From a virus, in the IMG/VR virus record IMGVR_UViG_3300048091_000226, positions 1-53,415 of that record: DNA of 53,415 bases; one strand, written 5' to 3'. The translations under genes and the position numbers were made by a program. The notes under the pieces are model-generated. The model did not search any database. It was given only the letters and a program-made list of their open reading frames with translations, and was not told where the DNA came from. Shown one piece after another: positions 1 through 53,415 of this stretch (its first letter is position 1; each line of letters starts with the position of its first letter).

Positions 1-99
1 GCTGTTCAGAAGCTTTTGCACGATGCGGGTTTTGGCGACGCTACCCGTTTTTTCAGCAGCCTGTTCTGGAGTGCCTGGTTAACGTGTAAAACAGTCTGA
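1..99 (+). CDS. C-terminal end of a chromosomal gene, possibly a SAM-dependent methyltransferase
   Basis: An open frame enters from the left edge and stops at TGA 97-99, leaving 32 residues. The visible part has the pattern LLHDAGFGDATRFFSS followed by LFWSAWL, which resembles the end of class I SAM-dependent methyltransferases, where an AGF turn is followed by an aromatic beta strand. Nothing of the SAM-binding core is visible, so the family is a guess. It lies on the host side of the attachment site and points toward the tRNA-Ser remnant on the opposite strand. Confidence 0.4.
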   Translation, partial: AVQKLLHDAGFGDATRFFSSLFWSAWLTCKTV

Positions 100-160
100 A
101 TGGCAATCTGAGTGGCAAACGCTCCGCCTAGAGATGGCAGGGAAAGCCAAACCCCAGAAA

Positions 161-192
161 CGACAAAGCCCTGATAAATCAGGGCTTTGTCG
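161..192 (-). terminator. Rho-independent terminator of the tRNA-Ser locus
   Basis: A 15-bp perfect stem (CGACAAAGCCCTGAT with its complement) around an AA centre lies 8 nt beyond the tRNA 3' end when read on the minus strand. The T-run after it is short (TTTC). Its position just past the tRNA makes a tRNA terminator the natural reading and marks this side as host DNA. Confidence 0.7.
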
Positions 193-200
193 TATAAAGA

Positions 201-260
201 TGGCGGAGGCGATGGGATTCGAACTCATGGACCTGTTACAGTCGACGGTTTTCAAGTCCG
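201..260 (-). other. attL: 3' 60 nt of a tRNA-Ser (anticodon TGA), phage attachment core
   Basis: Read on the minus strand, the segment contains the anticodon arm ACTTGAAAACC, the start of the variable arm, the T-arm GGTTCGAATCC-like sequence (here GAGTTCGAATCC), the acceptor strand CGCCTCC and the terminal CCA. This matches the 3' two thirds of a bacterial tRNA-Ser(UGA). At 261 homology stops abruptly and A/T-rich phage-like sequence begins, so the D-arm and 5' acceptor strand are absent. This is what a tyrosine-recombinase phage leaves at one junction after integrating into a tRNA 3' end. The fragment is not a functional tRNA. The intact copy should lie at attR, which I cannot find in the window. 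Confidence 0.85.
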
Positions 261-299
261 AAGAATAAACGTTATATATCAATTGGTTAGCCTTTATCA

Positions 300-373
300 G
301 TTTCCGCAGCAGAGCCTTCTACGATGCTCTGGAGGCCGCTGAAATCAAGGGGCGGCTCTTTACTTGCGGAAAC
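300..373. repeat. Imperfect inverted repeat between attL and int
   Basis: GTTTCCGCA at 300-308 is the exact complement of TGCGGAAAC at 365-373. Inside it AGAGCC (311-316) pairs with GGCTCT (354-359). It lies downstream of the integrase stop and next to attL, so it could be a transcription-ending structure or part of the attP recombination site. Sequence alone does not decide. Confidence 0.4.
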
Positions 374-395
374 GAAATTGGCCTGTTTTTTGGCT

Positions 396-1463
396 TCATC
401 GGGTGGGCTTTACGATCTCCCCGACGCGTCGGTAAACCGTCTCAGTGATCCGCTTGTCGGTATGTCCGAGCAGCCGACTGGCGTGCCCCAGATCGTCGAT
501 TTCGCTCGCTGCCTTTGGCCGGATATCCCTGAACTGGAACTGCCGAATACTTGCCGCGAGCGCTGGGTCTTCGTTTTCCAGCGCTTTAACGATGGCTACG
601 TTGCGTGCATCGTCGAAGCGCAGACGGAGCATCGGCGCGGTAACCCTGCGACCATCCTCGGTGACGATTAGGTAAGGGTTCCGGACGGCGCGCGCCTTTC
701 GTTGCTCGAGCAGCCTTTCAATCAGCTCGCCCAATCCGTTGATGATCTCCCCTGCATCAAGCCGAATACGCAGCTTCTTCGAGGTCTTGCCCTGGGCGAC
801 TTGCAGGAAGCTGTCGATGACATCCGTGGCGCGCATTGACAAAACGTCGGCCGGGCGCTGAGCAGTGAAATAGGCCAGGTCCATGGCATCCTTCAGTTCG
901 GGCGATGCCGCTCCGTAAACAGCGTTCCAGATGGTCGCGTCGGCGTAGAAGTCGCGCGGCGTTTCTTTGTTCTTGCGCACGCCAGACGCTGGGTTCTCTT
1001 TGTCGGTGATGCCCCACTCCCTGGCGATGTTGTAGATGTGCGAGAGCAGCGAGATTTCGCGGTTCGCCCGAACCTTGCCGGTTCGCTTGTCGCGGTACTG
1101 CGCGATTGCCTGCGGCGTCACTGCGTTGATTGGCGCATCGCTGAATGCCTTCCTGAGCTGCGTCAGCGAGAGCAGGTTGTCCTTCTGGGTTCTCGGCTTC
1201 TTGCCGGGGATGATCTCAGCTTCGTAACGGTCAAACACCTTGCCCAGCAGCGTGTTCTTCGCCGGCACCGGCTTGCAGTCGAGCTTCGCCCACTCCGCCT
1301 TGGCAATGTCCAAATCCCCGCCAAGAGGAATTTCAATCCTCTTCCCCGCATCATCCTTCCCGTCGTAGTAATACCCTACCCACTGCACACCGCTTTTCAG
1401 CGTTCTGACCCGCCGGATCATCCGAGGCGGCAGGTCTCTGTTTGCTGCCTTTCTTGGGCGCAT
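396..1463 (-). CDS. int: Phage tyrosine recombinase (integrase)
   Basis: This 355-aa tyrosine-family site-specific recombinase would integrate and excise the prophage at the adjacent tRNA-Ser core. The N-terminal part (about 1-150) has the basic arm-binding and SAM-like core-binding look, and the catalytic domain follows. Box I Arg lies in TAQRPADVL (about residue 205). Box II reads RDIRPKAASE, with Arg315 as the second catalytic arginine and Arg312 in place of the usual His of HxxR, a change I also associate with related phage integrases. His334 lies in LLGH and the nucleophile is Tyr344 in ETVYRR. The ATG follows the DUF4224 stop by 3 nt, with GGTAAGGA serving as both stop context and ribosome site, so the two are co-translated. 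Its stop lies 135 bp from the tRNA fragment, the normal int-att arrangement. Confidence 0.95.
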   Translation of the reverse strand: MRPRKAANRDLPPRMIRRVRTLKSGVQWVGYYYDGKDDAGKRIEIPLGGDLDIAKAEWAKLDCKPVPAKNTLLGKVFDRYEAEIIPGKKPRTQKDNLLSLTQLRKAFSDAPINAVTPQAIAQYRDKRTGKVRANREISLLSHIYNIAREWGITDKENPASGVRKNKETPRDFYADATIWNAVYGAASPELKDAMDLAYFTAQRPADVLSMRATDVIDSFLQVAQGKTSKKLRIRLDAGEIINGLGELIERLLEQRKARAVRNPYLIVTEDGRRVTAPMLRLRFDDARNVAIVKALENEDPALAASIRQFQFRDIRPKAASEIDDLGHASRLLGHTDKRITETVYRRVGEIVKPTR

Positions 1464-1466
1464 TCC

Positions 1467-1703
1467 TTACCCCACGCGTGACAGGTCCAGCGACCAAGCC
1501 TCGGCCGCAACATTTTCTGCTGAGGGTTTTACCCCGGCCAGCTTCATTCGGGCATAGACCCGGCCGACGACGGGGCGCCGCGCACCGGTCAACACGTACT
1601 TCCAGCCATTTTGATTGAGCCATCCAAGCTGGCGCGAGGGAATTTGATAGCCCGTGATAGCGGCCAGCTCTTCCTCGGCGAGAGTTTCACTTTGAATTTC
1701 CAT
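1467..1703 (-). CDS. DUF4224 domain protein upstream of int
   Basis: A 78-aa protein beginning MEIQSETLAEEELAAITGY. The pattern of acidic EEEL, then ITGYQ, then a WL...GW pair and a G-RPVVGRVYA stretch matches the DUF4224 family, small proteins commonly encoded directly before phage integrases in Pseudomonas and other proteobacteria. I chose the internal ATG at 1703 because the family begins close to the EEEL motif. It is transcribed with int. Its position suggests a recombination directionality or accessory role, but the function is not established. Confidence 0.75.
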   Translation of the reverse strand: MEIQSETLAEEELAAITGYQIPSRQLGWLNQNGWKYVLTGARRPVVGRVYARMKLAGVKPSAENVAAEAWSLDLSRVG

Positions 1704-1928
1704 GTTGATGCTCCATGCCGCGCGTGGCGGCACAAGGTGGTTGTAGGGGTAGGTGGATTGAGGAAAATCAGATGAGGGGTGTTAGGCAGGCTGAATGGCT
1801 GAACTAAGGTTGATTGGTTCACCTCGCTAGTTGCGCAAGCGCTTTCTCCCCTGAAGGTAACTGGCGGGGTGAACCCCATCACTGCGGCCACTTGTAGCAG
1901 TACACATAATCGAACCAGGCGAGCGCGA

Positions 1929-2242
1929 TCATGGCCTCACCTCGCGGCGCGCCCACTGCACATAGGGGCCATCATCCGTGTCGAAAATGCCGAGCAGGAA
2001 CCAGCCATCATCGGGCGGCGTCTCAGGTTCCCAGCCGAGGCAGTGGGCCTCGCCATCTTCCCAGTAGGGGTGGGCGTCCAAGTCGGAATCCATGTGCCAG
2101 CCGATGACCTTTAGGCCCTGAGCTTCGAGCCATGCTTCCATGCCTCGGCGTCTTCATCGAACTCCGGGATATCCGGGTGATACCAATATCCGTCATCGCC
2201 TCGCACGACTTCGACGGGGCCAATCAACTTTTCTTCAGGCAT
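1929..2242 (-). pseudogene. Frameshifted small phage protein
   Basis: Two overlapping minus-strand frames look like halves of one gene. The first (ATG 2242, good AAGGAC ribosome site, stop 2111) reads MPEEKLIGPVEVVRGDDGYW and runs to FDEDAEAWKHG, then a short nonsense tail. The second frame (ending at 1929) continues with AWLEAQGLKVIGWHMDSDL and finishes DGPYVQWARREVRP. Inserting one G near 2130-2137, to give AAGGCATGG instead of AAGCATGG, would join them into one acidic protein of about 104 aa. I know this pattern (VEVVRD-GYW ... WF-L-IHDTEDGP-VWARR) from small early proteins of Pseudomonas prophages; no function is known. It could be a genuine one-base deletion or a sequencing error. Confidence 0.6.
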
Positions 2243-2387
2243 GACTTCGTCCTTGCCGCTATAGCGGCTGACTTTGATAGAGGAGGGCGTTACAGAAGGG
2301 AGTGCGACTTTTGATTAAATCTGCGCAGGGGGATACGGCAGCTCTAAGCTGGGAGGTACAAAAGTGCCTCCCGCTATTTGCCTGAAA

Positions 2388-2927
2388 TCAGTGAAATACG
2401 CCGCTTTCTTCCGCGCTTTCAAGTCTATCGGCGTATGGGTTCTTCGCGAACTGCGCTACTTTTGTGAATATGAGTCGATCTTTTTCGTCACGCTCTTTTG
2501 CGTAACGTAAAACTTCAAGTGTATTGGCATCAATGATTTTTATATGCATTGATTCCGAGCTTTCATCGTCCCAAAGCTCTACATAGCCTACTCGCTCACT
2601 CTGCCTAGCATAAAGCTCGTACGGTATTGAACGTATTTGTTCTTCATTGTAAGCAAAGCGTTGCATCCCAAAGTACAAGCCGTTTACCGCTCGGTCACTT
2701 GTGGCGGTTGGTATAGGGTTCGGGATCGATGTAATAATGAAACCAGAGCCGTTATCGGTAGCCCACTTATGGCCGTCGATCACTTTCTCTAGAGCTTTAA
2801 TTTGAGCGCCAAATTCCCGGCTGGATCTATCCCGAGGCAGTTCCTGATACTGAAAATCCAGCTGAGCAAAGGCGGCACTCGAAACGCCGAGCAGGCAGCT
2901 GAGAGCGACAGCAAACTTTAACTTCAT
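2388..2927 (-). CDS. Exported protein of unknown function
   Basis: A 179-aa protein with a classical signal peptide: MKLKFAVALSCLLGVSSAAFA, with cleavage likely after AFA. I chose the ATG at 2927 over an upstream one because it starts directly with the signal sequence and has an AGGGAAAA ribosome site. The mature part is hydrophilic and mixed alpha/beta (…LPRDRSSREFGAQI…, …GSGFIITSIPNPIP…) with no motif I recognise. The base composition is more A/T-rich than the phage core. A periplasmic protein in the lysogeny region is typical of a moron expressed from the prophage and altering the host envelope. Confidence 0.65.
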   Translation of the reverse strand: MKLKFAVALSCLLGVSSAAFAQLDFQYQELPRDRSSREFGAQIKALEKVIDGHKWATDNGSGFIITSIPNPIPTATSDRAVNGLYFGMQRFAYNEEQIRSIPYELYARQSERVGYVELWDDESSESMHIKIIDANTLEVLRYAKERDEKDRLIFTKVAQFAKNPYADRLESAEESGVFH

Positions 2928-2985
2928 TCCATTTTTCCCTGTTGAATGCGGCTGCATCAGAGCGATAGCCAATCGCCATTCTTGC

Positions 2986-3615
2986 TCAAGGGGTGGCCGT
3001 TTTCAACATCGATACCAGGTCATGGGCATTCACAACCGGCTTCGGCGTGTAGGTCAGCGTGCCGTCGAGAATCGCCGCCTTGATGGCTTCAAACTCCCAG
3101 GCGTAATACTGCGACTCGACGTAGACGCGCATTTCGCCGTAGTCGTGCTGCTTGCGCCTGATAAATGCCTCCGCGGCGTCCTTGGTGAAGTTGCTGTTCA
3201 CTATCTCCCAGCGCTTGTTCCAGCCGGTGACGGTGTGGTCGTCGAGTTCGGCCAGGAACTCCCACTGGTCATCTTCATCAAGCTCAAGGAAATCGCACTC
3301 GTTGCTTTCTTGAGTGGCCCGGTTTATCTCAGTCTGCTCGTCTTCGTCGAGATCCTCCCAATATTCAACCGGGGTGAACCACGATTGATCTTCAAGGCAC
3401 ACGACCAGGCCTTCGGCATAGTCCGGCTCGAAGCCGTAATCGATTCGCTTGGTCTGTACCGTGAACAGGGCGCAGGCCGTGTGGTGCCATTTAACGCCGG
3501 CGCCGTTGCAGTCATGGCGAAGGCGTTCTACGAAGTCGGCCCAGGTCGCTACATCGAGGTTGGCACCGTTCGCCAGGGTCGGAAGCGGCTCGGCCGGTTT
3601 GTTTTCTGTGGGCAT
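2986..3615 (-). CDS. Hypothetical acidic phage protein
   Basis: A 209-aa protein starting MPTENKPAEPLPTLANG. The ATG at 3615 is preferred because AGGA lies 6 nt upstream. The middle is very acidic (DLDEDEQTEIN, LELDEDDQWEFL), the C-terminus is rich in aromatics (YVESQYYAWEFEAIKAAI), and neither signal peptide nor membrane segment is present. I recognise no catalytic motif. It follows the exported protein by 58 bp on the same strand and probably shares its transcript. Small acidic early proteins of this kind can act as DNA mimics or inhibitors, but that is only a possibility. Confidence 0.6.
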   Translation of the reverse strand: MPTENKPAEPLPTLANGANLDVATWADFVERLRHDCNGAGVKWHHTACALFTVQTKRIDYGFEPDYAEGLVVCLEDQSWFTPVEYWEDLDEDEQTEINRATQESNECDFLELDEDDQWEFLAELDDHTVTGWNKRWEIVNSNFTKDAAEAFIRRKQHDYGEMRVYVESQYYAWEFEAIKAAILDGTLTYTPKPVVNAHDLVSMLKTATP

Positions 3616-3707
3616 GGGCGTCCTATGCCGGGGCATGCCCGGGCGGTGGTGGGTGGTGAGAGATCAGCTAAAGTGAGCGATCAGCTAGGCTCAACGGTGA
3701 GAGAGAA

Positions 3708-4526
3708 ATGAAGTACGAAAAACCTCAGAAAGGAAATCCTCATAATCTGACTATCAAGCAACATGTATTTCCAAGAGCAAGTATCGAAAGGTTTTACAAT
3801 TCAAATGGTTTTGTTTCTGTCTTTTGCAAGGAGCAAGCGAAAGTTATTCCTATGAGATCTTCTAATGATTTTTTTTGTGCCAAGAGAGTTTGGGATCAAA
3901 GAACAGAGGTTTCAATTGGTAAGCAGATCGAAGATGAATTTCAATCATTAGTCAGAGCAATTGAATCAGGAACTGTTACGGACATTGGGTATTTCGAGAA
4001 AAGGGTGGTTGAAGAGTTCTATTCTTTATGGCGAACAAGGCACCGTTTTCTTTTGCACGGACTGGATGACATACCTCTAAATGGCATCGATGGCGAATCT
4101 TTGACTGTAGATCAGCAAGAGCTCATGGAGAAACGTCACGTCATATTTTTCAGAGATGGCATGATGCCGGGGCGGTTCGCCGCAGGAATTCATGTAGTGA
4201 GATATATGGATTATTTTCTGCAATCAAACATGAACATGCAATGGGGGATCGTTCGTTGTGTGGATGGCGAGTTCATAGTTCCAGACTGTTTTGAGGATAT
4301 GATGATTGTTCCGATAGCTCCTAAAATTGCACTCATGGCAGATCAACCAAACTCCATTATAACTAGGGATGAAGTTGCTGTAGTAAATAGAGTGGCAATA
4401 AACCGATCTTCGAAATATTATTTTGCTAGCAACCTTTCTTTGTGTCCTGTAATTTCTTATTCCTCGCCGCGCCTGCAAAGGCTGTTTGCTCCAGACTCTA
4501 CGCAGCAGCCTTTAGCGCTTCGATGA
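3708..4526 (+). CDS. DUF4238-like accessory protein
   Basis: A 272-aa soluble protein whose N-terminus (NLTIKQHVFPRASIERFYN, then GFVSVF) follows the DUF4238 pattern, in which a His-rich 'H-VP+--L+-F' opening is followed by a beta hairpin. No established activity is known to me. It is clearly more A/T-rich than its neighbours and is transcribed against the surrounding minus-strand operon. It converges on, and overlaps by 29 bp, the 3' end of the methyltransferase gene. This is the signature of a moron acquired separately from the phage core, possibly for phage exclusion or host modification. Confidence 0.6.
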   Translation: MKYEKPQKGNPHNLTIKQHVFPRASIERFYNSNGFVSVFCKEQAKVIPMRSSNDFFCAKRVWDQRTEVSIGKQIEDEFQSLVRAIESGTVTDIGYFEKRVVEEFYSLWRTRHRFLLHGLDDIPLNGIDGESLTVDQQELMEKRHVIFFRDGMMPGRFAAGIHVVRYMDYFLQSNMNMQWGIVRCVDGEFIVPDCFEDMMIVPIAPKIALMADQPNSIITRDEVAVVNRVAINRSSKYYFASNLSLCPVISYSSPRLQRLFAPDSTQQPLALR

Positions 4527-5421
4527 TCCGTTGGCCTGCTAGTGGTGGTACCGCGTTGCCGGCCATGTGCATGGTCAAACGATGATTGTCCGGCCGCTTA
4601 GTGTCGGCCGGGAACGACATGGCCGCGAGAGCCTCATTGGCCGAGAGCATTCGCATTTCATCGCCACGCACCAAAGCCCACCGGTCAAGTGTGGTGATGG
4701 TGCCGATCGGCCTATCCAGGCTGCGACCAGTCAGGCCAGAGCCGGATCCGTAGTAGGGCATGATGAAACGATCACCGAAGCGCTCCCGGCCATTTTTCAC
4801 GCGGAGGAGTGTCGATTCAGCCCGGCCAGGCTTCACTACCTTGCTCCAGTTGCCCGCGTCGAAATCGATGAAGGATGAGGCTGGGACATGCCGACGCTGG
4901 TGAAGCTGAAGGTTCAGCGGTGCTTTACTCCTGGTGCAGACCAGAAACAGGCGAACCCGGTGCTGCGGCACGCCGAGATCCGCGCAATCGACCACATGGG
5001 GCGCGATCATGTAGCCGAGCGCTGCCATTGCCTGCGACCACGCGGGGTACAGGGCCCAGGCCGTGAATTCTTCGACGTTCTCGACCAGCACAACTTCTGG
5101 CCGGTGGAACTCGGCAGCCGACACAACCGCCCAGGCTGTTGATCGCGATGCGTCGTGCTGAGCGTTCCCAGACTTCTTGCCGCGCGCCTTCGAATGCCCC
5201 TGGCAACACGGGGAGGCGAGCATGATGTCGTGGGCCGGAACCTTTGACCAATCCGCCTGGTGCAGGTCTTGGCAGATGTGAATTGCATCCGGGTGGTTGG
5301 CGCTGTGCCACTCGACGGCGACAGGCCAGTGATTGGCGGCCCAAAGAACGTCGATGCCGGCATTGCGGGCACCGGTTGACCATCCGCCGAGACCGGCGAA
5401 CAAATCGATTGCTGTGGGCAT
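4498..5421 (-). CDS. DNA (cytosine-5) methyltransferase
   Basis: A 307-aa C5-cytosine methyltransferase that would transfer methyl from SAM to a cytosine in a specific duplex site. Motif I is DLFAGLGGWS (residues 6-15). Motif IV reads SPCCQGHS with catalytic Cys73; the usual proline before it is Cys72. Motif VI is ENVEEF, motif VIII GVPQHRVRLF and motif X GNAVPP. All core motifs are present in order. The target-recognition region between VIII and X is short. No restriction endonuclease is adjacent, so it is an orphan enzyme, probably protecting phage DNA from host restriction or affecting regulation. Its target site cannot be read from sequence. Confidence 0.9.
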   Translation of the reverse strand: MPTAIDLFAGLGGWSTGARNAGIDVLWAANHWPVAVEWHSANHPDAIHICQDLHQADWSKVPAHDIMLASPCCQGHSKARGKKSGNAQHDASRSTAWAVVSAAEFHRPEVVLVENVEEFTAWALYPAWSQAMAALGYMIAPHVVDCADLGVPQHRVRLFLVCTRSKAPLNLQLHQRRHVPASSFIDFDAGNWSKVVKPGRAESTLLRVKNGRERFGDRFIMPYYGSGSGLTGRSLDRPIGTITTLDRWALVRGDEMRMLSANEALAAMSFPADTKRPDNHRLTMHMAGNAVPPLAGQRIIEALKAAA

Positions 5422-5470
5422 GGAGAAACCTCGCGGTTATAGTTCGCCGCATATTTGGATGGAGGTGGTT

Positions 5471-5920
5471 GTGAGTCAGCGAGAATTGGGCGTTGTAGTT
5501 GCCGAGTTTCGATCGGCACTGAAAGAATTGGTCGAGATGGGACATTGGTTCGGTGTCAGCATAACCAAGGAGTTCCCACACGCCTCGTGCGATGACTCCT
5601 CGTTGCTGTTGGCCGCTTACCTCGCTGACCAAGGCTATCCGGGCGCGCTGAGAGTTCACGGGCAATCTGGAGGGTGTAACCGCGAACTGAACTCACACGT
5701 ATGGCTTGACTTGGACGGTACGCTCATCGACATAACCGGTAGCCAGTTCGAGGACTATGAGCAACCAGAAATCGTAATTGCAGAGCACGATCCATTTCTT
5801 GCAAGCTTTAAGCCTGAGCGAGAGCGGAGAATTGCGGATTTCCGCGAAACGGAGCATCTGCCCAAATATCATTTCTATAAGGATTACGACGCAATCTGCG
5901 GGCGCATACTGGCAATTTGA
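5471..5920 (+). CDS. Putative Cys-His-Asp (transglutaminase/papain-like fold) protein
   Basis: A 149-aa protein. The GTG at 5471 is chosen because GGAGG lies 5 nt before it; an in-frame ATG at 5459 overlaps that ribosome site. Conserved-looking features are Cys40 in HASCDDSSLLLAAYL, His76 in NSHVWLDLDG and Asp87 in LIDITGSQF. This spacing and the helix after the Cys match small transglutaminase/cysteine-protease-fold proteins common in Pseudomonas genomes. No signal peptide is seen. It starts 50 bp from, and is divergent to, the methyltransferase, and converges on the PP-loop gene. The enzymatic role is inferred from the triad only. Confidence 0.6.
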   Translation: MSQRELGVVVAEFRSALKELVEMGHWFGVSITKEFPHASCDDSSLLLAAYLADQGYPGALRVHGQSGGCNRELNSHVWLDLDGTLIDITGSQFEDYEQPEIVIAEHDPFLASFKPERERRIADFRETEHLPKYHFYKDYDAICGRILAI

Positions 5921-5924
5921 GGGG

Positions 5925-6794
5925 CTAGTCCCCGCAGAAGCAGCCTATGTCTTCCGCCAGATAATCGAAATCGAGATCCGTTTGCCTAGCGCGCTGATCC
6001 GCTGACCAGGCCAGTGACCGGTAGTTAGGCCGGTCCTGTCGGAACACCTGGCCGAATCGCTCCTCGGCGCCAGACCACCAGATCACTCGGGACGGGTCGT
6101 CCATGATGGTCTTAATCAACTTGCCTTCGTTCTTCTTCCAGCACAGGTCGCAGTTGCCGAAGTCGGAATTCATACCGAGATCGAAAGGCTGGGCTGTCCA
6201 GAACACGTCAACGTCCTCCTTGGTGACGCCAGCCGAGTAGGAGGGGCAGACGTTATCCCAGCGCGTTCCGCCGCGGTCATTGGCGGCCATCATGCGGTGG
6301 TAGCGTTTCGGCTCGTCGTAGCGGATGCCGACGACACAATCCCATTCGGTGTAGCCAAGAACTCGCATGTGCTTCTCGCCGATCTTCACCTTCAGGTAGG
6401 CGGTGCACATATTGTTGGAGAAATTTGGCAGCACCGGCGGCAGGTTCTTTTCGGCCTTCCGGTACGCGGCGTAGTACTCGAGCATCATCGTGAACGGTTC
6501 GCCGTTCCGACTGGCCGTTTCGAAGTCCACTAGCCGGTACCAGGGAGCGTCATCCGGCTGGCCGTAAACGCGACACCACTCCATCCAGACGATGTTCACG
6601 CCCCAGCGTTTGGCGATCTGGTCGATGAAGATCAGCGTTTCCTCGCGCTCCTTGCCGGTGTTCTGGAAGAACAGGTGCACGTCTTCCGGTAGGGCACCGC
6701 CATGCGCTTCGAGAATTTTGTAGACCATGTGCCCGCTGGTGCGACCACCGCTGATGCCGATCTGGGCCGGACCCGTGATCAGATAGGGATTCAT
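5925..6794 (-). CDS. PAPS-reductase-like PP-loop ATPase
   Basis: A 289-aa protein of the adenine nucleotide alpha-hydrolase (PP-loop) superfamily, usually annotated in phages as phosphoadenosine phosphosulfate reductase. The N-terminal loop reads ISGGRTSG (residues 14-21), the SGGxxS pyrophosphate-binding signature, followed by HLFFQNTGKEREETL, the usual 'NTG' strand and helix. Cysteines NCDLCWK and the terminal CFCGD could bind a metal or Fe-S cluster. No sulfate-assimilation genes are near, so a nucleotide or nucleic-acid modification role is as likely as sulfate reduction. It ends 4 bp from the stop of the convergent Cys-His-Asp gene. Confidence 0.8.
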   Translation of the reverse strand: MNPYLITGPAQIGISGGRTSGHMVYKILEAHGGALPEDVHLFFQNTGKEREETLIFIDQIAKRWGVNIVWMEWCRVYGQPDDAPWYRLVDFETASRNGEPFTMMLEYYAAYRKAEKNLPPVLPNFSNNMCTAYLKVKIGEKHMRVLGYTEWDCVVGIRYDEPKRYHRMMAANDRGGTRWDNVCPSYSAGVTKEDVDVFWTAQPFDLGMNSDFGNCDLCWKKNEGKLIKTIMDDPSRVIWWSGAEERFGQVFRQDRPNYRSLAWSADQRARQTDLDFDYLAEDIGCFCGD

Positions 6795-6895
6795 AACTGC
6801 TCCAGATAGCCGATTGCCTCGCCGGCTGGCGTGATTTGTTAGAGTGGGGTATTTGTGTTCGGCCCGGCATGGAGCCGGAGGGGAGAGTTTTGAAA

Positions 6896-7369
6896 ATGGC
6901 TCAGGAATTGGCGATGGTTACGGTCGGCGTTATTTCTGCCGTTTCAGTTTTAGCAGGGTCTGTTTGCACTTGGATTTTGAACAATATTACGGCTACCGAA
7001 GCAGCTAAGCGTCTGGAGCAGAGTGCAGTTCGTCACTCAATAGAGGAAAAGTACTTGATGGTTCTCTCGGGAACTGAGCTTTTCCTACGTGCACGGCTCA
7101 AAAATATGGATCTTGAAAAAGACCTGGCGCATTTGAATGCCGTAATTCGACTCTTTGCAAATGATGATGTCAAAACAAAACACAGCGCCCAATCTGACGC
7201 GGTAGCGGCCTATCAGGACGTTTTTTACGGATCTCAAAATCAATACGAATCTCTGAGCGATGCAAGTGAGGATTTTCCTGAAGAGTGGCGAAAGTTAATG
7301 GTAGCGCTGAACGAATTGTCGGGATCGATGCACGCCCATATCCAGTCACTGAAATCATTCCCAAAGTAG
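6896..7369 (+). CDS. Membrane-anchored helical protein of unknown function
   Basis: A 157-aa protein with one N-terminal membrane segment (MVTVGVISAVSVLAGSV) and a long charged, mostly helical remainder (EKYLMVLSGTELFLRARLKN…). ATG 6896 has a GGAGGGGAG ribosome site 8-10 nt upstream; a TTG two codons earlier is also possible. It is A/T-richer than the core genes, stands alone on the plus strand and is closed by a perfect hairpin at 7369-7395. Topology and context fit a lysogenically expressed moron at the inner membrane, for example a superinfection-exclusion protein, but no family is recognised. Confidence 0.55.
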   Translation: MAQELAMVTVGVISAVSVLAGSVCTWILNNITATEAAKRLEQSAVRHSIEEKYLMVLSGTELFLRARLKNMDLEKDLAHLNAVIRLFANDDVKTKHSAQSDAVAAYQDVFYGSQNQYESLSDASEDFPEEWRKLMVALNELSGSMHAHIQSLKSFPK

Positions 7370-7395
7370 ATCCTCACCTTTATCAGGTGAGGATC
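7369..7395. terminator. Perfect hairpin between convergent genes
   Basis: GATCCTCACC (7369-7378) and GGTGAGGATC (7386-7395) form a 10-bp perfect stem around TTTATCA. It lies between the convergent 6896 gene and DUF2303 gene and overlaps the former's stop. Neither strand has a clear U-tract, so termination is likely but not certain. Confidence 0.5.
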
Positions 7396-7430
7396 GATTG
7401 AGGTAAGCTAGCTTTCCGACCTTGTTGCGC

Positions 7431-8246
7431 TTACTTCGGATCGAACGAACCCAGCGACAACGAGGCGGCATTGCCGATCTTGTCCTGAAGTACCGTTTTG
7501 AACTCCTGCGCGATGTCTTCACGCTGAACCTCTTCCCCAACCCAGCGCAGTTTCAGAGCCGGCAGGGCACCGCTGGTGATAACCGAAATCCGCAGATTGA
7601 TCTGCTGCTCGGTCAGGCCTTCGTACGGGATGGTGCTGAACAGCAGGGCCGCTGGCAGCGTTTCTTTGCTGCGGGCTTCAATCTGGTCCATGGCGCTACG
7701 GCTGGCACTGGTATCGCCGACTGTGGTTTCGGATTCGCTGATCGCTTTGACCGTGATGGTTCGGACTGCCGCGATCGCCTTGGCGACAGGAATCGCCTTG
7801 CCTTCGTCATCGACCGGCGTCAGGTACTGATGCCAGTCTTCAATCCAGTCACTCAGGTCTTTCTGAGTCATTGCGCGGCCACCGATTGTCTGAGCTGCCT
7901 TGTAGCCAGCAGACGCTTTCAGTCGAAGTACCGCGCGGTCGTCAGCGTGGCCCGGCAGCGCATCAGTGCCCAGGTTGAAGAGCAACGTGCAGGTCATTTC
8001 GTCCTGATCGATGAAGCCCTTGGCATTTGGTGAGGCGCGATAAGCCACATAGGCACTGAAGTCAGCCAGCGAATGGGTGGAGTAGATGCCACGGAAACGG
8101 CTGCGGCCGGCTTGCCATTTCTCCAGAGTGACCACCTGGCAACCTTCGGGCAGCACGATAGTCGGCGTTTGGGTGGCCAGCGTTTTACCGCTCGCTTCCA
8201 GCGCGGTGTCGGTGATGAGCTGGATTGCTTCTTTGGTCAGAGACAT
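7431..8246 (-). CDS. DUF2303 (YfdQ-like) family protein
   Basis: A 271-aa protein whose features match the DUF2303/YfdQ family of lambdoid early-left proteins: an N-terminal helix, then a PEGCQVVTLEKWQAGRSRFRG stretch (split here as PEGCQVVTLEKW and QAGRSRFRG), then FSAYVAYRA, FNLGTDALPGHADDRA and a C-terminal beta-rich part. YfdQ-like genes lie in the early-left operon of many enterobacterial and pseudomonad phages; their biochemical role is unknown. It is followed by downstream minus-strand genes and preceded by the 115-aa gene 26 bp upstream, which commonly accompanies it. Confidence 0.8.
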   Translation of the reverse strand: MSLTKEAIQLITDTALEASGKTLATQTPTIVLPEGCQVVTLEKWQAGRSRFRGIYSTHSLADFSAYVAYRASPNAKGFIDQDEMTCTLLFNLGTDALPGHADDRAVLRLKASAGYKAAQTIGGRAMTQKDLSDWIEDWHQYLTPVDDEGKAIPVAKAIAAVRTITVKAISESETTVGDTSASRSAMDQIEARSKETLPAALLFSTIPYEGLTEQQINLRISVITSGALPALKLRWVGEEVQREDIAQEFKTVLQDKIGNAASLSLGSFDPK

Positions 8247-8272
8247 TGTTCGGTTCCTTGATGGTCGGGCGA

Positions 8273-8620
8273 TTAGGTGCGGGGAGTGATCGGGGCTTGT
8301 TCACGGCTGAAAAGCTGATCGTGCTTCTCCGCGAAGAGAGTGATCTTGCCGCCGGAGCCGACATGCATCGGCGTGTCCAGGCTGGTGTTCTCGCTGCGGG
8401 TACCGCGCTTGGTCGGGACCTTGTAGTCGAGCTTGTGCTTGATCTTTACCTGGCTGGATTCGCCGATCTGGCTGAAGTCCAGGGTGATCACCAGCTTGCC
8501 GGCCTTGCCATGGTCAACAACCCCGGAGGCTACTTCGGAAAGGGCGTGGCCGATTTGGCTGGCGAAAGCGCCGCCATTGAGCTCTTCGAGGAACTCGGCG
8601 GTATCGGTTGGGGTTGGCAT
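8273..8620 (-). CDS. Hypothetical early protein paired with DUF2303
   Basis: A 115-aa protein starting MPTPTDTAEFLEELNGGAF with a CGGAGAAA ribosome site. The middle has alternating beta character (GKLVITLDFSQIGESSQVKI) and the end is polar with no membrane segment. It directly precedes the DUF2303 gene in transcription. In pseudomonad lambdoid phages a protein of this size and beta-rich pattern commonly occurs in this position; I know of no function. Confidence 0.65.
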   Translation of the reverse strand: MPTPTDTAEFLEELNGGAFASQIGHALSEVASGVVDHGKAGKLVITLDFSQIGESSQVKIKHKLDYKVPTKRGTRSENTSLDTPMHVGSGGKITLFAEKHDQLFSREQAPITPRT

Positions 8621-8715
8621 GGCTGTTTCTCCGGAATGGCCGACAGGCCGCTGGGTGGAAGTTCGAATTGCGATTGACGAAGGCGCTGGCGCACCTGGTT
8701 GTTGATGCGTCTCAT
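8530..8715 (-). CDS. Possible translationally coupled small ORF
   Basis: An ATG at 8715 overlaps the stop of the upstream 8712-9173 gene as ATGA, the coupling used throughout this operon. It opens a 61-aa basic frame, MRRINNQVRQRLRQSQF…. The frame runs out of phase through the first 90 bp of the next gene and then looks like a shadow (PSSSKSSMAALS). Either a short basic peptide is really made, or only the ATGA is coincidental. The otherwise unassigned gap is about 90 bp. Confidence 0.25.
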   Translation of the reverse strand: MRRINNQVRQRLRQSQFELPPSGLSAIPEKQPCQPQPIPPSSSKSSMAALSPAKSATPFPK

Positions 8716-9173
8716 GCTGCGACCTTCACCTGATGCCACGCCCCGGCGGCATAGAACAGATTCGCGGCCTGCGCTTCTTCGAGCGACACCTCCGCGGGAA
8801 CGGCGATCCACCCAGAAGCAACCAGGTGGTTTGGGTTGCAGTTGTTCCGCATCTCCAGGTAGTAATGTTCGATGGCATCCGTCAGGCGCTCGACCTTGTA
8901 GATGCCCTCCGGCGATATCTCCACCGACTTGACGTACTCAACGCCGCGCTCGTCTCGACACATGGCGCTGATGTAGATCGTCCATCGGTAGGAGAAGTCG
9001 AAAAGAGCGTTGGCAATCGCCAAGCTCCTGACCTGCCGGCAGCTCTTCCAGTTCGCCATGATCTGCGCGCCGCTGGGGTCGATGTTCACGACTGCGACGT
9101 GGTTCGTCCTGAGCAACGCCCGGCAACTGCGTTCGGCCCGGGCGAAACCGTTGTTCGCCTTGCGCTTGCTCAT
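8712..9173 (-). CDS. Hypothetical early phage protein
   Basis: A 153-aa protein starting MSKRKANNGFARAERSCRAL: a basic N-terminal helix, then a mixed alpha/beta body (NVAVVNIDPSG-type strand and YIEHYYLEM-type helix) and no membrane segment. Start and stop both overlap neighbours as ATGA (with the 9170-9403 gene upstream and the small ORF downstream), so it belongs to a tightly coupled early-left block. I recognise it as a recurrent Pseudomonas prophage hypothetical but know no function. Confidence 0.65.
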   Translation of the reverse strand: MSKRKANNGFARAERSCRALLRTNHVAVVNIDPSGAQIMANWKSCRQVRSLAIANALFDFSYRWTIYISAMCRDERGVEYVKSVEISPEGIYKVERLTDAIEHYYLEMRNNCNPNHLVASGWIAVPAEVSLEEAQAANLFYAAGAWHQVKVAA

Positions 9174-9403
9174 AGCGCCTCCGTGATACGCCTCAGCGCG
9201 ATCCGTTCTGCATGGGATGGGGAAGGGCGCCGGCGCTTCAGGACAGTGTCGGGGTCGATCTTGTTGGAGCGCGGTGGTCGGTGCTCAGGCTTGAAGGAGG
9301 CGGCCGGTTCTGCTTTGCCGCCGGCGCCGTAGAAATGGTCCAGCTGACGGTCCAGGTTCGCAATGATGGCGTCTTTCGGGTTCGGCATTGGGCCTATGTT
9401 CAT
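9170..9403 (-). CDS. Small basic early protein
   Basis: A 77-aa protein starting MNIGPMPNPKDAIIANLDRQ. The start at 9403 is fixed by an ATGA overlap with the stop of the upstream membrane-protein gene; its own stop overlaps the next start the same way. The C-terminal half is very basic (HRPPRSNKI, LKRRRPSPSHAERIALRR), suggesting nucleic-acid contact. No family is recognised. Confidence 0.55.
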   Translation of the reverse strand: MNIGPMPNPKDAIIANLDRQLDHFYGAGGKAEPAASFKPEHRPPRSNKIDPDTVLKRRRPSPSHAERIALRRITEAL

Positions 9404-9762
9404 CGCGACATACCCATGAACGCGAAGACCAAAAGCACCACGGCGAAAACCAGTGTCCAACGAGTCATCCAGCTCGCCACATTGGTAGCAGTGAGGTGCG
9501 CGGCCTGGGTGAAATGAGCGGCGTTCTCAAAACCCTGAGCTGAGCGGCAGGCGTTCATGTGGCCAGCTACTTCGGCGCACTCGGTGCCGGTCTGGCGATC
9601 AACCACACCGAACAGATTGTTTCCGTGCGGCACGACGGTGAAGCGCACTGCCATGGCAGGAGAGGTGATCCCTACCTTTTGATAAAACTCGGCGGTAGCC
9701 AAGGTGGCGCGTTGACGCAGGCCATCGAGGATGGCGCGGCGCTGTTGGATTGTCGGGTTCAT
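9400..9762 (-). CDS. Tail-anchored membrane protein
   Basis: A 120-aa protein: MNPTIQQRRAILDGLRQRAT helix, a central soluble part, and a single hydrophobic segment at the extreme C-terminus (TLVFAVVLLVFAFMGM) ending in SR. It is therefore predicted to be tail-anchored in the inner membrane. The ATG has AGGAAAGGAT directly upstream. It is the first gene after the terminator at 9861-9891, so it may need antitermination or a promoter in the gap. Possible roles include superinfection control; none is shown by sequence. Confidence 0.6.
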   Translation of the reverse strand: MNPTIQQRRAILDGLRQRATLATAEFYQKVGITSPAMAVRFTVVPHGNNLFGVVDRQTGTECAEVAGHMNACRSAQGFENAAHFTQAAHLTATNVASWMTRWTLVFAVVLLVFAFMGMSR

Positions 9763-9860
9763 ATCCTTTCCTCGGATGGTTGCGTGTATTCGTCAGCGCT
9801 CAGGCCGCCTGCTGGTTGCCGTTGGGCGCAGGGGAGAGTGCTGACGGATAAAGGCAGGCG

Positions 9861-9891
9861 AAAAAAAGCCCGATCGGAACCGGGCTTTGTT
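9861..9891 (-). terminator. Strong intrinsic terminator inside the early-left operon
   Basis: On the minus strand, AAAGCCCG (complement of 9881-9888), an 8-nt loop and CGGGCTTT are followed by a run of T (complement of A at 9861-9867). This is a textbook Rho-independent terminator, placed after the non-coding stretch 9892-10495 and before the membrane-protein gene. Confidence 0.8.
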
Positions 9892-10135
9892 TGCGTCACG
9901 AAGACCTCCCTACGTGAGCGCCTCCCAGGCCCGCTACTGGCGACAGCCTGGTTTTGAATCATCAGCGGTGACCTTGAACTTGGGGTGGCCTACCGGTTGC
10001 CCGGTTGGTGCGCGGTGACACCGTCGGCCCAGATGTGCGCTGCCTGCCAGGTTGTTGGGCGCAGCCTTCAGGCTTACTGCGCCACGCAGGTGAAGCGGTT
10101 AATGCTGCATTGGTGCAAACCCTCCGTGCTTGAAA

Positions 10136-10274
10136 TGGAAAAACTATTCCGGTTAGGTGCAATTTGTTTCCGGTCCGCCGGATGCAGGGGGCCGCGTTGC
10201 GCGGTGCAGAGTCATCCGCATCGGTTGATACCGCTGGAAAGAAATTTCCAGATGAGTGCAATTTGTTTCCGAAC
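10136..10274. repeat. Two direct copies of a 40-bp unit
   Basis: Copies at 10136-10175 and 10235-10274 match at 30 of 40 positions. The last part is identical over 16 nt (GTGCAATTTGTTTCCG). In each, a short hairpin with GGAA/TTCC arms precedes the identical block, and the arms differ while keeping pairing. Centre-to-centre spacing is 99 bp. Confidence 0.7.
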
Positions 10275-10329
10275 TGGTTGCATCCCGCAGCTCACCCAGT
10301 AAGCGGGCAGGCGGTGGCCACCTATTGAA

Positions 10330-10442
10330 GCTGCATTGGAATGTCGGTCCTGACCAAGATGCCTAACTACGTCCGCCCGTTCGCATACAAACAGTTGGCC
10401 TGGATCAGCTTTTTTCATGGGGCGCCGACATTCCGATGCAGC
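10330..10442. repeat. 18-bp inverted repeat, 77 bp apart
   Basis: GCTGCATTGGAATGTCGG (10330-10347) faces CCGACATTCCGATGCAGC (10425-10442), with one mismatch. Weak inner complementarity (TCCTGACC against GGATCAG) could extend it into one long stem-loop of about 113 nt. Confidence 0.6.
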
Positions 10443-10495
10443 CTCTTTCGAGGCGTCGGGCAGTTATCGTCAGGCTGACGTGGCGCTGGTTGGTC

Positions 10496-11170
10496 TTACC
10501 CGTGAGTGATGGATAGATCACTGATCACGCAAATCGAAGCGTCTTCAGGATCGGTGGAGTCGGAGTAGTCGATTTGGTTGTACACACCGCCGTGGAAAGC
10601 CAGCGTTTTGGTCTCCCAGGTGTTGTCGAGACGCATGATCGCGGAGGTGGATTTGGCGCCGTTGCAGCTGGCAGATACCGATACAGCGCCGCTCGAATTG
10701 GCGTGAATGTTGATCTTGAAGAGTGCACCGAGCGGCACGTTATCCAATACTGTCGAGTTGACTGGATCGTCTTGAAGGTAACTCGACCGGAACCCCATGG
10801 TGATTTTGCCTTTGTTCCAAAATACCTTTACCGGTGGGCGTTCTGAACCCTGCACATGAATTTGGCCGATCACGACCTTCTGCAACGAATTGACCTTCGT
10901 CAGCCGCATTTCTTGACGGCACCAATGGTCTGCGGCGCTAGAAAACAGCCAGTAACCAGGCTCTTTCCATTCACAACGAGTCCGATGGACGCTTTTACTG
11001 GAGGCGCCAAGGGTGGGCGCCGTCATCTGCAACGATCCGTCAGGAAGCATTGAGACAACACTGGGGCATTCGATCAGCGCTCGCCAACCAATCAGGTCTA
11101 GGGAGATAGGGTTCGTGTCGGAAATTGGAAGCGGGGTGGCGATGATGAAATTGCTGATATCTACAGTCAT
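10496..11170 (-). CDS. PL7-family alginate lyase-like protein
   Basis: A 224-aa single-domain protein with the three signature regions of polysaccharide lyase family 7. They are RTRCEWKE (about 63-70, corresponding to the RSELR-type strand), QIHV (Gln103, His105) and HGGVYNQ (Tyr197), in the right order and spacing for the concave beta-jelly-roll cleft that beta-eliminates alginate. The catalytic Gln, His and Tyr and an arginine are retained. No signal peptide is present, so export would need lysis or a virion. The length fits a bare PL7 catalytic domain. It lies in the early-left operon after csrA. A depolymerase acting on host alginate, or a related beta-sandwich lectin-like use of the fold, are both possible. 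Confidence 0.8.
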   Translation of the reverse strand: MTVDISNFIIATPLPISDTNPISLDLIGWRALIECPSVVSMLPDGSLQMTAPTLGASSKSVHRTRCEWKEPGYWLFSSAADHWCRQEMRLTKVNSLQKVVIGQIHVQGSERPPVKVFWNKGKITMGFRSSYLQDDPVNSTVLDNVPLGALFKINIHANSSGAVSVSASCNGAKSTSAIMRLDNTWETKTLAFHGGVYNQIDYSDSTDPEDASICVISDLSITHG

Positions 11171-11219
11171 TGTCGATTCCTTATTTCATTTGATGTCACC
11201 TGTGCTCTGTTGAGCCTTC

Positions 11220-11265
11220 GCTTGATGTAGGCCTACATCAAGCTGCCCACTCTGTGAATGGGCAG
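11220..11265 (-). other. Two adjacent hairpins between csrA and the PL7 gene
   Basis: A 24-bp perfect palindrome at 11220-11243 (arms GCTTGATGTAGG and its complement) abuts a second hairpin at 11243-11265 (CTGCCCA ... TGGGCAG). Neither has a U-tract, so they look more like an RNA processing/stability element or a protein-binding site than a terminator. Confidence 0.6.
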
Positions 11266-11281
11266 AAGTGATGCTTTTCGA

Positions 11282-11455
11282 TCAGGCCTTAGCTGCATCC
11301 TGGATACGCTGGTAGATCTCTTGACGATGCACGGCGACCTCTTTCGGTGCCTCAAACGCCAGCTTTACCTGCTGCCCGCTAACGCTCAGCACCGTGATGC
11401 TGATGTCGTCATTGATGCGGATGGATTCGCTTGGCTTGCGGGTGAGTATCAACAT
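11282..11455 (-). CDS. csrA: Carbon storage regulator CsrA/RsmA
   Basis: A 57-aa CsrA/RsmA RNA-binding dimer: [18 protein letters not shown], the central [16 protein letters not shown] and the [10 protein letters not shown] helix, with Arg in VHR, the key RNA-contact residue, intact. The family binds GGA in hairpin loops at ribosome sites to control translation. ATG 11455 is chosen over a longer frame because CsrA proteins begin MLxLTR and AAGGAGCAGGACC precedes it; that leader itself holds two GGA motifs, so autoregulation is possible. It is the first gene of the PL operon. A phage copy could interfere with the host Gac/Rsm network or tune phage mRNA. Confidence 0.95.
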
Positions 11456-11481
11456 GGTCCTGCTCCTTGGTTGCCATCCCA

Positions 11482-11505
11482 AAGCACCCGGCTGCCCAGG
11501 TGCTT
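11482..11505 (-). other. Hairpin just upstream of csrA
   Basis: AAGCACC ... GGTGCTT (complementary ends of 11482-11505) forms a stem in the leader, about 27 nt before the csrA ATG. It could present GGA sites or act as an attenuator. There is no U-tract. Confidence 0.4.
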
Positions 11506-11663
11506 CAGTGATGCTGTCCGTGCTGCTTGCCGCTGTTACTCGCCACCTGCGGACTGGGCGATGATTTCTTTCCGTACGTTTACAGTTTGGCTGCTAGGGC
11601 CTGGCAATACGGCGTAACGAGGTGGGAGTCGCCCACGCCTGGTACGTCAATGTTCGGCTTATC

Positions 11664-11697
11664 CAGAAGCTTTCTGCAGTTGGGTTGTTAAAGAGCG
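11664..11697 (-). promoter_or_regulatory. nut-like element: boxA plus small hairpin
   Basis: On the minus strand, 11697-11685 reads CGCTCTTTAACAA, an excellent match to the boxA of lambda nut sites and rRNA leaders. A hairpin CAGAA-AGC-TTCTG (11676-11664) follows 8 nt later in the boxB position. It lies in the PL leader about 55-90 nt after the predicted start, the lambda nutL arrangement. Host NusB/S10 would recognise boxA; no N-like protein gene is recognised. Confidence 0.6.
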
Positions 11698-11756
11698 GCA
11701 GGCCTCTCGGCCCTTCGCAGCTGGCACCTGATTGGGTTCCGGGCTGCGATAGGTGA

Positions 11757-11786
11757 AATATGAACTATAGGTTCACATCAGGTCAA
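11757..11786 (-). promoter_or_regulatory. Putative early-left promoter PL
   Basis: On the minus strand TTGACC (complement of 11781-11786) is followed after 18 nt by CATATT (complement of 11757-11762). One operator lies between the two boxes and a second overlaps upstream of the -35, as expected for a repressed PL. It would drive csrA through int. Confidence 0.6.
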
Positions 11787-11800
11787 GTACCAAAAGTACA
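11761..11800. promoter_or_regulatory. Left operators (two 15-bp sites)
   Basis: TGAACTATAGGTTCA (11761-11775) and AGTACCAAAAGTACA (11786-11800) are partial dyads whose centres are 25 bp apart. They share the pattern TGWAC-N5-GTWCA with three sites at the cI/cro region, which makes binding by the same prophage repressor likely. Confidence 0.65.
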
Positions 11801-11892
11801 TATTTTTGCGTGAGTTCAGATTTGTTGGATTTCGCACGAATGCGCGTAGAGGGATTTACCGCGAACAGATGGTTCGCTATCCTCTGCCACGA

Positions 11893-11908
11893 CTGGATGG
11901 ATGTACAG
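11893..11908. promoter_or_regulatory. Imperfect LexA box before the DUF1654 gene
   Basis: CTGGATGGATGTACAG fits the CTGT-N8-ACAG LexA consensus with one mismatch (G for T at position 4). It ends 17 bp before the DUF1654 ATG. Confidence 0.45.
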
Positions 11909-11925
11909 TATTTGGAGTTGTGAGC

Positions 11926-12231
11926 ATGGCGCAGAACAAAGCGAAACCAGCAGCACGAGTTGAGATGTCCGGCATAGAGCGCTTAGGTCTGCGAGTGTCG
12001 TCAATGATCAATCACCCAGTCGCGCAGACTCAGCGTTGGGTGACGATCTATCGCCTGGACACGGACGGCGATCGAGAGTGGGATGAGGTGATGGGCTTGC
12101 TATCCGAAACGGACGGCATAGACATGACGTTCAACGACGACGAGTCGGTGACGCTGAAGTGGGAGGCGAGCGCCGATGAAGACCGGCCGGTTGAAGTTTA
12201 CGAGCCAGTAGAAGAGGCGGCACCTTTCTGA
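11926..12231 (+). CDS. DUF1654 family protein
   Basis: A 101-aa protein starting MAQNKAKPAARVEMSGIERL. The order IERLGLRVSSMINHP, then RWVTIYRLDTDGDREWDEV, then LLSETDGIDMTFNDDESVTL and KWE is the DUF1654 pattern, a family largely restricted to Pseudomonas. The ATG at 11926 has GGAG 8 nt upstream and begins near the conserved block. It is transcribed away from PL and has an imperfect LexA box in its promoter region. The function is unknown; the context suggests a DNA-damage-linked role. Confidence 0.8.
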   Translation: MAQNKAKPAARVEMSGIERLGLRVSSMINHPVAQTQRWVTIYRLDTDGDREWDEVMGLLSETDGIDMTFNDDESVTLKWEASADEDRPVEVYEPVEEAAPF

Positions 12232-12242
12232 AGGGCAACAAA

Positions 12243-12264
12243 AAGCCCGCTCGACGGCGGGCTT
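12243..12264 (-). terminator. Intrinsic terminator between DUF1654 and DUF6941 genes
   Basis: AAGCCCGC (12243-12250), loop TCGACG and GCGGGCTT (12257-12264). On the minus strand it is followed by TTTTTGTTG, so it ends the minus-strand toxin-antitoxin operon; the plus strand lacks a U-tract. Confidence 0.75.
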
Positions 12265-12284
12265 CCATTACGACCAAGCTAAAG

Positions 12285-12719
12285 CTAAACGATCTGCAAA
12301 CCTTCTGGAGCCTTCGAAATTTGAAGCCCAGTGCATTCGATTTCTTCGCCGTCAGCAACGATGCTAATTTTGATCTTCGAAGGCGCTGCAATGTGGAGAG
12401 GAGAGAGCACAACCATCGCTTTAGCTTCCAACCTTTTGGGGTCTTCGAATAGCCCGAGCCCTTGGCGCATTTGCTCCATTTGACTACTGTCGAGCGCCAA
12501 ATCAAAAACAACATTCCCGTCCATAACCCCTTTGAAGCTTACGGATTGGAACGGCCTATCAATAGGGGTGCTCGCAGTCACTACGGCGCAGAGCTTGGGG
12601 AGGACTGCAGGAAAGTCTGGGAGATACATGAGGCTACCAAAGATGCCCATAAGGGAAATCTTGCCATTGACCTCATTTCTAATGTCATCGCAGAAAACAG
12701 AATATGCGAAGCGTGTCAT
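12285..12719 (-). CDS. DUF6941-like protein, third gene of the TA operon
   Basis: A 144-aa protein starting MTRFAYSVFCDDIRNEVNGK, then SLMGIFGSLMYLPDFPAVLPKLC. This opening (FCDDIR-E--GK-SLMG-) is the DUF6941 pattern; the remainder is a beta-rich domain. No enzymatic residues are evident. Its ATG overlaps the antitoxin stop as ATGA and the operon terminator follows, so it is co-expressed with the toxin-antitoxin pair. It might be a third component, such as a chaperone or sensor, or a passenger; family membership is fairly sure, the role is not. Confidence 0.65.
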   Translation of the reverse strand: MTRFAYSVFCDDIRNEVNGKISLMGIFGSLMYLPDFPAVLPKLCAVVTASTPIDRPFQSVSFKGVMDGNVVFDLALDSSQMEQMRQGLGLFEDPKRLEAKAMVVLSPLHIAAPSKIKISIVADGEEIECTGLQISKAPEGLQIV

Positions 12720-13156
12720 TTTTTTGCCTTCAGTTCGTAGGCTTTCTCTTGCCTGTCCATGATTTCCTCAAGCTTATCGGCTGATATCCCGAGGACCTCT
12801 CGCAATTTCTTACAGGTAGACCGCTGAGGGTCTGTGTTCCCTTTCTCCAAGCGTGCAACCTGCGCTTGCGTCGTTCCAAGTAGGCCCGCGAATTGCGTTT
12901 GGCTGAGACCTTTCTTGAGCCGCAAAGTCCTAATGGTATCGCCTTCATCAGCGAGTACCGTCTCTGCCATCCAGTTTCTGGCTTCGGCCATACCGGATCT
13001 GTGTTCTTCGCTGGAATCAAGCCTCGCCATAAGCTTCGAAAAAGCTGTGTTCTTCTTCGCCAGAGGGATAGGCAGGACTGCCGTTTCTATCCTTATGACG
13101 ACGCCTCTATTCACGGTCCCAGTAGAATCACCAACCGTCTGCTTCGAGGCGGTCAT
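12716..13156 (-). CDS. HTH antitoxin (HigA/Xre-like)
   Basis: A protein of about 146 aa ending in a clear Xre/HTH_3 domain: DTIRTLRLKKGLSQTQFAGL, then GTTQAQVARLEKGNTDPQ and a basic tail. The antitoxin's N-terminal part would contact the toxin. The start is uncertain: ATG 13156 overlaps the toxin end by 29 bp, ATG 13198 would overlap more and GTG 13114 lies beyond the toxin stop; none has a good ribosome site, so coupling to toxin translation is likely. Toxin-first order with an HTH antitoxin is HigBA-like. The domain would autoregulate at the dyad before the toxin gene. Confidence 0.7.
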   Translation of the reverse strand: MTASKQTVGDSTGTVNRGVVIRIETAVLPIPLAKKNTAFSKLMARLDSSEEHRSGMAEARNWMAETVLADEGDTIRTLRLKKGLSQTQFAGLLGTTQAQVARLEKGNTDPQRSTCKKLREVLGISADKLEEIMDRQEKAYELKAKK

Positions 13157-13550
13157 AAGTTGCAAAGACGCGCTGTGTGACTGGATGTGTTGGTTCATAA
13201 TCGAATGCTCTGTGGACAACCGCGAGTACGTAATAAAGGTCTTTAGAAGGAATATATGCGTAGATGATCCGGTACTCATGACCGAGTCGGGACAGTTCGA
13301 AATCCCTGAGCCTCCAGATGTTCTTTCCTTTCCGGTACGGGCCCAGCCATTTCGCTACGCTCAACGTTGCTCCTTTTTCAGGCGCGTGTGGCTTGCCGCC
13401 ATACTGGTCCCATGACAATTTCTCGAGGAGCTCCTGACTCCCAGAGATTTCATCAAGCATCGTGGCTAAGCGATAGCCGGCCACTGGCTTCTCCAGCAAG
13501 ATATCCTCGATATCTTGGGTGGCTTCATCGCCGACTATAAGCTCGTACAA
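13128..13550 (-). CDS. RelE/HigB-like toxin
   Basis: A 140-aa protein with RelE-fold hallmarks: N-terminal helices, GKNIWRLRDFELSRLGHEY, then RIIYAYIPSKDLYYVLAVVH and RAFDYE. That is the W-RLR strand followed by the IIYAY and VLAVVHR strands typical of HigB/RelE ribosome-dependent mRNA interferases. It is longer than the usual 90-110 aa, with extra N-terminal helices. The start is TTG at 13550 with AGGAAG 5-6 nt upstream; a weak start codon would keep toxin low. It precedes its HTH antitoxin. Confidence 0.7.
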   Translation of the reverse strand: MYELIVGDEATQDIEDILLEKPVAGYRLATMLDEISGSQELLEKLSWDQYGGKPHAPEKGATLSVAKWLGPYRKGKNIWRLRDFELSRLGHEYRIIYAYIPSKDLYYVLAVVHRAFDYEPTHPVTQRVFATYDRLEADGW

Positions 13551-13570
13551 TATATCTTCCTAGGTATATT
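13549..13570. promoter_or_regulatory. Dyad over the toxin start, candidate TA operator
   Basis: AATATA (13549-13554) and TATATT (13565-13570) flank the toxin ribosome site and overlap its TTG. This is a fitting place for autoregulation by the HTH antitoxin. Confidence 0.4.
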
Positions 13571-13635
13571 TTCGCAAGGAGCTCCACTTTTAGAGGCGTC
13601 AGGGAACCAAAGGGACGAATCCACACCCTCAGGTC

Positions 13636-14547
13636 TCACACCAAGTGAGCGTTCCACACCAACAGCACCCGGGCCTGAATGTAGGTTTCATCAGCCCTGA
13701 TGGTTTGCGGTGGGTGTCTCGTATTATCGGAAATCATACTGATCTGATCGTCGCCGAGCCATTGCAGGCGCTTGATGTACAGGTGACCTTCCCAAGAGAA
13801 CATGTAGATCCCATCACCAGCGAATTCACGGATGCTGATATCGACGAGGAGGGGGTCGCGGTGCTTGATCGTTGGTGCCATCGACTGGCCCCACCCTGTC
13901 ACCATCTTGAGATGGAAGTGTTCCTTGAACTCAACTCCCATCTCACGAAGATGTTGGGGGCTTACCCTCACATCCTGGAGCATCTCCGGATAATCGTGTG
14001 GAATTTGCCCGCCACCCATAGCGGCACGGACGTCGTAATGTGCAATCCACACCTCATCACCGGCCAAGCCTGGTCGATAGTAGTCGACCTCGATGACACC
14101 GCCCCCATCGTCAGCTTCCGCAACTGCAAGTAACCGCCTGCGAGCATCATCAGACAATCCTTTCCCTTGCTTGGAAAGCATGTTCCGGACGATATCCGCT
14201 GCCGATTGGGGGTGATTCTCAGTATCGCCACTTTCGACTTCAGCGAGCTTTGAAAACTTGGGCTCGTCACCGGCACCATGCTGAAGCCATTCGATTTTTA
14301 CACCAAGCGCGCCTGCAATAGCGTTCATCTTGGCGGGACCTGGCAAGGACTCACCGTTTAGCCACTTGCTCGAAGCCTTAGGCGTGACTTTTGCTATTTC
14401 TGCCAGCCGAGCGCCTGCGCCCCACTGGTCAATGCCGTGGGCGGATAACGCTTTTTTGAGGCGAGCAACGAACGCTGCGCGGATTTCTTCTATCTGAACC
14501 ATTGGTTCAGCATCGCACGGCCTTGCATGTACTTTCAGTTCCGACAT
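13636..14547 (-). CDS. cI-like repressor, HTH plus S24 peptidase
   Basis: Up to 303 aa. The N-terminal HTH lies at about residues 30-80 (ARLAEIAKVTPKASSKWLNG), followed by a linker and a C-terminal LexA/S24 serine-protease domain with the nucleophile in GQSMAPTIKHRD and the general-base Lys in LYIKRLQ. Such repressors keep lytic promoters off and self-cleave with RecA after DNA damage. Two starts are possible: ATG 14547, which would be nearly leaderless and place one operator within the coding region, or ATG 14502 (MVQIEEIRAAFVARL), whose ATG sits in operator 14495-14509. It is divergent from cro across the right operators. Confidence 0.92.
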   Translation of the reverse strand: MSELKVHARPCDAEPMVQIEEIRAAFVARLKKALSAHGIDQWGAGARLAEIAKVTPKASSKWLNGESLPGPAKMNAIAGALGVKIEWLQHGAGDEPKFSKLAEVESGDTENHPQSAADIVRNMLSKQGKGLSDDARRRLLAVAEADDGGGVIEVDYYRPGLAGDEVWIAHYDVRAAMGGGQIPHDYPEMLQDVRVSPQHLREMGVEFKEHFHLKMVTGWGQSMAPTIKHRDPLLVDISIREFAGDGIYMFSWEGHLYIKRLQWLGDDQISMISDNTRHPPQTIRADETYIQARVLLVWNAHLV

Positions 14548-14566
14548 AATATGTACTGTAAGTTCA
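14495..14566. promoter_or_regulatory. Right operators (three 15-bp sites)
   Basis: TGAACCATTGGTTCA (14495-14509), TGTACTTTCAGTTCC (14528-14542) and TGTACTGTAAGTTCA (14552-14566) are partial dyads of the form TGWAC-N5-GTWCA. Two flank or fill the PR promoter and the first covers the start of the shorter cI reading. They match the two sites at PL. Confidence 0.65.
14523..14550 (+). promoter_or_regulatory. Putative early-right promoter PR
   Basis: TTGCAT (14523-14528), a 16-nt spacer and CATAAT (14545-14550) lie 36 bp before the cro-like ATG. One operator fills the spacer and another lies at the predicted start, which fits repression. Confidence 0.6.
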
Positions 14567-14585
14567 TAATTGACTCGGAGGCCTT

Positions 14586-14825
14586 ATGCGGCCGCTCAAG
14601 AAATCGATCGATGACGCTGGCGGCGTGCCGGTGGTTGCCCTGGCCTGCGGAAAGTCTCCTCGGGCCGTTTACAAGTGGCTTACCGCTGACTGCCTGCCGC
14701 GCACCGAATACACCGGTGAGACGCGCTATGCCGAGCGAATTGCCGCTTTAGCTGCCGCCAATGGAAAGCCGTTCGAGCCGGCTTGGTTGCTCGCGGAAGC
14801 CCACCCAAAGAAAGCCGCCGCCTAA
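14586..14825 (+). CDS. Cro-like DNA-binding protein
   Basis: A 79-aa protein with a YdaS/Cro-like helix-turn-helix: SIDDAGGVPVVALACGKSPR, then AVYKWLTADCLPRTEY. It is the first gene of PR, divergent from the S24 repressor, with CGGAGG 4-5 nt before the ATG. In this position the family acts as the lytic antirepressor, binding the same operators to shut off cI. The role is assigned from position and HTH pattern. Confidence 0.8.
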   Translation: MRPLKKSIDDAGGVPVVALACGKSPRAVYKWLTADCLPRTEYTGETRYAERIAALAAANGKPFEPAWLLAEAHPKKAAA

Positions 14826-14856
14826 CCCCGTCACTCCCAACTGCAGAAGCGAATCC

Positions 14857-15201
14857 ATGGCCTACGACAACAAGAACCATCGCAACACCCACCAGCTGAA
14901 GTCGCGCCTGAATGACCACGCCTACGACGCCATCAAGGCGGAAGCGCTGGAGCGGGAGACTCAACCGGGCGCCTTGGTTCGCGACCTGACCTTGGCTGCT
15001 TTGCGGTTCAAGGAGGATTACGGCTACTTCCCACTGATCGACGACAAAGAGTTGGACGGTTTTCCGGCACTGGGCGAGTTGGCTCGCGAGCTGAAGATTC
15101 AACCTGCCGTACTCGTGCGCGATCTGATCCGTGCAGCCCTGCAAGCAAGACGAGAGCAAGGCGCCGCTACCCAAGTCAACGAGAAGAAACTGAGCGCCTG
15201 A
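14857..15201 (+). CDS. Putative ribbon-helix-helix regulator
   Basis: A 114-aa protein. NTHQLKSRLNDHAYDAIKAE, then ERETQPGALVRDLTLAAL has the strand-helix-helix profile of MetJ/Arc DNA-binding proteins, and a related stretch follows (LKIQPAVLVRDLIRAALQAR), so the helix pair may be duplicated. ATG 14857 is chosen because the RHH strand then falls close to the N-terminus. It lies second in PR and may tune early transcription; the target is unknown. Confidence 0.6.
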   Translation: MAYDNKNHRNTHQLKSRLNDHAYDAIKAEALERETQPGALVRDLTLAALRFKEDYGYFPLIDDKELDGFPALGELARELKIQPAVLVRDLIRAALQARREQGAATQVNEKKLSA

Positions 15202-15220
15202 CTAGGCCATGGAGGGAGCA

Positions 15221-15472
15221 ATGCCTGCAATACCGGAAGTTGGGCAGTACACGCAGGACGAGAAGGACCAGCTCGAACGATGGGCTGATGAAGTCGGAAT
15301 CGACATGTATCAGCTCGCTGATCGGATTTTGCAAGTGACGGAACGCGCGGTAGAGCGGCGCAGTGCTGCTCGCCTCGCAGCCGATAAAGCAGCACTGCGA
15401 AGCCGCCTCGCCGCTCATTCTGCGCAAGAAGCCCAGGCAGAAAACGTGGTGTCAATTTTCCTTTCAAGGTAA
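15221..15472 (+). CDS. Small early-right helical protein
   Basis: An 83-aa mostly helical protein, MPAIPEVGQYTQDEKDQLER, then ADEVGIDMYQLADRIL and an Ala/Arg-rich tail. ATG 15221 is preferred over 15209 because GGAGGGA lies directly before it. No family is recognised. It closes the cro-proximal gene group before a long hairpin. Confidence 0.55.
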   Translation: MPAIPEVGQYTQDEKDQLERWADEVGIDMYQLADRILQVTERAVERRSAARLAADKAALRSRLAAHSAQEAQAENVVSIFLSR

Positions 15473-15478
15473 CGGTCC

Positions 15479-15544
15479 GGCCCCTTATTAGGTGCCGCGA
15501 CAGCAGAGATTGGACCAGGCGGGACTGGCACCTAATTCGGGGCC
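15479..15544 (+). other. Long stem-loop between the cro group and the CII-like gene
   Basis: GGCCCCTTATTAGGTGCC (15479-15496) pairs with GGCACCTAATTCGGGGCC (15527-15544) at 16 of 18 positions around a 30-nt loop; GAGAAAAAAGGG follows. It sits where lambda has tR1, but there is no U-tract. Confidence 0.55.
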
Positions 15545-15646
15545 ATAGAGAAAAAAGGGTCATGGGTTCATCCGTGATCAGTTGATGAACGAATGATCGC
15601 CTGGTTGGCATAACGCCACCACGGAAACAGAAACGAGGTTTTACGA

Positions 15647-16069
15647 ATGGACAAGTTCCTGCGGGCCTGCCACGACGCGGTCAAGGACAACGAAGCAAAG
15701 TCGCTGAGCGCCAAGATGGGTGTTCCGCATGTGAGCCTGCTCCAGCGCTCGAATCCGGATAACGACGCTCACCACCTGACCATCGAACATCTGTTCGGCA
15801 TCTTGTTGCACACCGGTGACATGCGCCCTTTGGTGACGCTGGCGGATCAGTTCGGTTTCGACCTGGTTGCGCGGGAAAAGCCTGCGGTCAAGCCGTTGAT
15901 GGTTGCGCTTGGGCAGCTTTCGGCTGAGTGCGGCGATGTTGGCCGGCTGATCTTTGATGCTGCTGAGGACAACCACATCAGCCAGCACGAAAAAGCCCAG
16001 GGCGAGAAAGCAATTCTTGAGGCGATCGATGCGTTGCAGGTTCTGCGCGAGTCGCTAAAGGCTGCCTGA
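15647..16069 (+). CDS. CII-type phage regulatory protein (Phage_CII family)
   Basis: A 140-aa protein starting MDKFLRACHDAVKDNEAKSL. LSAKMGVPHVSLLQRSNPDN, then HHLTIEHLFGILLHTGDMRP follows the Phage_CII (PF06892) pattern of pseudomonad and P2-like regulators. In these, an HTH is followed by helices that mediate oligomerisation. It is probably a transcriptional activator for the lysis-lysogeny choice. It has the lambda cII position between cro and the replication genes and is closed by an intrinsic terminator at 16082-16110. Confidence 0.8.
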   Translation: MDKFLRACHDAVKDNEAKSLSAKMGVPHVSLLQRSNPDNDAHHLTIEHLFGILLHTGDMRPLVTLADQFGFDLVAREKPAVKPLMVALGQLSAECGDVGRLIFDAAEDNHISQHEKAQGEKAILEAIDALQVLRESLKAA

Positions 16070-16081
16070 ATTCCAGACACA

Positions 16082-16110
16082 AAAAAGCCGACGGTCGAGG
16101 TCGGCTTTTT
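16082..16110 (+). terminator. Intrinsic terminator after the CII-like gene
   Basis: AAAAAGCCGAC (16082-16092), loop GGTCGAG and GTCGGCTTTTT (16100-16110): an 11-bp stem with U-tract. Confidence 0.85.
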
Positions 16111-16140
16111 CAACAGCGGTAAAACAATGTGGAAATGATT

Positions 16141-16362
16141 ATGCACAACCAGATCCCCCCCGGCAATACCCTCCATGTCGCGACACTTATCGATCATTCG
16201 CAAAACGTGTCGCGACATCTCACCACCCATCAATCTGCCGCCATGCACGCCGCGTTACTGGTTCGCTTCCAGTACTCCCGTGAGTCCAAATCCTGCTTTC
16301 GCCGAGCATGCCTTGATCACCTGAAGGCGTCCCTTTCCTCGGAACAGAAGACTTCAGCATGA
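16141..16362 (+). CDS. Small protein coupled to the replication initiator
   Basis: A 73-aa polar protein, MHNQIPPGNTLHVATLIDHS, then a His/Ala-rich middle (THQSAAMHAALLV) and CFRRACLDHLKASLSSEQ. The stop overlaps the O-like ATG as ATGA. ATG 16141 is chosen with GTGGAAATG upstream; 16129 is possible. It contains a paired TGTCGCGACA motif that may be a DNA site. No family is recognised. Confidence 0.45.
   Translation: MHNQIPPGNTLHVATLIDHSQNVSRHLTTHQSAAMHAALLVRFQYSRESKSCFRRACLDHLKASLSSEQKTSA
16175..16218. repeat. Paired TGTCGCGACA palindromes
   Basis: ATGTCGCGACAC (16175-16186) and GTGTCGCGACAT (16207-16218) are exact complements, each holding a 10-bp palindrome; spacing is 32 bp start to start (three helical turns). 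Candidate binding site for a dimeric regulator. Confidence 0.55.
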
Positions 16363-17156
16363 GCAATGTCATTCAACTTCACGCAAGTAACCCGGGGGGC
16401 TTTACCCGGATGGAAAACGATCTTTACGGCGCCCTGATCCGCGCTGACCTATCAGGTAGGGAGCTTCGTGTCGCCCTGGCCATCCACCGCCAGACCGCAG
16501 GCTACAACGTCGCCAGCGCCCGCATAGCGGCTTCCTACATAGCCGAGATGGCCAATATCCACCGAGAGGACGTTTCACGCATCATCGGTGAGCTTCTCCG
16601 TCAGCGTGTGATTTACCGCGAAGGTGGGAGCAAGGCGCCCATAGGGATTTCACCGGTGAATGCATGGCGGATTGACGCTAAAAACAACCGTAAATCCACC
16701 ACCAAAAAAGAGCCACAGTGTGGCGTTTCCACCACGTCCTTAGTGGCGTTTCCACCACACAATAAAGACACAAATACAAATACTACCTCTGACGAGGTAG
16801 TCGTCGACGCCGAGCGTCAACCGGAAGCACCGGAGGGAAAAATCTCCAGGACGAAAGCCGACTCATGCCCCCACCGGGCCATTGTCGATCTGTACCACGA
16901 AATCCTTTCCGAGTTGCCAGCCGTAACCCTGATCAATAAAACCCGTCAGCAGAACCTGCAGGGCCGGTGGCGTGAGCACGAAGCCCATCGCGACCTGGCG
17001 TTCTGGCGTGAGTACTTCGAATCGGTCAAGGCGTCGAACTTCCTGATGGGCAAGGTGGAGGGCCGTTTCGGTACCAAGCCGTTCCGCGCCTCGTTCGACT
17101 GGCTGATCGCCCCTCGCAATTTCGTGAAGGTTGTCGAGGGGAATTACCATGCGTGA
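16359..17156 (+). CDS. Phage replication initiator, lambda O-like
   Basis: A 265-aa protein. The N-terminal part matches the phage replication protein O domain: GGFTRMENDLYGALIRADLS, then ELRVALAIHRQTAGYN and SASYIAEM-type helices with IHREDVSRIIGELLRQRVI, a winged-helix origin-binding fold. After a low-complexity linker (about 115-160), the C-terminal part (HRAIVDLYHEILSELPAV, then FWREYFESVKASNFLMG) resembles the helicase-loader interaction region. It would bind the iterons encoded in its own linker and recruit the downstream phage DnaB. It is coupled upstream by ATGA, and its last 8 bp overlap the dnaB start. Confidence 0.9.
   Translation: MSNVIQLHASNPGGFTRMENDLYGALIRADLSGRELRVALAIHRQTAGYNVASARIAASYIAEMANIHREDVSRIIGELLRQRVIYREGGSKAPIGISPVNAWRIDAKNNRKSTTKKEPQCGVSTTSLVAFPPHNKDTNTNTTSDEVVVDAERQPEAPEGKISRTKADSCPHRAIVDLYHEILSELPAVTLINKTRQQNLQGRWREHEAHRDLAFWREYFESVKASNFLMGKVEGRFGTKPFRASFDWLIAPRNFVKVVEGNYHA
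16720..16758 (+). other. Candidate replication origin: two iterons plus A/T-rich tract
   Basis: GTGGCGTTTCCACCAC occurs identically at 16720-16735 and 16743-16758 (23-bp period). Each has a GTGG/CCAC dyad. A degenerate third copy (CGTAAATCCACCAC) lies just upstream at about 16689-16703. An A/T-rich run follows directly (AATAAAGACACAAATACAAA). Iterons beside an A/T-rich unwinding region inside gene O is the lambda ori layout. Confidence 0.7.
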
Positions 17157-18528
17157 CCCTCACAGCATCGAGGCTGAACACAGCCTGCTTGGCGCAATGA
17201 TGCAGCGCCCGGAGCTGATCGATACTCTCTGCGAAGACCTGTCCGCCGAGGCGTTTTACTTCCCGGCAAACGCCGATGTATACCGTGGCATCCAGGCCGT
17301 TCGTTCGTCAGGTCAGGCGGTGGATTTCCTAACTGTCGGTAATCACATCGGTTCGATGGACGACGGCAGCCCGGCATTCGCCTATTGCGCCGAAATCGTC
17401 AAAAACACACCGAGTATTGCCAACGCTCGGACATACGCCCAGATCGTTCGTGAGCGGGCCATTGACCGGGCGCTTTATGACCTTGGCAGCCAGGCGATGG
17501 AAATTTCCCAAGGTACCGAGGACACGCAGGCGAAGATCGCGGCGGTTCAGGCGGCGGCTATGGCAATTGATTGCGGTTCGGGTGATGACGACATCGTCAA
17601 AGTTGGCGACGTGCTCGTTGATCAGCTTGAAGTCTGGCAAGACCGCCATGATCGCCACTCCCGGGGTGAAACCCTCATCGGTCTGTCGACTGGCTTGAAA
17701 GAACTGGATGAGAAGCTCGGTGGGCTGCAGCCCGACCACCTGTACATCGTCGCCGGGCGTCCGGCCATGGGCAAGACCACGCTTGCCATGGGCTTTGTCA
17801 TCGACGCGGCTGTGCGCCAGAGCAAGTCGGCACTCGTCATCAGTTTAGAAATGAACAAAGGCCAGTTGCTAGACCGCGCCGTGGCTTCGGAGGGGCGTAT
17901 TCCACTCAACCTGGTGAAAACTGGCACCGCTTGCCAGAGCCACGGCGCCGAACTGGCGGCCGCGGCTGGGTTGTTGCGCAGCGCCCCGCTATACATTGCC
18001 GACCGCGCCGGCTCGACGATTGGGCGCATTCGCTCCTTGGCCAGACGCCACAAGCTTCGGTATGGCCTGGACCTGCTGATGATCGACTACCTACAGCTTG
18101 TGGAAGGGGACGGCGGCAACCGTACCGAAGAGGTGAGCAGCATCAGCCGCGGCTGCAAGCTGCTTGCCAAAGAGTTGGGCATCCCTGTCGTGCTTTTGAG
18201 TCAACTGTCGCGCAAATGCGAGGAGCGTCCCAACAAGCGCCCGGTGCCCTCCGACTTGCGCGAGTCGGGTGCCATCGAACAAGACGCCGACGTGATCATG
18301 TTCGTTTACCGCGACGAGGTCTACCACGAAAACACCGAGGCAAAAGGCATTGCTGAAATCATCATCGGCAAGGGTCGAGACATCGAGATGGGCACCGTCC
18401 GCACCGCCTTCCTTGGCCAGTACAACCGATTCGAAAACCTTGCTGCCGGGTGGAAGCCAGAGCCTGCCGAGCAGCCGGAAAAGGTAGCAAGCCTGGCCAG
18501 TCGATATGCCAAAAAGGAACGATTCTGA
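17149..18528 (+). CDS. dnaB: Replicative DNA helicase DnaB
   Basis: A 459-aa DnaB-family hexameric 5'-3' helicase. The N-terminal helical domain starts MRDPHSIEAEHSLLGAMMQR. The RecA-like motor has Walker A GRPAMGKT, Walker B in LDLLMIDYLQL, the QLSRKCEERP motif and a C-terminal arginine finger region near GKGRDIEMGTV. ATG 17149 is used because GAGGGG precedes it and DnaB proteins begin PHSxEAE; a TTG at 17131 is upstream. The phage brings its own helicase, like P22 gp12, instead of a lambda P-type loader. It overlaps the O-like gene and the next gene. Confidence 0.95.
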   Translation: MRDPHSIEAEHSLLGAMMQRPELIDTLCEDLSAEAFYFPANADVYRGIQAVRSSGQAVDFLTVGNHIGSMDDGSPAFAYCAEIVKNTPSIANARTYAQIVRERAIDRALYDLGSQAMEISQGTEDTQAKIAAVQAAAMAIDCGSGDDDIVKVGDVLVDQLEVWQDRHDRHSRGETLIGLSTGLKELDEKLGGLQPDHLYIVAGRPAMGKTTLAMGFVIDAAVRQSKSALVISLEMNKGQLLDRAVASEGRIPLNLVKTGTACQSHGAELAAAAGLLRSAPLYIADRAGSTIGRIRSLARRHKLRYGLDLLMIDYLQLVEGDGGNRTEEVSSISRGCKLLAKELGIPVVLLSQLSRKCEERPNKRPVPSDLRESGAIEQDADVIMFVYRDEVYHENTEAKGIAEIIIGKGRDIEMGTVRTAFLGQYNRFENLAAGWKPEPAEQPEKVASLASRYAKKERF

Positions 18529-19028
18529 TGAACGAATCACGCCAAACCCAAATCCTCGCAGGCCAGTCCTCAATCGCCCAAAAAGTCTTTGGTTTCGTAC
18601 CGATGCAAGCGAGCTGGAGCGCTCACGATATCCACGGGGCTGTCATTGCAGCCAATGCAACAGGTGCGTCGGCATATGCGATACGCCGAGCACTTGGCGA
18701 GCTGAAGGACGCCGGGCTCGTCCGGGAGCCGGTAGGCGGAAAGTTTCAGCGCGATGCAGCCATCCCAAAACCAAAGAAGGAGCAAGTGATGACACAGGTA
18801 GCCCCGCAGGCAGCTGTACCTAACAAGAAGCCTGAGGGTGCACTCGATGTGCTCGCGGCTCTTTCCGGCGAAGTGGTGGACCTGTCGGGTGAGTTCAGCA
18901 AGCGCATGAAAGCTCTTGCTGCGCGGATCGAAGAGGTGGCGCTTTCTGTTGAAGCCGAAAGGGAGAGCAATGCCGAAGCGATCATCAAAGCCAAGCGTTT
19001 GCAGGAAGCGTTGAGGGAGTTTGCGTAA
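18528..19028 (+). CDS. Winged-helix and coiled-coil early protein
   Basis: A 166-aa protein. Residues about 12-75 (QSSIAQKVFGFVPMQASWSA, then YAIRRALGELKDAGLVREP) have the look of a winged helix, with a 'LxxLxxxGLVxx' recognition part. The second half is a charged coiled coil (EFSKRMKALAARIEEVALSV). ATG 18528 shares its A with the dnaB stop (TGATG). It may bind DNA at or near the fork; no family is recognised. Confidence 0.55.
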   Translation: MNESRQTQILAGQSSIAQKVFGFVPMQASWSAHDIHGAVIAANATGASAYAIRRALGELKDAGLVREPVGGKFQRDAAIPKPKKEQVMTQVAPQAAVPNKKPEGALDVLAALSGEVVDLSGEFSKRMKALAARIEEVALSVEAERESNAEAIIKAKRLQEALREFA

Positions 19029-19246
19029 TGAGCGCACTGGGAAAACAGGTGTCAGGCGGGCACTACAAGTCGTTAAAGATCCAGCCGATCGAATACATTC
19101 ACGCGAACGGCATCCCCTTCGCCGAAGGCAGCGTCATCAAGTACGTGACGCGGTGGCGCGATAAGGGCGGCATTGCCGATCTGGAGAAGGCCAAGCATTT
19201 CCTCGAGCTGCTGATTGAACTTGAGCAGGCGAGGGCGCCGGAATGA
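19028..19246 (+). CDS. DUF3310 family protein
   Basis: A 72-aa protein, SGGHYKSLKIQPIEYIHANG, then GSVIKYVTRWRDKGGIADLE and KAKHFLELLI. The HY-...-QPIE-I-..-G-VIKY--R...KGG--DL-KA pattern is diagnostic of DUF3310, a small phage family sometimes annotated as nucleotide kinase. Biochemistry is unclear. It starts as TAATG with the previous stop and ends as ATGA with the next gene. Confidence 0.85.
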   Translation: MSALGKQVSGGHYKSLKIQPIEYIHANGIPFAEGSVIKYVTRWRDKGGIADLEKAKHFLELLIELEQARAPE

Positions 19247-19674
19247 CTCTAGCCAACCCAAAGCTGTTCACACAGAAGCCCGTGCGGGCTAAGCCAGTCG
19301 ACCGCGAAGGGCAGGAACAGGCTGCGCTCATGCGCGAGCTTGAACTGCGCTACCCGGCGGTGTTCGAACTGATCTACCACGTTCCCAACGGTGGGCACCG
19401 TGTCAAGGCGGTCGCTGGCAAGTTGAAAGCCCAGGGTGTGAAGGCCGGCATTCCCGATCTGGTGCTGACCATGGCCCGTGGTGGGTTCTTTGGCCTGTAC
19501 ATCGAATTCAAGGCCACGCCGCCGAACGACGCCGCGATCTCGCCAAGCCAGCATGAGCGGATCCGCAAGCTGAATGAGCAGGGGTATCTGGCAGTGGTGT
19601 GCCGCGGGCACTTCGATACGGTGGAGCAGATCCGGGCCTACTTGCGACTCGCTCCTACAGTGGTGGCCGCATGA
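19243..19674 (+). CDS. VRR-NUC domain nuclease
   Basis: A 143-aa protein of the VRR-NUC branch of the restriction-endonuclease fold. The active-site elements are NGGHRVKAVAGKLKAQGV, then KAGIPDLVL with the catalytic Asp, and LYIEFKA with the E-x-K pair; SPSQHERIRKLNEQGY follows as in family members. Stand-alone phage VRR-NUC proteins are Holliday-junction-resolvase-like or structure-specific nucleases, so recombination or repair of replicating phage DNA is likely. It is coupled on both sides by ATGA. Confidence 0.85.
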   Translation: MTLANPKLFTQKPVRAKPVDREGQEQAALMRELELRYPAVFELIYHVPNGGHRVKAVAGKLKAQGVKAGIPDLVLTMARGGFFGLYIEFKATPPNDAAISPSQHERIRKLNEQGYLAVVCRGHFDTVEQIRAYLRLAPTVVAA

Positions 19675-20957
19675 CAATAACCGTGGCCTTCTCCGATGCC
19701 GAGCTCCGCCGCCGCGCTGAGGATCCGGCCGCCGTGTTGATGCGTGACCCGCGACACCCGGGGCTGTACTTCCGCTTCACCGAGGCTCGTCCGCGTGGAA
19801 CCTGGAGCCTGGTAGTGCGCAAGAAGTGGAACAAGATCGGCGCGTATCCCGACTTGTCGGCCAAGGCGGTGTTGGCCGCGCTGCCAGATCTGCGCATGCG
19901 ACTCAGCGTTGATCCGGAAGCGGGTGCCGCCGTATCGCCGTGGAAAACGCTGGGCGAGCTGTTGACGTGGTACGCCGACCGCATGAGCCGCGACCGCAAC
20001 CTCTCCGACAAACGCAAGGCGACGGGTAAATCAGCCATCGCTTGCCACCTGATCCCGCGCGTGGGCGATCTGGCGCTGGCCGATGTCCGTCACGGCACCC
20101 TCGACACCCAACTGATGTGGCCACTGCAGGAGACCCTGTCGCTGGAGTTTGTCCGGTTGATCTTCGGCCTGCTGGTGGTCGCCTGTCGTCAGGCACACAC
20201 GCTGGGCCTGATTCCGACCAACCCGATGACGGGTATCAAGTTCAGCGACTTCTCCAAGACCAAGATCAAGGCCAAGCCAGCGCGCCTTCGTGGCGTTCAG
20301 GTTGAGGGTTTGCTTGCACAGCTGCAGGAGCTGTTCGAGATTGACCCGCAGCCGGCCATGCTCGCCCTAATGATGCTGTGCCACGGCACCCGCATCGGTG
20401 AGACGCGCAAAGCCCAGTGGTCACACATCAGCCTGGCCGAACGCACCTGGTATCTGCCGGTGGGCAACACCAAGACCCGCGTCGAGCACTCCCTCCCACT
20501 GACCGATCAAATCTGCAGCCTTCTAATCCGGTACCGCGCAGCGCAACAGGCGAGCCATTACGACGGCGATTGCCTGTTTCGCTCCCACAGTGGCAAGGGC
20601 ATGAGCGAAGGGCAGGCCAGTGCCGTGTTCACCGGGCTGGGGAAGGGCGAGTGGAGCAGTCACGATCTGCGCAAGTTGGCCAGGACCGGCTGGGCTGACC
20701 TCGGGATCGACTTCCTGATCGGCGAGATGCTGATCAACCATGCCATGGGCCACAACGTGCAGGCCTACATCCACACCACAGTTGAAGAGCGCAAGCGTGC
20801 AGCCCTTGAACTGTGGCACGGCCATTTAGACGGTAAGGGTTTTTCCCTGATTCACGGGTTGAAGGACGGTAGAAACGAAAATTCGGGTAATCCGCTGGAA
20901 ACCGCAGAACATAAGGCCTGCGAGGCCATTCACGAATCAACCATAGGCGAGGTTTAA
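19671..20957 (+). CDS. Second tyrosine recombinase
   Basis: A 428-aa tyrosine recombinase with a DUF4102-like N-terminal arm (DPRHPGLYFRFTEARPRGTW) and a full catalytic domain: CHGTRIGETRKAQW (box I Arg), SSHDLRKLARTGWADLG (HxxR), NHAMGHNVQAYIHTT (His and Tyr). ATG 19671 overlaps the VRR-NUC stop. It lies in the early replication operon, far from attL and opposite to int, so it is unlikely to be the ordinary integrase. It could resolve replication multimers or be an orphan acting at another site. Pseudomonas lambdoid prophages carry similar genes here. Confidence 0.85.
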   Translation: MTITVAFSDAELRRRAEDPAAVLMRDPRHPGLYFRFTEARPRGTWSLVVRKKWNKIGAYPDLSAKAVLAALPDLRMRLSVDPEAGAAVSPWKTLGELLTWYADRMSRDRNLSDKRKATGKSAIACHLIPRVGDLALADVRHGTLDTQLMWPLQETLSLEFVRLIFGLLVVACRQAHTLGLIPTNPMTGIKFSDFSKTKIKAKPARLRGVQVEGLLAQLQELFEIDPQPAMLALMMLCHGTRIGETRKAQWSHISLAERTWYLPVGNTKTRVEHSLPLTDQICSLLIRYRAAQQASHYDGDCLFRSHSGKGMSEGQASAVFTGLGKGEWSSHDLRKLARTGWADLGIDFLIGEMLINHAMGHNVQAYIHTTVEERKRAALELWHGHLDGKGFSLIHGLKDGRNENSGNPLETAEHKACEAIHESTIGEV

Positions 20958-20959
20958 AA

Positions 20960-21160
20960 ATGATGATTCTGCTCGATAAGGCATCCGGCCTCGCCGTGAA
21001 TCCAGCCGAAGTCAGCTCGATGCGGTACGAGGATTGGAATGGCGGTAAGCACCTGGTGCTGACCATGCAAACCGGCAAGGAGCTTTCCGTGCAGCACTGG
21101 CCTTATGGCGATGGCCCAAACGTCTACCGCCTGCACGAGCAACTGCTGGAGGCTCAATGA
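20960..21160 (+). CDS. Small hypothetical phage protein
   Basis: A 66-aa protein, MMILLDKASGLAVNPAEVSS, then MRYEDWNGGKHLVLTMQTGK and a C-terminal helix. It reads as a compact beta-rich domain without catalytic residues. GAGG lies 8 nt before the ATG and the stop overlaps the next start as ATGA. I know similar proteins only as Pseudomonas phage hypotheticals. Confidence 0.6.
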   Translation: MMILLDKASGLAVNPAEVSSMRYEDWNGGKHLVLTMQTGKELSVQHWPYGDGPNVYRLHEQLLEAQ

Positions 21161-21471
21161 AGAAGCTCCACGGATCACTCCAGAAGCGCGAGCTGAAGTT
21201 CATCGTCGAATGCAACGTCTGCCTCGGTAAGGGCCAGCGGCTCGGGCTTTTCCACTATCTCGACTGCGATCACTGCTTGGGCTCTGGCTGGGTATGCGGC
21301 CACACCCTCCAGACTCTGCCGTTGAGCGACGTTGTACCGGTACTCAATGCGCGCTTGAAGGACGCGCTCACCGAGATCGCTCGCGCCCGCCATGTTATTG
21401 GGGGTGCCCCGGAGCAATACGAACAGAACAACCGCCGCGGCGCCGGCGGATCGAACTTCACCGGCGATTGA
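21157..21471 (+). CDS. Zinc-ribbon (DnaJ-type CxxCxG) protein
   Basis: A 104-aa protein with two CxxCxGxG-like knuckles, ECNVCLGKGQ and DCDHCLGSGW, 17 residues apart, forming one zinc-binding module as in the DnaJ central domain. The C-terminus is helical then Gly/Asn-rich. Small proteins of this type occur directly before the late regulator in lambdoid phages. A role in antitermination or as a chaperone-like partner is possible. Confidence 0.65.
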   Translation: MKKLHGSLQKRELKFIVECNVCLGKGQRLGLFHYLDCDHCLGSGWVCGHTLQTLPLSDVVPVLNARLKDALTEIARARHVIGGAPEQYEQNNRRGAGGSNFTGD

Positions 21472-21506
21472 TCGCTGGTCATTATTTTTGTTGGGGGAGA
21501 AATCAC

Positions 21507-22184
21507 ATGAAACTGATCGGAGCACGCCAAGCCTGGACCGACTCGCAGCATGAGTCGAACGCGTCAATTTCCGCGGTGGCCATTGATTCGGCTAAGTCAG
21601 CTACCGTAGCCAGAAGAGCGAAAGCTCGCCAACACGAAGTGGTCTTTGCCGCGATGGGTGAGGATAAGGAAGAGCGCATCAAGGTCGCTCGCCAGAAAAT
21701 CAGCATCAGCGAAACCCGCCGTACACCGATCGGGCGATCTACTGCCCGTGCCGCGCACCTGACCATGATGGGCAAAATTCAGCGCGCCATTGGCACGTTA
21801 CCTTTTCAGGTACAGCAGTTTGGGCACTTCCTTTACCACCCATGCATGACCATGCAGCACGTAATGAATGCCGTGCTGTTGATCACCGCCAAGGCGCAGT
21901 TGCCCGACCTAACCTCGGCGAAGCGCGTGAAGGCGCAATATCTGGTGACGTTGGCATTGCAGTCGTACAAAGCTGAGGTCACCGGGGCTGCGGAGTGGGG
22001 GCCCGCTCGGGTCGCTGCTGAAATGAATGCGTTCTTCGGCGTATCGATTGAGCCCAAGCACTGGAATCGTGATTGGCTGGACTTGTGGGAATCGCTGAAA
22101 GCAGTAATTAAAGAAGTGGATATTGAGGCACAGTCGCCTGTCTGGCAGTTGATTCACTCGGAAAAAGAAGAATCAGTAGCGTAA
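21507..22184 (+). CDS. Late-gene regulator candidate (Q position)
   Basis: A 225-aa protein starting MKLIGARQAWTDSQHESNAS: a basic middle (RRTPIGRSTARAAHLTMMGK) and a helical C-terminal half (QFGHFLYHPCMTMQHVMNAV, then KRVKAQYLVTLALQSYK). ATG 21507 has GGGGGAG upstream. It is the last gene of the early-right operon and is followed at once by a strong promoter and terminator, where Q lies in lambda. I cannot assign it to a Q family by sequence, so the role is positional. Confidence 0.55.
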   Translation: MKLIGARQAWTDSQHESNASISAVAIDSAKSATVARRAKARQHEVVFAAMGEDKEERIKVARQKISISETRRTPIGRSTARAAHLTMMGKIQRAIGTLPFQVQQFGHFLYHPCMTMQHVMNAVLLITAKAQLPDLTSAKRVKAQYLVTLALQSYKAEVTGAAEWGPARVAAEMNAFFGVSIEPKHWNRDWLDLWESLKAVIKEVDIEAQSPVWQLIHSEKEESVA

Positions 22185-22188
22185 TCTG

Positions 22189-22217
22189 TTGACATGGTGG
22201 GGATTTGAAGTTAATTT
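22189..22217 (+). promoter_or_regulatory. Putative late promoter (PR'-like)
   Basis: TTGACA (22189-22194), a 17-nt spacer and TAATTT (22212-22217): a near-consensus sigma70 promoter right after the Q-position gene. The hairpin terminator begins 40 nt downstream, as at lambda PR'/tR'. Confidence 0.7.
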
Positions 22218-22256
22218 TCCCATAGTGCGCAACGTACCTCCAACGCACACCACTTC

Positions 22257-22284
22257 TAGAACCCGGCCATTGAGCCGGGTTCTA
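22257..22284 (+). terminator. Terminator downstream of the late promoter (tR'-like)
   Basis: TAGAACCCGGC (22257-22267), loop CATTGA and GCCGGGTTCTA (22274-22284): an 11-bp perfect stem followed by TCATTATAG, a weak U-tract. Late transcription would have to read through it. Confidence 0.65.
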
Positions 22285-22383
22285 TCATTATAGGGCGCGA
22301 CAAAAGACATTTTTATATCGCCACTGTATTGACATCACGGCGGCCCTTGGTTGAGAGTAAGGAAAATCAAATTGGATCCACTC

Positions 22384-22707
22384 ATGATCAAGGCTATCGG
22401 ACTCGCTCTAACTCTTTTTGCTACCTCCGCACTCGCGGCCGACATGACCGACAAGGTCATGCTTTCTGAAGTACACGTGTCAAATAAGGCATTTTTTCCG
22501 GCCGTCGAGGGAGTTGCTAAGAACAATACTGGAGTGACCCTGGAGAATTTGTTTATAACGTTCAAGCTCTACAATGATGCGGGGGAAGTGGTTGGTAGCG
22601 CCCTAGCTCGAGGTAAAGACGTTGAGCCTGGCGAGTCATGGCGGTTCTCCACGCCCACTACGATTAAGTTCACTAAGGCAAAGCTTTCAAAGATTGAGAT
22701 TTACTGA
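22384..22707 (+). CDS. Exported FxLYD-domain protein (moron)
   Basis: A 107-aa protein: signal peptide MIKAIGLALTLFATSALAAD (cleavage after ALA), then one FxLYD-type beta-sandwich (VEGVAKNNTGVTLENLFITF, KLYNDAGEVVGSA, VEPGESWRF). Such domains are extracellular or periplasmic binding modules. ATG 22384 is chosen because it opens the signal sequence. It is flanked by a terminator on each side, inside the late transcript, the classic moron setting, so it is probably expressed in the lysogen. Confidence 0.7.
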   Translation: MIKAIGLALTLFATSALAADMTDKVMLSEVHVSNKAFFPAVEGVAKNNTGVTLENLFITFKLYNDAGEVVGSALARGKDVEPGESWRFSTPTTIKFTKAKLSKIEIY

Positions 22708-22711
22708 TTGG

Positions 22712-22742
22712 AAAGCCCAACCATCGTGTTGGGCTTTTTTTT
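22712..22742 (+). terminator. Strong intrinsic terminator after the FxLYD gene
   Basis: AAAGCCCAA (22712-22720), loop, TTGGGCTTT (22729-22737) and a long T-run to 22742. Confidence 0.9.
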
Positions 22743-22822
22743 GGACTCGTTAAATCTGCGCGCTCTGGCGAAGATGTTGGCCTTTGGCTACTATCCTAGA
22801 AATTGAGTGTTTCTATGCAGGG

Positions 22823-23230
22823 ATGATGAGCGCGATGAGTGATCAAGATGGCTGGCACAGAGATTCAAAAGGGAATGAGCATTTTTACTCTCATGATGCC
22901 GAATGGGCTGATAGAGACATGCGCCAAAAGCAAGCAGCGCGCACCTCATCCTCTAACAGTGGCTCTAATGACGCTGCGAACCGCTTTCAGTTCATCATCT
23001 CAATTGCGGGCGCAGCTTGCCTCCTTGCAGCTCACAAACTCTGGGTTGTTGTGGAAAAATCAATGAAGGTGTCTGGGTATTCGCCCGTTGTGTCAGATCG
23101 AGTTGGATTGGCTGCGGCCATATGTCTGATTGCTCTAGGCGGCGTATTGGTGTGGAAGGCTCCAGGTTATCTCGGTAAATCTGTTGTCTGTATCTTGTAC
23201 GCCCTCATCACGGGCTACCTCATTCTTTAA
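22823..23230 (+). CDS. Membrane protein of unknown function (moron)
   Basis: About 135 aa. The N-terminal cytoplasmic part is polar and acidic/aromatic (DGWHRDSKGNEHFYSHDAEW). Three hydrophobic segments follow (FQFIISIAGAACLLAA, VGLAAAICLIALGGVLV, VVCILYALITGYLIL). The start is uncertain among ATG 22823, 22826 and 22835. It has its own terminator downstream at 23253-23277 and a terminator upstream, so it is an independent unit. A role in superinfection exclusion is plausible from topology and place only. Confidence 0.55.
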   Translation: MMSAMSDQDGWHRDSKGNEHFYSHDAEWADRDMRQKQAARTSSSNSGSNDAANRFQFIISIAGAACLLAAHKLWVVVEKSMKVSGYSPVVSDRVGLAAAICLIALGGVLVWKAPGYLGKSVVCILYALITGYLIL

Positions 23231-23252
23231 CGCGTTATCCCCTCAACACAGA

Positions 23253-23277
23253 GCCTCGGCATCCGCCGGGGCTTTTT
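23253..23277 (+). terminator. Intrinsic terminator after the membrane moron
   Basis: GCCTCGGC (23253-23260), loop ATCC, GCCGGGGC (23265-23272) and TTTTT. Confidence 0.8.
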
Positions 23278-23365
23278 CGTTTTCGGCTCCACCACACCCA
23301 TCGCTCTGAGCTGGGAGTGCTGTTGGGGCCGAACCTATTTCGCTCCCCGCAAGGGAGGATGCCGG

Positions 23366-23698
23366 ATGTCACATATGCCAGAGAAGAACCCAGAGACCTG
23401 GCTCATTGTCATGGCCTGGCTGAGCCAGCATGCCCCGATGTTCTATGCCGCGGCGCTGTCGTGCTGGATTGCCTTCCTCCGTGTCATCTACGGCGGCGGT
23501 GGGCGACGACAGGCCCTGCTGGAATCCTGCCTGTGTGGTGCGATCACAGCCGGAGCATTCCCGCTGCTTGAATACTTCAGCCTCCCATCGAGCCTTGCAG
23601 CTGCCGTTGGCGCCTGCATCGGCACCCTCGGCGTGAAGAAAGTTGCAGCCTTGGCTGACCGATTCACCGACTTCAAATTGCCCAAGCGGCAGGAGTGA
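23366..23698 (+). CDS. Lambda-family holin with dual-start motif
   Basis: A 110-aa holin of the lambda S (Phage_holin_3_1) type with three predicted membrane segments (about 20-40, 52-70, 75-92) and a charged C-terminus (DRFTDFKLPKRQE). The N-terminus MSHMPEKNPETW aligns with lambda S, whose MPEK follows a second start. Here the two ATGs (23366 and 23375) are three codons apart. GGGAGG lies 9 nt before the first ATG. It forms the inner-membrane lesion that lets endolysin act. It lies directly before packaging genes, far from the endolysin. Confidence 0.85.
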   Translation: MSHMPEKNPETWLIVMAWLSQHAPMFYAAALSCWIAFLRVIYGGGGRRQALLESCLCGAITAGAFPLLEYFSLPSSLAAAVGACIGTLGVKKVAALADRFTDFKLPKRQE

Positions 23699-23701
23699 CC
23701 C

Positions 23702-23896
23702 ATGCAACTGATTGACAACTGGAAACAAGCGCTGAGCATGACCAGTGTTCAGGCGGGCGGCGCTATCGCAATGCTGGGCGTGGCTGAGCAGCTGATGCCG
23801 CAACTACAAGCTGTGCTGCCTCCACTGGCCTACGGCGTGCTTGGCCTCTTAGTGATGATCGCCCGGGTTGTGCTTCAGCCGAAGCTGAGCAAGTAG
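23702..23896 (+). CDS. Small two-helix membrane protein, putative second holin
   Basis: A 64-aa protein, MQLIDNWKQALSMTSVQAGG, with a first hydrophobic segment about 18-33, a turn at LMPQLQAV and a second at LPPLAYGVLGLLVMIARVVL, ending in basic QPKLSK. It begins 3 nt after the holin stop and must be co-translated. The size and hairpin topology fit a holin, pinholin or antiholin partner. Confidence 0.65.
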   Translation: MQLIDNWKQALSMTSVQAGGAIAMLGVAEQLMPQLQAVLPPLAYGVLGLLVMIARVVLQPKLSK

Positions 23897-24003
23897 CAGG
23901 CCCCATTTACAGATGCGTCAATTCGTGGCGCGAATAATCACGGAGATCCGTCATGACTCTGGCTACCAGTATTCGTTCGACAGCACCAATCAAGGACAAC
24001 CGT

Positions 24004-24240
24004 ATGAACCCAGAACAGTTCGCATATTGGCTCAACGGCTTCGCAGAGCTAAACGGCGGTGAGCGCCCGACACCTGAGCAGTGGAAGTCCATCACCGAGC
24101 ATCTGCAAACGGTATTCGTGAAGGTCACGCCGCAATTTGGCAGTCAGGTGGCTTTGGGGCGTGCGTCAGATAACGCCATTACGGAGCTGACCAACCGTGT
24201 GTCGGGCCAGGGGCAGCCCATTACCTCGATGGTCTGCTGA
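24004..24240 (+). CDS. Hypothetical protein between holins and packaging genes
   Basis: A 78-aa soluble protein starting MNPEQFAYWLNGFAELNGGE, then RPTPEQWKSITEHLQTVFVK. I have seen this MNPEQFAYWL opening in Pseudomonas phage proteins, which is why I use ATG 24004 (AAGGA upstream); ATG 23953 also has a GGAG site. It has no catalytic motifs. Co-transcribed with the holins. Confidence 0.6.
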   Translation: MNPEQFAYWLNGFAELNGGERPTPEQWKSITEHLQTVFVKVTPQFGSQVALGRASDNAITELTNRVSGQGQPITSMVC

Positions 24241-24341
24241 ATAGGCCCCAGTTACCAATCTGGCGTTAGGCTGACCCCAGAAGAGTCGGCTGAGGTAAGA
24301 CGAGAAAGTGAGCAAATCGTGTCGCCAAAGGTCAGTCATGT

Positions 24342-24665
24342 ATGCCTCGACTTAAAACTTTACCGCCTCGAATGAAGCAATCCGAAGGTAGACCATTCGC
24401 TGTCCCCATTGCAGATGGAGGTGCCGAAGGCTGGGGTTCGGGCCGCGGTGGTCGACCTTGGCGACGTAAGCGTGCCGCGATCCTGGTACGTGACGAGTAC
24501 ACCTGCCAAGCCTGCGGCATCATCACGCTGCACCTCGAAGTCGATCACATCGTGAACCGCGCTCGGGGTGGGTCGGACGATGAAGAGAACCTTCAGGCGC
24601 TCTGCATCCCGTGCCACAAGTTGAAGACCGCCGCCGAGTCGGCCGAGGGCTCGGGGCGAACGTGA
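24342..24665 (+). CDS. HNH endonuclease (packaging-associated)
   Basis: A 107-aa HNH nuclease. The first knuckle is TCQACG, the HNH core reads HLEVDHIVNRARGGSDDEEN with the catalytic DH, then LQALCIPCHKLKT closes the zinc site (two CxxC pairs). A Gly/Arg-rich basic segment precedes the domain. In HK97-type phages an HNH protein encoded just before the terminases is needed, with terminase, for cos cleavage and packaging. Confidence 0.9.
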   Translation: MPRLKTLPPRMKQSEGRPFAVPIADGGAEGWGSGRGGRPWRRKRAAILVRDEYTCQACGIITLHLEVDHIVNRARGGSDDEENLQALCIPCHKLKTAAESAEGSGRT

Positions 24666-24766
24666 TGTCCGACGATCTCGTCGAACCAATGCGAATCGGT
24701 ATCGATTGGGCGCTGTGGCACGTCAGTAACCCGGGGCGGGTCGAAACTGTGGAAGGTTTCGCATAG
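24665..24766 (+). CDS. Possible 33-aa coupled ORF
   Basis: The ATG shares its A with the HNH stop (TGATG). It opens a short frame reading MSDDLVEPMRIGIDWALWHV with reasonable phage codon use, ending at TAG 24764-24766. It could be a small coupled protein or a chance frame in the terminase leader, which may also hold the cos site. Confidence 0.35.
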   Translation: MSDDLVEPMRIGIDWALWHVSNPGRVETVEGFA

Positions 24767-24823
24767 GACACCGCCCCCGACCGCACGGACAGATTTTTTC
24801 CCCTCCATAGGTTTTTGTTAAAG

Positions 24824-25384
24824 ATGGCACTCACCTCAAAAAAGCGCGCATTCATCGTCGCAGTGAGAGAAGGTGCGTCCAATAAAGATGCGGCCATTGC
24901 CGCTGGCTGTTCGCCGAAAACCGCGTCAGCCGCTGGCTCCAGGCTTGCAAAGGACGTTGACGTTATTCTCGAGCTGCACAAACTCAACGCACTTTTCCCG
25001 ATCGATGGGAATGTTAAAGCCGATGTTAAAGCGGTTGTTAAAGCGCCCCGGGCAAAGACCTCACCTCGCGAACCTAAGCACGCCGGAGAGTACATCCCGA
25101 AAGCGCTACGACAGCCTCAGGTGCCCGTCGAACAGCATGATCCCGAAGAGGGTTTCGGTCGGGTGTACACCGATCCGAAAGACTATTTGCTCGATGACAT
25201 GAATGATCCCTTGCTGGATCGGAAAGACCGGCGTGACGCCGCTAAAGCGCTCATGCCTTTCCTGCATGCCCGTAAAGGCGAGGGCGGGAAAAAGGAAGAG
25301 CGCCAGGACGCCGCCAAAAAAGCAGGCGCTGGAAAATTTGGCGCAGCGCCTCCGCCGCCATCACATTTGAGATCGGTAAAATAA
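24824..25384 (+). CDS. Terminase small subunit
   Basis: A 186-aa protein. The N-terminal HTH (SKKRAFIVAVREGASNKDAA, then CSPKTASAAGSRL) is the DNA-recognition fold of small terminases; a linker follows, then a C-terminal module DPKDYLLDDMNDPLLDRKDR and AAKALMPFLH. It would recognise cos and direct the large subunit. ATG 24824 is used; a TTG at 24815 is in frame. The position between HNH and TerL supports the call. Confidence 0.8.
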   Translation: MALTSKKRAFIVAVREGASNKDAAIAAGCSPKTASAAGSRLAKDVDVILELHKLNALFPIDGNVKADVKAVVKAPRAKTSPREPKHAGEYIPKALRQPQVPVEQHDPEEGFGRVYTDPKDYLLDDMNDPLLDRKDRRDAAKALMPFLHARKGEGGKKEERQDAAKKAGAGKFGAAPPPPSHLRSVK

Positions 25385-25579
25385 ATGAGCGATCGAGACG
25401 CTGAGCATTTTTCTTTGGCTGGGCCGTTCAAGGATCCAAAGGATTTCCTGTTGGCCGTCATGAACAGCCAGGCAGCGCCCACGGACATTCGGATCGAAGC
25501 TGCGCAGGCTTTGATGCCCTACTTTCATGTGAGCAAGGAGAAGAGTAGGGCGTTTAGGCGCCACCCCAATCCATCATAA
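25385..25579 (+). CDS. Stand-alone copy of the small-terminase C-terminal module
   Basis: A 64-aa protein starting next to the TerS stop. Its middle, DPKDFLLAVMNSQAAPTDIR and AAQALMPYFH, matches the TerS module (DPKDYLLDDMNDPLLDRKDR, AAKALMPFLH) position for position, followed in both by a basic tail. It is thus a partial duplication lacking the HTH. It may bind TerL or modulate TerS oligomers. Confidence 0.65.
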   Translation: MSDRDAEHFSLAGPFKDPKDFLLAVMNSQAAPTDIRIEAAQALMPYFHVSKEKSRAFRRHPNPS

Positions 25580-25582
25580 GCG

Positions 25583-27280
25583 GTGAACAAGTTGAGCGAA
25601 CCAGTCTGGGACACCTCATGCCGGGACTGGGAGACGCGCATCGTAAACCGCCAATCGCTGGTGCCGTTTCCGCCACTGTTTCCGGACGAGGCTGAAGCCT
25701 GCCTTCAGGTGCTGAATGATCTGCGGATTGTCGACGCACCTGGTAGCCCCCTAATTGGGGAGTCCTGTCCACCTTGGATCAGTGACCTGGCTGGCTCTAT
25801 TTTCGGTGCGTACAACGCTGGTACCGGTGAGCGGCTGATTCAGGAGTTCTTCCTGCTTATCAGTAAGAAGAATGCAAAAAGCACCATCGCCGCGGCAATC
25901 ATGCTCACGGTACTGATCCGCAATTGGCGCCAGTCAGCCGAGTTCATCATCCTGGCGCCGACGATCGAGGTGGCGAACAACGCCTACGCGCCGGCGCGCG
26001 ATATGGTCAAACACGACGAAGAGCTTTCGGCGCTGCTGCATGTGCAGGATCACGTTCGGACGATCACCCATCGTGAGTCCGGGGCGACATTGAAGGTGGT
26101 GGCCGCCGATCAAAACACTGTCGGCGGGAAAAAAGCCGCCGTCGTCCTGGTCGATGAGCTTCACCTGTTTGGCAAGAACCCACATGCGGCCAACATGCTT
26201 CGCGAAGCCACCGGTGGACTTGCGTCTCGGCCAGAAGGGTTCGTGATCTATCTCACGACGCAGTCTGACCAGCCCCCCGCGGGCGTGTTTCGCGAAAAGC
26301 TCCAGTACGCCCGGGGGGTGCGTGACGGCACGATTGTCGATCCGAACTTCCTGCCCGTGATCTACGAGTTTCCGAAAAAGATCCTTGAGGCTGATGATCA
26401 TCGCAAGCCCGAGAATTTCTACATCACCAACCCGAACATGGGGTATTCGGTCAGCGAGAAGTTCCTCATCCGGGAGATGAAAAAAGCGGAAGAGGCCGGT
26501 GAGGCGGAGGTGCTGGGCTTTATGTCCAAGCACCTTAACGTCGAGATCGGCCTCGCGTTGCGCTCAGACCGGTGGGCAGGCGCTGACTATTGGGTCGGCG
26601 CATCAGAAAAGAAGCTCACCCTTGATGATGTGATTGCTCGATGCGACGTCATCGACATCGGGATCGATGGTGGTGGCCTGGACGACTTACTGGGTTTTGC
26701 CGCGGTGGGCCGGGACAAACGAACCCGAGACTGGTTGGTTTGGACTCACGCCTGGGCGCATCCCTCCGTGCTCGAGCGAAGAAAGGCAGAAGCCCCTCGT
26801 TTTCACGACTTTGAGAAAGACGGCGACCTGACCCTGTCAAAGCGAATCGGCGATGACGTGCTTGAGGTGGCTGACCTGGTTGAACAGGTGGAAGAGTCGG
26901 GCCTGCTGGACAAGGTCGGCGTTGACCCGGTCGGGATTGGCGCGATTTACGACGCGATGATCGAGCGCGAAATCCCCCCGGAAAAGATTGTCGCTATCAG
27001 CCAGGGCTGGAAGCTCGGCGGGGCGATCAAGACGGCGGAACGCAAGCTCGCCGAAGGCGGCATGAGGCATGGCGGCCAACCCATGATGGCCTGGTGTGTC
27101 AGCAATGCGAAAGTCGAGCCGCGCGCGAACTCCATCCTGATCACCAAGCAAGCCAGTGGCTCGGCCAAGATCGATCCCTTGATGGCTCTATTCAACGCGG
27201 TGACCTTGATTTCTCTGAACCCCGAAGGCCGGGGCAACGATGACTTCATGGCCGCCATTAGGAACCCGATCATCGTATGA
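25583..27280 (+). CDS. Terminase large subunit
   Basis: A 565-aa TerL of the HK97-like Terminase_1 type. ATPase: Walker-A-like ISKKNAKST (residues 93-101) and Walker B VVLVDELHLFG, with a coupling TTQSDQPPAGVF region. The C-terminal RNase-H-like nuclease contains DIGIDGGGLDDL (first acidic site) and DPVGIGAIYDAM. It pumps DNA into proheads and cuts at cos. The start is GTG 25583; the ribosome site is weak (AAGCG). Its end overlaps a small membrane-protein ATG. Confidence 0.93.
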   Translation: MNKLSEPVWDTSCRDWETRIVNRQSLVPFPPLFPDEAEACLQVLNDLRIVDAPGSPLIGESCPPWISDLAGSIFGAYNAGTGERLIQEFFLLISKKNAKSTIAAAIMLTVLIRNWRQSAEFIILAPTIEVANNAYAPARDMVKHDEELSALLHVQDHVRTITHRESGATLKVVAADQNTVGGKKAAVVLVDELHLFGKNPHAANMLREATGGLASRPEGFVIYLTTQSDQPPAGVFREKLQYARGVRDGTIVDPNFLPVIYEFPKKILEADDHRKPENFYITNPNMGYSVSEKFLIREMKKAEEAGEAEVLGFMSKHLNVEIGLALRSDRWAGADYWVGASEKKLTLDDVIARCDVIDIGIDGGGLDDLLGFAAVGRDKRTRDWLVWTHAWAHPSVLERRKAEAPRFHDFEKDGDLTLSKRIGDDVLEVADLVEQVEESGLLDKVGVDPVGIGAIYDAMIEREIPPEKIVAISQGWKLGGAIKTAERKLAEGGMRHGGQPMMAWCVSNAKVEPRANSILITKQASGSAKIDPLMALFNAVTLISLNPEGRGNDDFMAAIRNPIIV

Positions 27281-27438
27281 ACCCATTGCACGTATTCATT
27301 CTGCTCGCGCTGTGCGGGTTCGGTTCGGCCGTTGCAGGCGTTTACGTTCTGCAAGGCTTGGGCTGGGCGCTAATCGCCGCAGGCGTTGCATTACTTCTGC
27401 TCGCTGGATTTGTGCGCAAGGGGCTGATCAGTGACTAA
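27277..27438 (+). CDS. 53-aa membrane protein between terL and portal
   Basis: MNPLHVFILLALCGFGSAVA begins as ATGA on the terL stop. Two hydrophobic helices (about 4-22 and 28-46) are followed by a basic VRKGLISD end. It overlaps the portal GTG by 8 bp. Tiny membrane proteins in this exact place recur in HK97-like Pseudomonas phages. Role unknown. Confidence 0.6.
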   Translation: MNPLHVFILLALCGFGSAVAGVYVLQGLGWALIAAGVALLLLAGFVRKGLISD

Positions 27439-28741
27439 ATCATTATCGGCCGTGCTGGGCCGCGCGGCACGCAAGCCGAGCGCATCGCTGGGACACACCT
27501 TGAACGAATGGATCGGTCGGCAGATCGGCTTGGGCGACGGCGGCTTCTGGGGGCAGTTCCTTGGTGGCGAATCCAGCTCGGGCAAGAACGTTACGGTCGA
27601 CAACGCTATGCAGCTCTCGGCGGTTTGGTCTTGCGTCAGGATCATCTCGACGTCGGTGGCCGGCCTGCCGATGGGTGTGTATCGACGCGAAGCTGACGGT
27701 GGACGCAAGGATGCCCGGGACTTTGGCCTCTATGACATCGTGCACACAAGCCCCAACGAGGACATGACGGCGTTTCAATTCTGGCAGGCGATGGTTGCCG
27801 CCATGCTTCTACGCGGGAATGCATTTGCGGAAATCTTGCGCATAGGTAATCGAGTTGTCGCCTTAGATTTCCTGCTACCGAGCCGTGTCGATTTGGAATT
27901 GGATGCGGATGGCAGGATCACCTATTGGTACCGCCCGAAAAAAGGTGCCCGGCGCCAGATCCAGCGTTCGGACATGTTGCATATCCCGGCGTTTAGCCTA
28001 GACGGGCGTGTTGGCCTTTCGGCCATCCGCTACGGCGCTGATGTTTTCGGCGCTGCAATGTCCGCGGATGATGCCGCGAATGGAACGTTCAAGAACGGGT
28101 TGCTTCCCGCGGTGGCGTTTAAGGTTGATCGCGTGCTCAAGCCAGAGCAGCGAGAAGAGTTTCGCGATTATGTAAAGCAGGTGTCGGGGGCTTTGAATGC
28201 TGGGCGATCGCCAGTGCTTGAGCAGGGCATCACGCCAGAATCCATCGGGATTAATCCCGTGGATGCTCAGTTGCTCGAGTCCAGGGGTTACAGCGTTGAA
28301 GAGGTGTGCCGCTGGTTCGGCGTTCCGCCATGGATGGTGGGAAAAACGGATGCGGGCAGTAATTGGGGTACCGGGCTTGAGCAGCAGATGATTGCCTTCC
28401 TGACCTTTAGTATCAGTTCGATTACCAACCAGATTCAGCAGTGCGTTAACAAGCGATTGTTGACTCCGGCGGATCGCGTTTCGTACTACGCCGAATTTTC
28501 GCTTGAGGCATTCCTGAAAGCCGACACCGCCGGGCGTTCAGCCTGGTATAGCCAGATGACCCAGAACGGCATCATGACTCGTGACGAGTGCAGGGTAAAA
28601 GAGAACCTGCCCCGACACGGCGGCAATGCAGGCGTGCTAACAGTTCAAACAAACTTGACCCCCATCGACAAGCTGGGCGAATCCACCGATGGCCAGGCCG
28701 CACAAACAGCATTGAAAAGCTGGCTCGGCCATAAGGAGTAA
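27431..28741 (+). CDS. HK97-family portal protein
   Basis: A 436-aa portal (PF04860 type). Recognisable blocks are NAMQLSAVWSCVRIISTSVA, the HTSPNEDMTAFQFWQAMV region, LLRGNAFAEILR, the stem and wing strands, and FGVPPWMVGKTDAGSNWGTG with LEQQMIAFLTFSI (clip/crown helices). The dodecamer forms the DNA channel at one capsid vertex. The GTG start at 27431 overlaps the preceding small gene. Confidence 0.93.
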   Translation: MTKSLSAVLGRAARKPSASLGHTLNEWIGRQIGLGDGGFWGQFLGGESSSGKNVTVDNAMQLSAVWSCVRIISTSVAGLPMGVYRREADGGRKDARDFGLYDIVHTSPNEDMTAFQFWQAMVAAMLLRGNAFAEILRIGNRVVALDFLLPSRVDLELDADGRITYWYRPKKGARRQIQRSDMLHIPAFSLDGRVGLSAIRYGADVFGAAMSADDAANGTFKNGLLPAVAFKVDRVLKPEQREEFRDYVKQVSGALNAGRSPVLEQGITPESIGINPVDAQLLESRGYSVEEVCRWFGVPPWMVGKTDAGSNWGTGLEQQMIAFLTFSISSITNQIQQCVNKRLLTPADRVSYYAEFSLEAFLKADTAGRSAWYSQMTQNGIMTRDECRVKENLPRHGGNAGVLTVQTNLTPIDKLGESTDGQAAQTALKSWLGHKE

Positions 28742-28743
28742 CC

Positions 28744-29607
28744 ATGGCACTGAATATCAATGCTCGTAGTTTCAACTGCGAGCTGAGCCCGCGCGCGCTC
28801 GATCTATGGAACCCGGATCTGCGAGCGGCGCTGGAGGCCGGTACTGACACCATTACCATGTACGGCATTATTGGTGAGGACTGGTACGGCGAGGGCGTCA
28901 CCCTCAAGCGCGTCGACGCAGCGCTGCGGGCCATTGGTGATAAGCCGGTTACCGTTTATATCAACTCGCCAGGTGGCGACATGTTCGAAGGCATCGCGAT
29001 TTACAACCGCCTGATCGAGCATTCGCAAGAGGTCACCATCAAGGTGCTAGGCCTGGCCGCTTCGGCGGCATCCGTTATTGCCATGGCAGGCGCCAAACGC
29101 GAAGTTGCCAAGACCGCATTCCTGATGATCCACAACTGCTGGACGTACTTCGCTGGCAACCGGCACGCCATCCGCGAACTGGCCGACACCATGGAGGAGT
29201 TCGATCGCGCCATGATCAGCTTGTACGCAGACACCAGCGGGCAAAAGGAAGTTGCGGTAGAGAAAATGCTCGACGCCGAGACCTATATGAACGGATCGAA
29301 CGCCGTCGAGAAGGGATTCGCTACCGGTCTTATTTCCGCAACCGAGGTTGAGCAAACGCCAAGCGAAGAGGGGGCGCAGGCCCATTCAGCGCGCAAGCTT
29401 GACGCGGCACTGGCGAAGTCCGGCATGCCTCGCAGCGAACGGCGAAAGCTCATTTCCGAAATCAAGACCAGCACGTCTAGCACTGCTGGCGGCGACACGC
29501 TTCGCGCTGTCGTGCCGGGCATGCCCAGCGCTGTCCTTGATGTATCCGCGTTTGAAGAAACCGCAAACCAGGCGTCAGCGCTTCGAAGTTTGTTCCCGAG
29601 CCGCTGA
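28744..29607 (+). CDS. ClpP-like prohead protease
   Basis: A 287-aa head-maturation protease of the ClpP/S14 fold: YINSPGGDMFEGIAIYNRL, catalytic Ser107 in GLAASAAS, His130 in FLMIHN and probable Asp177 in MLDAETYMNG. It would cleave the capsid protein's N-terminal delta domain after prohead assembly. The C-terminal 90 residues are Ser/Thr/Glu-rich and could act as scaffold or be self-processed. AAGGAG precedes the ATG, 2 nt after the portal stop. Confidence 0.93.
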   Translation: MALNINARSFNCELSPRALDLWNPDLRAALEAGTDTITMYGIIGEDWYGEGVTLKRVDAALRAIGDKPVTVYINSPGGDMFEGIAIYNRLIEHSQEVTIKVLGLAASAASVIAMAGAKREVAKTAFLMIHNCWTYFAGNRHAIRELADTMEEFDRAMISLYADTSGQKEVAVEKMLDAETYMNGSNAVEKGFATGLISATEVEQTPSEEGAQAHSARKLDAALAKSGMPRSERRKLISEIKTSTSSTAGGDTLRAVVPGMPSAVLDVSAFEETANQASALRSLFPSR

Positions 29608-29633
29608 GCGGCTGTAACCGCACCCGATTACCT

Positions 29634-29655
29634 ACCGCCCCTGTGGCGGTTTTTT
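29634..29655 (+). terminator. Hairpin with U-tract before the capsid gene
   Basis: ACCGCC (29634-29639), CCTGT, GGCGGT (29645-29650) and TTTTTT. In the late operon it may attenuate or process the transcript so that capsid mRNA is made separately. Confidence 0.65.
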
Positions 29656-29676
29656 CATTTCTGAAAGGACCAAAAA

Positions 29677-30867
29677 ATGCCAGCTCCGGATTATGCTCAA
29701 ATCGAAGCCTCCCAGAAGCAAACCCAGGCCGACCTAAAAGCTGTTGGCGATCAAATCAAAACCTATGCTGAGCGCACCGAGAAGGAAATCAAAGCTTCCG
29801 GTGAGATGCAGGCGGAAACCCGTGGCAAGGTGGATGAGCTGCTGCTCAAGCAAGGCGAGCTGCAAGCCCGTGTGCAGGAGGCCGAGCAGAAGCTGGTCAA
29901 TGCTGGCAAGCTGCACGAGCCAGAAGTGCAGCAATCTGCTGGTCACCTGGTGGCCGCCAAGATGACCGAAGAGGGCGTGACCAGTTCGTTTCGCGGCTCG
30001 CGTCGAGTCGAGGTTCCGCGCGCCGCCATCACCACTGCCACCGGCGGCGCCCTGGTCGCCCCTGACCGCGTCGGCGTGATTATTGCCCCTCAGCGCCGCC
30101 TGACTATTCGCGACTTGGTCGCGCCGGGTACCACTGGCAGCAACGCTGTCGAGTACGTCCGGGAGACCGGCTTTACCAACAACGCGGCGATCGTCGGCGA
30201 AGGCTTGGCCAAGCCATACAGCGATCTGACCTTCGGGCTGGAGAACGCGAACGTTCGCACCATTGCTCACCTGTTCAAAGGTAGCCGCCAGATTCTGGAC
30301 GATGCCGCCGCACTGCAAAGCTACATTGACGCACGTGCGCGTTACGGGCTGCTGCTGGCCGAAGAAGCCCAGTTGCTGTATGGCAACGGTACCGGCAACA
30401 ACCTGAACGGCATCATTCCCCAAGCTCAAGCGTACGCCGCGCCGGCCGGAATCACCGTGGCCGCCGAGCAGCGCATCGACCGCATTCGCCTGGCGCTGCT
30501 GCAGGCGACATTGGCTGAGTTCCCATCGACCGGTGTGGTTCTTAACCCGATCGACTGGGCTGCGATCGAGCTCCTGAAGGACGGCGATGGTCGCTACATC
30601 ATCGGCAAGCCTCAGGACGGCACCGCACCTCGCCTATGGAACCTGCCGGTTGTTGAAACTCAGGCCATCGTCCAAGACCAGTTCCTGGTCGGCGCCTTCA
30701 GCCTTGCCGCGCAGATCTTCGACCGTATGGGCATCGAGGTGCTCATCTCGACCGAGAACGACAAGGACTTCGAAAACAACATGGTCACCATCCGTGCAGA
30801 AGAACGCTTGGCGTTCGCCGTGTACCGACCTGAAGCGTTCGTTACTGGCGACCTGACTGCCGCTTAA
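29677..30867 (+). CDS. HK97-family major capsid protein
   Basis: A 396-aa protein. Residues 1-100 are a charged coiled coil (EASQKQTQADLKAVGDQIKT…), the delta-domain scaffold removed by the prohead protease. The HK97 fold follows: RVEVPRAAITTATGGALVAP (near the cleavage site), TIRDLVAPGTTGSNAVEYVR (E-loop), AQLLYGNGTGNNLNGI and YIIGKPQDG, ending in KDFENNMVTIRAEERLAFAV. Order protease then capsid is canonical. AAAGGA precedes the ATG. Confidence 0.95.
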   Translation: MPAPDYAQIEASQKQTQADLKAVGDQIKTYAERTEKEIKASGEMQAETRGKVDELLLKQGELQARVQEAEQKLVNAGKLHEPEVQQSAGHLVAAKMTEEGVTSSFRGSRRVEVPRAAITTATGGALVAPDRVGVIIAPQRRLTIRDLVAPGTTGSNAVEYVRETGFTNNAAIVGEGLAKPYSDLTFGLENANVRTIAHLFKGSRQILDDAAALQSYIDARARYGLLLAEEAQLLYGNGTGNNLNGIIPQAQAYAAPAGITVAAEQRIDRIRLALLQATLAEFPSTGVVLNPIDWAAIELLKDGDGRYIIGKPQDGTAPRLWNLPVVETQAIVQDQFLVGAFSLAAQIFDRMGIEVLISTENDKDFENNMVTIRAEERLAFAVYRPEAFVTGDLTAA

Positions 30868-30878
30868 TCCCCAATTAA

Positions 30879-30900
30879 AAGGCCACCGCTCGGTGGCCTT
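30879..30900 (+). other. Hairpin after the capsid gene
   Basis: AAGGCCACCG (30879-30888), CT, CGGTGGCCTT (30891-30900): a perfect 10-bp stem without a U-tract, probably an mRNA-stabilising or processing structure. Confidence 0.6.
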
Positions 30901-30921
30901 GCTCGTTTAGGAGAGATCGAT

Positions 30922-31257
30922 ATGGCGCGTAATACTTCAAGCTCGCCTGCGGAAAATGACAATGTTACTGATACGTCTGTGGCTGCATCTGCCGCTAACG
31001 GAGCGGCTACTGACAATGCAGGGCAGGTTATCCCCGGCGACTCTACTGCCATGGGTATCGCCGCGCTCGATGTGCGTGCGATCACCGCTACAAGCGTACA
31101 AGCGTCGGACAACTCGATCATGATTTACCCGCTGCGCAGCTACCTGGACGGCAAAGAAATCCGCCGCCGGGGTGGTGCCGGTTATCTTTCGCCGAAGCAT
31201 GACGCGACCTCGCTGATCGCTGCCGGCCTCGCGACTGACAAAGATCCAAAGGCCTGA
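30922..31257 (+). CDS. Hypothetical head-region protein
   Basis: A 111-aa protein. The first 60 residues are low-complexity Ser/Ala/Asn/Thr (SPAENDNVTDTSVAASAANG); the C-terminal part looks folded (NSIMIYPLRSYLDGKEIRRR, then GAGYLSPKHDATSLIAAGLA). It lies between capsid and connector and may be a capsid decoration or completion protein. Family not recognised. Confidence 0.6.
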   Translation: MARNTSSSPAENDNVTDTSVAASAANGAATDNAGQVIPGDSTAMGIAALDVRAITATSVQASDNSIMIYPLRSYLDGKEIRRRGGAGYLSPKHDATSLIAAGLATDKDPKA

Positions 31258-31258
31258 T

Positions 31259-31600
31259 ATGAGCGCCATATCGACCGATGAAGCAATGCAGCATTTGCGT
31301 GCGGAGGAAGACGATCGTGCGTATGTGGAGTTGCTTCTGGCGGCAGCCGAAGACAGCGCGGCACAGTTTCTGAACCGACGCTTTTATTCGGATGAACTGT
31401 CGCTTGCTGCAGCCGTGTCGGATGGCTCTGCTGGCAGCAAGCCAATTGTCATTAACCCATCCATTCGCGCGGCGTGCCTGCTGATAGCCGGCAGTCTTTA
31501 CGCGAACCGGGAAGATGTCGTCGTCGGTACGATTTCTTCCGAGCTACCCATGGGGTCACGATCGTTGTTAACGCCATATCGTATTGGCTGGGGGGTGTAG
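31259..31600 (+). CDS. Head-tail connector (gp6-like)
   Basis: A 113-aa helical protein. STDEAMQHLRAEEDDRAYVE, then LLLAAAEDSAAQFLNRRFYS and NPSIRAACLLIAGSLYANRE follow the phage QLRG/gp6-like connector pattern, in which an N-terminal DDA-like helix, an AA-YLNR helix and a I--A-L-L---LY-NRE helix form a ring under the portal. The TAG stop overlaps the next GTG. Confidence 0.85.
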   Translation: MSAISTDEAMQHLRAEEDDRAYVELLLAAAEDSAAQFLNRRFYSDELSLAAAVSDGSAGSKPIVINPSIRAACLLIAGSLYANREDVVVGTISSELPMGSRSLLTPYRIGWGV

Positions 31601-31932
31601 TGAGAGCAGGATCCTTGCGTCATCGCTGTGCCATGCAAAAGCCGGTGCGCTTTAAGAACTCATCTGCCGGCTTCGAGGTCACTTGGGCAGAAGTCGGCAA
31701 GCTTTGGGCTGATATCGCGCTGCCCACCGGACGCATCGCCCCTGTTGCTGAGCAATTGAAGGCGACTGTGTCAGCTGAAATTCGCATCCGGCCCCGCGCG
31801 GATGCAGTCGCCGGAAATCGCCTGGTGCATGTGGTCGGCGGTATCGCCATGACCTACCTCATCGAGGCGGTGTTGCCGGATAACGCCCGCTCGATGCTTC
31901 GGCTCCTCTGTTCAAACGTCCCCAATCCTTAG
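31600..31932 (+). CDS. Head closure protein (gp7/gp16-like)
   Basis: A 110-aa protein, VRAGSLRHRCAMQKPVRFKN, then WAEVGKLWADIALPTGRIAP and SAEIRIRPRAD. The L-HR-----P----SG-----W-----W+-+ pattern is that of SPP1 gp16/HK97 gp7 stoppers that seal the connector after packaging. The GTG at 31600 overlaps the connector stop (TAGTG), and lengths fit. Confidence 0.85.
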   Translation: MRAGSLRHRCAMQKPVRFKNSSAGFEVTWAEVGKLWADIALPTGRIAPVAEQLKATVSAEIRIRPRADAVAGNRLVHVVGGIAMTYLIEAVLPDNARSMLRLLCSNVPNP

Positions 31933-31941
31933 AGGTGAACC

Positions 31942-32109
31942 ATGAAAGTAATTGCATTGGGCAACCTGTCCGGCGCCACTGGCGAAAAATTTAAAGGCGA
32001 GGAGTTCACTGTCGATGCCAAGACAGGTGCCGAACTGGTCAATCGCGGGCTTGTTCGCGAAGCAGTCGAGTCGCCGGTGGCCAAAAAGACCGAAGCAGCA
32101 AAGGAGTAA
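31942..32109 (+). CDS. 55-aa conserved head-tail region protein
   Basis: Reads MKVIALGNLSGATGEKFKGE, then EFTVDAKTGAELVNRGLVRE and a Lys/Glu-rich tail. The pattern of a short beta domain with 'G+-F-V---T---L--RGLV' is known from small phage proteins between head closure and gp10 genes; function unknown. AGAGGTG precedes the ATG and it ends 6 nt before the next ATG. Confidence 0.7.
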   Translation: MKVIALGNLSGATGEKFKGEEFTVDAKTGAELVNRGLVREAVESPVAKKTEAAKE

Positions 32110-32114
32110 TGGTC

Positions 32115-32693
32115 ATGGCTGCTCGCCGCTCGCGCATGTCCGGTGACTTCAAGTTGCGGCGCACATTGCGCAACATTCACTTGAAGATGGATAACGAATT
32201 GGTCCCGGCGATGCAGGAGTCAGCGGACCAAATCCTCACCACCATGCGGCAGTTGGTGCCGAAAGATACCGGCGCCGCTGCGTCTGCTTTGAGAACCTTC
32301 GTTTCCAAAAGTGGCCTGGATGCGCAGATCGGCATCCGAGGTAAAAAGGACATGCGGCGGTTTTTCTATTTGCGCTTTCTTGAGTACGGCACCAAGGGTT
32401 ACAGCGGCGCGCTTTATCGACGGGCTGATGCCAACGCCGTCGGCGGTGAGCACACCAACAACCGGGATAAGTCGCAACTCAAGGGGCGCCGCAATGCCCT
32501 GAACCAGCGGCCTACCAAGAACAAAAGTGATGGTGGTCACTTTTACGGCAATTACCCGGATATACCGGCTCGGCCCGCACACCCATGGCTACGACCTGCA
32601 ATGGCCGTGAATCGGGAATTTGTCCTGGCCAATATCCGTGCCGCCGTGGCCAGGACATTGAGCAAAGCGAGTGAGGGCATTACCGATGGCTGA
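32115..32693 (+). CDS. HK97 gp10-family tail completion protein
   Basis: A 192-aa protein. The blocks QESADQILTTMRQLVPKDTG, AAASALRTFVS, FYLRFLEYGTKGY and PARPAHPWLRPAM are the HK97_gp10 pattern: the PKDTG turn, the FLEYGT strand and the PARPFLRPA end. It caps the head end of the tail tube. ATG 32115 is chosen (AAGGAG 8 nt upstream); 32109 also starts in frame, overlapping the prior stop. The middle insertion (RADANAVGGEHTNNRDKSQL) is longer than usual. Confidence 0.85.
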   Translation: MAARRSRMSGDFKLRRTLRNIHLKMDNELVPAMQESADQILTTMRQLVPKDTGAAASALRTFVSKSGLDAQIGIRGKKDMRRFFYLRFLEYGTKGYSGALYRRADANAVGGEHTNNRDKSQLKGRRNALNQRPTKNKSDGGHFYGNYPDIPARPAHPWLRPAMAVNREFVLANIRAAVARTLSKASEGITDG

Positions 32694-33072
32694 TCCGTCT
32701 GTTGCACTGCAGGAAGCGCTGGTCGCGCGACTGGAAGCTGAGGTTTCGTGTCCTGTGTACGACGGTGCTCCGATGGATACGCCGATGCCTTACATTTCGT
32801 TTGATCGCGAAGTCTCGGTGAATACTCGGCCCATCTCCGGCCGTAAGCGCGAAACCCGGATGCTCTACCTGTCGGTTTGGTCTGATGCTCACGGCCAGGC
32901 GGAAGTGAAGCGGATCAACGGCGAGATCGTCGCAGCCTTGGACGAGCGCCGTTTACCGTTGACGGTTGGCCGGGTTGTCTCCGTAAGGGTTGAGCAGGCC
33001 GACGCTCAGCGCGATGCGGATGGTGTCACCTATCAAGGTTCGATCGCTGTTCGCGTTATCACCACTCATTAA
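32686..33072 (+). CDS. DUF3168 tail terminator-like protein
   Basis: A 128-aa protein, MADPSVALQEALVARLEAEV, CPVYDGAPMDTPMPYISFDR, then RETRMLYLSVWSDAHGQAEV. This is the DUF3168 (gp17-like) fold: an N-terminal helix, V-D--P-----PYI-+G and L-+--WS---G. DUF3168 proteins end tail-tube polymerisation. ATG 32686 follows GAGGG by 9 nt and overlaps the gp10 gene by 8 bp. Confidence 0.85.
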   Translation: MADPSVALQEALVARLEAEVSCPVYDGAPMDTPMPYISFDREVSVNTRPISGRKRETRMLYLSVWSDAHGQAEVKRINGEIVAALDERRLPLTVGRVVSVRVEQADAQRDADGVTYQGSIAVRVITTH

Positions 33073-33125
33073 TTTAAATCCGGCCGCCTCGCGGCTTTAT
33101 CCAATGTGCCTTTGGAGGAACCCCC

Positions 33126-33614
33126 ATGGCCGATGACAACCTCAATACCGCCGCCGGCTGCCGATTCTCGATCGGCAGCAAGAACGGCGCCGATACCGAA
33201 GCGCTCTACAAGGCGGACACCTATGTCGAAGTCGGCGAGATCGAAGACCTGGGCGAATTCGGCGACACTTTCAGCTCCGTGAACTTCACGTCCCTACGGG
33301 ATGGTCGTGTTCGCAAATACAAGGGTACCGCCGATGCGGGCGACCTGACGCTGACCGTGGGCCTGGACAACGGCGACCTGGGCCAAGCCAAGCTTAAAGT
33401 TGCCCACAAGGATCGCAGCAAAGGTGACTACAACATCAAAGTCACCCTGAACGACGGCGATCCTGATGCAACCCCGGCCATTCTTCCGACCACGTTCTAC
33501 ATGCGTGGCAAGGTCATGAACAACACCGTCGCTGCCGGTGCCGCTGACAACGTGGTGCGCCGCAATGTCACCATCGGCATCAACTCCGACATCCTTGAAA
33601 TCCTCCCGACGTGA
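33126..33614 (+). CDS. Major tail tube protein
   Basis: A 162-aa beta-rich protein: AAGCRFSIGSKNGADTEALY, TYVEVGEIEDLGEFGDTFSS, VNFTSLRDGRVRKYKGTADA, then GDLTLTVGLDNGDLGQAKL. The EVGEI-DLG-FGD...V.+T.L pattern with a KGT-DAGD block is typical of siphophage tail tube proteins. GGAGG precedes the ATG. It is followed by the tail chaperone genes in the canonical order. Confidence 0.88.
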   Translation: MADDNLNTAAGCRFSIGSKNGADTEALYKADTYVEVGEIEDLGEFGDTFSSVNFTSLRDGRVRKYKGTADAGDLTLTVGLDNGDLGQAKLKVAHKDRSKGDYNIKVTLNDGDPDATPAILPTTFYMRGKVMNNTVAAGAADNVVRRNVTIGINSDILEILPT

Positions 33615-33655
33615 CCGGTGGGGCTCCGGCCCCAAACTTCCAAGGAATTGATCCA

Positions 33656-33985
33656 ATGAGTAAAACTCTCCACGGCACTGTTGAGGTCACCGTCGGTGAT
33701 GATGTGTACACCATGGTGCCTACTCTGGGCGCTGTCCGCGCAATAGAGGCGCACTTCGGTGGGTTGCGGGGCGCTTCGCAAGTGGTGAATGCATTGAGTG
33801 TTGACGGGTGCGCCCGCATCGTCGCTGCAGGCGCTGGTTTAACGGACAAGGCTGCTGAAGCGCTGGCCGAAAAAGTCTGGCAGGCAGGGGTCCTTGAGGT
33901 TTCCGTTCAGCTCAATGCTTATCTGGTCGCGCTTTACAATCCGCGGGGGAAGGATTCGGGAAAGGGCGAAGCGGGGAAGGAGTGA
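33656..33985 (+). CDS. Tail assembly chaperone, upstream (gpG-like) frame
   Basis: A 109-aa protein, MSKTLHGTVEVTVGDDVYTM, then TLGAVRAIEAHFGGLRGASQ. This follows the GTA-gp10/Phage_TAC_11 tail chaperone pattern (short beta hairpin, then A+--IE---GG). It coats the tape measure during tail assembly. Near its end the codons TCG GGA AAG contain G GGA AAG in the zero frame, from which a -1 shift would extend the protein through the next frame. Without the shift it stops at 33985. Confidence 0.85.
   Translation: MSKTLHGTVEVTVGDDVYTMVPTLGAVRAIEAHFGGLRGASQVVNALSVDGCARIVAAGAGLTDKAAEALAEKVWQAGVLEVSVQLNAYLVALYNPRGKDSGKGEAGKE
33958..33964 (+). promoter_or_regulatory. Programmed -1 ribosomal frameshift site GGGAAAG
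   Basis: The heptamer G GGA AAG, the one used by lambda G/GT, is in the correct phase of the 33656 frame (GGA begins 303 nt after the ATG). After slipping, the -1 frame reads without a stop through GGG CGA AGC GGG GAA GGA GTG into the 33982-34230 frame, giving a fusion of about 190 aa. Confidence 0.8.
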
Positions 33986-34230
33986 GTGCTGTCGAGGACG
34001 GCAGCTATGTTGATCGGCTATATGCGGTGGCCACGGGCTGGTTGGGGTGGCCTCCAGAAGTTGCTTGGCGGACGGCGTTGCCGGAGTTGTTCTTGGCGAT
34101 GGATGCCAGAATCGAATGGGCGCAAATGACGAACCCGTTCGGTGGAAAGCCTGCTGATTCGCAAGAGAAGCCAAAGCCTTCTACTGTTGCTGCAAAGTTA
34201 CGACAAGCGTTAACTGGTCGAAAGGGTTGA
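33982..34230 (+). CDS. Tail assembly chaperone extension (gpT-like frame)
   Basis: An 82-codon frame, -1 relative to the gene upstream: YVDRLYAVATGWLGWPPEVA, then WRTALPELFLAMDARIEWAQ and a Pro/Lys-rich end. The 'LGW-P-VA--TALPEL--A-' block is typical of the C-terminal chaperone part that binds the tape measure. A GTG at 33982 overlaps the upstream stop and has an AAGGAG before it, so separate initiation is possible, but the slippery site suggests it is mainly made as the frameshift fusion. Confidence 0.8.
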   Translation: MSAVEDGSYVDRLYAVATGWLGWPPEVAWRTALPELFLAMDARIEWAQMTNPFGGKPADSQEKPKPSTVAAKLRQALTGRKG

Positions 34231-34288
34231 TGATTGGGATGGCACGCTCTTATTTGATAGGCTTGAGATTTGATTGCAGGGAAACACA

Positions 34289-34546
34289 ATGCAACTCCTC
34301 ATAGTCTTACTTCTTCTCGTCATTGCCATCGCACTGGCACCTGGGTTTTTCCTCGGGCTCGCTGCTTTGGTGATGTCAGCGGGAGACGTCGTTGTATTTT
34401 CCCTGGCATCGGTACTGACGATTCTCGCGGCCATCTATATATGGGAAAAAAGATCATCTAACCCAATTAGGCGGCAAGCGAAAGAAGAACGGCGGATCAG
34501 AAAAATTACTGACGCTGCAAATAGGGCGAACTCCAGGAAGGAGTAG
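34289..34546 (+). CDS. Small membrane protein between tail chaperone and tape measure
   Basis: An 85-aa protein with two membrane helices (QLLIVLLLLVIAIALAPGFF, and VVVFSLASVLTILAAIYIW) and a basic cytoplasmic tail (NPIRRQAKEERRIRKITDAA). AGGGA lies 8 nt before the ATG. It breaks the usual chaperone-tape measure adjacency and is A/T-richer than its neighbours, so it is probably an inserted moron, perhaps affecting superinfecting phages at the membrane. Confidence 0.6.
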   Translation: MQLLIVLLLLVIAIALAPGFFLGLAALVMSAGDVVVFSLASVLTILAAIYIWEKRSSNPIRRQAKEERRIRKITDAANRANSRKE

Positions 34547-34566
34547 CTCCATTCAATACTCACAGA

Positions 34567-34588
34567 AACCTGCTTCGGCAGGTTTTTT
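34567..34588 (+). terminator. UUCG-loop hairpin with U-tract before the tape measure gene
   Basis: AACCTGC (34567-34573), TTCG, GCAGGTT (34578-34584), T-run to 34587. It follows the membrane-protein gene, consistent with that gene being an independent unit. Confidence 0.8.
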
Positions 34589-34605
34589 GTTGCCCGGAGT
34601 AAACC

Positions 34606-37600
34606 ATGGCTGATACAGACGTTCAGGGGATGTTGGTTCGCATCGAAGCGACCACTGCGCAGTTGCGGCAGGAAATGGCCCGTGCGGATTCGAGCGTTGC
34701 CCAAGCGTCTGGAAAGATCGACAAGAGCTTGGCCGATATTGATGAGGCTTTTGACCGAACAGGTGACAGTGCCCATAGCGCTGCTGGATTGATTAAGAAC
34801 GCGCTGGCTGGAGCGATCGGTGCTGCGTCTATCGGCAAGATTATCGAAACAGCCGATTCCTACGGGCAGATGTCAGACCGAATTGGGATGGCAACCAGTA
34901 GCGTGGGTGAGTATGACCTGGTGCAACAGCGATTGCTGGAAACCGCCAAACGTACTTACCGCCCACTGAGCGAGGCGCAAGAATTATATATCCGCACATC
35001 TGACAGCCTTAAGTCGATGGGCTACGACACTGGCCAAGCGCTGGACGTCATGGATAGCTTCAGTTTCTTGTTGGTCACCAACTCCGCTTCTGCTGACAAG
35101 GCCAGCTCGGCGATCGATGCCTACTCAAAAGCTCTCCAGACCGGCAAGGTAGAGGCGGATGGTTGGCAGTCGATACTTGCTGCCATGCCTACAGTGGTAG
35201 ATACGATCGCTAAATCTACCGGTAAGACAGCAGAGGAAATCCGTAGCCTTGGTGCCCAAGGCCAGCTAAGCCTGGACGTTTTAACCGAAGGCCTGCAAAG
35301 GTCATCTGAGGCAAATGGTGTCTTGGCGGATAGCATGAGTGTCGCGGTGCGGGATGCGATTCAAAACCTTTCGAATGCATTCACTGTTTATGTCGGCCGA
35401 GTCAACGAAAGTACAGACGGTACTGGCATTCTCGCAAGCGGGATTAGCGGTCTCGGGGACAACTTTGAAACTCTTGCAGAAATTGCCGGTGTAGCAGCAG
35501 TTGGGGCTATGGCAGCTTTTGTCCGCGGATTAGCTGCCTCCGCAGTTGCATCAGTTATCGCTACCAAAGCAGCAGTTGAAGACTCTCTGGCTCGCCGAGC
35601 ACAGGCAGCGTCAGTTCTGCTTGCCGCACAAGCCGACCAGAAAAAAGCTCAAACAGCGGTTTTTTTAGCTGAAAAAGAGTCACTGGCAGCGAAGGGGACG
35701 GCCGTACAGACGCAGCTGTCACTTCAGTTGGCAGAAGCAAGGATGGCGGAAACTCGTGCCACCAACGCTGTCGCTGCTTCCCAGGCAGCCGTAGTGGGAC
35801 CAGCCAGGACAATTTTAGGCTTACTTGGCGGTCCGGTAGGAATCGCGATGTTGGCGGTCGGCGCCGCCACTGCGTTCCTCACTCTGCGAGATAACACCAG
35901 CGTGCTCGAGGAGAAATTGGGGAACCTCAGTGACCCGCTGGACAAGTTGATCGAGCGCTTCAACAAGCTCAACCGTGCAACTCAGTCCGTCACCCTGCGC
36001 GAGCTGAAAGCATCGATCGAAGATGCTGAAGAAGATTTGTCTACAGCGGCCGGATCAATTGCTTTTGAGTTTCAAAGCAGTCTGACCAACGCAGGATTGG
36101 CGGGTGCCTCTGGCTTTATGGGCGGTATTGCACCACTGCCTGCCGAGTTCCAGGCCGCTATGGACGTAATTTCCAAGGCGTCGGCCGATCAGTCTTCCGG
36201 CATGGTCGTGGATTGGAAAGCAGTATCTGACCAGGTCCGAACAGTTCCTGGTGTAACGCTTGAAATGATTGATGCGCTCGAGCGAAGCGGCGGCGCGGCA
36301 GCAGAAAAAGCTGCGCTAGTAGCAAGCCTGAAAACCGCTCTTGCGGAACTCACGGGAGAAACGGACGCCAACACCCGTGCTGAACGTGAAAATGCTGCAG
36401 CACGAGCAGGGGCGGTGCAGGAAGGGCAGAAGTATCTTGATCAGTTGCTTAAACAGCTGGCCGCGTCGAAAGACAAGACCAATCTGGAAGCAGCCAACCG
36501 TTATATCGAAGAGAACACCCTGCTCACGGAAGGACAGGTCGCAGCGATCCGCTCAGCCGCAGCCGCGAAGGATGCGGTAAAAGCTGCTGATGATGCAGCG
36601 GCCAAAGCTTCGAAAAAGCACACCAGCGAATCGGAATCATCAGCCAAGCAGCAGTTAAAAGCTTTCGAATCGACTGAGGAAAGCTACAAACGTCAGATCG
36701 AGTTGATCAACACCACCGGTGAAAAGCAGAAGGATGCCACCGAGGTTGCGAAGCTTTCCTTCGAATTGCAGGAGGGCAAACTTGGCAAGCTGACCGAGGC
36801 GCAGAAAAAACGGCTGCTGGGCATGGCCGCCGAGCTCGATGCGCTGAATAAGATCAAAAAAGCCAATGAAGACGACCTGAAGCTGACGGCCTTCAAGGCG
36901 GCTCAGGCCACTGGCACGCAAACAACTCAGGACGGTTTCGATCAGGAGCTGGCCGGCATCGGCATGGGCGACAAGGCCCGGGACCGGATGCGTGCGGACC
37001 TGGCGCTTCGGCAAAAGTACGCGGCTGACTTGGCCAGCTTGAACGAACAACGCAACACCGGACAGATTTCGCCAGAGCTCTATGCCAGCGAGACGAAAGT
37101 TCTGCAGGATGAGCTCGGGAAGCGGCTGGCTGCCCAACAGACCTACTTCAGCCAGGTGGATGCCGCCCAGTCCAACTGGTCAAACGGTGCGGCGGATGCG
37201 CTGCAGGACTACGTTGACCAGGCTGCCGATGTTGCCGGCCAAACCAAGCAGCTTTTCACCAGTGCCTTCAGTGGGCTGGAGGATGGCATCGTCGACTTCG
37301 TTAAAACGGGGAAGCTGTCCTTCAAGGATATGGCTGACTCGATTATTGAGGATTTGATCCGCATTCAGGTCAGACAAGCCGCTGCGGGCTTCCTCAGCAG
37401 TGCATTCAGCGCATTCACGGGTTGGGGGGCTGGCAGCGGAACCATGACCGGCTTCAGCGAAGGCGCGATGGTGGCCAACGCCAAAGGTGGTGTCTACAGC
37501 TCTGCCAGCCTGTCATCGTATTCTGGCGGTGTCTACGACACGCCGCAGACCTTCGCCTTCGCCAAGGGCGCCGGCATCTTCGCGGAAGCCGGCCCCGAGG

Positions 37601-37863
37601 CAATCATGCCGCTGACTCGGGCGGCTGATGGGTCGCTCGGCGTTCGGGCCATTGGCGGATCAGGGGCGACAGCAGCTGAATCCGCTTCAACAGTGTCCGT
37701 TGGCGGTATCACGCAGCACATCACCGTCCAGGGCAATGCTGACGAAGCCACGCTCGCCCGTATCCAGGAGGCGGCGCGACGTGGTGCCGAAGGCGGCTAC
37801 CAGATGGTGCTCAAGGACCTCAAACAAAACGGCCCCGCCCGTCAGCTAATCAATCGCCGGTAA
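34606..37863 (+). CDS. Tail tape measure protein
   Basis: A 1085-aa protein. It opens with a coiled coil (QGMLVRIEATTAQLRQEMAR), followed by the tape-measure N-domain (IETADSYGQMSDRIGMATSS, LSEAQELYIRTSDSLKSMGY, VEADGWQSILAAMPTVVDTI). There are long Ala-rich helices, a hydrophobic stretch near 385-425 (TILGLLGGPVGIAMLAVGAA), more coiled coil, and the lambda-type C-domain FTSAFSGLEDGIVDFVKTGK, LSFKDMADSIIEDLI. It sets tail length and helps DNA entry; at about 1.5 A per residue a tail near 160 nm would be expected. Confidence 0.95.
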   Translation: MADTDVQGMLVRIEATTAQLRQEMARADSSVAQASGKIDKSLADIDEAFDRTGDSAHSAAGLIKNALAGAIGAASIGKIIETADSYGQMSDRIGMATSSVGEYDLVQQRLLETAKRTYRPLSEAQELYIRTSDSLKSMGYDTGQALDVMDSFSFLLVTNSASADKASSAIDAYSKALQTGKVEADGWQSILAAMPTVVDTIAKSTGKTAEEIRSLGAQGQLSLDVLTEGLQRSSEANGVLADSMSVAVRDAIQNLSNAFTVYVGRVNESTDGTGILASGISGLGDNFETLAEIAGVAAVGAMAAFVRGLAASAVASVIATKAAVEDSLARRAQAASVLLAAQADQKKAQTAVFLAEKESLAAKGTAVQTQLSLQLAEARMAETRATNAVAASQAAVVGPARTILGLLGGPVGIAMLAVGAATAFLTLRDNTSVLEEKLGNLSDPLDKLIERFNKLNRATQSVTLRELKASIEDAEEDLSTAAGSIAFEFQSSLTNAGLAGASGFMGGIAPLPAEFQAAMDVISKASADQSSGMVVDWKAVSDQVRTVPGVTLEMIDALERSGGAAAEKAALVASLKTALAELTGETDANTRAERENAAARAGAVQEGQKYLDQLLKQLAASKDKTNLEAANRYIEENTLLTEGQVAAIRSAAAAKDAVKAADDAAAKASKKHTSESESSAKQQLKAFESTEESYKRQIELINTTGEKQKDATEVAKLSFELQEGKLGKLTEAQKKRLLGMAAELDALNKIKKANEDDLKLTAFKAAQATGTQTTQDGFDQELAGIGMGDKARDRMRADLALRQKYAADLASLNEQRNTGQISPELYASETKVLQDELGKRLAAQQTYFSQVDAAQSNWSNGAADALQDYVDQAADVAGQTKQLFTSAFSGLEDGIVDFVKTGKLSFKDMADSIIEDLIRIQVRQAAAGFLSSAFSAFTGWGAGSGTMTGFSEGAMVANAKGGVYSSASLSSYSGGVYDTPQTFAFAKGAGIFAEAGPEAIMPLTRAADGSLGVRAIGGSGATAAESASTVSVGGITQHITVQGNADEATLARIQEAARRGAEGGYQMVLKDLKQNGPARQLINRR

Positions 37864-37882
37864 ACGGCTGTAGGAGTACTTC

Positions 37883-38467
37883 ATGGCTATCGCTTGGCCG
37901 GCTGCGTTGTGGCCGTCGCAAATGACCTGGGGCATGGTCTACAACAACCGCGCATTTACGTCGACGCTGTCCAACGCCCAACAGATCATGGGCTATCCGG
38001 GGGCCCACTGGTTGTGCACGCTCAGCTTTGATGGCCTGTTTGATGAGGACGAACGCGAAGTAACGGCGCTGCTGGGCCGCCTTCAGGGAATGTTTGGGAC
38101 GGTGAATATTCCTGCCTTCACGCGCACCAGGTCCGACAACATTGGCGCGCCGGTGGTCGTCACAGCCAATGCCCAGGCCACCAACATGATCTTGGGCGGA
38201 GTGATACCGAACCAGAAGGTCTTTTCTTTTGGCGACTACATCTCCATCGCCGGTGAGATGTTTGAAGTGGTGGACGACGCCGCATCGAACGCTCAGGGAC
38301 GAGTTCAGGTGTTTCTCAACAAACGGATTCGCCGGGCTATCACGCCCGGGGCTGCCGTTGAGTATCGCAACCCCTATTCCGAAATGCGCCGAGTGGATGA
38401 CACCAATCAGCTGACCGTTCAGCCCGTCGTGGCCAACGGCAGCTTTCAGTTTCGAGAGGCTTTCTGA
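37883..38467 (+). CDS. Distal tail protein candidate
   Basis: A 194-aa protein, WPAALWPSQMTWGMVYNNRA, HWLCTLSFDGLFDEDEREVT and FGTVNIPAFTRTRSDN. It is beta-rich without catalytic residues. It follows the tape measure directly and precedes the hub-like gene and the NlpC-like gene, the place of DUF2460-like Dit proteins in GTA-type tails. Role is by position. Its stop (TGATG) overlaps the next ATG. Confidence 0.6.
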   Translation: MAIAWPAALWPSQMTWGMVYNNRAFTSTLSNAQQIMGYPGAHWLCTLSFDGLFDEDEREVTALLGRLQGMFGTVNIPAFTRTRSDNIGAPVVVTANAQATNMILGGVIPNQKVFSFGDYISIAGEMFEVVDDAASNAQGRVQVFLNKRIRRAITPGAAVEYRNPYSEMRRVDDTNQLTVQPVVANGSFQFREAF

Positions 38468-39069
38468 TGCCGTCAGCATTCCCATTTAGCCAGAGCGTGG
38501 TGAACATCATCGCCACCGGTAAGTTCATGCCCGTCTACGCCGTGCAGTTGGATTTTGTCGACGGTATGGTCTTCGCGCACACCGGCACCGGCGATCTCGT
38601 CATCGGCGGCATTACCTATCTGGGAGTCGGCAATTTCGGCGAGGTGAGTCAGTCCCAGGAAAGCGACAACTCGAGCTCGCCGATGTCGGTTGAGCTGACG
38701 TTGAGCGGCCTCGACGCCTACATCCTGTCCGAAACCAATGTGCGCGGTTGTCGCGGACGTCTCGCCAAGGTGATGTTCGTGGTGTTCGACGAGAACGGCA
38801 CCTATGCCGCTGACATCCTTTTCTCGGGGCGCATGGATGCCGCCAAGTTTTCCTTTGCTGGTAATGGTCAGGAAGGCAACAGCATCGCCGTTCCGGTGAT
38901 CGACCGTATGGCCGAGTGGAGCCGCACCGGTACCGAGCGCTTCACCGACGAAAACCACCGTGCGCGTCACGACGGCGACCGCTTCTTTTACGCCATCGCC
39001 CAGATGTCCGAGTGGCCCATTTACTGGGGCTCGAAGAAAGACGCCCCGACATTCACTTATGGAAGTTAG
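38467..39069 (+). CDS. Tail hub/baseplate protein (DUF2163-like position)
   Basis: A 200-aa protein, FMPVYAVQLDFVDGMVFAHT, GTGDLVIGGITYLGVGNFGE, then MSVELTLSGLDAYILSETNV and LAKVMFVVFDENGTY. A strand-rich fold with 'W/YxGxG' and 'LSGLD' turns resembles DUF2163/gp27-like tail hubs, and the C-terminal DRMAEWSRTGTERFTDENHR is common in such proteins. It sits between the Dit candidate and the peptidase gene. Confidence 0.65.
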   Translation: MPSAFPFSQSVVNIIATGKFMPVYAVQLDFVDGMVFAHTGTGDLVIGGITYLGVGNFGEVSQSQESDNSSSPMSVELTLSGLDAYILSETNVRGCRGRLAKVMFVVFDENGTYAADILFSGRMDAAKFSFAGNGQEGNSIAVPVIDRMAEWSRTGTERFTDENHRARHDGDRFFYAIAQMSEWPIYWGSKKDAPTFTYGS

Positions 39070-39071
39070 CC

Positions 39072-39470
39072 ATGCGCTACCGAGACTGGACAACCCGTCT
39101 GAACGACGTGATCAAGGCCGCCCAAGAGCGGCCTTTTTCATGGGGTGAATTTGACTGCTGCCTGTTCGCGGCTGACTGCACTTTGGCCATTTGTGGCGTG
39201 GACCCGGCCGAGAACTACCGCGGCAAGTACACGACCGAGACCGGTGCCAAGCGGCAACTGAAGAAGCAGCACGGTAGCCTCGAGGCGGCATGGGATGCCC
39301 GTTTCGCAAGGGTGCCGCTGACCTTCATTCAGCGCGGAGACGTAGTGTTGTACGACGCGCCTGGCGGGCGAAGCATGGCTGTGTTCTGGGCAGGTGATTT
39401 CTGGGCAACAACTGACGACGGCGCAGCCCGAGTCGAATGCGAGCCACTGGCCGCGTGGAGGGTTGAATGA
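39072..39470 (+). CDS. NlpC/P60-like tail-tip peptidase (DUF6950-like)
   Basis: A 132-aa protein: MRYRDWTTRLNDVIKAAQER, PFSWGEFDCCLFAADCTLAI, FIQRGDVVLY, AVFWAGDFWATTDDG. The FSWGEFDC motif supplies a cysteine in the NlpC/P60 manner, and RGDVVLY is the next conserved strand. In lambda the K protein has this position and probably helps open peptidoglycan. A normal catalytic His is not obvious, as in DUF6950 proteins. The stop overlaps the J ATG. Confidence 0.7.
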   Translation: MRYRDWTTRLNDVIKAAQERPFSWGEFDCCLFAADCTLAICGVDPAENYRGKYTTETGAKRQLKKQHGSLEAAWDARFARVPLTFIQRGDVVLYDAPGGRSMAVFWAGDFWATTDDGAARVECEPLAAWRVE

Positions 39471-42400
39471 GCGGCGGCGTTAAAAAACTCGCGCAGGTAG
39501 TCGTCGGCGCAGTCATCGGCGGCTTTCAGGGTGGCCCATGGGGTGCGGTTGCCGGTGCCGCCTTGGCGTTCTATGCAGCCGAACAGCAGGAAAAGCTCAA
39601 CACCAAGTCTCCTTTGCGCGACAACGAGCCGTCAGCGCAGACCGTACGGTCCTCCAAGGCGCCGGTGCGCTTCATCCTTGGCCGGGTTTCCACCGGCGGC
39701 GTGCTGGTCTGGGCGCAGGAGCAAGCGGGTGAGCAGGGCGAGGGCGAATGGCTGCACCTGGTCTACGTTTTGTGTGAAGGCGCCATTGATGCGCTGGAAA
39801 ACATCTACCTGGGCGAAGAGGAAATCGGTTCGTTTGGACCGCTGGCGAGCTACGAGCTGATCGTCAACCCGACCCAGGTCAACGCCTTCCTGAAGGCCAA
39901 CTGTCCGGATTGGAAGGATAGTCAGATCGGACGGGGACTTTCCTTTGTTCGCGTGTCGCTGCAGTACAGCGCCGAGAAATTCCCCTCGGGTATTCCGGAC
40001 ACGCGGTTTGTCGTTCGCGGTCGAAATGACCTCTACGACCCTCGCACTGGCACCGCCGTTTACAGCGCAAACACTGCGCTGCATCTGCTCTGGTTTCTGC
40101 GTGCCCGCTGCGGCGTGCCGGACGATGAGATTGTTTTCGAAACCTTTGCCAGTGCAGCCAACGTCTGCGACGAAGCCCTGACCAATGCCGACGGATCGAC
40201 CAGTCAGCGCTATCGAACTGCCTGCGTGATCGGTGCCGACGAACAGCGCACAGGTGTGCTGCAAAAGCTTGAGGCGGCGTGTGCGGGCAAGCTGATCCGT
40301 GTAGGTGGCCGCTGGATGCTCCAGGCGGGCGCGTATTACGGGCCGTATGATTTCGAGATCACTGAAGACATGGTGGTGGGCACCATCACTGGCAGCACCG
40401 AGCCAAGCAACGATTCCGCCATCAACACCGTGCGCGGCACCTTCATTGATCCTTCGCAGTCCTGGACCGAAACCGACTATCCCGAAGTGCAAGTGGATCA
40501 GTGGGTTGTAGAAGACGGTGGGGAGGCGGCGGAAACGCTCACCTATTCCTACGTCACGGATCCGTACCAGGCCCAGCGCCTGGCAAATATAGAGCTGCGC
40601 CGTCGTCGCGCCGGTGGTGCAATCAGCATCCCAATGAATTTCGCCGGCTACAACTGTCGGCCGGGCCGCGTGGTACGGGTGAACCTGCCGTCTCTGAATA
40701 TCCTCGGGGAATTCATTGTTTCTGACTGGTCGATGGGTGACAGCGAAGGCTGTACCGTTCAGGTTAAGCAATACGAGGCGCCGATATTCGATGATGCCGT
40801 GGGTCAGCCATACAACCCACTCGGCTTTATCAACCTGCCGACCGGGGGCCTAGGGTCACCCACAAACCTCAAGTGGACGCAGGATGCATCGGCCGAGGTG
40901 ACACAGGGCATCCTCTCCTGGGTGCCTCCGTCCGGCATTGTGAAGGAATACATCGTCATCGTTCGCCAGGGTGCGACTGCGATCCAATCGCACAATGTTC
41001 CAGCGACGTCCACCGAGCGGGCTATCAATGGCTTGCCTTCGGGTAGCTACACGATGAGTGTGGCGGCAGTGGGGCCGATGGCTCGGTCGGGCGAGGCGAC
41101 TATTTCCGTTAGCGTGAATGGTCCGCCCATTCCTGAAGCCTGTGTGGTGCAGTCGTCGATTGATTCGATCACCCTGATTCCGTCCAACACCTTGCGCGGG
41201 TTGAATGGCGGGATCTATGAATACTTCTTCAGCACGGTTCCATCATCTGACCCGGATGATGCGGTTTACCTGGGGCAGGGTCTTTCCTTTACTCATACCG
41301 GACTCGGCTTCTACACCAACTATTACTACTTCGTTCGGTCGTCAAACGCTTATGGCAAAAGCGCATTTCTGTACGTGCCCGCATCAACGTCGAATGACGT
41401 CGGTGCTTACCTGGATGCGCTGGAGGGGGAAATAACGGATTCTCACCTCGGCCAGCATCTGCTGGGGCGGATCGAGCTGATTGACGGCCCGTCAACTCTG
41501 CCCGGATCAGTCAACAATCGAGTGAATGAGCTGGGCGAGCAAATCGGCGAAGTCACGGATCACCTGCAGGAGCTGGTGAACGAAGGGCAAACCGCGCTGG
41601 CCGAGACGCAGCAGGCGTTCAGCGAAGCTCAGCAAGCGTTCAGCGAAGCTCAAGCCGAGCTGCAACAGCAAATTGATCAGGTCAGCACCCTCGCCAAATC
41701 GGGCGAATACCAGAAGGACAAAGCCTACGCCGTCGGCGCCTCGACCCGCCTGAATGATCGTCTGTACCAAGCCAAAATCGCGGTGCCGGCGGATGCCAGC
41801 GGCGCGAAGTCGCCGCCGAATGCGACCTATTGGGTAGACGTTGGCCAAGTGGTGTCCGATTCGAACGGTTTGGCCGCACGGGTCAATATCACTGAAACCA
41901 AAATCACCAGCATCGAGGGGGTTAATACCAGCCAAGGCACGGCCATCACCGGGCTGACCAACAGCCTGACCACTACCAACGGTAACGTGACCGCCGCGCA
42001 AAACGCGGCGAACGCGGCCAATACCTTGGCCGGCGGCAAGGGCAAGGTGATCGTGCAAACCGCTGCTCCGGCGGTAGCCGATCAACTGGCGCAGAACCTG
42101 TGGATTGATATCACCGGCGGGGCGAACACGCCGAAGCGCTGGACCGGCTCGGCCTGGGTGGCAGTGACGGACAAGGTAGCCACCGATGCGGCGGCAGCGG
42201 CAGGCAATGCGTTGTCGGTGGCCAACACCAAGGCCGATGCCTCGGCAGTCAACAGCCTGACCACTCGCGTGGAAGCGGCCGAAGGCACGATCAGCAGCCA
42301 GGGCAGCTCGATCACCGGGCTGACCAACAGCCTGACCACCACCAACACCAACGTGACCGCTGCGCAAAACGCGGCGAACGCGGCCAATACCTTGGCCGGC

Positions 42401-45400
42401 GGCAAGGGCAAGGTGATCGTGCAATCCGCTGCGCCGGCGGCGGCCGATCAGTTGGCGCAGAACCTGTGGATTGATATCACCGGCGGGGCGAACACGCCGA
42501 AGCGCTGGACGGGTTCGGCTTGGGCGGCGGTGACCGACAAGGTGGCCACCGATGCGGCAACGGCAGCCGCCAACGCCTTGTCAGTGGCCAACACCAAGGC
42601 CGACGCGGCAGCGCTGACCAGCTTGACTACCCGCGTGACCTCGGCCGAAGGAACGATCAGCAGCCAGGGCAGCTCGATCACCGGGCTGACCAACAGCCTG
42701 AGCACCACCAACGGCAACGTGACCGCTGCGCAAAACGCGGCGAACGCGGCCAATACCTTGGCCGGCGGCAAGGGCAAGGTGATCGTGCAAACCGGTGCGC
42801 CGGCGGTAGCCGATCAACTGGCGCAAAACCTGTGGATTGATATCACCGGCGGGGCGAACACACCGAAGCGCTGGATCGGCTCGACGTGGGTAGCAGTGAC
42901 GGACAAGGTGGCGACCGATGCGGCAACGGCAGCCGCCAACGCCTTGTCGGTGGCCAACACCAAGGCCGATGCCTCGGCAGTCAACAGCCTAGACAGCCGC
43001 GTGACCTCGGCGGAAGGGACAATCAGCAGCCAGGGCAGCTCGATCACCGGGCTGAACAACAGCCTGAGCACCACCAACGGCAACGTAACCGCTGCGCAAA
43101 ACGCGGCGAACGCGGCCAATACCTTGGCCGGCGGCAAGGGCAAGGTGATTGTGCAAACCGCAGCACCGGCGGTAGCCGATCAACTGGCGCAGAACCTGTG
43201 GATTGATATCACCGGCGTGGCGAACACACCGAAGCGCTGGAACGGCTCGGCGTGGGCGGCGGTGACGGACAAGGTGGCGACCGATGCGGCGACAGCGGCA
43301 GCCAATGCCTTGTCGGTGGCCAACACCAAGGCCGATGCCTCGGCGGTCAACAGCCTGACCACTCGCGTGGCGGCGGCGGAGGGGTCTATCACTTCCCAGG
43401 GCAACTCGATCACGTCGTTGAATAACAGCCTTGGCGATATCGGCAGTCAAAACCTGCTGTACAACCCTGCGTTTACCGAGGCGGGCAGTGTTGCCGGATT
43501 GGCCGATGGCTGGGAGAAAAACGAACCTGGAACAGTCGGAGCTTCCACGGGCGTTTACTCCCTGGTGCCGTCGTGGATCAACGCCGCCGAGAACGCCCAA
43601 CGAATTGACGTGACAGGGATTAATGAATCCAACCTGTACCGCTCAATCGTCCCGTCCATGGCGGTGCGGCCAGCTGCACAGGCGGGTACATCGGTTGCTT
43701 TGTCCGTGTACTTCCGAGCTACCGCGGGTTTGCAGGCCCGGCTGTACTTGCAGGCGGTTGACTCCGTCGGGGCTGTACTCGCTGGCCCTGCCACAGGATT
43801 TTTCGTAGCGACTGGCGGGACGCAACGAGCCTCGCTGCTTTTTGCCAATCTGCCTGCAGGCACAGTGAAGGTTTTGCCCTTCCTACGCGTGTTCGGCAGC
43901 AGTAGCGTTACAGCAGGTTTTGTAGAGTTCACCCGCGCTCAAATTGAAACCGGGGCGGTAGTGTCGGGATGGAGGGACAACGCGCTAACGCTCGCCTCTG
44001 AGCAGGCTGCCACGTCCGCTGCACTCAGCACCTTGACCAGCACCGTGACTCAGCAGGGCACAACCTTGACCAGTCAGGGCGCCTCGCTCACCTCGCTGAA
44101 CAACAGCCTGACCGCCGCCAACACCAACGTAACAGCTGCGCAAAACGCGGCGAACGCGGCGAACACCTTGGCTGGTGGTAAGGGCAAGGTGATCGTGCAA
44201 ACCGCTGCGCCGGCGGCGGCCGATCAACTGGCGCAAAACCTGTGGATTGATATCACCGGCGGGGCGAACACGCCGAAGCGCTGGACGGGTTCGGCTTGGG
44301 CAGCGGTGACGGACAAGGTGGCCACCGACGCGGCGGCAGCGGCAGCCAATGCTCTTTCGGTGGCCAACACCAAGGCTGATGCGGCAGCGGTCAGTAGTTT
44401 GACCACGCGCGTCGCGGCGGCGGAAGGGACGATCAGCAGCCAGGGCGCCTCGCTCACCTCGCTGAACAACAGCCTAACCACCACCAACACCAACGTGACT
44501 GCCGCGCAGACGGCAGCGAACGCGGCGAACACTTTGGCCGGCGGCAAGGGCAAGGTGATCGTGCAAACCGGCGCACCGGCGGCGGCCGATCAGCTGGCGC
44601 AGAACCTGTGGATTGATATAACCGGCGGGGCGAACACGCCGAAGCGCTGGAACGGCTCCGCGTGGGTAACAGTGACGGACAAGGTGGCGACCGATGCGGC
44701 AGCAGCAGCAGCCAATGCCTTGTCGGTGGCCAACACCAAGGCTGATGCAACCGCAGTGACCGCGTTGACCGGCCGAGTGACCGCTGCAGAGGGGGCGCTC
44801 ACCAGTCAGGGCACATCGCTCACCTCGCTGACTAACACGCTCAGCCGCGTCGGGCAGAACTCGCCGACCAAGGTCTACCAGAGTCTGTTCACCGGTCTGG
44901 CGACGGATCAGTGGCGCCTGAACACGGCCAGTCTGGCGACCATTGCATTCAGCAACGTGGCGGGCAACCTCAGCGGGGCCACCCTGACCTTAGACTGCGG
45001 GACCGGCAAGCACTGGTGGGGGGCGACCAACAAGCTGATCAGGTTCGACCCTGCCCGCCTGTACAAGGTGACTGCACGGGTTCAACAGGTGTCGACAGTG
45101 GCCGGCAACACCCAAACTTACCTGGGGCTGGATGGCTACGCCGAAGACGGCGTAACCCGCATCAGTACCACTGGCGGCAACACCTCCTCCAGCGCCCACT
45201 ACGTGCTGGCAGGGGGTAGAGTCCTGGAGGTCGGGGTATGGACCGAGTTCTCCACCTACGTGAAGGGATTCACTATCGGCGCCGAGGGTGGCGGGGCCGG
45301 TGCGGGGACGTTCGCTGACCCGAAACGGATGAAAACCGGGATTGCCTGGATTTCTCCCATGGGGATCTTTGGCTACAACAACCTCGGCGGTGTCGCGGCG

Positions 45401-46405
45401 CTGGATTACTTCTGGATCGATGACGTGACCGAGCAAGTGCAGATCGATGCGACGTCTACTGCCTTGTCCGGTCTGTCCTCCACCGTATCGCAGCAAGGCA
45501 CCACGCTCACCAGCCAGGGCAACAGCCTCACGCAACTGACCAACCGGGTGGGCGATGTCGAGGGTGTCAACAGCGGTCAGGCGACGGCGCTCAATTCGCT
45601 GGATACGCGGGTCACTTCCACGGAAGGGAAGGTCACCGCCCAGGCGACAGCGTTTCAGGCGCTTCAGGCATCGTCGCGAGACGACAACGGGGAGGGCGAT
45701 CTGGCGGACGCGCTGAAAGGCTGGACGAGTACCGCAGCAATCGCTTCGGAATCCAAGGTTCGTACCTCTGAAACTGAAGCCTTTGCGCAGCGGCTCACCG
45801 GTTTTGATGCCCAAATAGGAGCGAACGCGGCCAATATCACCGAGCTGGAACAAGTGGTTGCGACCAATCAGTCTGCGACGGCGACGAAGATTGATCAGCT
45901 GTCTGTAACGGCAGGGCAAAACACGGCTGCCATCCAGCAGACGTCAACGGCCTATGCCGACACCGCCGGAAAGCTCAACGTGATGTGGTCGGTGAAGATG
46001 CAGGTCACTGCCGACGGCAAGTATGTTGCCGCGGGCGCCGGGTTGGGCATCGAGAACACCGGTGCTGGACTGCAAAGCCAGTTTCTGGTCGCCGCAGATC
46101 GGTTTGCCGTCGTCAACAGCATGGCTGGCGGTGCCCTTTCGGTTCCGTTTGCAGTGCAGGGCGGCCAGGTCTTCATGAACTCTGCGTTCATTCAGGACGG
46201 CACCATCACCAATGCCAAGATCGGCAGCTACATCAGTTCCACCAACTACATCGCCGGCCAGCAAGGCTGGGTTCTCTATAAAGACGGAACGCTAGAGATC
46301 AACGGCATTGTCCCGGGACAGGGGCGGCTGGTGATCAACTCGCAGAACGTCTCGGTCTACGACGCCAACAATGTGTTGCGTGTCCGGCTTGGCTATCTGG
46401 GGTAG
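39467..46405 (+). CDS. J-like central tail fibre / host specificity protein
   Basis: A 2312-aa tail-tip protein, about twice the length of lambda J. The N-terminal hub portion (1-460) starts MSGGVKKLAQVVVGAVIGGF and contains GRVSTGGVLVWAQEQ and VCDEALTNADGSTSQRYRT, with a FNIII-like part at about 465-640. A long coiled-coil stalk (EGQTALAETQQAFSEAQQ) follows. Next come six 122-aa repeats (NAANAANTLAGGKGKVIVQ ... WIDITGGANTPKRW) in blocks of four and two, with two beta-rich inserts (about 1325-1500 and 1790-1990). The C-terminus is DUF1983-like (LNVMWSVKMQVTADGKYVAA, SAFIQDGTITNAKIGSYI). It would contact the primary receptor. Confidence 0.92.
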   Translation: MSGGVKKLAQVVVGAVIGGFQGGPWGAVAGAALAFYAAEQQEKLNTKSPLRDNEPSAQTVRSSKAPVRFILGRVSTGGVLVWAQEQAGEQGEGEWLHLVYVLCEGAIDALENIYLGEEEIGSFGPLASYELIVNPTQVNAFLKANCPDWKDSQIGRGLSFVRVSLQYSAEKFPSGIPDTRFVVRGRNDLYDPRTGTAVYSANTALHLLWFLRARCGVPDDEIVFETFASAANVCDEALTNADGSTSQRYRTACVIGADEQRTGVLQKLEAACAGKLIRVGGRWMLQAGAYYGPYDFEITEDMVVGTITGSTEPSNDSAINTVRGTFIDPSQSWTETDYPEVQVDQWVVEDGGEAAETLTYSYVTDPYQAQRLANIELRRRRAGGAISIPMNFAGYNCRPGRVVRVNLPSLNILGEFIVSDWSMGDSEGCTVQVKQYEAPIFDDAVGQPYNPLGFINLPTGGLGSPTNLKWTQDASAEVTQGILSWVPPSGIVKEYIVIVRQGATAIQSHNVPATSTERAINGLPSGSYTMSVAAVGPMARSGEATISVSVNGPPIPEACVVQSSIDSITLIPSNTLRGLNGGIYEYFFSTVPSSDPDDAVYLGQGLSFTHTGLGFYTNYYYFVRSSNAYGKSAFLYVPASTSNDVGAYLDALEGEITDSHLGQHLLGRIELIDGPSTLPGSVNNRVNELGEQIGEVTDHLQELVNEGQTALAETQQAFSEAQQAFSEAQAELQQQIDQVSTLAKSGEYQKDKAYAVGASTRLNDRLYQAKIAVPADASGAKSPPNATYWVDVGQVVSDSNGLAARVNITETKITSIEGVNTSQGTAITGLTNSLTTTNGNVTAAQNAANAANTLAGGKGKVIVQTAAPAVADQLAQNLWIDITGGANTPKRWTGSAWVAVTDKVATDAAAAAGNALSVANTKADASAVNSLTTRVEAAEGTISSQGSSITGLTNSLTTTNTNVTAAQNAANAANTLAGGKGKVIVQSAAPAAADQLAQNLWIDITGGANTPKRWTGSAWAAVTDKVATDAATAAANALSVANTKADAAALTSLTTRVTSAEGTISSQGSSITGLTNSLSTTNGNVTAAQNAANAANTLAGGKGKVIVQTGAPAVADQLAQNLWIDITGGANTPKRWIGSTWVAVTDKVATDAATAAANALSVANTKADASAVNSLDSRVTSAEGTISSQGSSITGLNNSLSTTNGNVTAAQNAANAANTLAGGKGKVIVQTAAPAVADQLAQNLWIDITGVANTPKRWNGSAWAAVTDKVATDAATAAANALSVANTKADASAVNSLTTRVAAAEGSITSQGNSITSLNNSLGDIGSQNLLYNPAFTEAGSVAGLADGWEKNEPGTVGASTGVYSLVPSWINAAENAQRIDVTGINESNLYRSIVPSMAVRPAAQAGTSVALSVYFRATAGLQARLYLQAVDSVGAVLAGPATGFFVATGGTQRASLLFANLPAGTVKVLPFLRVFGSSSVTAGFVEFTRAQIETGAVVSGWRDNALTLASEQAATSAALSTLTSTVTQQGTTLTSQGASLTSLNNSLTAANTNVTAAQNAANAANTLAGGKGKVIVQTAAPAAADQLAQNLWIDITGGANTPKRWTGSAWAAVTDKVATDAAAAAANALSVANTKADAAAVSSLTTRVAAAEGTISSQGASLTSLNNSLTTTNTNVTAAQTAANAANTLAGGKGKVIVQTGAPAAADQLAQNLWIDITGGANTPKRWNGSAWVTVTDKVATDAAAAAANALSVANTKADATAVTALTGRVTAAEGALTSQGTSLTSLTNTLSRVGQNSPTKVYQSLFTGLATDQWRLNTASLATIAFSNVAGNLSGATLTLDCGTGKHWWGATNKLIRFDPARLYKVTARVQQVSTVAGNTQTYLGLDGYAEDGVTRISTTGGNTSSSAHYVLAGGRVLEVGVWTEFSTYVKGFTIGAEGGGAGAGTFADPKRMKTGIAWISPMGIFGYNNLGGVAALDYFWIDDVTEQVQIDATSTALSGLSSTVSQQGTTLTSQGNSLTQLTNRVGDVEGVNSGQATALNSLDTRVTSTEGKVTAQATAFQALQASSRDDNGEGDLADALKGWTSTAAIASESKVRTSETEAFAQRLTGFDAQIGANAANITELEQVVATNQSATATKIDQLSVTAGQNTAAIQQTSTAYADTAGKLNVMWSVKMQVTADGKYVAAGAGLGIENTGAGLQSQFLVAADRFAVVNSMAGGALSVPFAVQGGQVFMNSAFIQDGTITNAKIGSYISSTNYIAGQQGWVLYKDGTLEINGIVPGQGRLVINSQNVSVYDANNVLRVRLGYLG
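41930..44770 (+). repeat. Six 366-bp coding repeats in the J-like gene
   Basis: A landmark GGCAAGGGCAAGGTGAT-like stretch starts at 42035, 42401, 42767, 43133, 44177 and 44543. Spacing is exactly 366 bp within each block, so four units are tandem (41930-43390), and two follow after a 1044-bp step that contains a unique insert. Copies look near-identical at DNA level, far more than protein constraint would require. Confidence 0.9.
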
Positions 46406-46408
46406 AAA

Positions 46409-46738
46409 ATGGCATATGGACTGAGGACTTGGAGTGCCAATGGCACTCCTGAGCTCGACACAGACAACTTCACGTATCAAGTTATTCACAATGGACTGTA
46501 TCAGTTGGCGGTGAATCAGGTTCTAACAATCCCCATTGCGGGGTTTAGTCCATCTACCTGCGCTGCTGCCATTCTTCCAACACAAGCCGCTTCGGCGGAA
46601 AACAGTTTGAACGCCATGCCTTATGAGTCAGTGGCAGAAGGGGTTGTAACGATTAGATCGCGCAACCCTTCCGAGCCAAGCGCACCCATTGGTTCGGCTA
46701 TTCAGTTCCGACTTCTAGTGATGAGGTATAAAAATTGA
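46409..46738 (+). CDS. Tail-tip accessory protein, paralogue 1
   Basis: A 109-aa protein, MAYGLRTWSANGTPELDTDN, then YQVIHNGLYQLAVNQVLTIP. The 'YGLR+W-A-G--ELD' opening is shared with the C-terminal part of the next protein (YGLRLWAADGSL), and both N-termini follow M-[YF]GL-...-G--.-[ILQ]D. It begins 3 nt after J stops. Low GC for the region. Possibly a fibre cap or adhesin; family unknown to me. Confidence 0.55.
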   Translation: MAYGLRTWSANGTPELDTDNFTYQVIHNGLYQLAVNQVLTIPIAGFSPSTCAAAILPTQAASAENSLNAMPYESVAEGVVTIRSRNPSEPSAPIGSAIQFRLLVMRYKN

Positions 46739-47424
46739 GCTTTGGGCTAATGGCAATTAATGGGAGTAATTATGTCCAAATTGACTCTGAAACTCCAAGG
46801 CTGTGCGCACTTTACAATGGAACATATCAGGCCACTGGCGACCACTACGCTAGAGTCACGTTTCCGTCACCCATTACGACGAGCGAGCCTCCGTGTATTT
46901 TTATAAGGAATGACCCGTCTAGACCGGATGATATTTACTGGCAAACAACAATCGATGGTGGTCCTGGTAATTGGACAGGCTTCAACATACAGGCGGCTAA
47001 CGTAACTTGGCGGCCTTTGGGTAAGTGGTTTGCTGCGGTGTTCGCATCACTGGCAAAGAGCGCCTACGGCCTGCGGTTGTGGGCAGCAGACGGTTCGCTC
47101 TGTTACGACTCAGGTGCCGTTCCCGTTATCGTCACCAAAGCCAACCACTCTTGGAGTTATCAAGGGAGTGTGCCGATGACGATTGGCTCTCAGTTCTATT
47201 ACAGAAATGAACTGGTAGCCGCGCTTGCGTCTGATGAATACTTCATGATTAACCCATTTTCACGTGGCGTACTTAGACCGCAGAACGCCGGGTGGCTCAA
47301 CTTAGGCGTCAGATTTAACTACTCAGAAAACAGGCTGCAGACGTATGTCGTGGCTTTGGGAGCGGGGCCATGGACGGATAACGGTCAGCCCGCCGCGATC
47401 TTTGCTCGACTCCCTGGCACTTAA
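46735..47424 (+). CDS. Tail-tip accessory protein, paralogue 2
   Basis: A 229-aa protein, MSFGLMAINGSNYVQIDSET, then PRLCALYNGTYQATGDHYAR. A duplicated beta domain: the second half contains AYGLRLWAADGSLCYDSGAV like the preceding protein, then NELVAALASDEYFMIN. The start is TTG 46735 overlapping the previous stop with GAGG upstream; ATG 46750 is the alternative. It lies between J and the side fibre, a host-range hot spot, and is A/T-rich. Confidence 0.55.
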   Translation: MSFGLMAINGSNYVQIDSETPRLCALYNGTYQATGDHYARVTFPSPITTSEPPCIFIRNDPSRPDDIYWQTTIDGGPGNWTGFNIQAANVTWRPLGKWFAAVFASLAKSAYGLRLWAADGSLCYDSGAVPVIVTKANHSWSYQGSVPMTIGSQFYYRNELVAALASDEYFMINPFSRGVLRPQNAGWLNLGVRFNYSENRLQTYVVALGAGPWTDNGQPAAIFARLPGT

Positions 47425-47495
47425 CTACTAGGCGATAAACGCCGGCATTCCCCTGCGCCAAATTACTGGCCTGAACACTTTCTGGAGATATTCAA

Positions 47496-48428
47496 TTGCC
47501 CTGGTATAAATCGGGATCAGTCTCTGTCACCCAAAATTCCAATTCCGTCATTGGCGCGGGCACCGCGTTTATTGCCAATGCCCGTGTCGGTGATGCCTTC
47601 CGCGGCCCTGACGGCGGCTGGTATGAAATCACCAACATTGCCAGCGACACGGCCTTGTCGATCTCGCCGAACTATCAGGGGACGACCACCGCAGCGGGTG
47701 TCTATGCACTGGCACCGATGCAGGGCTACGTCAAAGACTCGGCCGATACTCTGCGGGCATTGGTGAACCAGTTCGGCAGCAAGATGGCCGCCCTAGGGAC
47801 CACCGGCAACTACGACATCCTGCCTGTTACCAAGGGCGGGACGGGTGGCACCGATCAGGTGAGCGCGAGAGCGGGGCTCGGGCTAGGCAATGGCTCCACT
47901 CGCACAGTACAAACATCGACGCATGACGCTACAGCAGGAGCACTGCTGACGTCTGGGGCTTTTGGTTGGGGTTTGTTGAATGCCACATTAACAGCAATTT
48001 CCGATGCCAATGGTGTTAGGCCTGCCGGCTTGTACTACATACTAAATGGCTCTGGAAATATGCCAGTTGCTGGTGATGGACTTCTGGAGGTAAAGAACCT
48101 CTCCCCCGTAGTGATTTACCAAACGCTGACATACTGGGGAACGCGGCGTAAGTTTGAGCGAATCTACGTCACTTCTGCGTGGAGTGGGTGGTTCGAAGTT
48201 ATCACCACAGACAACTTGGCTTCCTCTATTGCATTCAATCAAATCGGTAGTTATTCATTTCTTAAAAACTTAACAGGGTCTACCGTGGGCAGTTCAGCAG
48301 TAGTAGCTGGTTCAAGTCTAAATTTTAGTGATAGCGCCAACTCCGCTTGGGGCGCACCTACAGGTGCTTGGAGGGCCATGAGTGCCGTAGGAAACAACCA
48401 AGCAACGTTGTTTATGAGGGTTTCGTAA
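47496..48428 (+). CDS. Side tail fibre protein
   Basis: A 310-aa fibre. The N-terminal attachment domain reads MPWYKSGSVSVTQNSNSVIG, NARVGDAFRGPDGGWYEITN, ALAPMQGYVKDSADTLRALV. It is followed by ILPVTKGGTGGTDQVSARAG (collagen-like/fibre hinge found in many tail fibres) and a C-terminal receptor-binding part (GGAYYILNGSGNMPVAGDG-like, ending ATLFMRVS). The start is TTG 47496 with GGAGA 8 nt upstream. The 3' half drops in GC, typical of fibre-tip exchange. It ends in TAATG with the assembly-protein gene. Confidence 0.8.
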   Translation: MPWYKSGSVSVTQNSNSVIGAGTAFIANARVGDAFRGPDGGWYEITNIASDTALSISPNYQGTTTAAGVYALAPMQGYVKDSADTLRALVNQFGSKMAALGTTGNYDILPVTKGGTGGTDQVSARAGLGLGNGSTRTVQTSTHDATAGALLTSGAFGWGLLNATLTAISDANGVRPAGLYYILNGSGNMPVAGDGLLEVKNLSPVVIYQTLTYWGTRRKFERIYVTSAWSGWFEVITTDNLASSIAFNQIGSYSFLKNLTGSTVGSSAVVAGSSLNFSDSANSAWGAPTGAWRAMSAVGNNQATLFMRVS

Positions 48429-48946
48429 TGAATATTAAAAATCCTCGTTACAACCAACGCGGCACCATCGATTGTGAAGTCGAGCACGAGGCCCTGGGCT
48501 GGATTCCTTTTACCGCATCGCCAGACGATGACCATGAGTTCGGTCGTGAGCTGTATGCCTCTCTCATTTCGGGTGCGCACGGCGCTATTGGCCTTTACGT
48601 GGAAGCGCCATTGACGTCGGAGCAGCAAGTGGCGCGCATTGCGGAACGGCGTTACGAAGTTGAAACGTCGGGCATCACCGTTGACGGCATGTCCATCAAT
48701 ACCGATGACCGCGCCAAGACCTTGATCAATGGCTCCGCGATTAAGGCCATGCGCAATCCGGCCTACACCTTGCGCTGGAAAACCCCGGAAGGGTTCGTTG
48801 ACCTGCCGTCTGCCCAGGTATTGGTGATGGCAGAGGCGGTCGCGGACTTTGTCCAGGGCTGCTTTGATCGTGAAGCTGACCTGCTGGCAGCGGTGGGCGA
48901 TGGCACCTTCACTGCTTCCATGTTGAATGAGGGGTGGCCGGTATGA
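48428..48946 (+). CDS. Tail fibre assembly-like protein (DUF4376-like)
   Basis: A 172-aa protein, MNIKNPRYNQRGTIDCEVEH, EALGWIPFTASPDDDHEFGR, then VARIAERRYEVETSGITVDG and SINTDDRAKTLINGSAIKAM. The first part has the 'I-C-I-HP--GW-PFTA---D' pattern of fibre-associated proteins and the second the DUF4376 helix-turn (R-E---GI-V-G--I-TD-R+---LI). It probably helps fold or attach the fibre. It overlaps both neighbours. Confidence 0.8.
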   Translation: MNIKNPRYNQRGTIDCEVEHEALGWIPFTASPDDDHEFGRELYASLISGAHGAIGLYVEAPLTSEQQVARIAERRYEVETSGITVDGMSINTDDRAKTLINGSAIKAMRNPAYTLRWKTPEGFVDLPSAQVLVMAEAVADFVQGCFDREADLLAAVGDGTFTASMLNEGWPV

Positions 48947-49326
48947 GTCGTTTCACCACCACCCTGAAAACTGAGCAAATCGGCAAGTGGACGCACGTTC
49001 TCCTTGATGAGTTGGTGCTGGCCGATGAGAGCCTGCGCGTCATCACGGTGCCGGCCGGCTTCGCCACGGACTTCGCAAGTATCAAGGTGCTGCACAATGC
49101 CTTTCTGTTCGCGCTCTTCGCGCTGGTGTCCGGCTACGGCAACTACGCGGCCACGGTGCATGACTGGCTGTACGCAACCGGCGCCGTCAGCCGCAAGCAA
49201 GCTGACGCCATTTTCTATCGTGCCCTGCGCGCTGAAGGGGTGGCGCGCTGGCGGGCCTGGCTGTTTTGGGTCGGCGTTCGAATAGGTGGCGCTGGGCGAT
49301 ACAGCAAGGCGCCCCGGCCGGTCTGA
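48943..49326 (+). CDS. DUF1353 family protein
   Basis: A 127-aa protein, LRVITVPAGFATDFASIKVL, AATVHDWLYATGAVSRKQAD, FYRALRAEGVARWRAWLFW. The VP-GF-TDFAS, HD-LY and R-+AD--F--AL-- blocks are the DUF1353 pattern, common near phage tail fibre and lysis genes. The HDWLY motif could be a metal-binding or catalytic site, but activity is not established. Coupled by ATGA to the previous gene. Confidence 0.85.
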   Translation: MSRFTTTLKTEQIGKWTHVLLDELVLADESLRVITVPAGFATDFASIKVLHNAFLFALFALVSGYGNYAATVHDWLYATGAVSRKQADAIFYRALRAEGVARWRAWLFWVGVRIGGAGRYSKAPRPV

Positions 49327-49344
49327 TCTGCACAGAACACAGTC

Positions 49345-49370
49345 ACCCGCCATCGAGCGGGTTTATTTTT
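49345..49370 (+). terminator. Hairpin with U-rich tail after the DUF1353 gene
   Basis: ACCCGC (49345-49350), CATCGA, GCGGGT (49357-49362) and TTATTTTT. It may end or attenuate the tail transcript before the lysis genes. Confidence 0.65.
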
Positions 49371-49398
49371 GCCCAAAATCTGCAACCGGAGATTCACA

Positions 49399-49614
49399 AT
49401 GTCCTTTATCGTCATCAACACCAGCAATAACTTCGACCCGATCCATCACGAAGTCTTCGCCACGGCGGAAGAGGCGGACGCCCAGGCGCGGGCCATTGTC
49501 ACCGCGCAACCGCAGGCCGTGGTCCGCACGGCGCAGCTGATCAGTGCCTACAGCGCCGAGGTGATCATTACGGCAGAGCCGGTGCCGGATGTAGTTACAG
49601 ACCCTGCCAGCTGA
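49399..49614 (+). CDS. Small protein before the endolysin
   Basis: A 71-aa protein, MSFIVINTSNNFDPIHHEVF, then ATAEEADAQARAIVTAQPQA and an acidic tail. A small alpha/beta protein with no membrane segment. Set between two terminator-like hairpins, so perhaps separately expressed. No family recognised. Confidence 0.55.
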   Translation: MSFIVINTSNNFDPIHHEVFATAEEADAQARAIVTAQPQAVVRTAQLISAYSAEVIITAEPVPDVVTDPAS

Positions 49615-49632
49615 CTGCACACACTTCCTTGT

Positions 49633-49656
49633 GCCCGCCACGCGCGGGCTTTTTTT
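49633..49656 (+). terminator. Intrinsic terminator before the endolysin gene
   Basis: GCCCGC (49633-49638), CACGC, GCGGGC (49644-49649) and a run of seven T. It lies 16 bp before the endolysin ATG. Confidence 0.8.
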
Positions 49657-49671
49657 CGCCTGGAGAAAAGT

Positions 49672-50307
49672 ATGCCTCTCACCCAGCAGCAGCTGCTGCA
49701 GATCCTCCCGAACGCCGGCCCAGTTGCCGGCGTTTTTGTGCCCGCGCTGAACGATGCGATGGCACGGTTCAAGATCGAAGGCCGGCTGCGCGTGGCGGCC
49801 TTTCTCGCCCAGATCGGGCATGAGTCAGGCCAGTTGCGCACGCTGGTCGAAAACCTGAATTACAGTGCCGAGGGCTTAATCAGGACTTGGCCGAAGCGGT
49901 TCAATCTGGTGACCGCAACCAGTGTCGCGCGCAAGCCCGAGCAGATCGCGAACATCGTCTACGCCTCTCGGCTGGGCAATGGGCCTGCCGTGACGGGCGA
50001 TGGTTGGCGGTACCGGGGCAGGGGATTGATCCAGGTCACCGGCTGGGTCAACTATCAGGCATGCGGATCGGCCCTGGGCCTGGACCTGCTGACCAGGCCA
50101 GAACTGCTGGAGCAGCCGGTTTACGCTGCGCTCTCTGCCGCCTGGTTTTGGTCGAGCAACGGCCTGAATGAATCGGCGGATGCTGGCCAGTTCGAAGCGA
50201 TCACTCGGCGTATCAATGGCGGCCTCAATGGGCAGCCAGAGCGATTGAAGTTGTGGGCGAAAGCGTCGGCGGTGCTGTCGACCAGGACGCATGCCGCTAT
50301 CCTGTAG
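49672..50307 (+). CDS. GH19 endolysin (chitinase-like muramidase)
   Basis: A 211-aa glycoside hydrolase family 19 enzyme. AAFLAQIGHESGQLRTLVEN supplies the catalytic Glu in GHES. NYSAEGLIRTWPKRF, YRGRGLIQVTGWVNY and SAAWFWSSNGLNESADAG are the following conserved blocks, ending ITRRINGGLNG. Phage GH19 proteins cleave peptidoglycan glycan strands. There is no signal or SAR sequence, so release needs the holin at 23.4 kb. No endolysin is encoded next to the holin. Confidence 0.92.
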   Translation: MPLTQQQLLQILPNAGPVAGVFVPALNDAMARFKIEGRLRVAAFLAQIGHESGQLRTLVENLNYSAEGLIRTWPKRFNLVTATSVARKPEQIANIVYASRLGNGPAVTGDGWRYRGRGLIQVTGWVNYQACGSALGLDLLTRPELLEQPVYAALSAAWFWSSNGLNESADAGQFEAITRRINGGLNGQPERLKLWAKASAVLSTRTHAAIL

Positions 50308-50333
50308 CCGATCGTTCAAATAAAGGTGGTGGA

Positions 50334-50564
50334 ATGGAAGGTGTAGAGCTGAGTCCAAAGATTGAACGCGAAGCCGACAAGCTTCTTGCTCAGATCGCTC
50401 AGGCGGATTCGATGATTGTTGCGGCGAAAGCCGGCGCACGCGCTGAGGGGTTTGTGCTTGGCTTGGAATCGGCCCGCGCGTTGACTGAAGCGACCATTGA
50501 TCAGCTCTACGTCATCTTCGATTCCGCGACTGAAGAGCGGCTGAGGTCGCTGGCCGCAACTTAG
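50334..50564 (+). CDS. Small helical protein after the endolysin
   Basis: A 76-aa protein, MEGVELSPKIEREADKLLAQ, then IAQADSMIVAAKAGARAEGF and a C-terminal helix. It has the place of Rz but no N-terminal membrane helix or lipobox, so it is not a recognisable spanin. AAGGTGG precedes the ATG. Its last 4 bp overlap the end of the convergent SRAP gene. Confidence 0.55.
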   Translation: MEGVELSPKIEREADKLLAQIAQADSMIVAAKAGARAEGFVLGLESARALTEATIDQLYVIFDSATEERLRSLAAT

Positions 50565-51256
50565 AACAAGCCGTCTTCCTCGGCTGGCTTAATTAAGTCG
50601 GGCCCTTGATTGCGTACGTTGCCGATCGCACGGTCCACCTTGAACCACTCAAACGCCTCAGTTGGCTCGCCCTGGTGCATTACCATCTGTTCGGCGCGCT
50701 CCTTGGGCGTGGCCGGGTCTAGCCATTCCCGGGCGAGCTCTGGCGATAGCGTCACCGGCCGGCGGTCGTGGATGTCCACCATGCCGCCGGCGCTGTCGGC
50801 GGTGATGATGACGAAGCCGTCATGCTCACTCGGCTCATGCTCGGCGTTCGGGTATTGGCCGATCGCTGCGCACAATATCGGCGCCCGATCTCGGCGGCGG
50901 ATCAGGTACGGCTGCTTCTTCGGTCCGCCTTCATCCACCCATTCAAACCAGTTGTTGATGGCGATGATTGCCCGGTGCGGCCAGATTGCCCGAAAGAAAT
51001 GGCCGTGGGCGACTTTCTCCGCCCTGGCATTGATCGGTGCTGCGCGGTCCTTGGCCCAATGCGGGCGCCATCCCCAGCGAACCATGTCGGCGTGCAAGTA
51101 TTTTCCTTCCTGGTGAAAGATGGCGAGCTGGGTTGTCGGGGCGGCGTTGTACCGCTCGAAAGGCCGATCACCGGTGCTGTTGACCAGAGGGTTGGGCATG
51201 CTGAGTGCCGCCACGAAGTCGTGGATGCCATTGTATTGGGAAAGTCGTCCGCACAT
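50561..51256 (-). CDS. SRAP (HMCES/YedK) abasic-site-protecting protein
   Basis: A 231-aa SOS-response-associated protein. The initiator Met is followed by the catalytic Cys2 in MCGRLSQY, which forms a thiazolidine crosslink with abasic sites. Asn and Glu lie in PINARAEKV, the NWFEWVDEG strand follows and His is in VDIHDRRPVTL. These residues and the length match YedK/HMCES proteins that shield abasic sites in single-stranded DNA. ATG 51256 is the only start exposing Cys2, and AGAGAGG precedes it. It follows the coiled-coil gene by 2 bp in an operon with a LexA box. Confidence 0.93.
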   Translation of the reverse strand: MCGRLSQYNGIHDFVAALSMPNPLVNSTGDRPFERYNAAPTTQLAIFHQEGKYLHADMVRWGWRPHWAKDRAAPINARAEKVAHGHFFRAIWPHRAIIAINNWFEWVDEGGPKKQPYLIRRRDRAPILCAAIGQYPNAEHEPSEHDGFVIITADSAGGMVDIHDRRPVTLSPELAREWLDPATPKERAEQMVMHQGEPTEAFEWFKVDRAIGNVRNQGPDLIKPAEEDGLF

Positions 51257-51258
51257 GT

Positions 51259-51579
51259 TCAGCCTCTCTGATTGCCCGCTTGCAACTCGCGAATGGTCCT
51301 TTCTTTTTGATCCAGGACCAGCGTCAAGCTTTGGATCTGGGAAAGCTGGTCGGTGGTTTCCGCCTCCAGGTTCGCCATCCATGCCCGCTTCTTTTGGAGT
51401 TCGGCTGACAGTTGGTCGTTCATTTCGACAAGGGTGGAAATGTTTTCCTTCGCAGCATGCAGTTGCCGCCTCAGCTCTTCGATGTCCTCCTCGAGCATAT
51501 GGGCGTAATGCTTGATGGTTTCTAGCCTGGTCGGACTGCCGAGCCAATCGCTGGTGTCTTCGATTTCGTAGGGATCCAC
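51259..51579 (-). CDS. Coiled-coil protein, first gene of the LexA/SRAP operon
   Basis: A 106-aa acidic protein, MDPYEIEDTSDWLGSPTRLE, followed by a nearly continuous coiled coil (about 20-100: HMLEEDIEELRRQLHAAKEN, then NDQLSAELQKKRAWMANLEA). No enzymatic motif. The LexA box ends 18 bp before its ATG, so it and SRAP are expected to be SOS-induced. It may be a partner of SRAP or a separate damage-response adaptor. Confidence 0.6.
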   Translation of the reverse strand: MDPYEIEDTSDWLGSPTRLETIKHYAHMLEEDIEELRRQLHAAKENISTLVEMNDQLSAELQKKRAWMANLEAETTDQLSQIQSLTLVLDQKERTIRELQAGNQRG

Positions 51580-51597
51580 GGTCGCGCCTTACAGATA

Positions 51598-51613
51598 CTG
51601 TTTGGATATACAG
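51598..51613 (-). promoter_or_regulatory. LexA box of the SRAP operon
   Basis: CTGTTTGGATATACAG is a perfect CTGT-N8-ACAG LexA site; flanking TA on each side extends the dyad to 20 bp (51596-51615). It lies just before the coiled-coil gene's ATG. Confidence 0.85.
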
Positions 51614-51741
51614 TAATCGAGGCGTGAAAATTTCGCGAGAGTGCGGCGACGAGGGGCAGGTTGTGAGTGGAGCGTCCATTCTTTTGCGAACTGAGTAGGT
51701 ATGTAGGGAATGACCACCAATGTTGCGACCTAGGGACTGAC

Positions 51742-51786
51742 GGCTTTTGGCCGCTCTCTGCCTGTCGTGACAGGCAGCAGTCGACC
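51742..51786. repeat. Pseudomonas-type intergenic repeat, left part (interrupted)
   Basis: The segment reads GGCTTTTGGCCGCTCTCTGC, then CTGTCGTGACAGGCAGCAGT and CGACC, and resumes after the MITE with CAAAGCGGCC at 51969. The CCTGTC-GT-GACAGG core is a hairpin. I know this arrangement from pseudomonad intergenic regions. A degenerate copy lies at 52741-52799. Confidence 0.6.
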
Positions 51787-51964
51787 GATTCTGTTGAAAA
51801 AGTCGGCTGTGTTTTTTAAGACAGAAAAGCACGCGTCGGAGAGTGAAATCCTGAATGTTCGCAAAGCCTTTCAGGCTGAGATTTCACGTAGTAGCGTGCT
51901 GAAGAGGCGCTTTCACTGACACATTCTGCGGCATTCTGAGAAAACCGACTTTTTCAACAGAATC
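51787..51964. mobile_element. MITE-like element, 178 bp, with 20-bp terminal inverted repeats
   Basis: GATTCTGTTGAAAAAGTCGG (51787-51806) is repeated inverted without mismatch at 51945-51964. The element is flanked by GACC at 51783-51786 and 51965-51968, a 4-bp target duplication. It interrupts the intergenic repeat. An inner long imperfect hairpin spans 51828-51900 (AGCACGC/GCGTGCT, GTGAAATC/GATTTCAC). No ORF. The end sequence CTGTTGAAAAAGTC recalls IS5/IS903-like ends, but the parent is not identified. Confidence 0.8.
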
Positions 51965-52247
51965 GACCCAAAGCGGCCTTTCACGGAACCAAAGCGATTG
52001 ACCAAGTTTTGCCAAGGTTTGGCATGGTCTAGCCCTAAGGAGGCTTACCCATTGAAACTTTAAAACTGGCGGCTTCAATGTAGTATTTCAGTGAGAAAAG
52101 CATAAAAATAGAGTAATTACTCGATAAGCGGTAATCGCTACCCAGCGATTGATTGACCCAGATTAATGCACGCCCGAATGCGCATTGACCTGACTAGTTC
52201 AGGCCACCAGACTTTCCTACTCTTGTGAATTTCTAGAGGTCTATTAG

Positions 52248-52664
52248 ATGCGTAAGTCATTGTATGTCGTTGCGTTTAGCCTTTTTGTATCTCATTACGC
52301 CTTCGCCGGTGAAGCTACGAACACAGCAGTCGGCGGAGGTATCGGTGGTGCTCTCGGAAGTGTTGTCGGTCAGGCCGTAGGGGGTAGCACTGGCGCCGCG
52401 ATCGGAGCCGGCGTAGGCGGTGCCGCTGGTGGCGCAATGACGGCGAAGAGCGGCAAGAAGACTGAATCAGCCATTGGCGGAGGTCTCGGAGCCGCTGGTG
52501 GGCAGGTGATCGGCAACAGCGTTGGTGGTTCCACAGGCGGTCTGATCGGCGCAGGACTGGGCGGCGCGGCAGGCGGTGCGGTCGGCAACAACTTGGCCGA
52601 CGATAGCGACCATCACTCTGACTACAAGCATAAGAATAAATACAAACACAAGCATGGCGGCTAA
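52248..52664 (+). CDS. Exported glycine-zipper protein with His/Lys-rich tail
   Basis: A 138-aa protein: signal peptide MRKSLYVVAFSLFVSHYAFA, then glycine-zipper repeats (GGGIGGALGSVVGQAVGGST, AIGAGVGGAAGGAMTA, GGGLGAAGGQVIGNSVGGST) and a C-terminal DDSDHHSDYKHKNKYKHKHG tail. Such proteins insert in or lie at the outer membrane; the tail could bind metal ions or polyanions. AGAGGTC is 9 nt upstream of the ATG. It is chromosomal-looking and outside the phage operons. Confidence 0.75.
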   Translation: MRKSLYVVAFSLFVSHYAFAGEATNTAVGGGIGGALGSVVGQAVGGSTGAAIGAGVGGAAGGAMTAKSGKKTESAIGGGLGAAGGQVIGNSVGGSTGGLIGAGLGGAAGGAVGNNLADDSDHHSDYKHKNKYKHKHGG

Positions 52665-52740
52665 TCCGTTAAGTCTTCCGTAGTATTCAACTTAGCCGCA
52701 CGGAAGCATTTTCGGTTTGATCACTCGCAAGACTGAACGT

Positions 52741-52799
52741 GCTTCTGGCTGATTTCTGCCTGGCGCTAATGACAGGAAATGACCAAAGGTGGCCTTTGA
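52741..52799. repeat. Degenerate second copy of the intergenic repeat
   Basis: Reads GCTTCTGGCTGATTTCTGCC, then a relaxed TGGCG...GACAGG core, then ATGACCAAAGGTGGCCTTT. It aligns throughout with the copy at 51742 (rejoined at 51969) but the core hairpin is broken. Confidence 0.5.
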
Positions 52800-52912
52800 A
52801 CTGACCAACGAAATTTCATTTTCTCGACTTATTTCTGATAGGAACTACTTTTATTTGAGCCTGCTGCTACGACTTTTGGTGTAGCGCATTTCGACTAGAA
52901 GGAGCTTGGAAG

Positions 52913-53415
52913 ATGAAATTCAACATGAAGGCACCATGGCCAACGCGGCGTCCTAGCGAGTGGCAGCCCCTCAAGACGGTCGGGGTCCTCTGTTCTCTGG
53001 TTGCGTCAATCGCACTCGCTACCCATGCGCTTGCAGCTGATGCAGAGAAACCAAAACCTGCAACCGAAGCCACCAAGGCGGCCAACAACGCGCTGCTCAA
53101 AGAGTTGCCGTTCAACGACAAAACCTCCTTTGAACTGGCGCATAAAGGCTTCATTGCCCCTCTGCCGTCGACGGTCATTAAAGGCGCCTCCGGGAATGTA
53201 ATCTGGGATCCAACGAAATACGGATTTATCAAGGAAGGCGAGGTTGCACCGGACACGACCAACCCCAGTCTCTGGCGGCAGTCGCAGTTGATCAACATCT
53301 CTGGCTTGTTCGAGGTGACTGACGGTATCTACCAGGTTCGCAACTATGACCTGTCGAACATGACCATCGTCGAAGGCAAGGACGGCATCACTGTCTTCGA
53401 CCCGCTGATTTCCAC
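52913..53415 (+). CDS. Secreted alkylsulfatase-like (SdsA/MBL-fold) protein, N-terminal part
   Basis: At least 167 aa, cut by the window edge. The N-terminus has an extended signal (TVGVLCSLVASIALATHALA) with Arg pair before it. The mature start ANNALLKELPFNDKTSFELA, HKGFIAPLPSTVIKGASGNV, then IYQVRNYDLSNMTIVEGKDG matches the lead-in of SdsA1-type alkyl sulfatases, which belong to the metallo-beta-lactamase fold and hydrolyse SDS-like esters. The zinc-binding HxHxDH motif would lie beyond the edge. AAGGAG is 8 nt before the ATG. This is host metabolism or cargo, not phage core. Confidence 0.8.
   Translation, partial: MKFNMKAPWPTRRPSEWQPLKTVGVLCSLVASIALATHALAADAEKPKPATEATKAANNALLKELPFNDKTSFELAHKGFIAPLPSTVIKGASGNVIWDPTKYGFIKEGEVAPDTTNPSLWRQSQLINISGLFEVTDGIYQVRNYDLSNMTIVEGKDGITVFDPLIS

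Follow-up and report, generated by a model that had tools for sequence, protein, structure and literature searches.

Phage enzymes that degrade polysaccharides are mostly known as parts of the virion that serve for entry. Alginate lyase activity was reported from a phage of Azotobacter vinelandii, a close relative of Pseudomonas (Davidson et al. 1977, as cited in PMC12772287); that phage is unsequenced. Full-length homologues of this gene are carried by the jumbo phage Psa21, where the gene is annotated as PL7, and by the vB_PpuM phages, where it is unannotated, but these are large phages, and the Psa21 gene lies in a tRNA-rich region and not behind a CI-controlled PL promoter. Among PL7 lyases, PA1167 of P. 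aeruginosa has been reported to be active on polyMG and to prefer it (PMC8829089). Unlike PA1167, the gene described here sits in a phage early operon. The geometry of this operon matches that of the lambda early-left operon and of lambdoid morons in its arrangement of CI, OL/PL and leftward accessory genes but, unlike in lambda, the cargo comprises csrA and a polysaccharide lyase. LexA-controlled antirepressors, which may be relevant to the control of the operon, are known from coliphage 186 (Tum) and from Salmonella (the Gifsy antirepressors). The open-access literature on phage and prophage PL7 in Pseudomonas, on Psa21 and on AMG alginate lyases yielded no description of the gene, nor any account of an early phage PL7 or of repressor-PL7 remnants.

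The window analysed here is the whole stretch of 53,415 nucleotides of IMG/VR record IMGVR_UViG_3300048091_000226, a viral record which by gene content belongs to a lambda-like temperate siphophage. Its PL7 gene would encode an induction-controlled soluble enzyme. The gene is common to temperate and jumbo Pseudomonas phages, strongly selected, and kept together with its repressor in chromosomes that lack the rest of the phage; through it, alginate breakdown would be coupled by simple genetic means to prophage induction and DNA damage.

The PL7 gene and its predicted product

The PL7 gene (10496..11170, minus strand) runs from an ATG at 11170 to a stop at 10496 and comprises 224 codons, exactly where the first-pass annotation had placed a PL7-like gene. 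The Pfam family PF08787 (Alginate_lyase2) matches it end to end (positions 1-225 of 225) with an E-value of 9.5e-40 and 137.2 bits, the curated cut-off being 29.7 bits, and the protein is assigned to PHROG 31475 (8e-142), a family without assigned function. A sequence search against solved structures placed PA1167 (1vav) on top (7e-11), and a weaker match was obtained with the fungal beta-glucuronan lyase 7nde, also a member of PL7 (E 3.9e-5; fold TM 0.74). The AlphaFold model (pLDDT 91.9, pTM 0.89) has a beta-jelly-roll fold, and its best Foldseek match was again PA1167, with a TM of 0.83 and 23% identity; the fold is well supported. In fold, in length (222 aa in PA1167) and in the positions of the catalytic Arg, Gln, His and Tyr, the protein is similar to PA1167 and to PL7 lyases such as A1-II'.

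The catalytic residues were located by placing a profile of 34 relatives on the PDB chains of A1-II', which included the catalytic mutants 2zaa (H191N/Y284F), 2zab and 2zac (both Y284F). They correspond to R65, Q103, H105 and Y197, and all four are invariant across the alignment of the 34 relatives. All three PL7 signature regions are present, as had been claimed, but QIH alone is exact (Q103-I-H105), the other two being found in altered form. The RxELR region, RSELRE in PL7 lyases such as PA1167, reads RCEWKE (R65-C-E-W-K-E), and the YFKAGxYxQ region reads FHGGVYNQ (F192-H-G-G-V-Y197-N-Q, within AFHGGVYNQ), so that His193 takes the place of the motif lysine. Judged by these residues, the active-site chemistry looks intact and the protein is predicted to be a lyase acting on alginate; given the departures from two of the three classical motifs, RCEWK and His193, substrate preference may have shifted away from alginate.

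The dN/dS of the gene, about 0.045-0.07 in phages and in two groups of chromosomal remnants and about 0.045-0.055 in the phages by themselves, indicates strong purifying selection. The idea that the gene had been repurposed, with loss of lyase function, is disfavoured by the invariant catalytic residues and a dN/dS near 0.05. The protein consists of a single catalytic domain of 224 aa without a tail-attachment domain, and simple hydropathy revealed no signal-like hydrophobic stretch at its N-terminus, which agrees with the absence of a signal peptide noted at first.

Early-left control and the leader

The integrase gene is located at 396-1463 on the minus strand, and the plus strand carries the replication genes from 16359, the genes for terminase, portal and capsid from 25583, the tail tape measure gene at 34606, tail fibre J at 39467 and the endolysin gene at 49672. 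The CI-like repressor, with HTH and peptidase S24 domains, is encoded at 13636..14547 on the minus strand, although translation may begin at an internal ATG (14502). The palindrome GWACN5GTWC occurs eight times in the window against 1.53 expected, a number reached in none of 100 shuffles. Six of the eight form two clusters of three, one upstream of csrA-PL7, being the putative OL (11762..11875, with palindromes at 11762-11774, 11787-11799 and 11863-11875), and the other beside CI, being the putative OR (14496..14565; 14496-14508, 14529-14541 and 14553-14565).

A putative PL promoter (11757..11793, minus strand) is formed by overlapping pairs of sigma-70-like hexamers at 11793-11764 and 11786-11757. 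Leftward hexamers of this kind number five in the region against 3.3 expected by chance, so the weight of the promoter comes from their overlap with the OL cluster and not from their count. From OL/PL leftward follow the csrA/rsmA-like gene (11282..11455, minus strand, 57 aa), a structured leader and PL7. The motif shared by OR and OL, together with the putative PL reading into the gene, makes it well supported that PL7 is a CI-controlled early-left gene, and the earlier assignment to a repressed early-left operon is upheld. Similar palindromes were found upstream of PL7 in about a dozen relatives, several of which have GWACN5GTWC in pairs there, and are absent in the remaining ones, as expected if their immunity differs.

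A fixed pairing of csrA with PL7 was considered and dropped. A minority of relatives have a csrA gene, and among the loci examined it lies near PL7, besides the window, only in L006, L015, L035, L051, L055 and L064; csrA is an optional neighbour. Downstream of PL7, a terminator-like GC hairpin followed by a T-run (AAAGCCCGGTTCCGATCGGGCTTTTTTT, 9861..9888, minus strand) was seen by eye and is absent from the scan output. A near-perfect inverted repeat, GCTGCATTGGAATGTCGG ... CCGACATTCCGATGCAGC, with its arms about 80 nt apart, is also located downstream of the gene (10329-10445).

Directly upstream of PL7, the leader contains a conserved 39-nt stem-loop (11236..11274, minus strand), with an outer stem of 5 bp, an internal loop and an inner stem of about 7 bp. 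A second hairpin, GATGTAGGCCTACATC (11224..11239, minus strand), overlaps the 3' strand of the first, and folding of the window leader gave a z of -4.6. The stem-loop exists in two sequence types, A and B, with one architecture; pairs were counted on type A only, as a mixed alignment shifts the inner stem by one column. Of the pair cells in type A, 97.3% hold standard pairs and 15 show changes in both partners. None of 500 shuffles and no slid version scores as high for covariation, a result that is inflated by relatedness and in which the double changes are confined to two pairs. The stem-loop is widespread in Pseudomonas temperate phages and also precedes other early-left genes (L021, L035, L006, L065 and others); among 170 loci fetched by the stem-loop alone, 14 have PL7. 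Antitermination, RNA processing and a boundary for cassette exchange are candidate roles. Rfam gave nothing convincing for the leader and no match for the stem-loop, and nothing at gathering thresholds for the whole window.

Divergent from PL is a DUF1654 gene (11929..12231, plus strand), preceded by a LexA-type box (11893..11908, plus strand) with two mismatches to the pattern searched. The window CI has AMGGG in place of the expected Ala-Gly cleavage site. In the fetched loci, a LexA-type box lies about 40 nt upstream of 135 of 136 DUF1654 genes, against 90 of 5000 background stretches, and DUF1654 accompanies AMGGG repressors in 68 of 69 loci but is missing from all 38 loci with Ala-Gly repressors, the independence of both tallies being overstated by related sequences and by some genomes fetched twice. 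These tallies suggest SOS control. As the simplest reading, we infer that DUF1654 is an antirepressor under LexA control that acts on repressors without the usual self-cleavage, which would make it a candidate family of such antirepressors in many Pseudomonas prophages. It shares with 186 Tum and the Gifsy antirepressors an SOS box before a small phage gene adjoining a repressor without the usual cleavage site, a likeness of gene setting. DUF1654 is named in PMC13028781, where no function is given.

Several further features of the window were observed. A second LexA-type box (CTGTATATCCAAACAG, 51598-51613, minus strand) with one mismatch lies inside a long ORF and precedes the SRAP domain encoded there (50561-51832); its position suggests that this ORF starts later and that the SRAP gene is SOS-controlled. 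A second tyrosine-integrase-like gene is present in the early-right region (19599-20957, plus strand), in addition to the one near the left end, and genes for a DNA methyltransferase and a PAPS-reductase-like protein are close together in the early-left region (4498-6794). No tRNA sites were found in the window.

Distribution in phages and chromosomal remnants

A total of fifty PL7 loci were found in IMG/VR, most of them 88-98% identical; five have 59-62% identity and lie in contigs of 109-317 kb. Homologues are present in twelve sequenced phage records, including jumbo Psa21 (57%), the vB_PpuM phages (36-40%) and AH02 (28%). The PL7 family was detected in 53 of 300 sampled Pseudomonas genomes. 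The proposed Pseudomonas host range is supported. The plasmid collection contained no PL7 relative, and the idea of mobilisation by plasmids was dropped on this ground. On the phylogenetic tree, long and fully supported branches set the phage subfamily apart from PA1167-like and PA1784-like genes, the deep placement being unsure owing to long branches. The jumbo-phage copies cluster together, and chromosomal remnants nest among the temperate-phage copies. The subfamily is found mainly in phages, both temperate and jumbo. The jumbo phages with PL7 are not known to lysogenise. In three of them the gene was observed in or beside tRNA-rich stretches, annotated in Psa21 (L052) and recognised by eye, from tRNA-like upstream sequence, in L045 and L049.

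In at least three chromosomal contexts, hardly anything remains other than an intact S24 phage repressor gene and an intact PL7. In the first group, of seven loci, folE adjoins PL7 wherever the stretch is in range. Each has an XRE+S24 repressor gene, which is intact; a terminator-like hairpin comes next, then a promoter carrying palindromes of the ATGGGAN2CCCAT type, the leader shared with phages and, directly downstream, PL7, which is followed in several loci by an integrase fragment. These repressor genes and integrase fragments led to revision of the view that the PL7 copies of the fluorescens group are plain host genes. The second group (six loci, L058 type) has the S24 domain of the first but a different HTH domain. 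In the third group, of nine loci, each of which has aroE and/or pbpG within range, DUF1654 accompanies the repressor and PL7; a hol-like gene (phrog_2658) is divergent from the repressor in seven of the nine. At the aroE site, the putative operator motif TTAGCN5GCTAA occurs between the hol-like gene and CI, at the repressor start, and again directly upstream of PL7. Compact loci consisting of hol-like gene, S24 repressor, DUF1654 and PL7 were seen at the aroE/pbpG site in L268, L279, L280, L281, L286, L287 and L290.

Both genes are intact in the 22 loci of the three groups, with a median dN/dS of 0.05-0.18 for PL7 and 0.08-0.13 for CI. In 52 chromosomal loci from an evenly drawn genome sample, some repeating genomes fetched earlier, an S24 repressor homologue is co-directional and at most 2 kb upstream in 17 and further away in 5, and is absent from the fetched flanks in 30; the latter include 15 loci at the doxX site that keep PL7, with no repressor homologue found. 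Several Pseudomonas lineages appear, from these gene contents, to have lost the remainder of the virus while retaining just the repressor and the enzyme gene.

Function of the enzyme

The explanation that we favour, with a probability of roughly 0.6, is that PL7 is a soluble, induction-controlled alginate lyase, made early, stored in the cytoplasm and released when the cell lyses. In the lysogen, CI bound to OL would block PL and keep PL7 silent; upon prophage induction or early in infection PL would be freed, and csrA and PL7 transcribed. The enzyme would build up in the cytoplasm, inert there without substrate, leave the cell with the virions at lysis, and cut the alginate produced by the dead cell and by those around it, allowing virions, and surviving kin, to disperse through the mucoid matrix. 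A link to the SOS response is probable, by way of a LexA-controlled DUF1654 acting against a repressor without the Ala-Gly site, as in the window phage; where Ala-Gly is present, RecA-stimulated self-cleavage of the repressor would be the alternative route. This scheme would accommodate the first-pass suggestion that progeny may be freed by the enzyme upon lysis. Against the scheme, an enzyme needed only once the cell has lysed could equally well be made from a late promoter, without early expression. The altered RxELR and YFKAGxYxQ motifs also count against it, as do the 30 chromosomal loci without a repressor homologue in the fetched flanks. In the folE-site remnants, moreover, lysis genes were not recognised, and the enzyme would depend on some other lytic element for its release.

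Repressor-PL7 pairs have survived in chromosomes from which the remaining phage genes are gone, so a benefit to phage progeny cannot be the sole explanation. Possibly, though we hold this only tentatively, the benefit is to the host: upon DNA damage some Pseudomonas cells would release a matrix-cutting enzyme, kin would disperse or feed, and phages would carry the pair as a moron. The three contexts reduced to little beyond repressor and PL7 (one also with DUF1654 and the hol-like gene), intact and under purifying selection, speak for this, as do the frequency of the family in Pseudomonas genomes and its retention at the doxX site. However, PL7 is also kept in phages, including jumbo phages, and SOS control of the remnants is inferred from the repressor type. 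A broader and equally speculative proposal is a damage-responsive 'lyse and dissolve' module, in which the S24 repressor would control PL7 to one side and, at the aroE site, also the hol-like gene to the other; DUF1654 would represent a new family of antirepressors under LexA control. Phages would exchange this module, Pseudomonas lineages would have retained it in at least two chromosomal contexts, and damaged cells would release the matrix-cutting enzyme as a shared good.

It is unlikely that the substrate is another polyuronate, such as a glucuronan-type exopolysaccharide, instead of alginate. The match to 7nde in both sequence and fold and the alteration of two substrate-side motifs would fit such a substrate, but among solved structures the nearest in both sequence and fold belong to alginate lyases, and pseudomonads are alginate producers.

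Still less probable is an intracellular or periplasmic fail-safe, by which PL7 would clear misplaced alginate and keep an infected mucoid host productive until lysis. Such a role was suggested for PA1167 and PA1784 (PMC8829089), the former sharing the fold of the phage enzyme, and early expression would fit it. The phage protein, however, has no visible export signal. Alginate polymerisation, moreover, takes place at the inner membrane, and the polymer is absent from the cytosol.

In contrast to the cytoplasmic enzyme freed by lysis that we prefer, a virion-associated or late tail depolymerase is very improbable: that is the usual setting of phage depolymerases, and in PpuM-Peetri the PL7 gene adjoins tail-region genes, though on the opposite strand, but the window gene, as first proposed, does not look like that of a late tail protein by position or architecture: it lies in the early-left region under OL, the tail genes are over 20 kb away, and it has neither the tail-gene neighbours nor the virion-attachment domain typical of tail-spike and tail-fibre depolymerases.
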